The notes under the pieces are model-generated. The model made no database searches and was not told the origin of the DNA. It was given only the letters and a program-made list of their open reading frames with translations. Of a DNA stretch of 33,895 nt, positions 1 through 33,895 are shown piece by piece (positions within the stretch are counted from its first letter, which is position 1; each line of letters begins with the position of its first letter). The translations under genes and the position numbers were made by a program. The stretch covers positions 1 through 33,895 of the forward strand of contig JALRAS010000016.1 of the NCBI GenBank assembly GCA_023262495.1. The letters are read 5' to 3'. The DNA comes from Bacteroidia bacterium (GTDB taxonomy: Bacteria > Bacteroidota > Bacteroidia > UBA4408).

Positions 1-980
1 AAATAGTCAATCAAACAAAAGGGTCGTGCACCGGGTTTACGTCTGTCAAAGTATCTCGAATAATTTTCGATGCCACTGCAGTAACCTAATTCGCGCATCA
101 TTTCTAAGTCATAGGTAACGCGGTCTTCAAGGCGTTTTGCTTCAAGTGGCTTGCCGTTTTCATTAAAGTAAGCTACTTGTTTTACCATATCTTCCTGAAT
201 TTGAAAAATGGCTTGCAGCATCGAATCTTTTGTTGTTACAAATAAATTTGCTGGGCTAATTACGGCCTGTGTGAGGGTGTCAATTTTATATCCTGAAATT
301 GGATCAAATGAAGCAATTGATTCAATCTCATCACCAAAGAAAACTACCCGAAATCCATGATCGTAATAAGCAAGATAAATTTCAACGGTGTCGCCTTTTA
401 CTCTGAATTTACCTCTCACAAATTCTGTTTCGGTGCGAGAGTATAGACTAGATACCAACAAATGAAGAAATTTATTTCTTGAAATAGTTTGACCAACATG
501 AATACGAATTAAATTTTCATAATAGTCACTCGGGTTGCCCATACCATAAATACAAGATACCGAAGAAACAACAATCACATCTTGTCGCCCACTTAAGAGT
601 GTCGAGGCGGTGCTTAGGCGCAGTTTCTCAATCTCATCGTTGATAGATAAATCCTTTTCGATGTATGTATTGGTAGTTGGCAAAAATGCTTCGGGTTGAT
701 AATAATCGTAGTATGACACAAAGTATTCAACCTTATTGTTTGGAAAAAATTGTTTGAATTCACCGTACAACTGAGCAGCAAGCGTTTTATTATGACTGAG
801 GATGAGCGCAGGCTTTTGTACTTGGGCAATCACATTGGCCACAGTAAAAGTTTTGCCTGAGCCGGTAACACCAAGCAGCGTTTGGTATTGATTCCCCGCA
901 AGTACTCCCTCACTTAACTGTCTGATTGCTTCCGGCTGATCACCGGTGGGTTGATAATCTGATACAACTTCCAACTTCAT
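1..980 (-). CDS. uvrB: Excinuclease ABC subunit B (UvrB), N-terminal part, cut by window edge
   Basis: DNA-damage-verifying helicase-like subunit of the UvrABC nucleotide excision repair complex, cytoplasmic. Translating the minus strand from the ATG at 980-978 gives about 326 residues that run off the left edge. It opens MKLEVVSDYQPTGDQPEAIR and has a Walker A motif GVTGSGKT at residues 37-44. The Tyr-rich beta-hairpin (FVSYYDYYQPEAF) that UvrB uses to clamp a DNA strand follows, and the reading is colinear with UvrB throughout. An in-frame TAA lies 9 bases upstream of the ATG, so this is the first possible canonical start. The helicase C-terminal and UvrC-binding domains lie outside the window. 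It is divergent from the patatin gene. Identification is near certain from family knowledge. Confidence 0.96.
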   Translation of the reverse strand, partial: MKLEVVSDYQPTGDQPEAIRQLSEGVLAGNQYQTLLGVTGSGKTFTVANVIAQVQKPALILSHNKTLAAQLYGEFKQFFPNNKVEYFVSYYDYYQPEAFLPTTNTYIEKDLSINDEIEKLRLSTASTLLSGRQDVIVVSSVSCIYGMGNPSDYYENLIRIHVGQTISRNKFLHLLVSSLYSRTETEFVRGKFRVKGDTVEIYLAYYDHGFRVVFFGDEIESIASFDPISGYKIDTLTQAVISPANLFVTTKDSMLQAIFQIQEDMVKQVAYFNENGKPLEAKRLEDRVTYDLEMMRELGYCSGIENYSRYFDRRKPGARPFCLIDY

Positions 981-984
981 GATA

Positions 985-992
985 CAAAATTA
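985..992 (-). promoter_or_regulatory. Candidate -7 element upstream of uvrB
   Basis: TAATTTTG on the minus strand matches the Bacteroidota -7 consensus TAnnTTTG. It ends only 4 bases before the uvrB ATG, so a transcript would be leaderless or nearly so. No TTG lies at the usual 17-21 spacing upstream, which weakens the call, and chance matches are common in AT-rich DNA. Confidence 0.3.
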
Positions 993-1160
993 CTCAATAT
1001 TCTTCAATATGCGTGTATCCTTATACACAGCCCTTGCGTTAAATTACCAAAGCATACAATTTTACAATTAAAGATTTGATGGTTAATAAGTCATGATGAT
1101 AATTGGATTTTATACTTGTTTGATAATTTATAGCGTGTTAATTTGTAGTCGTAAAATCAA

Positions 1161-3464
1161 ATGGTGAAAAGAATAAAAAAGGAAATAGATCGCTATGATA
1201 ATCTAAGAAAGATCATCTATTTTTTTCCGGTGCAGCTTTTTTTGGTGCATCTGAAAAAGAACCACATGATGCTTTTTTACTGGCTTGTACTCTTTGGTTT
1301 CATCCTCCAAAAAATTGCACCTAAATACGGAATTCCATACCTGTTTCTTAATCCCGAATATTTAGATCATGTAAGCTTTTGGGCCTATTTGATTATTGGA
1401 TTTTCAGTGGGTGGCTTTATCATGGCATTCAATATTTCGAGTTACATCATGAATGCTTTTAGATTTCCTTTTCTTGCCACCACGTCTAATCCTTTCCTTA
1501 AATATTGCCTCAATAATTTTATTCTGCCGGCTGTTTTTATTGTTATTTATTGTGTTCAGATATACTTCTTTCAGATTAAGAATCAATTTTTATCGGTTAG
1601 TGAAACAATATTTGAAATTGGAGGATTTTTAATTGGTGTATTTATTTTTCTGTTCATCTCCATTTCCTATTTCTTTAAAACCAATAAGGATATCTTCAAA
1701 ATGTTTGGTGTAAAAACTGATGAGGGAGAGGAGATGAAGGTGAGGTTTCGTATCAATAGAATTATGCTTAAAAAAAATTTAGATTGGCATAAGATTGATA
1801 AAAGTCAGCGCGATTGGCATGTAGAAACCTACATCAGTGCATTCACACGCATCAGAAAAGCACGCGATTTTCATCATTACGACAAGGAGATGTTGCTGAA
1901 TGTTTTTCGCCAAAATCAAACGAATGCGGCTCTTTTCGAAATTGGAGTTGTATTTACCTTGCTTTTGTTTGGTTTGTTTAGAGATAACCCCTACTTCCAG
2001 ATTCCGGCAGGTGCAAGTATTGTATTGCTATTTACCATGTACTTAATGCTCACGAGTGCTGTGTATAACTGGCTCAGAGGGTGGAGTACAACAGTATTTT
2101 TCATCATATTGCTTATCATTAACTCGATTTTCGCATGGAGTATTTTCAATGTTTCAACCGGGGCTTATGGTTTAGATTATAACACACACAAGGCAAGATA
2201 CACGCGACAGACCATCAAAAAAATGGAGTCTGATAAAAAAAGAGTGGAAGAGGATAGGCAGGCCGGTATTGAGCTACTTAATAATTGGAAACAAAAGAAT
2301 GCTGCAATTGATACCGCCTATCATGCAAAGCCCAAACTCATTTTAATCAATGCAAGCGGGGGAGGCCTCAGAAGTGCCCTGTGGACTTTTTACTCCCTGC
2401 AATATGCAGATAGTTTATTGCAAGGCGAATTGTTGAAGCATACCGGTTTGATTACTGGTGCCTCCGGGGGGATGTTGGGAGCTGCCTATTTAAGGGAGCT
2501 GATGCTGCGGAAACATGAAGGTAAAATCAGCACCATTCATCAAAAAAGATATATCGAGAATATAGCCAAAGATGTGCTCAATCCGGTTGTTTTTGCCATG
2601 ACGGTAAATGATTTATTTTTACGCATTGAGGATGTGGCAGTGGGCGGTCATTACTACAAGAAAGATAGGGCCTTTGCTCTTGAGTCTAAAATTAATCAAA
2701 ATACCGGTTTTGTTTTTGATAAAAAATTAATGGACTATGCCATTCCCGAAAGGAAAGCCATTATTCCTATGATGGTTTTTACACCATCTATCATTAATGA
2801 TGGAAAGAAGCTATTCATTAGTTCTCAACCTGTTTCCTATTTGGTTCATAATCACACCGGGAGCGACATCAATAAATATGATTTGGCCGAAGGTATTGAG
2901 TTTAGACGTTTTTTTAAAAATCAGGAGGCCGATAATTTAATGTTCACTAGTGCCATTCGCATGAGTGCAACATTTCCATTTGTGTCACCGGTGGTAAGTC
3001 TCCCAAGCAGCCCTGTTATTGATGTTGTTGATGCTGGCGGACGCGACAACTATGGGGTTGAAACATCTCTAAAATTTATATATGCTTTTCGTGAATGGAT
3101 TAGTGAAAATACCAGCGGTGTAATCATCATCCAAATTCGCGACAGAAGAAAGCAAAAAGCTGATGAGGTTACTGCTAATCCTACGCTCATTCAGAGCATC
3201 ACAGCGCCTGCACAAAGCTTATACGATAACTTATTTTCAGTACAAGATTTAAATCAGAATGCACTTCTTAATTATGCAGGCCTTTGGTTTAATGGAAAAA
3301 TTGATGTGATTGATTTCGAACTCAGAAACGAACGGCCCGATAAAATTTCACTCAGTTGGCATCTGACTAAGAAGGAAAAAAAGAAAGTAGTGGAGAGTAT
3401 TCACCTTCCTGAGAATCAATTGGCATTCAGAAGACTTCAAGTATTGCTTAAAGAGAGTAAATAA
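1161..3464 (+). CDS. Polytopic membrane protein with C-terminal patatin-like lipase domain
   Basis: Probable membrane-anchored acyl hydrolase of 767 residues. The N-terminal half holds about six hydrophobic segments (around 37-52, 72-92, 118-137, 150-172, 260-300 and 310-330). It is followed by a charged helix (about 345-380) and a patatin domain from about residue 390. The patatin signatures are present: oxyanion-hole GGGLR at 400-404, nucleophile elbow GASGG with Ser435, and the catalytic-dyad loop DAGGRDNYG with Asp624. A Ser/Asp dyad therefore looks intact. Patatin domains hydrolyse phospholipid or other lipid acyl esters; the substrate here cannot be read from sequence. The fusion to a multi-pass membrane region is unlike soluble bacterial patatins and unlike outer-membrane-anchored PlpD types. 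It stands alone between divergent uvrB and convergent rnhA. No signal peptide apart from the first membrane helix. Confidence 0.85.
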   Translation: MVKRIKKEIDRYDNLRKIIYFFPVQLFLVHLKKNHMMLFYWLVLFGFILQKIAPKYGIPYLFLNPEYLDHVSFWAYLIIGFSVGGFIMAFNISSYIMNAFRFPFLATTSNPFLKYCLNNFILPAVFIVIYCVQIYFFQIKNQFLSVSETIFEIGGFLIGVFIFLFISISYFFKTNKDIFKMFGVKTDEGEEMKVRFRINRIMLKKNLDWHKIDKSQRDWHVETYISAFTRIRKARDFHHYDKEMLLNVFRQNQTNAALFEIGVVFTLLLFGLFRDNPYFQIPAGASIVLLFTMYLMLTSAVYNWLRGWSTTVFFIILLIINSIFAWSIFNVSTGAYGLDYNTHKARYTRQTIKKMESDKKRVEEDRQAGIELLNNWKQKNAAIDTAYHAKPKLILINASGGGLRSALWTFYSLQYADSLLQGELLKHTGLITGASGGMLGAAYLRELMLRKHEGKISTIHQKRYIENIAKDVLNPVVFAMTVNDLFLRIEDVAVGGHYYKKDRAFALESKINQNTGFVFDKKLMDYAIPERKAIIPMMVFTPSIINDGKKLFISSQPVSYLVHNHTGSDINKYDLAEGIEFRRFFKNQEADNLMFTSAIRMSATFPFVSPVVSLPSSPVIDVVDAGGRDNYGVETSLKFIYAFREWISENTSGVIIIQIRDRRKQKADEVTANPTLIQSITAPAQSLYDNLFSVQDLNQNALLNYAGLWFNGKIDVIDFELRNERPDKISLSWHLTKKEKKKVVESIHLPENQLAFRRLQVLLKESK

Positions 3465-3515
3465 GCCCATGCACAGCATGTTCGTGAGAATGATCAACTC
3501 AACAAAAAAATCAAA

Positions 3516-3995
3516 CTAATCAAATAAGTCTGCTTGATCTTTGGTGCTTTCATAGTAGCTGTCAACTTGCAACTGGTGTCCTGCGGCAGCAGCCACAGCA
3601 AGTCTATCGCAACGTTCATTTTCAACATTGTCAGCATGGCCTTTAATCCATATAAATCTAACTTTATGCTGCCTGTATACAAGTAGAAATCTTTTCCATA
3701 AATCAGGATTCTTTTTTTTGGCAAATCCTTTTCTTTCCCAACCAAACAGCCAACCTTTTTCAACTGCATCCACCACATATTTTGAATCGGAATATACAGT
3801 TATGTCAAGATCTGTTTTTTTCATGGCCTCTAATCCCTTGATTACAGCCAATAACTCCATGCGGTTGTTAGTGGTTAACCTAAATCCTTCGCTCAGTTCT
3901 TTGCGATGATGACTGCTTAAAAGCACCACACCATAGCCACCCGGGCCGGGATTGCCTGTTGCAGCACCATCAGTGTAAATAATTATTTTGCTCAA
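3516..3995 (-). CDS. rnhA: Ribonuclease HI
   Basis: Degrades the RNA strand of RNA-DNA hybrids (R-loops, primers) in the cytoplasm. The 159 residues are the usual length for a bacterial RNase HI. The DEDD catalytic set is visible: Asp9 in YTDGAATGNPGPGG, Glu47 in NNRMEL, Asp70 in YSDSKYVV and Asp130 in ERCDRLA, with the catalytic-loop His120 in WIKGHAD. The start is TTG at 3995-3993: an in-frame stop (TAA, 4007-4005) lies four codons upstream, with no ATG or GTG between, and the next Met is residue 46, inside the catalytic core. marC ends 25 bases upstream on the same strand, so the two probably form one transcript with marC first. Confidence 0.95.
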   Translation of the reverse strand: MSKIIIYTDGAATGNPGPGGYGVVLLSSHHRKELSEGFRLTTNNRMELLAVIKGLEAMKKTDLDITVYSDSKYVVDAVEKGWLFGWERKGFAKKKNPDLWKRFLLVYRQHKVRFIWIKGHADNVENERCDRLAVAAAAGHQLQVDSYYESTKDQADLFD

Positions 3996-4020
3996 ATTGA
4001 TATGTTATTTGTGATATGAA

Positions 4021-4587
4021 TTAAATTCCTGCATTTGCTCTAAAAAGCTTAACAGCCATTGCAAGTAAGATGACGCCAAATACTTTTCTGATGATATCAA
4101 TACCTCCCTGACCAATCCGCTCCTCAATTCTTTGTGTATTTTTTAATACCAAATAAACCAACAACACATTTAAGCAAATAGCAGTTACAATACTTTGTGT
4201 TGTATAGGCAGCTTTGAGTGAAATCAGCGTAGTCATTGTGCCTGCTCCTGCAATCAAGGGAAAGGCAATGGGGATGATAGAAGCAGTTTTAGCATTTTGA
4301 TCGCGATAGATTTGTATCCCGGTAATCATTTCGAGTGCTATAAAAAACAAAATGATTGCTCCTGCAATGGCGAATGAGCCAACATCAATGCCAATGATTT
4401 CAAGAATTGATTGGCCAACAAATAAGAATATAAGCATTAATAAAAATGAAACTACCGTGGCCTTTTCAGCGTGTATATGTCCTGCTTTCTTACGCACCTC
4501 AATCAATATCGGTATTGAACCAATAATATCAATCACTGCAAATAATATCATGGTGACGGTAAGTGTTTCTTTTAGGTTGAATATCAT
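4021..4587 (-). CDS. MarC/UPF0056 family inner-membrane protein
   Basis: Six-helix integral membrane protein of 188 residues, the normal length for the MarC family. Conserved family features are visible, such as the N-terminal VIDIIGSIPILI helix and the FAIAGAIILFFIALEMITG segment. MarC was once linked to multiple antibiotic resistance, but that role was not upheld for the E. coli protein and no transport substrate is established, so no function should be assumed. It begins with ATG at 4587 and is followed on the same strand by rnhA after 25 bases, suggesting co-transcription. The 380-base spacer to porX lies on its 5' side. Confidence 0.9.
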   Translation of the reverse strand: MIFNLKETLTVTMILFAVIDIIGSIPILIEVRKKAGHIHAEKATVVSFLLMLIFLFVGQSILEIIGIDVGSFAIAGAIILFFIALEMITGIQIYRDQNAKTASIIPIAFPLIAGAGTMTTLISLKAAYTTQSIVTAICLNVLLVYLVLKNTQRIEERIGQGGIDIIRKVFGVILLAMAVKLFRANAGI

Positions 4588-4967
4588 GTTATCAGCAGCA
4601 TTAAATTTTCAGCAAAGAAAAAATAAGTATTCGAATTATTACACTATTTGTATTGATTAAATATCCCAAAACTGTTTAATAATTACACGATGGCTAATGC
4701 CGATATAGAAAAATATAGGTTCGATAAAATTGGACTATTTTTTGGTATAAAACCCAAATTAATTATTGTGCTGAATGATTAAAGGGAGACTTATCTTGAT
4801 TTTAACTATTTCTTTCATGAATTGCATTGCAAGAGTTTTTGCCACTTCAATTTTTTTGATGCCTAATGTTATTTAATTAATTTACTTGCATTTCATTAAC
4901 TTTAATTAACGAGATTTGCAACACCAAAAATGGCACCGCACACGTTAACACTGTAAATAAAAAAATT
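4588..4967. other. 380-base AT-rich spacer between divergent marC and porX
   Basis: No open reading frame of interest and no RNA gene recognised. The stretch is very AT-rich and must contain the promoters for marC (leftward) and porX (rightward). I found no clean TAnnTTTG element with a well-spaced TTG for either gene. It is unusually long compared with the other divergent spacers here, which leaves room for regulator binding. Confidence 0.5.
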
Positions 4968-6521
4968 ATGGAAAGTATAAAAATTCTTTGGGCCGATGAT
5001 GAGATTGAATTGTTGAAGCCGCACGTATTATTTTTAGAGGAAAAAGGTTATCACGTGAGCACTGCCAATAGCGGAAATGATGCGCTTGATTTATTGCAGA
5101 AAAATAATTACGATATAATTTTTTTAGATGAAAATATGCCGGGATTAAGTGGTCTTGAAACCTTGGCTAAAATTAAAAATATTTCGTCTGATGTACCGGT
5201 GGTGATGGTTACCAAAAGCGAAGAGGAAAGTATCATGGAAGATGCTATAGGGTCAAAAATTGCCGATTACCTCATCAAACCTGTAAATCCAAAGCAACTT
5301 TTACTGTCAATCAAAAAGAACCTCGACAACAAGCGTTTAATCAGTGAAAAAACAAACTCTGCATACCAACAAGATTTTAGAAACATCAGTATGCAGTTGG
5401 GCGATAACCTAGATTACCAGGAGTGGACAGATGTACATCGTAAATTGGTTTTTTGGGAACTTGAATTGGAAAAACTGCGTGATAACGGAATGGTTGAAGT
5501 GCTGAACATGCAGAAAAGAGAAGCTAACTCACAGTTTTCCAAATTTATTGAAAAGAATTACGTCAGTTGGGTAAACGGCTCCGCTAAAGAAATTCCTATA
5601 CAGTCGCACACGCTTTTTTCAAAAAAAATATTACCTTATTTACAGGAGGAAGGTCCTACTTTTTTAGTGGTTATCGATAACCTCCGATTTGATCAGTGGA
5701 AAGCTATTCAACCGCTGATAGCTGACTATTTTAAAACCGATCAAGAAGAATTGTTTTACAGTATTTTACCAACTGCCACGCAATATGCAAGGAACGCACT
5801 TTTTGCAGGTTTAATGCCTTCGCAAATTGAAAAGTTATATCCTAAATTATGGGTAAATGATGATGAGGAAGGAGGCAAAAATTTGCACGAAGAAGAATTG
5901 CTTGCCGAACAACTTAAGCGATTGGGTAAGCAAGTTAAATTTTCATATACCAAGGTAACAAATATTCATGCAGGCAAGAAATTGCCCGATAGTGTGAGCA
6001 ATATGATGAGTAACAAGCTCAATGTTATTGTCTATAATTTTGTCGATATGCTCAGTCATGCCCGCACCGAAATGGATATGATAAGGGAACTTGCCGATGA
6101 AGAGCCGGCATATCGATCGTTAACTGTTTCATGGTTTGAACACTCTCCGCTTTTTGAAGCCATTAAAATGATTGCCGATAAAAAAGCGCGCCTTATCATT
6201 ACTACCGATCATGGAACTGTTCAAGTTAAGGAACCATCAAAGATTATTGGTGACCGAAATGTTAACTCCAACCTCCGATACAAGCAAGGAAAGAGTCTTG
6301 ATTACAATAAGAAAGATGTTTTCGAGATTAAAAATCCTGCCGATGCTTTTTTACCCAAAAACAATGTGAGTTCGGCCTATGTGTTTGCCAAGGAGGATAA
6401 ATATTTTGTGTATCCCAATAACTACGCGCAATTTGTGAATTACTACAAAAATACCTTTCAGCACGGAGGAATAAGTATGGAAGAGGTTTTAATACCTTTT
6501 GTGGCATTGTCTGCCAAATAA
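4968..6521 (+). CDS. porX: PorX-type response regulator with PglZ domain
   Basis: Response regulator that in Porphyromonas and Flavobacterium controls type IX secretion, paired with the sensor kinase PorY and the sigma factor SigP. The 517 residues have a receiver domain (1-120) with acidic pocket Asp10/Asp11, phospho-acceptor Asp54 in FLDENMPG, Thr82 and Lys104 in YLIKPVNP. A helical linker follows, then a PglZ (alkaline-phosphatase superfamily) domain from about 215. Metal/catalytic positions of that superfamily look intact: Asp237 and Asp242 in IDNLRFDQW, Thr271 in PTATQYARN, Asp360/His364 in DMLSHA, Asp414/His415 in TTDHGT and His499. PorX has been reported to act as a zinc phosphodiesterase on nucleotide substrates. 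No PorY or T9SS core gene is in the window, but three probable T9SS cargo proteins are. Confidence in family is high. Confidence 0.95.
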   Translation: MESIKILWADDEIELLKPHVLFLEEKGYHVSTANSGNDALDLLQKNNYDIIFLDENMPGLSGLETLAKIKNISSDVPVVMVTKSEEESIMEDAIGSKIADYLIKPVNPKQLLLSIKKNLDNKRLISEKTNSAYQQDFRNISMQLGDNLDYQEWTDVHRKLVFWELELEKLRDNGMVEVLNMQKREANSQFSKFIEKNYVSWVNGSAKEIPIQSHTLFSKKILPYLQEEGPTFLVVIDNLRFDQWKAIQPLIADYFKTDQEELFYSILPTATQYARNALFAGLMPSQIEKLYPKLWVNDDEEGGKNLHEEELLAEQLKRLGKQVKFSYTKVTNIHAGKKLPDSVSNMMSNKLNVIVYNFVDMLSHARTEMDMIRELADEEPAYRSLTVSWFEHSPLFEAIKMIADKKARLIITTDHGTVQVKEPSKIIGDRNVNSNLRYKQGKSLDYNKKDVFEIKNPADAFLPKNNVSSAYVFAKEDKYFVYPNNYAQFVNYYKNTFQHGGISMEEVLIPFVALSAK

Positions 6522-6585
6522 TACCTTAAACAATTATCCTTTAATCCATTTTTTCTGTTAAATTACCTGCAGAGGAGCTGTTTTA

Positions 6586-6606
6586 GAATAGTTTTTCGGG
6601 CTATTC
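6586..6606. other. Small hairpin in the porX-wzy convergent spacer
   Basis: GAATAG (6586-6591) and CTATTC (6601-6606) form a perfect 6-bp stem around a 9-base loop in the 176-base spacer between convergent porX and the polymerase gene. It could help end transcription but has no U-tract on either strand, so a terminator is not claimed. I see nothing else in this spacer. Confidence 0.3.
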
Positions 6607-6697
6607 AATATGTTCCATCGGTAATACTTTTTTGCGTGTTTAAAATATTTTCTCTCGTTTATAAGTGTAATCAGTATAAAACAACTAGTGCGATAGA

Positions 6698-8179
6698 TTA
6701 GTCATTTCTATGCATTAATTCGGATTTAATTGAAATAGATAAGATGCCTGCGATGGAGGAATAAAAAAGTATAGCGGCTTTGTCGGTATCTAAAAAGTTA
6801 TTGAAAAGACCGTGCACTAGGTAGCTGCTAAATCCAAAAATGATAATCAGCGTTTGTAATTTATCCGCTTGGCTCGATGAGGTGTGATAGATTTTAATAC
6901 CATAATACAACACTGAAAAAATCAAGACCAACCAATTGATGAATACCAATATACCGCACTCTGAAAGCAACAGCAGATACTCTGAGTGTGCAGTACCACC
7001 TTTACCTTTCTTGGCAACATAGGGGCTGGTAACACTAATTCTTGTCATTTCGCTTTTACGTTGATAAGAAAGGTATTCAAACTGATATGTCCCAGGACCA
7101 AAACCAAGAAGGGGTTTGTCTGCAAACATACGCAAGGCCGACTTCCAACGGTTAAGTCTTTCAGCATTAGATTGATCATTAGTAATGTTTACAACTGACT
7201 TTGTTTGTTGCTCGATGTCGGCATTTTTTGCATTAGAGTCGGCTTTATTTTTCTTGAGCTCGGCCGATAAATCATCCCATGTAAAAAATAATGTCGCAAC
7301 TGCAATAATGGTGAATAAAAGCAGTTGGGAGAATGATATTCCTTTTGCAACCGACCAAGTAATCAATGCTGCGGCAATAAAACTAATCCATCCTGCGCGA
7401 CAATATGTCAAAAAGAAAAATAGGAGTAGGATTGTCATCAATAATAGCAGCCCACTTTTTTTGAAAAATGAATAACCTTCATTTTTAATCAAACTCAACA
7501 AGGGCAAGGGAATAACTAAAGCCAAACAAGCGCTATAAATGGTGTGGTCGGCATAAAAGGGTTCCGTAGCTGTACCGCTGTATTCCTTTGAAAGCCCGTA
7601 ATCCCAATGTTGATAAAAAATAATGAAGCCAACGCACAGCATGGCAATCATGTATGTTTTTAAAACATCTTTATGATTAATTTGCTGCTTCATGTACAAA
7701 TCTGCCGCAATAACAAAAAATACTGTTGCGTAACACATTTTTATAAGCATACTTTTAATGGAAACAATAGGCATGCTTGATCCGAATATTGCTATGCTTT
7801 GCAAGGCAATAAACAGTAGCACCATAAAAAATAACGGGTGCTTCCAAACCTTTGATGAAACGCTGTACCCAAACAGTAACTTGAGCGCAAAAGCAAGCAT
7901 AATGATTGCTGAAAAAGGCTCAGAAGGTATCATCAACGTGACCTCTGAGTTCAAAAATTTTTGAGTACTCGAAAATGGCATTGAAAATACAAGCAACAGA
8001 AAAAAAGAGCTGATGCTGAATTGCGCTATCAAGTATGCCGAGGAAAATATAAATAGTATGATTGCGATTGGTAATATGAAGTCGGATGCAAACGCATTTA
8101 GCGCCAGCATGAGCACGAATAACAATGTCAGTGCTCCCGCAATTTCTTTTAATTGTAAGGATGCTTTTGGCTGATGCAT
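6698..8179 (-). CDS. O-antigen ligase/polymerase family membrane protein (Wzy/WaaL type)
   Basis: Polytopic inner-membrane protein of 493 residues with about ten to twelve hydrophobic segments and one large periplasmic loop (about 290-400). It belongs to the Wzy_C/O-antigen ligase superfamily, which polymerises lipid-linked oligosaccharides or ligates them to lipid A core. Supporting features are FGPGTYQFEY in the loop and the following GTAHSEYLLLLSECGI, matching the family's conserved His-x-x-x-Leu region. Sequence alone cannot decide polymerase from ligase. The adjacent Wzz-like gene favours a polymerase or exopolysaccharide role. Its ATG shares one base with the stop of the upstream gene (TAATG), implying translational coupling. 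Confidence 0.85.
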   Translation of the reverse strand: MHQPKASLQLKEIAGALTLLFVLMLALNAFASDFILPIAIILFIFSSAYLIAQFSISSFFLLLVFSMPFSSTQKFLNSEVTLMIPSEPFSAIIMLAFALKLLFGYSVSSKVWKHPLFFMVLLFIALQSIAIFGSSMPIVSIKSMLIKMCYATVFFVIAADLYMKQQINHKDVLKTYMIAMLCVGFIIFYQHWDYGLSKEYSGTATEPFYADHTIYSACLALVIPLPLLSLIKNEGYSFFKKSGLLLLMTILLLFFFLTYCRAGWISFIAAALITWSVAKGISFSQLLLFTIIAVATLFFTWDDLSAELKKNKADSNAKNADIEQQTKSVVNITNDQSNAERLNRWKSALRMFADKPLLGFGPGTYQFEYLSYQRKSEMTRISVTSPYVAKKGKGGTAHSEYLLLLSECGILVFINWLVLIFSVLYYGIKIYHTSSSQADKLQTLIIIFGFSSYLVHGLFNNFLDTDKAAILFYSSIAGILSISIKSELMHRND

Positions 8180-9156
8180 TATTTTACATGTTCTTTGTAT
8201 GCCTGTTTTAGGTCATAAAATTTATCGAGCATAAGAATTAGGCTACAGCAAACAACAAAAGCAACGATGGCAGTTGATAATACAATCAATGTCCTCTTTG
8301 GCGAATATTTCTTATCAGGTGTTTGAGCAGGAGTTATCACATAAGCATCTGCAATTTTTGTGTTTAACGATTGAATGGCATGTTCATAGCTTTCTTTCAG
8401 CAAAAAAAACTTTGAAAGTTTATCCTCATAATCGAATAAAATCTGAAGAATAGCATTATTTTTTTCATTTCGGTATTTTGCAATATAGTTTCTTAGTTCA
8501 ATTTCCGCTTTTATTCTCTCGGCATATTTTTGTTTGATAAGTGAGTTGTAATCAAGGTTAATGTCATTATTTACGCCACGCATTTCATTACTAAGCATCT
8601 CTAATTCTTGAACAGATTCATTAATTTTTTGCTGCATATTTTCTACGGCTTCATTCAAGTTTTGTTTTAATATAAAAGTTTTAACCCTGTCGCCTGTTTT
8701 TATTACTGCGTTGCAAATTTCAGCGGCAAGCGCTGGGTTTTCATCAAAAACCACTACAGCAATCGAATTGTATCGAGTACGCTCTACTATGATGTTTTCA
8801 TCGTATAACTTATTTAATTTAAAAAGTTTGTTATCCTCGTTTACATCAATATCGTAATGTTTCATCAAGTCGAAACGTTTGATGATACTGTCTCTTACCA
8901 TAGAGCTTTTGAGAATCTGAATATGCTCATCAGTTTCTTTATCGGCACCAAAGCGAAGATCGTATTCGGCAATAATTTTGGCCGAGTTGCTGGCTGGTGG
9001 ATAGATAATTGATTCTGCCTTGAAAGTAGGCGGCATAAAAATTGGAAAGGTTACAATGATGGCAATAAGGGCAGCAGCTGCGGTTGCTGAAAAAATTACT
9101 TTACGCCAACGAAACAGTAGCAACAAGGGTAATTTATTTTCATCTTTCAATTTCAT
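8179..9156 (-). CDS. Wzz-type polysaccharide chain-length determinant protein
   Basis: Inner-membrane co-polymerase of 325 residues that would set the chain length of a surface polysaccharide. The topology is typical: a membrane helix at about 20-40, a large periplasmic domain with coiled-coil-forming helices (about 170-260), a Pro-rich approach (TPAQTPDKKYSPKR) and a second membrane helix at about 290-312, then a short basic/acidic tail. It lacks the cytoplasmic tyrosine-kinase domain of GumC/Wzc proteins. First gene of a two-gene unit with the Wzy-like gene (one-base overlap). A well-formed promoter lies about 24 bases upstream. No glycosyltransferases accompany the pair here, so the polysaccharide is unknown. 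Confidence 0.85.
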   Translation of the reverse strand: MKLKDENKLPLLLLFRWRKVIFSATAAAALIAIIVTFPIFMPPTFKAESIIYPPASNSAKIIAEYDLRFGADKETDEHIQILKSSMVRDSIIKRFDLMKHYDIDVNEDNKLFKLNKLYDENIIVERTRYNSIAVVVFDENPALAAEICNAVIKTGDRVKTFILKQNLNEAVENMQQKINESVQELEMLSNEMRGVNNDINLDYNSLIKQKYAERIKAEIELRNYIAKYRNEKNNAILQILFDYEDKLSKFFLLKESYEHAIQSLNTKIADAYVITPAQTPDKKYSPKRTLIVLSTAIVAFVVCCSLILMLDKFYDLKQAYKEHVK

Positions 9157-9179
9157 GGTTTAATAGGTTGGAGCAGTAA

Positions 9180-9209
9180 CAAACCTACATTATTTTTTTG
9201 AATCAACAA
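9180..9209 (-). promoter_or_regulatory. Promoter of the wzz-wzy unit
   Basis: On the minus strand, TTG (9209-9207), a 19-base spacer, then TAGGTTTG (9187-9180). This fits the Bacteroidota consensus in both elements and spacing and leaves a leader of about 18 bases before the ATG at 9156. Confidence 0.6.
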
Positions 9210-9252
9210 TTTCCATCAATTCTTGTTATCATCATAAATATGCGGTATGTAG

Positions 9253-9283
9253 TTCCGATTTTTAGAATAAAACGCTACTTTTG
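9253..9283 (+). promoter_or_regulatory. Promoter of the glutaryl-CoA dehydrogenase gene
   Basis: TACTTTTG at 9276-9283 is a full match to TAnnTTTG. A near-TTG (TTC, 9253-9255) sits 20 bases upstream. The start codon at 9304 would leave a leader of about 15 bases. Confidence 0.5.
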
Positions 9284-9303
9284 CCGCGCAAAAAACAACA
9301 AAA

Positions 9304-10488
9304 ATGGCAGCTAAAACAGACGTATTTCAGCATCCTGACTACTATTTGATGGATGAGTTACTCACAGATGAACACAAATTAATTCGCGATACAGCGCGTG
9401 CTTGGGTTAAAAAAGAAGTTTCTCCAATTGTGGAAGATGCTTGCCAAAAAGCAGAATTTCCCAAGCAATGGATTAAAGGTTTAGCCAGTATCGGTGCTTT
9501 TGGTCCTTACATTCCTGTAGAGTACGGTGGTGCAGGTCTCGATCAAATCTCCTATGGCATTATCATGCAGGAGCTCGAAAGAGGCGACAGTGGACTGCGC
9601 AGTACTGCCTCTGTTCAAAGCTCATTAGTTATGTTCCCCATATTTACTTATGCCACCGAAGAGCAAAAGAAAAAGTATTTGCCCAAATTGGCATCAGGTG
9701 AAATGATGGGATGTTTTGGTTTAACCGAACCCGATCATGGCTCTAACCCCGGTGGAATGATTACCAACATCAAAGATAAAGGCGATCATTATATACTCAA
9801 CGGGGCAAAAATGTGGATCTCTAATTCTCCATTTGCTGACATTGCAGTGGTTTGGGCCAAGGATGAAAGTGGTGCCATTCGTGGAATGGTGGTTGAACGT
9901 GGTTGGGAAGGATTCACAACGCCTGAAACTCATGGTAAGTGGAGCCTAAGAGCAAGTGCCACAGGTGAATTGGTTTTTGATAATGTAAAAGTGCCTAAGG
10001 AAAATGTGTTTCCTGATATTAAAGGTTTGAAAGGTCCTTTAAGCTGTTTAAACAGTGCACGTTATGGCATCGCTTGGGGGGCCATAGGCGCAGCAATGGA
10101 TTGTTATGATTCTGCATTGCGATATGCAAAAGAGCGTGTTCAGTTTGGCAAACCCATTGCGGGATTTCAGTTGACACAGAAAAAATTAGCAGAGATGATT
10201 ACTGAAATCACAAAGGCTCAGTTGCTTACGCATCGTTTGGGTGTGCTCAAAAATGAACACAGAGCCACACCGGCACAAATCAGTATGGCCAAAAGAAATA
10301 ATGTACACATGGCAATTACCATTGCGCGCGAGGCAAGACAAATACATGGCGGAATGGGTATTACGGGTGAGTATCCAATCATGCGTCATATGATGAACTT
10401 AGAAAGTGTAATTACCTACGAGGGCACACACGATATTCATCTATTGATTACAGGAATGGATATTACCGGAATCAGTGCATTCGAATAA
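9304..10488 (+). CDS. gcdH: Glutaryl-CoA dehydrogenase (acyl-CoA dehydrogenase family)
   Basis: FAD enzyme that oxidises and decarboxylates glutaryl-CoA to crotonyl-CoA in lysine/tryptophan breakdown, cytoplasmic. The 394 residues match the acyl-CoA dehydrogenase fold throughout: GCFGLTEPDHGSNP at about 137-149 for FAD/substrate contact, then KMWISNSPFADIAVVWAK. The catalytic base is Glu373 in VITYEGTHDIH. Features that point to the glutaryl-specific branch are the DSGLRSTASVQSSL stretch (Arg and Ser bind the substrate carboxylate in GCDH) and the C-terminal GMDITGISAF. A related acyl-CoA dehydrogenase cannot be wholly excluded. It has its own promoter and is divergent from wzz. The 3-hydroxyacyl-CoA dehydrogenase about 12 kb away could act further down the same route. 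Confidence 0.92.
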   Translation: MAAKTDVFQHPDYYLMDELLTDEHKLIRDTARAWVKKEVSPIVEDACQKAEFPKQWIKGLASIGAFGPYIPVEYGGAGLDQISYGIIMQELERGDSGLRSTASVQSSLVMFPIFTYATEEQKKKYLPKLASGEMMGCFGLTEPDHGSNPGGMITNIKDKGDHYILNGAKMWISNSPFADIAVVWAKDESGAIRGMVVERGWEGFTTPETHGKWSLRASATGELVFDNVKVPKENVFPDIKGLKGPLSCLNSARYGIAWGAIGAAMDCYDSALRYAKERVQFGKPIAGFQLTQKKLAEMITEITKAQLLTHRLGVLKNEHRATPAQISMAKRNNVHMAITIAREARQIHGGMGITGEYPIMRHMMNLESVITYEGTHDIHLLITGMDITGISAFE

Positions 10489-10507
10489 ATAAAATTGCAT
10501 ACTTTTA

Positions 10508-10537
10508 TTGATTTGTATTTAAATTTTATTATGTTTG
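10508..10537 (+). promoter_or_regulatory. Promoter of the 146-residue secreted protein gene
   Basis: TTG (10508-10510), 19-base spacer, TATGTTTG (10530-10537): both elements and spacing fit the Bacteroidota consensus. The ATG at 10564 lies about 20 bases beyond the expected start of transcription. Confidence 0.55.
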
Positions 10538-10563
10538 TGTAAGTATAAATTTTAATTCTAATC

Positions 10564-11004
10564 ATGAAAACTGTTAAACTTTTCTCAATCATCGTTTCTT
10601 CATTATTTTTTATTTCTTCCGCTGCAATAGCTCAAAAAGGGAAAAAGGACAAGCCATTGGATGGGTTTAATTATGATGTTAAGATCACCGTTGAAGCACA
10701 AACTAAACCAACAAAACCTATGGAAGATGAAATGTCTTTCAAAGGTGAAAAACTGAAAACAAAAGCTTTAGCAGAAAAGTATAAATTTAAACCAGCTGCC
10801 TTTACAGCCACCGTTGACTCATCTAATGCCGAAGAGGTAGTAATTACCTTTGATGCAGTGATGAAAGGCGAAACTGATGACGACCTGCTCACATGGCATG
10901 GAACCGTTACCGGTGAAGATATTGAAGGCACTGCGATATGGACCAAGAAAGGTAAAACAAAGAAAAGTTTTGCCATTGTTGGTATTCAGAAAAAGAAAAA
11001 ATAG
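10564..11004 (+). CDS. Small secreted protein of unknown function
   Basis: A 146-residue protein with a clear Sec signal peptide (Lys at positions 2 and 6, hydrophobic core SIIVSSLFFISSAAIA, likely cleavage after AIAQ). The mature part is rich in Lys, Thr, Asp and Glu, shows alternating hydrophobic residues consistent with beta strands (VKITVEAQT, EEVVITFDAV, TWHGTVTG) and ends in a basic KKKK tail. I do not recognise the family. A periplasmic or surface beta-barrel-like fold is possible but not shown. It has its own promoter and stands alone after the glutaryl-CoA dehydrogenase gene. Confidence 0.75.
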   Translation: MKTVKLFSIIVSSLFFISSAAIAQKGKKDKPLDGFNYDVKITVEAQTKPTKPMEDEMSFKGEKLKTKALAEKYKFKPAAFTATVDSSNAEEVVITFDAVMKGETDDDLLTWHGTVTGEDIEGTAIWTKKGKTKKSFAIVGIQKKKK

Positions 11005-11453
11005 TCAGCACTTTCTTATAAAATCATGCTGTATTAAAACATTTTTTGGATCGTCTACTTTCCCTTAAAATGTTTGATAGCTCACCCTGCGCAAGCTAAT
11101 TTTTTTCGGTGATGCATGGTTTATACCCCTCTTAATTTAAAATCATTCCAATAGTTGCAATGCCTAATCTTCGTCATTCAATGTGTATTGGTATGTAATG
11201 TTACCTATTATTTTGCAGGCAAAAGATTTAATCAATAAGATTTTTAGATTAAGGATGAGCTTGCTGACTTAGCAGGTAGTTATGGGCAAGTTAAACAATA
11301 GTAGAAATACGGTCTGCAAAAACCAATGGGCTGACCACTCAATGTGACAAAAAAGAGCATATTGTACTTAAAAGTGGAGATCAGAAACCACTCAAAAAAC
11401 GGGGCGTATTCTGAAAAGCCTTACGAGTAGGAACAAAATTTAGTTATTAAAAA
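11005..11453. other. 449-base non-coding stretch with a 9-bp inverted repeat
   Basis: No intact gene. AAACATTTT (11037-11045) and AAAATGTTT (11067-11075) form a perfect 9-bp stem with a 21-base loop, which could act at the end of the upstream transcript but lacks a U-tract. One frame from 11248 to 11433 looks partly codon-like but is broken by TAG-TAG and TGA, so at most it is a decayed remnant. No promoter with good TAnnTTTG match was seen for the downstream lipoprotein. Confidence 0.5.
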
Positions 11454-11990
11454 ATGAAAAAAACAATTACAAACATTTTATTGATTTGCTCACTAGCAAT
11501 TTTCTTTACTTCATGTGTATCAACGAACAAAGGATTTCAGTCTTCTCCAGTAATTTCTAGAAATGTTCAATTAGACCCTATAAAAGCAGACATAAAAGTA
11601 AATGAAACAACCAAACTTACAGGTCAAAGTTCAAGTGTATATTTTCTGTTCTTCAGAATAAGTGGTGACAATACTTCAGCTGACGGCATCAATTATAGCA
11701 CTGATGCGGGTGGTTCAATATTGAGTCAATATAATCCATTAAAACTGATGAAAACAGCCAAACTAAACAAAGTAAGGTCGGCTGCAGCATATAAAGCTCT
11801 ATCTACCGGAGATTATGACTTTTTAGTACATCCAAATTACACTATGACCACAAAAAATTATTTAGGTCTTGTAAAAATTTATGAATGTACAGTTTCAGGA
11901 TATGGAGCAAAATATCAAAACTTTAGAACAGAGAAGCAAAAGATTGTAATCTTAGAAGATGGTAAAGAGATAATACTTCAAGATAAATAG
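11454..11990 (+). CDS. Lipoprotein of unknown function
   Basis: 178 residues with a lipoprotein signal peptide: MKK, hydrophobic core LLICSLAIFF and lipobox FTSC with Cys21 as the lipidation site. The mature part contains a Ser/Ala-rich stretch and a conserved-looking block around SAAAYKALSTGDYDFLVHPN (about 111-130), then a C-terminal beta-rich part (CTVSGYGAKYQNF). I do not recognise a named family, though it resembles anonymous lipoproteins of Bacteroidota. It lies in a markedly AT-rich island and its stop codon is followed within 10 bases by a long palindrome, a cassette-like arrangement. Confidence 0.75.
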   Translation: MKKTITNILLICSLAIFFTSCVSTNKGFQSSPVISRNVQLDPIKADIKVNETTKLTGQSSSVYFLFFRISGDNTSADGINYSTDAGGSILSQYNPLKLMKTAKLNKVRSAAAYKALSTGDYDFLVHPNYTMTTKNYLGLVKIYECTVSGYGAKYQNFRTEKQKIVILEDGKEIILQDK

Positions 11991-11997
11991 TCTATAA

Positions 11998-12144
11998 AAC
12001 CTAGCCCATAACAGTACATTGGCGATAGGCGGGGTTGTGTCTCCGCTTGACAGATTTGTGGTAGCCGAAAGTTCAGTTCTCCGAACAAACTTTTGTGCTA
12101 AAAATCCCGCCCATCGCCAATCTGCAAACCATCATTGGTAGGTT
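11998..12144. repeat. 147-bp imperfect palindrome, attC-like or MITE-like
   Basis: Arms at 12018-12033 and 12106-12121 pair over 16 bases (15 of 16, one A-C mismatch), and the stem extends inward by one G-T and two A-T pairs. An inner hairpin GTTC/GAAC sits at 12071-12074/12083-12086. The outermost AACCTA (11998-12003) pairs with TAGGTT (12139-12144), with mostly unpaired bases between the outer and main stems. The element starts 8 bases after one stop codon and ends 32 bases before the next start. The size, position and bulged arms recall integron attC sites, but the canonical core boxes are not clean. A non-autonomous mobile repeat is the main alternative. Confidence 0.6.
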
Positions 12145-12176
12145 ACACAAACCGGTAAAATTTATATTGGTAGACA

Positions 12177-12863
12177 ATGAAAAAGAAATTAATATTTGTT
12201 TTTTTTACATTTATATCTACAAATATTTTGTGTCAAAATAAAACGGTAATTGACGAGCAAGTTTTAACCAATGGAAAATTAATTAGACTAACATCATTTT
12301 ATTCAAATGATGAAAACAAACACTATGCAATAGAATTGATAAATAGATTTTCTGATGACACCATCGTAAATTACATTGACAGTATTCAACACGCACATTG
12401 TTCGCCACCTAATTCAATTTTATTTGTAAACGACAGTACCGGATTTTTTACTGAGTCAGGCGGATGTTACGCGTCATACGATTGGCTATTTAGAACAACA
12501 GACAGAGGAAAAACTTGGAAGCATATAAAAACTGGAAGCAGAACATATGGCAATCCCGCATTATGTAGACTTAACAATAGCACATTTTATATGTTTACTG
12601 AATTAAAGGGAATAATTATTTGGGATTTTAAGGAAGGTAAATTGACATATTCATTGACTTCAGATGGAGGTATTAATTGGAAAACGAACTCGCAAGATAT
12701 TGTAGTAAATACCCGGATAAATGAAATTCATAACATAACATACTCAGCAGACGGACAAGTTACGCTTGAATGTGGTGAAAAATATATTGTAGAAGGAGAC
12801 CGAAAAAAAGTAACAATAATTCAATCAAATAATTTCGGGAATTCCTTTAATGAATTAAAGTGA
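12177..12863 (+). CDS. Secreted BNR/sialidase-like repeat protein of unknown function
   Basis: 228 residues with a Sec signal peptide (KKK, then LIFVFFTFISTNIL, cleavage probably near CQN). Aspartate-box-like motifs of the BNR type recur: FRTTDRGKTWKHI (about 105-117), LTSDGGINWKTN (about 160-171) and QSNNFGNSFNEL near the end, which suggests blades of a small beta-propeller. Too short for a full sialidase, and I see no catalytic residues that would support one. The gene is extremely AT-rich compared with the flanking metabolic genes, suggesting acquisition. It follows the palindromic element. Confidence 0.7.
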   Translation: MKKKLIFVFFTFISTNILCQNKTVIDEQVLTNGKLIRLTSFYSNDENKHYAIELINRFSDDTIVNYIDSIQHAHCSPPNSILFVNDSTGFFTESGGCYASYDWLFRTTDRGKTWKHIKTGSRTYGNPALCRLNNSTFYMFTELKGIIIWDFKEGKLTYSLTSDGGINWKTNSQDIVVNTRINEIHNITYSADGQVTLECGEKYIVEGDRKKVTIIQSNNFGNSFNELK

Positions 12864-13103
12864 CCGTTAAAGAATGAAGTATCGACACAAAAAACTATCC
12901 AATAATAGCCTATTCATGCTAAATGCACCTTCAGTGCTCATTTGGAAGTTAGTAATTCTCTTGTAAATTTTTAATAGGTTTGCAGTTCAGTGCTTCAATA
13001 TCGCAGCCATCGCTACAGGTAAAATATGCAAGCCCAAACATCTAAAAAATTATCTCAAAAATTAAACTGTAATGTATTTGATTTTGGGATTACACCTGTA
13101 TAC

Positions 13104-14000
13104 TCATGTTTTGGCGGCAATAGGATTGCTCTTACCTGCCATATATACTCCGCAGCAAATCATCAAGGAGGCAACAATTTTAATGTAATCAATCTGATCT
13201 GTGCCCATCATAATGGCAAACAAGGCGGTCATCAGCGGTTGTGAATAGATGTAAGTGCCGGCCACCGATGCACTTAAATTTTTTAAGGAGTAGGTATTTA
13301 ATATGTAGGCAAAATAGGTGGTTCCTATGATTACAAATAGTACTTCATAATAGATTTTCACAGGCATTGATCGCCAATCTACCATTTGCAGTTCTCCATA
13401 ACCAAAAGGTAATACAATGATGAATCCGGTTAAAAACACCCATTTAATCACTGTAATGGTATGATATTTTTGCATGAGCGGCTTTACGATAATGAGGTAA
13501 AGTCCCCAAGAGCAAGCGTTAAGAAGTACTAATAAATCGCCCCAATTTACATAAGACAAAGTGTTATTGCTGTTGGGGTTCAGAATAAGAAACACAGCAC
13601 CTGCCAACCCCGTAATGATACCTGCAACACGCAGCAATGAAAATTTCTCGGTCATCGAAAAATAACCCATAATCAATACAAGAATTGGCGTACAAACCAT
13701 CATGATAGATGCATTGATGGGAGAGGTTAAACTCAAACCTTTAAAGAACATTAATTGGTTTGCGGCAACTCCGAATATGCCACAAAAAAACAAACGTAGC
13801 CTATCCTCTTTCGCAATTTTCTCTTGGCGCATGAACAATGATGTGATCCAATAGAGCATCATACCGCAACAGGCGCGCAGTAAAATAAAACCACTCGATT
13901 GAATGTGACTTCCTAAAACATCTTTTGCAACAGAGTAATTGATGCTGTATATCAGATTGGCACCGAATAAGGAAAGGTGACCCGCCAAGGATTTATTCAT
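13104..14000 (-). CDS. EamA-family drug/metabolite transporter (DMT superfamily)
   Basis: Inner-membrane permease of 298 residues with about ten hydrophobic helices arranged as two EamA repeats (about 5-140 and 150-290). Repeat-type motifs are visible, including NASIMMVCTPILVLIMGY in the first half, ITGLAGAVFLI between them and SVAGTYIYSQPLMTALFAI in the second. The substrate cannot be predicted from sequence; the family exports amino acids, nucleotides or other metabolites. It has a well-formed promoter about 60 bases upstream of the ATG at 14000. The ArsC-like gene lies upstream on the same strand, 177 bases away, probably a separate transcript. Confidence 0.85.
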   Translation of the reverse strand: MNKSLAGHLSLFGANLIYSINYSVAKDVLGSHIQSSGFILLRACCGMMLYWITSLFMRQEKIAKEDRLRLFFCGIFGVAANQLMFFKGLSLTSPINASIMMVCTPILVLIMGYFSMTEKFSLLRVAGIITGLAGAVFLILNPNSNNTLSYVNWGDLLVLLNACSWGLYLIIVKPLMQKYHTITVIKWVFLTGFIIVLPFGYGELQMVDWRSMPVKIYYEVLFVIIGTTYFAYILNTYSLKNLSASVAGTYIYSQPLMTALFAIMMGTDQIDYIKIVASLMICCGVYMAGKSNPIAAKT

Positions 14001-14068
14001 AAGAAACTTCGTTTAGGAAGTTAATCATGTTTGTCAGTTTGCTTGGCTTAGATATTTTATTCATGCAG

Positions 14069-14099
14069 CAAAAATAACACCCATCAAATGCATCATCAA
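14069..14099 (-). promoter_or_regulatory. Promoter of the EamA transporter gene
   Basis: Minus strand: TTG (14099-14097), 20-base spacer, TATTTTTG (14076-14069). Both elements fit the Bacteroidota consensus. The leader before the ATG at 14000 would be about 60 bases. Confidence 0.55.
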
Positions 14100-14177
14100 A
14101 AAAAATATTACGAAGGATTTTAATAAAAATAGCTCAATTATGTTTATGATGACCAATCTGTTTGAGTGTTGTCGTAT

Positions 14178-14528
14178 TTATTTAAACACTTTTTTAAGTG
14201 CCTCGATGGTACTTTTAGTGCTACCAATAAAAATTTGATCATTGTAAATAATGGTTGGTCTCTTTAAAAAGGTATACTCTTGAAGAATGTAGTTGCGGTA
14301 ATCTTTTTCCTCTAGCTTCATTTTATCTAATCCCAATATGCGATACTTCATGGCCACTCTGCTAAACAATTTTTCGTGTGAGCCCGCCAACTTTACCAAC
14401 TCATCAAGTTGAGAAGGCGTAATTTTTTCTTCTTTGATATCTTGTATTACTACATCATCAGAAAGCTTAAGTTCAGACAATATTCGTTTACAAGTACTGC
14501 ACGACCCCAATTGATAGATTTTTTTCAT
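14178..14528 (-). CDS. ArsC/Spx-family thioredoxin-fold protein
   Basis: 116 residues, the usual length for the ArsC/Spx/YffB superfamily. The N-terminus reads YQLGSCSTCKRIL, placing a CxxC pair (Cys10, Cys13) at the ArsC active-site position. The C-terminal half has the family's RPTIIYNDQIFIGS segment before the last helix. True arsenate reductases have a Cys-x-x-Ser-Arg site and further conserved arginines; the CSTCK form here is more like Spx or uncharacterised ArsC relatives. I would not infer arsenate reduction. No ars genes are nearby. It is divergent from the flippase-like gene. Confidence 0.8.
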   Translation of the reverse strand: MKKIYQLGSCSTCKRILSELKLSDDVVIQDIKEEKITPSQLDELVKLAGSHEKLFSRVAMKYRILGLDKMKLEEKDYRNYILQEYTFLKRPTIIYNDQIFIGSTKSTIEALKKVFK

Positions 14529-14612
14529 AGGAAGTTATAATTTGCTAATTGATAGATGAAATAACAAAGTCCGTAATTTTTTGTTTACATTGGCAAGCAA
14601 AATAAATGTGTT

Positions 14613-15686
14613 TTGAGCTCAACCGAAGGTAGTCCGATTCAAAATTTCAAAACCTACAGACTGATTTTACCTGTAATTATCGGCCTTGGAGTTGCCTCTT
14701 ACATGCTCATTAAAAATTTTACTCCGGGAGCGTTTAGTAAAGTTAATTTCACGCTCGAGAGTTCTATTTGGATTTTTCTTGCTTTATCGATGGTGGTGGT
14801 AAGGGATTTGGCTTACATGGTGCGCATAAGAGTGCTTACCGACAATTTGCTCAGCTGGCGAAAAAGTTTTCAGGTAATTATGTTATGGGAATTTGCATCT
14901 GCTGTCATTCCGCCAAGTCTAGGAGGAGGATTTGCAGTTGCTATCTATTTGCTCAACAAAGAAAAAGTTGAGCTCGGTAAAAGTATTTCGGTAATTTTAT
15001 TCTCATCGTTGTTAGATGGAATATTTTTAGGTGTGATGGCTCCTATGGCCTATTTCTTGGCTGGTGGTGAAATGTTGTTTGCCAACTTAAACATTAAGTT
15101 ACCCCAGTTTTTATCCTACTTCATCAATGAAAAAAGTATTGCGTTTACCTTTTGGTTGGTTTACTTTTCGGTGCTATTTTATAAGTTATTAGTAGCATTT
15201 GCCCTTTTTGTTGATGCTGCAGCAGTAAAGAAGTTTTTAGTAACGATTTTTAGGTTGCCCGTGCTGCGTAAGTTTGCACTAAAAGCACAGGCAACGGGAG
15301 ATGAAATGATTATTGCCAGTGCAGAACTTAAAGGTAAAACAGGTTCGTATTGGTTTTGGTCGATATTCAGCACATTCGTGAGTTGGAGTGCGAGGTTTTT
15401 AATCATTAATTTTATTATTGCCGCTTTCACTCCCGATTATCTCAATCACTTGGTGTTATATTGCAAACAAATCATCATAGGAATCATCAATATTATAAGC
15501 CCTACGCCCGGAGGTAGCGGATTGGCTGAAATAATGTTCTCTCAATTCTTTAAAGCTGAATTGCAGAATAATCTCACCTTGGCAACTGCATTAGCACTCC
15601 TCTGGAGATTAATTAGTTACTACCCATATATTTTTGCTGGAGTCATCATTCTGCCAAGGTGGATTAAAAGAGTGTATTCGAATTGA
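14613..15686 (+). CDS. Flippase-like membrane protein (LPG synthase TM region/UPF0104 family)
   Basis: Integral membrane protein of 357 residues with about eight hydrophobic helices, of the family sharing the membrane domain of lysylphosphatidylglycerol synthase. Family-typical features are WEFASAVIPPSLGGGFAVAI (about 92-111) and IIGIINIISPTPGGSGLAE near residue 300, a Pro-Gly-Gly-Ser-Gly loop. The attached synthase domain is absent, so a lipid flippase-like or unknown role is the most that can be said. The start is TTG at 14613: an in-frame TAA at 14574 closes the frame upstream, no ATG or GTG lies between, and the next Met (residue 31) would cut the first membrane helix. Confidence 0.82.
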   Translation: MSSTEGSPIQNFKTYRLILPVIIGLGVASYMLIKNFTPGAFSKVNFTLESSIWIFLALSMVVVRDLAYMVRIRVLTDNLLSWRKSFQVIMLWEFASAVIPPSLGGGFAVAIYLLNKEKVELGKSISVILFSSLLDGIFLGVMAPMAYFLAGGEMLFANLNIKLPQFLSYFINEKSIAFTFWLVYFSVLFYKLLVAFALFVDAAAVKKFLVTIFRLPVLRKFALKAQATGDEMIIASAELKGKTGSYWFWSIFSTFVSWSARFLIINFIIAAFTPDYLNHLVLYCKQIIIGIINIISPTPGGSGLAEIMFSQFFKAELQNNLTLATALALLWRLISYYPYIFAGVIILPRWIKRVYSN

Positions 15687-15708
15687 TTTCTCCTAGTTGT
15701 TTTCATAG

Positions 15709-15716
15709 TATATTTG
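15709..15716 (+). promoter_or_regulatory. Candidate -7 element for the proline dehydrogenase operon
   Basis: TATATTTG fully matches TAnnTTTG and lies in the 53-base gap after the flippase-like gene, 23 bases before the ATG at 15740. The nearest upstream TTG at a usable distance (15683-15685) gives a 23-base spacer, slightly long. Confidence 0.4.
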
Positions 15717-15739
15717 CATGATTAATATTTTGTTCGTTT

Positions 15740-16915
15740 ATGTCCCACATATCATTTGATAATACTGAAATTGCTTTTGCTTCAAAAAGTGATGCTGATT
15801 TGAATCGTTCCTACTTGTTGTTTACCATGGTGAGTCGTACCTCTTGGGTGAAGATAGGAAAGCGTTTTACAAACATAGCTTTTAGTTTGCGCCTGCCTAT
15901 TTCAGGTTTGATTAAGGCTACCATCTTTAAACAATTTTGTGGAGGTGAGAATATTGATGATTGCGCAAATGCCATTAAAGCGCTTGGAGATTATAAAATT
16001 GGAACTATTCTTGACTACAGCGTTGAAGGCAAAGAAGCTGAGGAGGAGTTTGACAAAACAGCAGGAGAAACGCTGGACACCATCAAGCGTGCCGCAGGCG
16101 ATAGCAATATTCCTTTTTGTGTTTTTAAGGTTACCGGTTTGGCTCGTTTTGCCCTGCTCGAAAAGGTAAGTGCGCAAGCGCAATTAAACACCCAAGAAGA
16201 AAAAGAATGGCAAAAAGTAAAGGATCGTGTGTTGCGTATTTGTGCTCAGGCAGCAGCAACCGGAGTTCCAATTTTTATTGATGCCGAAGAGTCATGGATT
16301 CAGAGTGCCATTGATGCATTAGCCGATGATATGATGAGTCAATTCAACAAACAAAAGGCTATTGTATACAATACCGTTCAGTTATATAGAAAAGACCGTC
16401 TTGAATTCATTAAAAAATCGCACAGTTTGGCCCAAAAAAATGCCTATTTACTGGGCCTAAAACTTGTACGCGGAGCTTACATGGAAAAAGAACGCGAGCG
16501 AGCAACAGCCATGAATTATCAAAATCCAATTCAAAATAGCAAAGAGGATAGCGATATTGACTACAATGCAGCCTTGGATTATTGTCTCGAACATATCAAT
16601 GAAATAGCAATTTGTGCAGGAACGCACAATGAAAAGAGTTCTTTACACTTGGTTGAATTGATGAAAAAGTTTAAGGTACCTGCGAATGATAATAGGGTTT
16701 ATTTCTCTCAATTATTGGGAATGAGCGACCACATCTCTTACAACCTTGCACAAGCCGGCTATAATGTGGCCAAGTACGTTCCTTACGGCCCGGTGAAAGA
16801 TGTGCTTCCATACCTAATTCGCAGAGCAGAAGAAAATACTTCTGTTAAAGGACAAACAGGTCGCGAACTAAGTTTGATTATCAAAGAAAAGCAAAGAAGA
16901 AAAAAGCAACATTGA
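15740..16915 (+). CDS. Proline dehydrogenase
   Basis: FAD-dependent TIM-barrel enzyme that oxidises proline to pyrroline-5-carboxylate, passing electrons to the quinone pool; membrane-associated. At 391 residues it is the stand-alone form, not the PutA fusion. Family motifs visible are GLKLVRGAYMEKERERA (about 242-258), CAGTHNEKSS (about 293-302), YGPVKDVLPYLIRRAEEN near the C-terminus (the RRAEEN segment contacts the substrate carboxylate) and a conserved PANDNRVYFSQLLGMSD loop. First gene of a probable operon with two M16 peptidase genes (33- and 26-base gaps). The partner P5C dehydrogenase is not in this window. Confidence 0.93.
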   Translation: MSHISFDNTEIAFASKSDADLNRSYLLFTMVSRTSWVKIGKRFTNIAFSLRLPISGLIKATIFKQFCGGENIDDCANAIKALGDYKIGTILDYSVEGKEAEEEFDKTAGETLDTIKRAAGDSNIPFCVFKVTGLARFALLEKVSAQAQLNTQEEKEWQKVKDRVLRICAQAAATGVPIFIDAEESWIQSAIDALADDMMSQFNKQKAIVYNTVQLYRKDRLEFIKKSHSLAQKNAYLLGLKLVRGAYMEKERERATAMNYQNPIQNSKEDSDIDYNAALDYCLEHINEIAICAGTHNEKSSLHLVELMKKFKVPANDNRVYFSQLLGMSDHISYNLAQAGYNVAKYVPYGPVKDVLPYLIRRAEENTSVKGQTGRELSLIIKEKQRRKKQH

Positions 16916-16948
16916 ATTCACCTGAAACTAATTTAAAGCAATTTTAAT

Positions 16949-18190
16949 ATGATTAAATATGAGCGATTTACATTGTCAAACGGCCTAAGGGTTATCTATC
17001 ATCAAGATCAATCCACTCCGCTTGTTTGCATGAATATTTTATACGATGTAGGTGCACGTGATGAGCATCCTGAACATACAGGTTTTGCCCATCTTTTTGA
17101 GCATTTGATGTTTGGAGGTTCAGTCAATATCCCAAACTATGATGAGCCGCTTCAATTGGTAGGAGGCGAGAATAACGCCTTTACCAATAACGATATCACA
17201 AATTATTACCTTACGCTTCCGGCCGATAATGCCGAAACAGCTTTTTGGTTAGAGAGCGACAGAATGTTAAGTCTTGCTTTTACACCAAAAAGTTTGGAAG
17301 TGCAAAGACAAGTGGTAATCGAAGAATTCAAACAGCGTTACCTTAATCAACCTTACGGTGATGTTTGGTTATTGCTTAAGCCCCTTGCTTACAAGGTTCA
17401 TCCATATCAATGGAACACCATAGGTAAGGAAATTGCCCACATCGAAAATGCCACTATGGAAGATGTAAAAGATTTCTTCAAAAGGTTTTATCATCCGAGT
17501 AATGCCATCATGGTGGTTGCAGGAAATATTGAATTGGATAAGGTAAAGGCATACAGCGAAAAGTGGTTTGGGCCAATCCCATCGCAACCTAAACAAGAGA
17601 GAAATTTACCTATAGAACCCCTTCAATCTGAAGCGCGTAGGTCAACTGTTTACAGAGATGTTCCTGCCAACAGTATTTATAAGGCTTGGCATATTTGTAA
17701 AAGAACAGATCCCGAATACAGGCATTTTGATTTAATTTCTGATATATTGAGTAACGGAAAGTCATCTCGTATGTATTTATCACTTGTAAAAGAGAAAAAG
17801 TTATTTACAGAAATCAATGCCTATGTCAGTGGAGATATTGATCATGGACTTTTTATCGTTTCGGGAAAACTGACTGCAGGAACCAATATTGAGATTGCGG
17901 AAAAAGAAATTGATGAGGCCGTGTATACTTTTGTTAATGAAAAACTTCAGCAACAAGAGTTACAAAAGGTAAAAAACAAGGTCGAAAGTGTACTCAGTTT
18001 TTCAAATACCAATGTCCTCAACAAAGCCATGAATTTGGCATATTATGAATTATTAGGCGATGCCGATATGCTCAACTTGGAAGAAGAAAATTATGCATCA
18101 ATAACTGCTGAAGATATTCAACACACAGCTGCTAAGTTCTTTAATGATCAAAACTCAGTTACGCTTCATTATTTAATGAATAAACAATAG
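16949..18190 (+). CDS. M16-family zinc peptidase, catalytic subunit
   Basis: Pitrilysin-family metallopeptidase of 413 residues, the M16B size of a half-clamshell subunit. The inverted zinc motif HxxEH is intact (His48-Leu-Phe-Glu51-His52 in FAHLFEHLMFGG), with the third ligand Glu125 or Glu126 in VVIEEF about 74 residues on, at family spacing. Two M16 domains are visible (about 1-190 and 190-410). No signal peptide is evident in the first residues. The next gene encodes a related protein without the zinc motif, so the two probably form a heterodimer like mitochondrial processing peptidase or the two-gene bacterial M16B pairs. Substrate unknown. Confidence 0.9.
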   Translation: MIKYERFTLSNGLRVIYHQDQSTPLVCMNILYDVGARDEHPEHTGFAHLFEHLMFGGSVNIPNYDEPLQLVGGENNAFTNNDITNYYLTLPADNAETAFWLESDRMLSLAFTPKSLEVQRQVVIEEFKQRYLNQPYGDVWLLLKPLAYKVHPYQWNTIGKEIAHIENATMEDVKDFFKRFYHPSNAIMVVAGNIELDKVKAYSEKWFGPIPSQPKQERNLPIEPLQSEARRSTVYRDVPANSIYKAWHICKRTDPEYRHFDLISDILSNGKSSRMYLSLVKEKKLFTEINAYVSGDIDHGLFIVSGKLTAGTNIEIAEKEIDEAVYTFVNEKLQQQELQKVKNKVESVLSFSNTNVLNKAMNLAYYELLGDADMLNLEEENYASITAEDIQHTAAKFFNDQNSVTLHYLMNKQ

Positions 18191-18216
18191 CCACTTAAAT
18201 TAATAAAGATATACCT

Positions 18217-19491
18217 ATGAATATCGATCGCTTAATAGCTCCTCAATATACAGTTGATTTTAATTTTCCTGATATAGCTCCGGAGTGCATCACATTGCCA
18301 AACAAAGTGCCTATCTACATCATCAATGCTGGCTCACAAGAGTTGTGTAAAATCGAATTTGTATTTAACGCAGGTAATTTTTACGAAAAAAATGCACTGA
18401 TTGCAAATGCTGTGAATGCACTTATGCGAGAAGGCACTGCCACTCGAACAGCCCCTGAAATAGCAGAAACATTGGATTACTACGGAGCATTCTTGGAAAC
18501 GGCAATTTCGCGCGACAAGGCAACGGTTGTTTTGTACACCCTCAACAAGCACCTTGCTAAAACCCTTCCGGTGCTGATGGATATCATACAGCATGCTACC
18601 TTTCCTGCAAAAGAACTTAACCTATACAAAACAAATCAAAAGCAGAGGCATCTGGTAAATTTGCAGAAGGTTGATTTTGTGGCACGCAATCATTTTAATA
18701 AGCTACTATTTAAGGATACACCTTATGATTTGTTTGTGGAAGCTAATGATTATGATGCCCTATCACAAGACCAATTACATCAATTTTTCAAAGAAAGATA
18801 TTCAGGTAATCAGTTATATGTGGTGATGGCCGGAAATATTGGTGATGAGGTGCTCGGATTGGTGAGGGAGGCAGTTAGTGCTATGCAGCCAGAATCTGAG
18901 ATAACTTCAGGTGAATACCTCAATCTTCAGCAAGGGCGTCAAGAGCTACTAATCGAAAAAAAAGATGCGATGCAAAGTGCCATTCGTGTAGGTCGCAGAT
19001 TGTTCAATAAAACCCACCCCGATTACTACGGTATGCAAATGTTAAATACCATTCTTGGTGGATACTTTGGCAGCCGACTCATGAGTAACATCAGAGAAGA
19101 TAAGGGCTATACCTATGGCATTGGCTCCGGAGTAGCCTCTATGCTGCATGACGGCTTTTTTTATATCAGCACCGAGGTGGGTGTTGAGGTAACAAAAGCT
19201 ACTTTAACGGAAATTTATAAGGAGATTGAACGTTTACAAAACGACCCGATTGATGATAATGAGCTGGATTTGGTAAAGAACTATATGCTGGGCACTTTTT
19301 TAAGAAGTGTGGATGGCCCATTTGCTATTTCTGAAAAGTTTACTTCTTTGAAAGATTACGGGTTAACTAACGAATTTTATAAGTCTTACGTAAAGTATAT
19401 CAAACAAGCAAACCCAAAAGATATGCAACATTTTGCTCAAAAATATCTGAATAAGTCAGAATTAAGCGAACTCGTTGTAGGTAAATTATAG
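18217..19491 (+). CDS. M16-family peptidase homologue, non-catalytic subunit
   Basis: 424 residues of M16B fold, 26 bases after the catalytic partner. Where the zinc motif should be, the sequence reads ANAVNALMREGTATR, so HxxEH is missing and the protein cannot bind zinc there. The C-terminal signature of the partner subunit is kept: NTILGGYFGSRLMSNIRED followed by GYTYGIGSG, containing the Arg/Tyr pair that positions substrate in M16B heterodimers. Role inferred as the substrate-binding half of a two-subunit protease. Last gene of the proline dehydrogenase-M16-M16 unit. Confidence 0.88.
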   Translation: MNIDRLIAPQYTVDFNFPDIAPECITLPNKVPIYIINAGSQELCKIEFVFNAGNFYEKNALIANAVNALMREGTATRTAPEIAETLDYYGAFLETAISRDKATVVLYTLNKHLAKTLPVLMDIIQHATFPAKELNLYKTNQKQRHLVNLQKVDFVARNHFNKLLFKDTPYDLFVEANDYDALSQDQLHQFFKERYSGNQLYVVMAGNIGDEVLGLVREAVSAMQPESEITSGEYLNLQQGRQELLIEKKDAMQSAIRVGRRLFNKTHPDYYGMQMLNTILGGYFGSRLMSNIREDKGYTYGIGSGVASMLHDGFFYISTEVGVEVTKATLTEIYKEIERLQNDPIDDNELDLVKNYMLGTFLRSVDGPFAISEKFTSLKDYGLTNEFYKSYVKYIKQANPKDMQHFAQKYLNKSELSELVVGKL

Positions 19492-19504
19492 TCCTTTGTA
19501 TTGT

Positions 19505-19532
19505 TTGTTTTTAAAAAATTATTTTACTTTTG
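19505..19532 (+). promoter_or_regulatory. Promoter of the fibronectin-type T9SS cargo gene
   Basis: TTG (19505-19507), 17-base spacer, TACTTTTG (19525-19532); both elements are full consensus matches. The leader before the ATG at 19550 would be about 10-12 bases. Confidence 0.6.
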
Positions 19533-19549
19533 TAAGTTGATAAACAAAA

Positions 19550-21628
19550 ATGAAGAAACTATTTGCAATATTATCATTCATCTTGTTGTTGGTTTTCGTG
19601 GCGAAAGCACAGCCAATGTCGCCTCCTGGCATAAAAACAATTCGAATCATTGATGCCACTTCAGTTGAGTTGTGTTGGACCATTCCATCTCTAAATGGAA
19701 ATGTGTTTAATGAATACCAAATATTTTATGCAAACACGCTGGGCGGACCTTACAATCAGGTTCAAACTGTGCCTGTTCACTTACAAGCTTCCACTGTTAT
19801 TGCTGGTTTGCCAATGACAAACACCATCAGGTATTTTTATTTGCAAACTCGTTTCAATAATAATCAACTATCAACAAGCTCTGATACCATACAGTCGATA
19901 TTGCTCAATGTTATACAAGGTGCTAATGGTCAGATGCAGCTAACTTGGAACCCGATTCATACCCCTGCTTTTTCTACTACTGAAGGTACTTATAGAATTT
20001 ACCGCAGAATTTTACCTGCTCCAGGCTTTACACAACTCAGCAATAGTATTACCACCACTTCATTTAATGACAGTACCATTTGGCATCCTGTGTGCAGCGA
20101 AACTGTTTTTTATCGTGTAGAACAAGCCGACCTTGGAGGTGCATGTATCTCGGTTAGCAACGAACGTGAAACCACCTTCAACAACATCATTCCCGATGCT
20201 CCAACCTTAAAGGCGGTTACGGTTACAAACCTCCCTCCATTGCAGGATGTAACACTCACTTGGGACGTAAGTCCTTCACTTGACGTAAAAGGTTATTATG
20301 TTTATCAGCTCAATAGTAGTGGCAGTCCCGTTCAAGTAGCCGATGTGCCCGGAAGATTGAGCATTACTACCACACTGACTGCTGCCGATGGATCATTTCC
20401 TAATAATTTATCCGAAATATATCGCATTGCGGCATACGATAGCTGCGGTAATACAAGCTCACCGAGCGATTTTCATCATACCATTTTCGCTGAAAGTGAT
20501 TTAGATGCGTGTAATGGAATAATTAATTTGACTTGGAATAAATATGGACTATGGCCGCAAGGCGTGGCTTCATATGAAATATATGTGAGCCAAAACGGTA
20601 GCCCTTTTGCAGTATTGGCTACTGTTGGACCCAATGATACCACCTATCAGCACTTTCCGCTTATTCAGTCGACCCTGTACACATACAAAATCAAGGCATT
20701 GGATGCGAGTGGTTTTTTATTCTCTGAATCGAACTTTACCGGTTTAATTGCCGATGTGCCTATCAGGCCTGCTTTCTTGTATTTTAAATATGCAACTGTG
20801 AAAAATAACAGAGCTGTTGATTTAATGCTCTATCATGACACACTTGCTGACATCAAGGAATATGTCATTTTTAGATCTGACAACTTGGGCGATACGTTTG
20901 ACACACTCACAGTTATTCCGTTTGAACCAAGCAATTCGTTTTTAACCTACACCGATACCACGAAGTGTCTAACCTTCAGAAAAAGTTATGTGTACCGCGC
21001 AGTTGCTATTGATAGTTGTGATCAAGTGGTGTACAATTCCAATAATACGGCCAAGACTATCTTTTTGAGAGCAGCCACAGAACTCAATATGGAAAACACC
21101 ATCACTTGGTCTGATTATGAAAGTTGGACAGGTCAGGTGCGCTCATACAAAGTATTCAGAGGTTTTCAGGGAGTGTTTAGTGACATCCCTGCAGCCACCA
21201 TCCCATTTGGTGAAAATACATACACCGATGATATTTCAAACAGGATATCAAAAGATGGCGAGTATTGTTATTATGTGCAGGCCTATCAAGGGTTGGATAC
21301 GCTTAATTTCTTTGCCGACAGTAGTCGATCGAACAAGATTTGTATCAAGCAATTGAAGACATTCTACATGCCTAATGCATTTCAACCTGATGGGGTTAAC
21401 AAGATTTTCAAACCTGCTTCAACTTTCTTGAATGCGAATAACTATCTCTTCCAAATCTTCAATAAATGGGGCGAGAGAGTTTTTGAAACAACTGAACCTT
21501 CTACCGGTTGGGACGGAACAATAAACGGTAGAGAAGCTAGGATGGATGTTTACGTGTATCGTATTACCTTCCAAAACGAAAACTTTGAAACCAATGAATA
21601 CAGGGGAACTGTAACATTGCTGAGGTAG
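19550..21628 (+). CDS. Fibronectin type III-repeat protein with T9SS type B (gliding-motility-type) sorting domain
   Basis: Secreted or surface protein of 692 residues. A Sec signal peptide (KKLFAILSFILLLVFVAKA, cleavage near AKAQ) is followed by several fibronectin type III-like modules. Recurring modular cues are SVELCWTIP, MQLTWNPIH, DVTLTWDVSPSLDVKGYYVY, IINLTWNKYG, and NTITWSDYESWTG. The C-terminal 90 residues form a gliding-motility-associated domain: YMPNAFQPDGVNKIF, then FQIFNKWGERVFETTEPSTG, WDGTING and a closing EYRGTVTLLR. This domain directs export across the outer membrane by the type IX system. No enzymatic domain seen, so an adhesin or matrix role is inferred only. Its stop is 2 bases from the convergent stop of the next gene. 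Confidence 0.88.
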   Translation: MKKLFAILSFILLLVFVAKAQPMSPPGIKTIRIIDATSVELCWTIPSLNGNVFNEYQIFYANTLGGPYNQVQTVPVHLQASTVIAGLPMTNTIRYFYLQTRFNNNQLSTSSDTIQSILLNVIQGANGQMQLTWNPIHTPAFSTTEGTYRIYRRILPAPGFTQLSNSITTTSFNDSTIWHPVCSETVFYRVEQADLGGACISVSNERETTFNNIIPDAPTLKAVTVTNLPPLQDVTLTWDVSPSLDVKGYYVYQLNSSGSPVQVADVPGRLSITTTLTAADGSFPNNLSEIYRIAAYDSCGNTSSPSDFHHTIFAESDLDACNGIINLTWNKYGLWPQGVASYEIYVSQNGSPFAVLATVGPNDTTYQHFPLIQSTLYTYKIKALDASGFLFSESNFTGLIADVPIRPAFLYFKYATVKNNRAVDLMLYHDTLADIKEYVIFRSDNLGDTFDTLTVIPFEPSNSFLTYTDTTKCLTFRKSYVYRAVAIDSCDQVVYNSNNTAKTIFLRAATELNMENTITWSDYESWTGQVRSYKVFRGFQGVFSDIPAATIPFGENTYTDDISNRISKDGEYCYYVQAYQGLDTLNFFADSSRSNKICIKQLKTFYMPNAFQPDGVNKIFKPASTFLNANNYLFQIFNKWGERVFETTEPSTGWDGTINGREARMDVYVYRITFQNENFETNEYRGTVTLLR

Positions 21629-21630
21629 GT

Positions 21631-22788
21631 TTAATAAAATCTACTTCCTTCTTTTACTTTCTGTTTGAGCAACACGCTCGCACGATATCGATCATCGCCA
21701 AACCAATGATGCAAGCTGTTTAATTCGTTTAAAATTATATCAAGACCAATTTCATCTGCCCACTTCAATAACCCTTTTTTGTAATTAACACCTTTTTCCA
21801 TCGCTAAATCGAGATCCTCACGGGTGCCAATTTGAAGAAAAAGTGCCTCTGCAGCTTCATTAATTAACATGGCTATAATGCGCAGGAATATTTTTTGTAA
21901 TAGCTCAGGTGATGTATTGGGCTGAGGCATTTCTGCAGTGTTATAATCGTAATATCCTTTGTTTGTTTTTCTGCCAAATAGGCCGGCTTCAAAAAGTCTT
22001 TTCTGTGTAAGGGTTGGGCGGTATCGTGGATCATAAAAGAATTGTTGCCAAACAGTTTCTGTTACACGGTAGTTTACGTCATTGCCAATAAAATCCATCA
22101 ATTCAAAAGGCCCCATTTTAAATTCGCCCAAAGATTTCATGGCATAGTCAATAGTAGCGAAATCAGCCATTCCTTCTTCATAAATTTTAATGGCTTCGCC
22201 ATAAAAGGGTCTTGCCAAACGATTCACAATAAATCCCGGTGTGTCTTTTGCTTTTACTGTAACCTTACCCCAATCTTTAATGATGGCATAGCTTCGATTG
22301 AAAACCTCCTCACTAGTGGTAAGTGAAGGAATAATTTCAACTAAAGGCATCAAGACGGCCGGATTAAAAAAATGTATCCCAATTACCCTTTCCTTTTGCT
22401 TGCATGCTGCGGCTATTGAGGCAATAGAAAGAGAGGAAGTATTGCTTGCAAGTATACAATCAGGACGCACGATTTCCTCGAGCGAAGAAAACACGCCTTT
22501 TTTAATGGTTAGATCTTCAACAATAGCTTCAATGATGAGGTCGCATGCGGCCAAATCGTGCATTTGAGAGTGAACAGAAATGTGATTGAAGATGGTATTT
22601 TTTTCCTCTACTTTCAGTTTGTTTTTTTCCAAAAGCTTTTGCAGAGAGGAACCAATATTGTCCACCGCTTTTGTAAGCATCTCTTTGCTTGTGTCATACA
22701 TAAGCACTTTGCATCCGTTGCTTGCAGCTACCTGCGCAATACCGGCACCCATTGCACCGGTTCCAATGATTCCAACTGTTAATTTCAT
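21631..22788 (-). CDS. 3-hydroxyacyl-CoA dehydrogenase (PaaH/HbdA type)
   Basis: NAD-dependent enzyme oxidising 3-hydroxyacyl-CoA to 3-ketoacyl-CoA. A Rossmann domain opens VGIIGTGAMGAGIAQVAA with GxGxxG. The catalytic region reads IGIHFFNPAVLMPLVEIIPS, containing the conserved His, and is followed by DTPGFIVNRLARPF. A second C-terminal HCDH-like domain (about 285-385) ends LLKQKVKEGSRFY; two such domains are typical of PaaH/PaaC-like proteins. I chose ATG at 22788 (385 residues). A TTG seven codons upstream (22809) is possible, but the likely promoter ends at 22815, leaving it no leader. Expected substrates are 3-hydroxybutyryl-CoA or 3-hydroxyadipyl-CoA; which cannot be told. Confidence 0.92.
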   Translation of the reverse strand: MKLTVGIIGTGAMGAGIAQVAASNGCKVLMYDTSKEMLTKAVDNIGSSLQKLLEKNKLKVEEKNTIFNHISVHSQMHDLAACDLIIEAIVEDLTIKKGVFSSLEEIVRPDCILASNTSSLSIASIAAACKQKERVIGIHFFNPAVLMPLVEIIPSLTTSEEVFNRSYAIIKDWGKVTVKAKDTPGFIVNRLARPFYGEAIKIYEEGMADFATIDYAMKSLGEFKMGPFELMDFIGNDVNYRVTETVWQQFFYDPRYRPTLTQKRLFEAGLFGRKTNKGYYDYNTAEMPQPNTSPELLQKIFLRIIAMLINEAAEALFLQIGTREDLDLAMEKGVNYKKGLLKWADEIGLDIILNELNSLHHWFGDDRYRASVLLKQKVKEGSRFY

Positions 22789-22814
22789 TTTCAAATTTTT
22801 GTGCTTCAAAAGTG

Positions 22815-22846
22815 CAAAATTATTTGTAGTACTAGATACTATTCAA
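22815..22846 (-). promoter_or_regulatory. Promoter of the 3-hydroxyacyl-CoA dehydrogenase gene
   Basis: Minus strand: TTG (22846-22844), 21-base spacer, TAATTTTG (22822-22815). It lies 27 bases before the ATG at 22788 and almost on top of an upstream TTG codon, which decides in favour of the ATG start. Confidence 0.5.
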
Positions 22847-22932
22847 TCAAAAATAGTGTTGTCAAACATTGTTGTTGTTTACACATGATCAATATTTATC
22901 TTAGCTATAGCAATCGTGCTCAACAAAAGCCA

Positions 22933-22940
22933 TAACTTTG
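22933..22940 (+). promoter_or_regulatory. Candidate -7 element of mqnD
   Basis: TAACTTTG is a full match to TAnnTTTG, 12 bases before the mqnD ATG. No TTG lies at the expected distance upstream, so only the -7 half is supported. Confidence 0.35.
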
Positions 22941-22952
22941 TGTTTTTGAATT

Positions 22953-23780
22953 ATGAAATTAACACTCGCTTTTTCCCCTTGCCCTAATGATACTTTTATT
23001 TTCGATGCCATTGTAAACAAGCGGATTGATTTGATGGGCTATGAATTTGAGGTAATACTTGCTGATGTGGAACAATTGAACAATAGCGCTTTAAATTGTG
23101 AAATAGATATCACCAAACTGAGCTTTCATGCACTTGCACACATTACCGATAATTATCAATTGCTAAATGCAGGGAGTGCTTTAGGAAATGGTTGTGGTCC
23201 TTTGTTGGTAACAAGAGCCGAAAATTTGAAAATGCCAGCAACAAAGATGAAGACAGCAATCCCCGGTAAATACACAACCGCCAATTTTTTATTGAGTTTA
23301 TTTTATCCTGAGATAACACAAAAAGAGTGCATTGTTTTCAGTGAAATTGAAGATGCTGTGCTTTCAGGTGAATTTGACGCGGGGCTCATCATACATGAAA
23401 ATAGGTTTACGTATGAGGCCAAAGGGCTTTCACTCATTGCAGATTTGGGTGCTATATGGGAACGCTATTCAGGCGCAGCTATTCCTCTTGGTGCTATCGC
23501 TATAAGAAGGGGCTTCAATGAAAAAATAAAAGAAGATATAGACACCATCATCAAAAATAGCGTTCAATATGCCTTCCGCAACCCCGAAAAATCAATCCCT
23601 TATTCTAAACAGCATGCTCAAAATATGGATGAGCAAGTGATGAAGCAACACATTGATTTATATGTTAATCGATTCACTGTTGATTTGGGAAGAGAGGGCG
23701 AACAAGCTGTCCGCCTACTCTTTGAAAAAGCACAAGAACTCAAATTGATTCCATCAATAATGGAACCGCTAATGAGATAG
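22953..23780 (+). CDS. mqnD: 1,4-dihydroxy-6-naphthoate synthase of the futalosine menaquinone pathway
   Basis: MqnD converts cyclic dehypoxanthine futalosine to 1,4-dihydroxy-6-naphthoate, a menaquinone precursor; cytoplasmic. The 275 residues are normal for the family, which has a periplasmic-binding-protein fold. Near-diagnostic features are the N-terminal SPCPNDTFIFDAI (8-20), ITKLSFHAL (about 53-61), the GNGCGPLLVTRAE stretch (about 84-96), ALNSA-like GSALG before it, and FDAGLIIHENRFTYEAKGL near residue 140. Other mqn genes are not in the window, as is usual in Bacteroidota where they are scattered. Its presence says the organism uses the futalosine rather than the classical Men route. 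Its stop is one base from the convergent stop of the DUF3127 gene. Confidence 0.93.
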   Translation: MKLTLAFSPCPNDTFIFDAIVNKRIDLMGYEFEVILADVEQLNNSALNCEIDITKLSFHALAHITDNYQLLNAGSALGNGCGPLLVTRAENLKMPATKMKTAIPGKYTTANFLLSLFYPEITQKECIVFSEIEDAVLSGEFDAGLIIHENRFTYEAKGLSLIADLGAIWERYSGAAIPLGAIAIRRGFNEKIKEDIDTIIKNSVQYAFRNPEKSIPYSKQHAQNMDEQVMKQHIDLYVNRFTVDLGREGEQAVRLLFEKAQELKLIPSIMEPLMR

Positions 23781-23781
23781 A

Positions 23782-24153
23782 TTAAAAAGGTAGATCATCG
23801 GCTGGCTCACCGGAGTTAAGCGGCTCTATACTTGCAGCTGGCTGACTGTTTTGTGTTGCAGCGGGAGCTGTTGCTTTTCCACCTTCAATTTTCCATGCTT
23901 CAAGAGAATTAAAATATTTTACCTCTCCTTGCGCATTGGTCCACTCGCGACCTCTTAGGTTAAAGTGTACCTTTATTTCATCACCCAAGTTTACATTATC
24001 GATGAGCGAGCATCTGTCTTGTGTAAGTTGAAATGATAAGATTTGCGGGTATTGTGAACTGTTTTCAGTAATCACGAACTCGCGCTTGCGGAATTTGTCA
24101 GAAACCTGACTTTCTTGAAATTTTGCTTTTAGTGTACCTGTAATTTGAAACAT
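23782..24153 (-). CDS. DUF3127 OB-fold protein with SSB-like acidic C-terminal tip
   Basis: 123 residues matching the DUF3127 family, mainly from Bacteroidota and of unassigned function. Residues 1-90 look like an OB-fold: strands ITGTLKAKF, KREFVITE, ILSFQLTQD, GDEIKVHFNLRGREW and KYFNSLEAWKIE. Residues 91-115 are a low-complexity Ala/Pro/Ser/Gln linker, and the last five are DDLPF. Bacterial single-stranded-DNA-binding proteins have the same plan: OB-fold, flexible linker, and an acidic tip ending D-D-D-I-P-F that recruits repair and replication partners. I infer a nucleic-acid-binding role with SSB-type partner contacts; this is not demonstrated. It lies 12 bases after the flavin reductase gene on the same strand, probably co-transcribed. 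Confidence 0.87.
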   Translation of the reverse strand: MFQITGTLKAKFQESQVSDKFRKREFVITENSSQYPQILSFQLTQDRCSLIDNVNLGDEIKVHFNLRGREWTNAQGEVKYFNSLEAWKIEGGKATAPAATQNSQPAASIEPLNSGEPADDLPF

Positions 24154-24165
24154 GATATATAAGTA

Positions 24166-25059
24166 TTAAATTGTTTCGGATAGAAGTATTTTCCATGCAG
24201 TAGCGCTATCATTTTTATTTAAAAAATGCTTAGCTGCCTCATGAATGGCAATAGGGCCTTTTTGTTTTAGTTTAAATTCATCGCACACAAGCGTATACTC
24301 GGCACTTTTGATGTAGTTGTCAATATCAGCTGCTGTAGGTAATTTTTCTACATTTCCTAGTTTGCCTAAATCGTTTCCGGTAAGGATGCTGCTGTTTCTA
24401 ATTTCAGCAGGTATGGCATCTACACCAATACCTAATGAGGTGAGCGGCTTAGGCACTTCAAAAAGGGCATTGCCGGAGTTGCGGCTATACCAATCGCTAC
24501 CTAAGCGGGCAACAAGATCTATTTTGTGTTGATCGATATTTCCTACACTGTCTAGTATACTTTCATGTATATGAATCTTCACGATTTCGCATACGATTAA
24601 GTTACCCGCACCGCCTTCGTTACCAAGTGCAATAACTTCTTTTACTATACACTCCATTTGTACCGGGCTTTCCTTTACTCTAAATGGTTTTACTAATTCA
24701 GATGGAACGGGTGTAAATCCAGCTTTCTCAAATTCATTTACTCCGTATGGATATTCGGTACTTGATAATGACATCTGCTGCACCATATCGTAATTAACCG
24801 CATTCAAAACTACTTCGGGCAAATGCTTCACATTATCGAGGGTATGTTTAGTGGTATTGTTGCGAACCCTTCGGGCAGGCGAAAAAATAGCTATTGGAGG
24901 ATTGCTGCTGAAAACGTTGTAGAAACTAAACGGACTCAGGTTAGGCGTGCCATCTTCATTCAATGTACTGGCAAAGGCAATAGGTCGTGGAGCTACAGCT
25001 GAAAGCAAATAGGAATGGAGCTTTGGCGTGGCAATATCTTTGGGGTTGATTGTTAGCAT
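24166..25059 (-). CDS. Flavin reductase-like (FMN-binding split barrel) protein
   Basis: 297 residues of the flavin-reductase-like family, which bind FMN in a split beta-barrel and reduce flavin or act as flavoprotein oxidoreductases. Diagnostic features are the N-terminal SAVAPRPIAFASTLNEDG (about 20-37), NLSPFSFYNVFSSNPPI (about 40-56) and FSPARRVRNNTTKHTLDN (about 59-76), the usual flavin phosphate/isoalloxazine contacts. A C-terminal region (about 200-297) extends beyond the core, as in the longer members of the family. Partner enzyme and substrate are unknown. First gene of a two-gene leftward unit with DUF3127; an upstream -7 element leaves a very short leader. Confidence 0.88.
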   Translation of the reverse strand: MLTINPKDIATPKLHSYLLSAVAPRPIAFASTLNEDGTPNLSPFSFYNVFSSNPPIAIFSPARRVRNNTTKHTLDNVKHLPEVVLNAVNYDMVQQMSLSSTEYPYGVNEFEKAGFTPVPSELVKPFRVKESPVQMECIVKEVIALGNEGGAGNLIVCEIVKIHIHESILDSVGNIDQHKIDLVARLGSDWYSRNSGNALFEVPKPLTSLGIGVDAIPAEIRNSSILTGNDLGKLGNVEKLPTAADIDNYIKSAEYTLVCDEFKLKQKGPIAIHEAAKHFLNKNDSATAWKILLSETI

Positions 25060-25069
25060 AAAGGTGTTA

Positions 25070-25077
25070 CAAAAGTA
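25070..25077 (-). promoter_or_regulatory. Candidate -7 element of the flavin reductase-DUF3127 unit
   Basis: TACTTTTG on the minus strand, a full consensus match, 10 bases before the ATG at 25059. A TTG at 25102-25100 gives a 22-base spacer. The leader would be only about 5 bases. Confidence 0.42.
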
Positions 25078-25206
25078 TTAATTTTAAATGAAATTGCTTC
25101 AAAATATCTCCTGTGTAGGTAGATTGTTCATAATTTTTTCATCATCACCGCTGGTGAAATTTTATTGTGAATTTGCACAAATGTGAATAGTTTTACAGAC
25201 ATTTAT

Positions 25207-26484
25207 ATGATGAGCTTCATGCGCATGTTTTATTCTTTTTTTATTTACGCTTACACTTGCTGTATTGGTGTTGCAGCCCTATTTAATGATAAGGCCGCAC
25301 TGTGGATTAGTGGCAGAAAAGATTGGAAAATGAAGCTAAAGCAAATTGATACCGGTGGGCTCCCTGTATATTGGTTTCACTGTGCTAGTTTGGGAGAGTT
25401 TGAGCAAGCACGACCACTACTGGAGAAAATAAAAATGGAGCATACATGTAAAATTGTGCTCACTTTCTTTTCTCCTAGCGGATTTGAGATAAGAAAAAAT
25501 TACGCCTCGGCAGATGTCGTGATGTATTTACCTGCCGATACAATTTCTAATGCATCGTATTTCATCGCACACCTTAAACCAAAGGCTGCTTTTTTTATCA
25601 AATATGAGTTTTGGTTTAACTTTTTGTGGGTGCTTAGGCAAAATCAAATACCTGTGTTTTTAGTTTCAGGTATATTTAGGGAATCGCAACATTTTTTTAA
25701 GTGGTATGGCAAATGGTTTGCAAATCAACTTGCTGCGTTTGATTACTTTTTTGTTCAAAATGATAAAAGTATGCAACTGCTCCAACGATTACAATACAAC
25801 AATGTTACGATTGCAGGTGATACGCGTTTCGATAGGGTGGTAGAGGTTATGAATAAACAAAAAACCTATGATTTGGTAGATGTTTTTACATCAAACGCCA
25901 TAGTTTGTGTTGCCGGTAGTACCTATCTTGAAGATGAACAACTTTTAAAAGTGTTATTGCAGGCTTCGCAACAATCAAATATGCAATATAATTTCAAACT
26001 AATTATTGCTCCGCATCATGTTACAGCCGAAAGATTGGATGAAATAGAAAAAAAATTTCAGGAGTTTCCATTTGTTAGATATTCTGCATTGTTGGAACAG
26101 GATCAAACCAAGCAAGTGCTGCTAATTGATAACATAGGAATGCTTTCTTCATTATATGCTTATGCAGATTTTGCTTATATTGGCGGAGGATTTGGAAAAG
26201 GAATACACAATACATTAGAGGCAGCAGTATTTGGTATACCTGTGTTGATAGGTAAAAATTATCACAAATTTGATGAAGCTAAGGCTTTGATTAGTGAAAA
26301 AGCCGCCTTTGTAATGGAAGATGAAAAAGATGTGATTGAAACGGGTATGAGATTGATAAGTGATGAAGAATTTAGAAAGTTTGCCGGTGAGCGAGCAGCC
26401 AACTACGTGGCAACAAACAAAGGTGCTGTGGAGAATATTATGAAGCAACTAAATGATTGTACTGTTATTTTTAAAACGGCTTGA
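25207..26484 (+). CDS. waaA: 3-deoxy-D-manno-octulosonic acid (Kdo) transferase
   Basis: GT30 glycosyltransferase that adds Kdo to lipid IVA in lipopolysaccharide synthesis; inner-membrane-associated. An N-terminal hydrophobic anchor (FYSFFIYAYTCCIGVAALF) is followed by WFHCASLGEFEQARPLLE, whose Glu in SLGEFEQ is the family's catalytic base. VFLVSGIFRESQ, IAGDTRFDRV and the C-terminal FAYIGGGFGKGIHNTLEAA then IPVLIGKNYHKFDEA are further WaaA signatures. I chose ATG 25207; a GTG at 25183 would add eight residues and further ATGs follow closely. Mono- versus bifunctional transfer cannot be told. Confidence 0.93.
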   Translation: MMSFMRMFYSFFIYAYTCCIGVAALFNDKAALWISGRKDWKMKLKQIDTGGLPVYWFHCASLGEFEQARPLLEKIKMEHTCKIVLTFFSPSGFEIRKNYASADVVMYLPADTISNASYFIAHLKPKAAFFIKYEFWFNFLWVLRQNQIPVFLVSGIFRESQHFFKWYGKWFANQLAAFDYFFVQNDKSMQLLQRLQYNNVTIAGDTRFDRVVEVMNKQKTYDLVDVFTSNAIVCVAGSTYLEDEQLLKVLLQASQQSNMQYNFKLIIAPHHVTAERLDEIEKKFQEFPFVRYSALLEQDQTKQVLLIDNIGMLSSLYAYADFAYIGGGFGKGIHNTLEAAVFGIPVLIGKNYHKFDEAKALISEKAAFVMEDEKDVIETGMRLISDEEFRKFAGERAANYVATNKGAVENIMKQLNDCTVIFKTA

Positions 26485-26515
26485 TTTTTGAATAATTAAA
26501 ATTAAAATAAAAATT

Positions 26516-26950
26516 ATGAATACCATCAACATGAAATCTAATTATTTGTGTTACCTGTCGGCACTGTTTCTTTCTGTGCTTGTTTCTTGTGCTCCGGAAG
26601 AAAAAGATGAAGCTATTGCTGACTATTCGGGAACATGGAAATGCACAGAAACTACAAGCAATCCATCCGGCAACTCTACCTTTTCGGTTCGCTTAAAAAA
26701 GGATGGAACCAGCAATACGGCTTATTTTATGGAAAATATTTATAACCTTGGCTTCAGCAATCAGGCGTCTTTAACCATTGATGCAAGTGCTATTACAATT
26801 GCTTCTCAAACAATAGGTACAGGTAATTCATCTTATAAAGCCAGTGGTAGTGGAACAGTTAATTCTTCAACCAAGCTTACCATGAGCTACAAGATGGAAG
26901 ATGGCAGCGGTGCAGTTGATAATTGCAGCGCTACCTTCGAAAAACAATAA
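26516..26950 (+). CDS. Small lipoprotein with lipocalin-like C-terminal domain
   Basis: 144 residues. The signal peptide ends in the lipobox LVSC with Cys25 as the lipid anchor, followed by an acidic APEEKDE stretch. Bacteroidota surface-lipoprotein export signals are similarly acidic after the Cys, so surface exposure is possible. The mature domain (about 36-144) is beta-rich, starting YSGTWKCTETTS and ending NCSATFEKQ, and resembles small lipocalin-like domains in the phylum. Function unknown. Starting at Met6 instead (26531) would still keep the signal peptide. It lies 31 bases after waaA on the same strand and may share its transcript. Its stop abuts the convergent stop of the SDR gene with no gap. 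Confidence 0.78.
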   Translation: MNTINMKSNYLCYLSALFLSVLVSCAPEEKDEAIADYSGTWKCTETTSNPSGNSTFSVRLKKDGTSNTAYFMENIYNLGFSNQASLTIDASAITIASQTIGTGNSSYKASGSGTVNSSTKLTMSYKMEDGSGAVDNCSATFEKQ

Positions 26951-27739
26951 TTACAGGCAACCTGTTCGGCCGCCATCAACAGGTAAATTAATACCATTGA
27001 TGTAAGCGGCAGCAGGGCTTGCTAAAAAAGCAACTGCAGCGGCAATTTCCTCTGCCTCTGCGAACCTACCTGCCGGAATTTCTTCCAACATTTCTTGGGT
27101 AATAGTTTCGGATGAGGTCTTTAACTTTTCTGATTTGTTAGAGATGATGCCTTGAAGACGGGCAGTGGAGGTGGCACCGGGTAGCACATTATTTACCGTA
27201 ATACCAAATGCAGCCACCTCAAGCGAGAGCGTTTTAGCCCAATTGGCCACCGCGGCACGAATAGTGTTTGAAACTCCAAGTCCTTTTAGAGGTTGCTTTA
27301 CAGAGGTTGAAATGATGTTGATTATTCTTCCAAATTGCTCTTGTTTCATAAATGGTAAAACTGCTTCCGCAAGGATATGATTGCAAATTAGATGATTGTT
27401 GAAGGCTTGCAAGAACTCTCCTGTTTTGGCATCGCTGATTTTACCTGCAGGAGGCCCACCTGTATTATTGATTAAAATATGAGCACCTCCATTTACCTGA
27501 ATGTAGTTATTAACGATGTTGCGCAATGCTTCAGGATTAGAAAAATCGGCCACAATAAAGTCGTTTTTCAAGTTGTTGATTTGGTTTATTTCCATGAGTG
27601 CTTCTTTAAGCGCATTCTCGTTACGGGCGATGAGCACTACCCTCGCACCCAAAGCTGCCAATTCGCAGGCAGCTGCTTTTCCTATGCCCTGTGTGCTACC
27701 GCATACAAAAGCAATTTTATGAGTTAAGTTCAAGTTCAT
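26951..27739 (-). CDS. Short-chain dehydrogenase/reductase family protein with altered catalytic site
   Basis: 262 residues of Rossmann-fold SDR. The nucleotide-binding motif GSTQGIG (14-20), an NNTGGP variant of the NNAG motif (91-96) and the C-terminal SPAAAYINGINLPVDGGRTG are clear. The catalytic Ser (Ser144 or Ser146) is present, but the usual Tyr-x-x-x-Lys is replaced: the aligned segment reads VSNTIRAAVANWAKTL, with Ser157 and Arg161 where Tyr and Lys are expected. Relatives with a similar LSNxxR segment are annotated as SDRs, so this is likely a subfamily rather than a broken gene. Whether it is a normal reductase is open. Confidence 0.87.
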   Translation of the reverse strand: MNLNLTHKIAFVCGSTQGIGKAAACELAALGARVVLIARNENALKEALMEINQINNLKNDFIVADFSNPEALRNIVNNYIQVNGGAHILINNTGGPPAGKISDAKTGEFLQAFNNHLICNHILAEAVLPFMKQEQFGRIINIISTSVKQPLKGLGVSNTIRAAVANWAKTLSLEVAAFGITVNNVLPGATSTARLQGIISNKSEKLKTSSETITQEMLEEIPAGRFAEAEEIAAAVAFLASPAAAYINGINLPVDGGRTGCL

Positions 27740-27911
27740 GCGGCTAAGGTAAGATATTAAGCGTTTAACTCAAGAGAAAAAAATGTGAGTAGCGATCCGA
27801 TACAAACTATATGGTCAATATATCAAGAATTTTATAAAAAGATTCGGCTATCATTCAGCTGCTGATGGTTTGATAGCACAGCGGAAAATATTATTACAAG
27901 TGTGACATTAA

Positions 27912-27937
27912 TTGAGTGTATATTTTTATTACTTTGG
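27912..27937 (+). promoter_or_regulatory. Candidate promoter of the M43 protease gene
   Basis: TTG (27912-27914), 15-base spacer, TACTTTGG (27930-27937). The -7 element misses one consensus position and the spacer is short, but it lies at the right distance (about 16 bases) before the ATG at 27954. Confidence 0.35.
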
Positions 27938-27953
27938 CAAAAAAAATTAAGCA

Positions 27954-29267
27954 ATGAAAAAAATATACACCCTGCTATTCCTATTGGGCACGGCCGTTTC
28001 AGGAATAATTAATGCGCAATCCCTCGAGAAATGTGGTTATATGAGTGTGATGCAAAAGATGGAGTCGGTAAATCCAGGTTACACCCTGAGCAACTCGAAC
28101 ATATTTGATCAATTTTACAACAGCAATGCCAATAGAGCAATTTCTGATACATTTTTGTATGTGAGGGTAGTGGTGCATGTGGTATACAATACCCCTGAAG
28201 AAAATTTGCCCGATTCGGTAATTTTAAACCAAATGAAAATCTTTAATGATGATTTCAGCAGAATGAATGCCGATACTGTTAATATGCGCCCAATTTTGGC
28301 ACCCATCGCAGGTATTGATTCTAGAATTAGGTTTGTTTTAGCTAATACCGATCCGCAGGGAAATCCCACTACAGGAATTACTCGTACATCGACCACAAGA
28401 ACCAGCTTTTTCAGTTTGGGCGGAGGCGGGCTAGCAGAGGATGTTAAGTCAAGTGCCAACGGTGGAGTTGACCCTTGGGATCAAAGCCGATATCTCAACA
28501 TTTGGGTCTGTGATATGAGTGTTCCCCTTTTAGGACCTCTTGTTCTCGGATATGCTTCACCGCCCAGCGGACTGCCTAATTGGGATCCGGGCTCCACAAC
28601 AGGAATCAGCGATGGGGTGGTCATACAATATCAATTGTTTGGTTCAAATAATCCCAACCCGCTCAATGTTGGTGGAACTACCTATGCCGTTAAAGGTCGT
28701 ACTCCTGTGCATGAAGTTGGACATTATTTAGGCTTACGACATATATGGGGAGATGCCAATAATTGTACCGGTGAAGATGGTATTGCCGATACACCTAAGG
28801 CAAATGATGCCTCTGCGCAAGATTGTGATGCTTCAAAGAATACCTGTGTGGATAATATTGCAGGAATAGATATGCCTGATATGATTGAGAACTACATGGA
28901 TTACAGTGCAGAGGATTGCCAAAACAGTTTTACCATGGATCAAGTATATTTTATGCGTTGGGTAATTAGAGGTTTTAGGCCTGATATCGCAACTGTTTCT
29001 TTTGTAAGCATTGATGAAATTGGTGCTTTGGATGCAGTTAGCTTGGCACCAAATCCTGCTGCCGAAACGGTTATTATAAACAGCAATTCAAAATCACAAA
29101 TTGCCTCTTTGCGATTGTTTAACTTGTCGGGACAGTTGATCATGAGTGAACAAATTAATAGTGCGCGCACGATGATTGATGTAAGTGCACTTGCTGAAGG
29201 GATTTATTTCATAGAGCTTACTGCTGAAAGTACGGTAAAACGCCTAAAACTTACAGTTCAACATTAA
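27954..29267 (+). CDS. M43-family zinc metalloprotease with T9SS type A sorting domain
   Basis: Secreted metzincin-type protease of 437 residues, cytophagalysin/pappalysin-like. It has a Sec signal peptide (KKIYTLLFLLGTAVSGIINAQ). The catalytic domain has VVVHVVYNTPEENL near residue 72, and HEVGHYLGLRH gives zinc ligands His253, His257 and His263 with catalytic Glu254. The Met-turn is ENYMDYSAEDC with Met315. The last 75 residues are a T9SS type A domain: SLAPNPAAETVII, LRLFNLSGQLI, VSALAEGIYFIELT and a basic VKRLKLTVQH end. The organism's type IX system should export it across the outer membrane, with the tail then removed. Monocistronic, divergent from the SDR gene. Confidence 0.93.
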   Translation: MKKIYTLLFLLGTAVSGIINAQSLEKCGYMSVMQKMESVNPGYTLSNSNIFDQFYNSNANRAISDTFLYVRVVVHVVYNTPEENLPDSVILNQMKIFNDDFSRMNADTVNMRPILAPIAGIDSRIRFVLANTDPQGNPTTGITRTSTTRTSFFSLGGGGLAEDVKSSANGGVDPWDQSRYLNIWVCDMSVPLLGPLVLGYASPPSGLPNWDPGSTTGISDGVVIQYQLFGSNNPNPLNVGGTTYAVKGRTPVHEVGHYLGLRHIWGDANNCTGEDGIADTPKANDASAQDCDASKNTCVDNIAGIDMPDMIENYMDYSAEDCQNSFTMDQVYFMRWVIRGFRPDIATVSFVSIDEIGALDAVSLAPNPAAETVIINSNSKSQIASLRLFNLSGQLIMSEQINSARTMIDVSALAEGIYFIELTAESTVKRLKLTVQH

Positions 29268-29301
29268 TAGCAATGCGAAATAAGTAATAGTTAAAACTGT
29301 T

Positions 29302-29342
29302 TTTACCTATGTAAATTTTATAGTCGGTATTTACCAATGTAA
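29302..29342. repeat. Two short dyad direct repeats in a convergent spacer
   Basis: TTTACCTATGTAA (29302-29314) and TTTACCAATGTAA (29330-29342) differ at one base and start 28 bases apart. Each is itself a small palindrome, TTAC-4 bases-GTAA. They lie in the 114-base gap between the M43 gene and the convergent phosphodiesterase gene. Function unknown; a folded 3' end or a protein-binding pair are both possible. Confidence 0.4.
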
Positions 29343-29381
29343 GATTCATAAATTTGATACATCTTACAAAACACATGGGTA

Positions 29382-30203
29382 TTACTTTAATTCCAAGTAA
29401 ATAAAAATTGGCAGGTGGTCAGATATTTTTCTTGCTTCTACTAAGTCAGTGAATGATTTATAGAAAGGAACGATTCCTGTTTTTTGCACATTGAAAAGAT
29501 CTTTTTTGTAAAAGATATTGTCGTATTCTGACGCAAGGCATTGATCGTTATTGCATTTTTGTTTTAAGGATGTTTTTTGGCCAATCAATGCGGGTGTGTA
29601 TCCCATTTTTTTGAGAGGGGTAAATACTGAATGCGACTGAGGGCAGTTAAAGTCGCCACAAAAAATAAGGTTGAGGTTAGCATATTGCTGTGGAAGAAAT
29701 TTGAAGTATTTAATTTCAGTTTCAGGTTGCTTTGATTTGGTGATGGCATGAAAGTTAACTAACGTAAATTCACGACCCTGTTCAATGAAGGTGCCAAAAT
29801 AAGGCTCTCTGTCAATTTCGATTTTGTATTGTTGTTCTAGCCAAGGTTTACCTTTGAGTTTAACCTTGCTAGTTTTCCAAATAAAGGCATATCTCTCGGT
29901 TTTATAGGAGCTTCCTGTTGTTGGGTTGCTTACAATATAATCCCATTTGCTTCCCATGCGGTTAAGTGCATCGCTGAGACGTGCAATTGCTGCTGCACCG
30001 CCATCTCCGGCAACTACCTCTTGAATAGCAATCACGTCAAACTCCTTGATAGTTTTGGCGATAAACTGAATTTCTGCATCGTTTTTTGATTGACCAATAT
30101 TGGCAATGTTCCAGCTGCAAATACTTAGCGCGGATGACGCAAAAGCAATCACAATCAAACTTAGGGTAAGCAAATATTTCTTTATGAGAAAAACTGTGGG
30201 CAT
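29382..30203 (-). CDS. Exported endonuclease/exonuclease/phosphatase (DNase I-like) protein
   Basis: 273 residues with an N-terminal signal sequence (LIKKYLLTLSLIVIAFASSAL), so periplasmic or secreted. The EEP fold is well marked and all key positions appear present: Asn32 in SWNIANIG, Glu62 in IAIQEVV, the His of VNFHAITK, Asp and Asn of FCGDFNCPQ, and Asp262-His263 in ISDHLPIF. Such enzymes hydrolyse phosphodiesters in DNA, RNA or lipids with Mg2+. The WKTS and SSYKTERYAFIWK features match DNase-like members, so an extracellular nuclease for nutrient scavenging is plausible but unproven. It faces the M43 protease gene and is divergent from the TPR gene. Confidence 0.88.
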   Translation of the reverse strand: MPTVFLIKKYLLTLSLIVIAFASSALSICSWNIANIGQSKNDAEIQFIAKTIKEFDVIAIQEVVAGDGGAAAIARLSDALNRMGSKWDYIVSNPTTGSSYKTERYAFIWKTSKVKLKGKPWLEQQYKIEIDREPYFGTFIEQGREFTLVNFHAITKSKQPETEIKYFKFLPQQYANLNLIFCGDFNCPQSHSVFTPLKKMGYTPALIGQKTSLKQKCNNDQCLASEYDNIFYKKDLFNVQKTGIVPFYKSFTDLVEARKISDHLPIFIYLELK

Positions 30204-30225
30204 GAGAGTTGATTTGGGTAAGGAG

Positions 30226-30233
30226 CAAACTTA
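30226..30233 (-). promoter_or_regulatory. Candidate -7 element of the phosphodiesterase gene
   Basis: TAAGTTTG on the minus strand, full consensus match, 22 bases before the ATG at 30203. No TTG at normal spacing, so only the -7 half is supported. Confidence 0.35.
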
Positions 30234-30307
30234 CGAAATGTTGGCTTTTAGTTCTATAAAAACATTTATTTGAGTTGTGTAATGCCTATTGCTGAAAATT
30301 ATTGCTG

Positions 30308-30338
30308 TTGCATTGCTTGATCATATTTTTTACATTTG
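30308..30338 (+). promoter_or_regulatory. Candidate promoter of the TPR gene, next to its start codon
   Basis: TTG (30308-30310), 20-base spacer, TACATTTG (30331-30338): a good match in both parts. The ATG at 30343 is only 4 bases beyond the -7 element, so the message would be leaderless. Confidence 0.5.
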
Positions 30339-30342
30339 AGGC

Positions 30343-31050
30343 ATGTTTGTACGAACTTGTATTATTTCAATTTTTTTGGCTGTTTTAAATCAAGTATCAG
30401 CCCTTAATCACACAGCGTTAAGTTTATGGTGTGCCTCGGTTGCTCAGCCTCAAAACTCATCTAATATGGAGGAGTTGAATAAGGCGATTGTTGCCAATCC
30501 GCGCAATCCTGATTTATATATTTCCAGAGGCAGATTAAAAGGAGTTGCTGCTGATTATAAAGGTGCAATTACAGATTTTAGTAAGGCAATTGAGATTTAT
30601 CCTAAGGCAACAGCTGCATTTTTTGATAGGGCCTCATGCAAGGTTAAGTTAAAAGATTACTCCGGTGCAATTGATGATTATTCAAAGGTGATATTAATGG
30701 AAGAAAAAAATTATATGGCTTATTATGAAAGGGCCAATTTGTTTTTTGATGCCCAAAAGTTCAAGGAAGCTATTTGGGATTATAGCTATGTCATCAAACT
30801 ATATCCTGAGGGAACAGCGGCTTATTTTAACAGGGCATTGGCAAAGACAGAATTGAAAGACTATGCCGGAGCTATTGAAGATTATACAGCAGCTATCAAA
30901 AAGGATCCTAATCCGGGTATGGCCTATTACAATAGAGGCTTATTAAAAAATAAATTAAAAGACAATGCTGGTGCTTGTAAAGATCTCAAAAAAGCACAAG
31001 AACTAAAATACGAAAAAGCCCCTGCTGCTGTGCTTCAGTATTGTAAGTAA
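30343..31050 (+). CDS. Exported tetratricopeptide-repeat protein
   Basis: 235 residues with an N-terminal signal sequence (CIISIFLAVLNQVSA, cleavage near residue 20) and about five TPR units from residue 43 to the C-terminus. Successive repeats show the TPR pattern, e.g. AAFFDRASCKVKLKDYSGAI, AYYERANLFFDAQKFKEAI, AYFNRALAKTELKDYAGAIE and AYYNRGLLKNKLKDNAGAC. TPR arrays mediate protein-protein contacts; the partner is unknown. The signal sequence argues for the first ATG, as the next Met is residue 42, even though the candidate promoter sits right against it. No partner genes in an operon. Confidence 0.85.
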   Translation: MFVRTCIISIFLAVLNQVSALNHTALSLWCASVAQPQNSSNMEELNKAIVANPRNPDLYISRGRLKGVAADYKGAITDFSKAIEIYPKATAAFFDRASCKVKLKDYSGAIDDYSKVILMEEKNYMAYYERANLFFDAQKFKEAIWDYSYVIKLYPEGTAAYFNRALAKTELKDYAGAIEDYTAAIKKDPNPGMAYYNRGLLKNKLKDNAGACKDLKKAQELKYEKAPAAVLQYCK

Positions 31051-31100
31051 ATAAATATTATGGTGCATTGTTTTTTGTTCCATCCTTTTAAATTGGAATA

Positions 31101-31210
31101 TTTTTAAAATAAATAAACGTGTTTGGGCGTTCCCGCTGCTTTGCATCGGGCGTGCTGTCCGCGCTGCATGGCAGACTGCTTCCATCACTAACGCGGGTTT
31201 TATTTAAAAA
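31101..31210. repeat. Bacteroidota-type dispersed repeat element with terminal inverted repeats
   Basis: A GC-rich block (about 31117-31205) begins GTTTGGGCGTTCCCGC and ends TCACTAACGCGGGTTTTA. Its edges are inverted (GCGTT against AACGC), the flanks TTTTTAAA (31101-31108) and TTTAAAAA (31203-31210) are also inverted, and the centre holds a small hairpin CTGC-ATG-GCAG (31164-31174). From memory, similar blocks (GGGCGTTCCC, a CGGGC-GTCCGC middle, then ATCCCTAACGC) are scattered in non-coding DNA of many Bacteroidota genomes. That resemblance was not checked here. Function unknown. Confidence 0.5.
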
Positions 31211-31505
31211 AGTTTCTTCTCGAAAACAAATAATCTTCATGTCTTTCAGAGGGAATCTTTCTTAAATGATGCAACTTATTGAAAAAATAGCAGCTATGAT
31301 TCGGTTTATTTTAATTTAGCAACTCTGATAGCTTACGGGATTAATCTTTTGGATATGGTTTGGATGCTATATTTGAAATTAAAATTTAATCATTTGTATA
31401 AATTTTTTAGAAGGATTAGGTTTTATAGATTAGTAAAGTTTGATCAGCCCAAATCCTTATTTTAGATATCGGAATTACCAAATTAAGTTTCCAGTTTATA
31501 AAGCC

Positions 31506-31576
31506 GAGCAAAGCTCTAACAATTAAAAAACACGAAGCACAACTTCGCGTTTACTTGAATTTAGATGCTTCAGCAT
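31506..31576. repeat. Three closely spaced hairpins
   Basis: GAGC-AAA-GCTC (31506-31516); AAAC-A-CGAAG, loop CACAA, CTTCG-C-GTTT (31528-31552, one A-C mismatch); and ATGC-TTCA-GCAT (31565-31576). Three perfect or near-perfect small stems within 71 bases of AT-rich intergenic DNA. They may be part of a folded RNA or a degenerate repeat; no promoter or terminator was identified around them. Confidence 0.4.
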
Positions 31577-31786
31577 TCGTTAAGCTCATTAGCCCCACTC
31601 AATATTGAAGTAAAATTTGCAATATGTTTTTTATCCTGAAAGGCTTTACAGCAATATAGAATTAATTTTATACGCATTTGGTTTTAATTTCTTTATGTGT
31701 GTATATTAACTTTCTCAACTCATTATTCATCATTAATTTTTTACATTAGCATCGTTTTTTAAAGAAAAATAGTCAATCAATTACCA

Positions 31787-33697
31787 ATGCATAAATATTT
31801 TAAACTTTCAATTCTCTTTCTAACTTTTCTTTTACGCTCAAATGAAGGTATTTGCCAATCAGGTAATGTTGATTCAACTTACCACTTTGATGGGATGGCC
31901 ATGCCGGCATACTGGCAAATAAGTGGTGATACCAGAGGTCAAAAGGTGGCCATACAAAGTGATGGAAAGGCAGTGGTTGTTGGCTATCATAAAAATGCTG
32001 ATTATGATTTTGCATTAATACGTTATAATATCGATGGTACCATGGATTCTACCTTTGGCGGAGATGGTCTGGTTACAACAGGTTTATATGGTGGAGATGA
32101 CTTAGCATATGCATTGGCTATTCAGCCCGATGGTAAAATTGTAGCAGCAGGATATAGTTATCATACAATCTATGGGCAAAAGGTTTTTTCTGTAGCAAGA
32201 TATAATACGGATGGAACATTAGACGCTACCTTTGGCGGAGGAGGAAAGGCTTTGGCAAATTTTGGTTCGGGAGACCAAAATGCTTATGGTGTTGCTTTAC
32301 AGGCAGATGGTAAAATTGTGGTGTCCGGTGCAGGATTTTTTAACCCCAACCCGGCCGACAGTCACTTCTGTGTTGCAAGATTCACCAGCTCAGGCGCTCT
32401 TGATAATACCTTTTCTGGTAACGGACTTTGGAATGCTTCATATGGAACAGGTAGCGATGCCGTTGCTTATGACGTAGATATTCAAACTGATCAAAAGATT
32501 GTAGTAAGTGGTTCTGTTACATCATCAACAGGGGCGGCCAGTATGACAATAGTTCGCCTGAACTCTTCAGGTAGTTACGATAATTCATTTGATGGAAATG
32601 GTTTAGTACAAACTCAGATTAATGGGGTAAGCACCTCTGGAAATAATCTGATTTTGCAAGATGATGGAAAAATGCTATTTGTGGGGGGCTCAAACAATTT
32701 GATGGCCGTAAAACGTTTAAACACCGATGGTTCTCCAGATAGTACCTTCAGTCAGGATAGTTATGCGCTTATAGATTTTGGTTCAAGTAGTAATAACGGC
32801 TATGCCATTGCGCTTGATGCCGACCAAAGAATAATAGTTGCAGGCGCCACATATATTGGTTCCGCCTATGATTTTGCTGTTGCAAGATTAACACCGCAGG
32901 GAGATTTGGATTTAACATTTAGTGGAGATGGAAAAGTAATTGTTTCTTATAGTTCACAGGATGAATTTTTATTTGGTGTTGCCATTCAGGATGATAACAA
33001 AATTATCGCAACTGGATTCGGAGGTACAGGTTCAAATGGATCTTTAAGAACACTAAGATTAAAGACCTGTAATAATACTTTTTCTTATGAGACCATGAAC
33101 GAATGTTTAAGTTATTTTTGGCCTCAAACAGGACAAACATATACAACATCCGGAGTTTATTATGCAAATTACTTGAATGCCGAAGGTTGCGATTCTATAA
33201 TCTCCTTAAATCTCACGATTTATCAGAATCCAAATGTTAATGTTACACAAAACGGAGTAACACTTACTGCGGTGCAAACAGGTGCCACATATCAGTGGCT
33301 AGATTGCAACAACAACAATGATCCTGTGCCGGGTGCCACCAGTCAAACTTTTGTTGCTACAGTGAATGGAAGTTACCGTTGTGCTGTTACCCTGAATGGT
33401 TGTACTGCATTTTCAACCTGCAGAACAGTTTCAACTGTTGGAGTGAATGACAATCTTGATAATTATTCATTGAAGGCTGTTTTGTTTCCGAATCCAGCAA
33501 ATGGGGTAGTAAATGTTCGATCATCTATTTTGTTTGAGCGCTTATTAGTGGCTGATTTAAGTGGAAGAGTATTAATATCAAAAGGCTTTTCAAAGGATGC
33601 TTTTTTTGATTTATCGGAATTTGAAAAAGGTATTTACCTGGTTACATTGATTACTAATGAAGGGGATCAGCGGAATTTCAAAATCACTAAAAATTAA
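31787..33697 (+). CDS. Delta-60-repeat beta-propeller protein with T9SS type A sorting domain
   Basis: Secreted or surface protein of 636 residues. A signal peptide (KLSILFLTFLLRSNEGIC, cleavage near CQS) precedes seven delta-60 repeats of about 50 residues (residues 45-425). Each has a core like IQPDGKIVAAGY, then ARYNTDGTLDATFGGGG; a seven-unit set suggests a seven-bladed beta-propeller. Next comes a module with GCDSIISLNLTI, then an Ig-like segment (about 480-550, GATYQWLDCNNNNDPVPGAT). The C-terminal T9SS domain has AVLFPNPANGVVNV, LLVADLSGRVLI, LSEFEKGIYLVTL and a basic end NFKITKN. Substrate or ligand unknown; no catalytic motif seen. Preceded by the long hairpin-rich spacer and followed by strong hairpins. 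Confidence 0.9.
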   Translation: MHKYFKLSILFLTFLLRSNEGICQSGNVDSTYHFDGMAMPAYWQISGDTRGQKVAIQSDGKAVVVGYHKNADYDFALIRYNIDGTMDSTFGGDGLVTTGLYGGDDLAYALAIQPDGKIVAAGYSYHTIYGQKVFSVARYNTDGTLDATFGGGGKALANFGSGDQNAYGVALQADGKIVVSGAGFFNPNPADSHFCVARFTSSGALDNTFSGNGLWNASYGTGSDAVAYDVDIQTDQKIVVSGSVTSSTGAASMTIVRLNSSGSYDNSFDGNGLVQTQINGVSTSGNNLILQDDGKMLFVGGSNNLMAVKRLNTDGSPDSTFSQDSYALIDFGSSSNNGYAIALDADQRIIVAGATYIGSAYDFAVARLTPQGDLDLTFSGDGKVIVSYSSQDEFLFGVAIQDDNKIIATGFGGTGSNGSLRTLRLKTCNNTFSYETMNECLSYFWPQTGQTYTTSGVYYANYLNAEGCDSIISLNLTIYQNPNVNVTQNGVTLTAVQTGATYQWLDCNNNNDPVPGATSQTFVATVNGSYRCAVTLNGCTAFSTCRTVSTVGVNDNLDNYSLKAVLFPNPANGVVNVRSSILFERLLVADLSGRVLISKGFSKDAFFDLSEFEKGIYLVTLITNEGDQRNFKITKN

Positions 33698-33733
33698 GCG
33701 CGTTTTACTCCTTTTCGCACTTTTTGTATTGCC

Positions 33734-33780
33734 CTCGCTCGCGTCCCGCGAGTGAGCCTACCAATAGGCCTCCGGCCTGT
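33734..33780. repeat. Two adjacent GC-rich hairpins with identical TCC loops
   Basis: CTCGCTCGCG-TCC-CGCGAGTGAG (33734-33756) has a 10-bp stem with one G-T pair. AGGCC-TCC-GGCCT (33766-33778) has a 5-bp stem extendable by one T-G and one A-T pair to 33764-33780. They start 37 bases after the stop of the propeller gene. No U-tract follows on the plus strand, so this is not a canonical intrinsic terminator; a REP-like dispersed repeat is as likely. Confidence 0.55.
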
Positions 33781-33854
33781 AAATAAAAACTAATTTTATC
33801 AATTTACCTTTACTCTTAGTTGGTACCGATAGCCTCGGGATCACTTACTCTTTT

Positions 33855-33870
33855 TTGGTGTAATCACCAA
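33855..33870. other. Hairpin TTGGTG-TAAT-CACCAA
   Basis: A perfect 6-bp stem with a 4-base loop preceded by a T-run, near the right edge. The rest of 33781-33895 shows no gene. Its role cannot be judged without the sequence beyond the window. Confidence 0.35.
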
Positions 33871-33895
33871 CAAAATAATGAATTGCGCAAGGGAC

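Follow-up and report, generated by a model that had tools for sequence, protein, structure and literature searches.

Bacterial single-stranded DNA binding proteins (SSBs; PF00436), of which Escherichia coli SSB and Bacillus subtilis SsbA are examples, combine an OB-fold domain of 104–110 residues with a flexible linker and an acidic C-terminal tip of the pattern D-D-x-[LI]-P-F. SSB is generally considered universal, and in model bacteria the tip is taken to be essential. Close to this group stand PriB, an OB-fold SSB paralogue of the primosome, and the accessory SSBs of Firmicutes such as SsbB, which occur as a second SSB alongside the main one. PriB is described as lacking the SSB C-terminal domain (PMC8509808), SaSsbC is an example of the accessory type (PMC5945547), and docking of the E. 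coli SSB tip has also been described (PMC10164576, PMC10018359). SSBs of psychrophiles end in DLPF (PMC3991886), and nothing further of relevance on tail-less or Bacteroidota SSBs was found in open-licence papers. Among phage proteins, the family PHROG 4932 is named 'single strand DNA binding protein'; this name is already known from PHROGs and several GenBank records and is not new here. The name is a prediction, and no experimental test behind it was found in the open-licence literature.

Here we describe a chromosomal protein of this type from the window, by which we mean the whole 33,895-nucleotide stretch of Bacteroidia DNA that was analysed. The protein (P0001) belongs to DUF3127, a family mentioned in PMC8004638; no mention of its accession PF11325 was found in open-licence papers, and earlier work could have been missed. 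It shares with bacterial SSBs the OB fold, the flexible linker and the acidic tip, but it is not recognised by PF00436, the DUF3127 domain has only about 90 residues, and the gene is a separate, single-copy one alongside that of the canonical SSB. It matches PHROG 4932 over its full length including the tip, and the phage homologues are annotated as SSBs, but the gene is part of the chromosomal core and not of a phage. PriB is among the structural matches of DUF3127, which differs from it in having the linker and tip; relative to SsbB and SaSsbC, DUF3127 is far more diverged, and here it is the main SSB that loses its tail. We propose, with a probability of about 0.75, that DUF3127 acts as a second SSB, sharing and in several lineages taking over the partner-recruiting role of SSB, with both its ssDNA binding and its docking being inferred.

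The DUF3127 gene and its neighbours

The open reading frame is on the minus strand and runs from an ATG through 123 codons to a stop (Table 1), while the plus strand of the same interval contains many stops. The PF11325 profile matches residues 4–90 with 96 bits against a curated cut-off of 27, so membership in this family is met. Comparison with PHROGs yields a match of residues 3–123 to phrog_4932, tip included, and a second match of residues 57–123 to phrog_44 (E 1.4e-6), which is also an SSB family. The linker is rich in A, P, S, T, Q and N, and the C-terminus reads PADDLPF. A convergent menaquinone-biosynthesis gene (PF02621) has its stop codon almost abutting that of the DUF3127 gene, and a flavin-reductase-like gene on the same strand (window coordinates 24166–25059) lies 12 bases upstream and recurs in 69 of 124 homologous DUF3127 loci. 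These neighbours indicate an ordinary chromosomal gene rather than a prophage gene.

Table 1. Coordinates of the DUF3127 gene and of the segments of its product within the window.
Feature	Coordinates	Strand	Basis
DUF3127 (PF11325) SSB-like protein P0001, 123 aa	23782..24153 (including stop codon)	-	Pfam E 1.5e-27; phrog_4932 E 1.3e-32
OB-fold domain, residues 1-90 (b1-b2-b3-a-b4-b5)	23884..24153	-	AlphaFold2 pLDDT 90-96; top PDB matches are SSBs
Linker, residues 91-118, low-complexity, unconserved	23800..23883	-	pLDDT about 52-57; about 3.2 bits mean column entropy
SSB-Ct-type C-terminal tip (DDLPF), residues 119-123	23785..23799	-	Near-invariant in family; sole [DE][DE]xPF-stop of the 2.99-Mb assembly

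Fold and relationship to SSB

We took an SSB-like plan to comprise an OB fold of the SSB type, a disordered linker that varies in length and sequence, and a conserved acidic tip ending in P-F. An SSB would in addition bind ssDNA, assemble from OB folds as a homo-tetramer or homo-dimer, and dock its tip on RecO, PriA, RecQ, ExoI and others; for DUF3127 the ssDNA binding and the docking are inferences only, the former from fold and phage context. The AlphaFold2 model of the monomer is confident throughout the first 90 residues (the pLDDT values in Table 1 are block means), and the best 50 PDB matches in a structure search are all SSBs, mitochondrial SSB (Rim1) or PriB; the best has an E value of 9.7e-6, and PriB ranks 27 and 46. 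The best viral structural matches of the model are DUF3127 proteins and phage SSBs. An OB fold of SSB type is accordingly met, and the fold foreseen in the initial annotation holds, with bacterial SSBs as the nearest solved structures. The disordered, variable linker is met as well (pLDDT 52–57; 3.17 bits), as is the tip (below), and the proposed domain order, in which a low-complexity linker joins a 90-residue OB domain to a terminal DDLPF, is confirmed at this locus.

The relationship is harder to see in the sequences. PF00436 has no match to P0001 even at E < 1, so membership in the Pfam SSB family is not met and homology to SSB is remote at this level; P0001 alone finds only a weak match to a Thermus SSB among PDB sequences (E 1.2). 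With a profile of the DUF3127 family, SSBs account for 16 of the 17 PDB matches (best E 7.2e-6). Iterative jackhmmer searches joined DUF3127 and SSB, but because the tails may have helped to join them, profiles of the OB domain only were used instead. An OB-only HMM of Bacteroidota SSBs matches DUF3127 proteins with E values from 5e-4 to 9e-3, and an OB-only profile-profile comparison of DUF3127 with SSB aligns 33 columns with an E value of 2.9e-5 and a probability of 74%. Two phage members match PF00436 under its cut-off, at 3.3e-6 (the DUF3127 protein of phage RAP44) and 1.8e-4. For scanning the collections, a single distant profile built from 44 sequences was too diverse, and two sub-alignments were used. 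We regard it as close to certain that DUF3127 is an OB-fold relative of SSB. P0001 is on this evidence SSB-like in its working yet outside the PF00436 family, and its binding to ssDNA is inferred.

OB folds are found also in RNA-binding and other proteins, and P0001 has a match to IF-3 (E 0.17, chance level), so DUF3127 could instead be an OB protein that binds RNA, of the cold-shock or IF type, with a different use for its acidic tip. The leading structural and profile matches, however, are all to SSB or PriB, and the phage homologues sit in a context of DNA recombination and replication; we consider an RNA-binding role very improbable.

Conservation of the tip

In this genome the pattern [DE][DE]xPF-stop has one match, against two in a reversed control, which is the chance level, and the argument for the tip therefore rests on its conservation in the family. 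The homologous loci were found by patterns in the OB domain and not by the tip, the counts are unfiltered, and the sets behind them may overlap. In one set, each of the 59 chromosomal homologues has acidic residues followed by a final P-F, usually as DDLPF, and so has each of 19 taken from both near and remote relatives (L110–L128), making about 78 of 78; in the set of named genome contigs 79 of 80 end in PF, the exception having one extra residue (DDLPFF). The viral homologues are less uniform, with a PF end in 123 of 160, preceded immediately by two or more acidic residues in 115. An alignment of 72 sequences was made for the fold, excluding four loci whose ends lack the tip, overrun or diverge (L316, L419, L432 and L435). 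In it the column entropy averages 1.67 bits over the OB domain, 3.17 bits over the linker and 1.04 bits over the final six residues, and P122 (72/72) and F123 (71/72) rank with the best conserved positions of the protein. The last six residues are thus constrained like the best parts of the fold, and most of the OB domain is less well conserved than the tip. Whether the tail is conserved among homologues had been posed as a check on the initial annotation, and it is, while the linker drifts.

A tip under stronger constraint than most of the OB domain would also suit a protein that engages SSB partners by its tip without binding ssDNA, as a decoy or regulator. Against this stand the aromatic and basic OB positions F/W21, K23, R24, Y35, R69, W/Y71, Y80 and W87, which are conserved in the 72-sequence alignment, and the use of DUF3127 by phages with no other recognised SSB. 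We give this explanation hardly any weight.

Phage homologues

The DUF3127 genes of nine annotated phages generally lie among genes for Erf or a RecE/YqaJ exonuclease, a primase-helicase, NinG and a methyltransferase. Some are located directly between the exonuclease and the primase, in the order Erf – YqaJ exonuclease – DUF3127 – primase. A primase (64 loci) and RecE-like exonucleases (58 and 19 loci) rank among the most frequent neighbours in 160 viral loci, where NinG also recurs. A separate PF00436 SSB was found in none of 56 DUF3127-bearing phage records and contigs, the two sub-cut-off matches being the DUF3127 genes themselves, although many of the contigs are fragments and the absence is only suggestive. 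Both the gene neighbourhood in phages and the name given in PHROGs suggest an SSB function for DUF3127, and together with the conserved tail and the OB fold they support the SSB-like reading first made from the sequence. It is very likely that DUF3127 binds ssDNA, an inference for which there is no biochemistry, and quite likely, if a little less firmly so, that its tip recruits SSB partners, which is inferred without binding data or an analysis of the partner pockets.

About 25 viral contigs (for example L447, L449 and L452; range L328–L487) encode a phage DUF3127 protein of 86 residues that ends after the OB domain, without linker or tip. The existence of this subgroup indicates that the tip is not always needed.

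The canonical SSB in this genome and genus

A single PF00436 SSB was found in this genome. Its C-terminus reads HNNDSTSQT, without a tip, and its gene is directly before gldE (PF01595/CBS). With the tip of the housekeeping SSB lost, the DUF3127 protein is the only one found to end in [DE][DE]xPF-stop in the 2.99-Mb assembly. A frameshift or truncation of the SSB was considered and rejected, since there is no [DE][DE]xPF-stop nearby and the SSB ends are degenerate in three other assemblies of the same genus too (DDFSS, HADNI and APDTPF). Other tip-bearing proteins that might replace SSB as a hub were also sought; DnaB and XseB with such tips were found in other genomes and none in this one. Each of the four genomes of this genus encodes a DUF3127 protein that ends in DDLPF, and three of four family members outside the genus keep an SSB tip of DDLPF or NDLPF. 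The suggestion that DUF3127 may take part in the network of SSB partners, or vie with SSB for them, is consistent with these observations and can be made more precise: the canonical SSB here has no tip to compete with. We lean slightly towards DUF3127 being the main hub in this genome, again by inference.

Two further features of these ssb regions were seen. Directly after ssb in this genome, GldE (CNNM-CBS-CorC) and the GldD lipoprotein (PF25593) are fused in one 645-residue frame (L597, 5044–6981). Three genomes of the genus have tandem short SSB paralogues of about 117 residues without tails (L233 in G296, L157 in G297, L234 in G298), none of which occur in this genome.

Distribution of DUF3127 and loss of the SSB tip

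DUF3127 is present in 171 of 296 genomes sampled across the phylum, in 21 of 26 nearer genomes, and in 72 of 73 sampled genomes of the same class, nearly always as a single copy; that it is a near-universal chromosomal gene of this class is new. Twenty genomes in six families have a tip-bearing DUF3127 and no tip-bearing PF00436 protein: this genome (G000), G296 and G297 (f1), G304 (f53), G317 (f66), G099 (f2), G007 (f3) and thirteen of family f4. The count is limited to genomes in which all PF00436 genes were read, and the DUF3127 tip of G099 and a few others comes from a pattern search. For most of the thirteen f4 genomes the SSB consists of the core alone (111–115 residues), and in five other f4 genomes (G368, G371, G380, G381 and G383) six-frame profile searches of the assemblies gave no PF00436 match at all; four of these are 99% complete and G371 is 79% complete. 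A mixed SSB/DUF3127 profile finds only DUF3127 in these five, each with a DDDLPF-type end. G380 also has a second, tail-less DUF3127 paralogue (L582) beside the tip-bearing copy. Family f4 is probably Weeksellaceae, a guess supported by one Chryseobacterium locus (L283).

The reverse situation, in which a chromosomal DUF3127 has lost its tip and the SSB has kept it, was not seen, the one tail-less copy (L582) being a second paralogue. Where DUF3127 is absent and the SSB was read, the SSB tip is kept in 22 of 24 genomes (nineteen of L080–L109, together with G307, G318 and G319); in G301 and G309 (93% and 91% complete) no tip-bearing SSB and no DUF3127 was seen. There are also genomes in which SSB and DUF3127 both retain a complete tip, and the transfer of the tip is therefore not general. 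We put at even odds the more specific proposal that some f4 bacteria have lost the canonical SSB and have DUF3127 as their only SSB, and that others, including the genus of the window, have a tip-less SSB core with DUF3127 alone recruiting partners.

These distributions bear on whether DUF3127 is merely an accessory SSB for special ssDNA tasks such as natural transformation, recombination or phage-like strand annealing, comparable to Firmicutes SsbB, with the canonical SSB remaining the replication hub even where it has no tip. Most genomes do have a tip-bearing canonical SSB alongside DUF3127, recombination genes adjoin the phage members, and DUF3127 is missing from several genomes of the class. 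However, class-wide presence (72/73), nearly always in single copy, is more like a core gene than a special-purpose one, and in the many lineages with a tip-less or absent canonical SSB the hub role would be left empty. We consider the accessory role unlikely.

For a second SSB that shares the partner-recruiting role, the following scheme can be envisaged. The OB domain of DUF3127 would coat ssDNA, as its fold, homology and phage context suggest, and the DDLPF tip, on its flexible linker, may dock in the pocket that accepts the SSB tip in RecO, PriA, RecQ, DnaG and others, an idea that draws on its near-invariant conservation. With canonical SSB and DUF3127 both bearing tips, redundancy could have made the SSB tip dispensable. 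Several lineages have lost it, among them the genus of the window, in which no protein other than DUF3127 was found that could supply it, and in five genomes of one family DUF3127 is apparently the sole SSB left. If this is true, a core Bacteroidota gene filed as a DUF is a second SSB, and a partner-recruiting tip moves between unrelated-looking genes. The DUF3127 system would then allow a direct test of the tip's share in SSB function and give a widespread DUF a candidate role, and DNA-repair studies in Bacteroides, Flavobacterium and Chryseobacterium that count only the annotated SSB would call for caution.

Other proteins with SSB-like tips

SSB-like ends were seen on several other proteins. 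The DnaB proteins of several Bacteroidota end in ..DDDDDFPF, ..DDEDDVPF, ..NDDVPF or ..DDEVPF, and a second DnaB-like protein ends in ..EKDDLPF (L499 in G012, L500 in G095, L505 and L506 in G103, L510 in G088, and L518 in G310); a DnaB tip could recruit partners that bind the SSB tip, such as primase, to the helicase. The small subunit of exonuclease VII (XseB, PF02609) encoded at L501 (185–457, in G007) ends in NEDLPF. Finally, an Abi_C-domain protein (L503, in G309) and an unclassified TIR-/nucleotide-sensor-like protein (L504, in G308) both end in DDLPF, and these are possibly defence proteins with an SSB-like tip, or the resemblance is due to chance.
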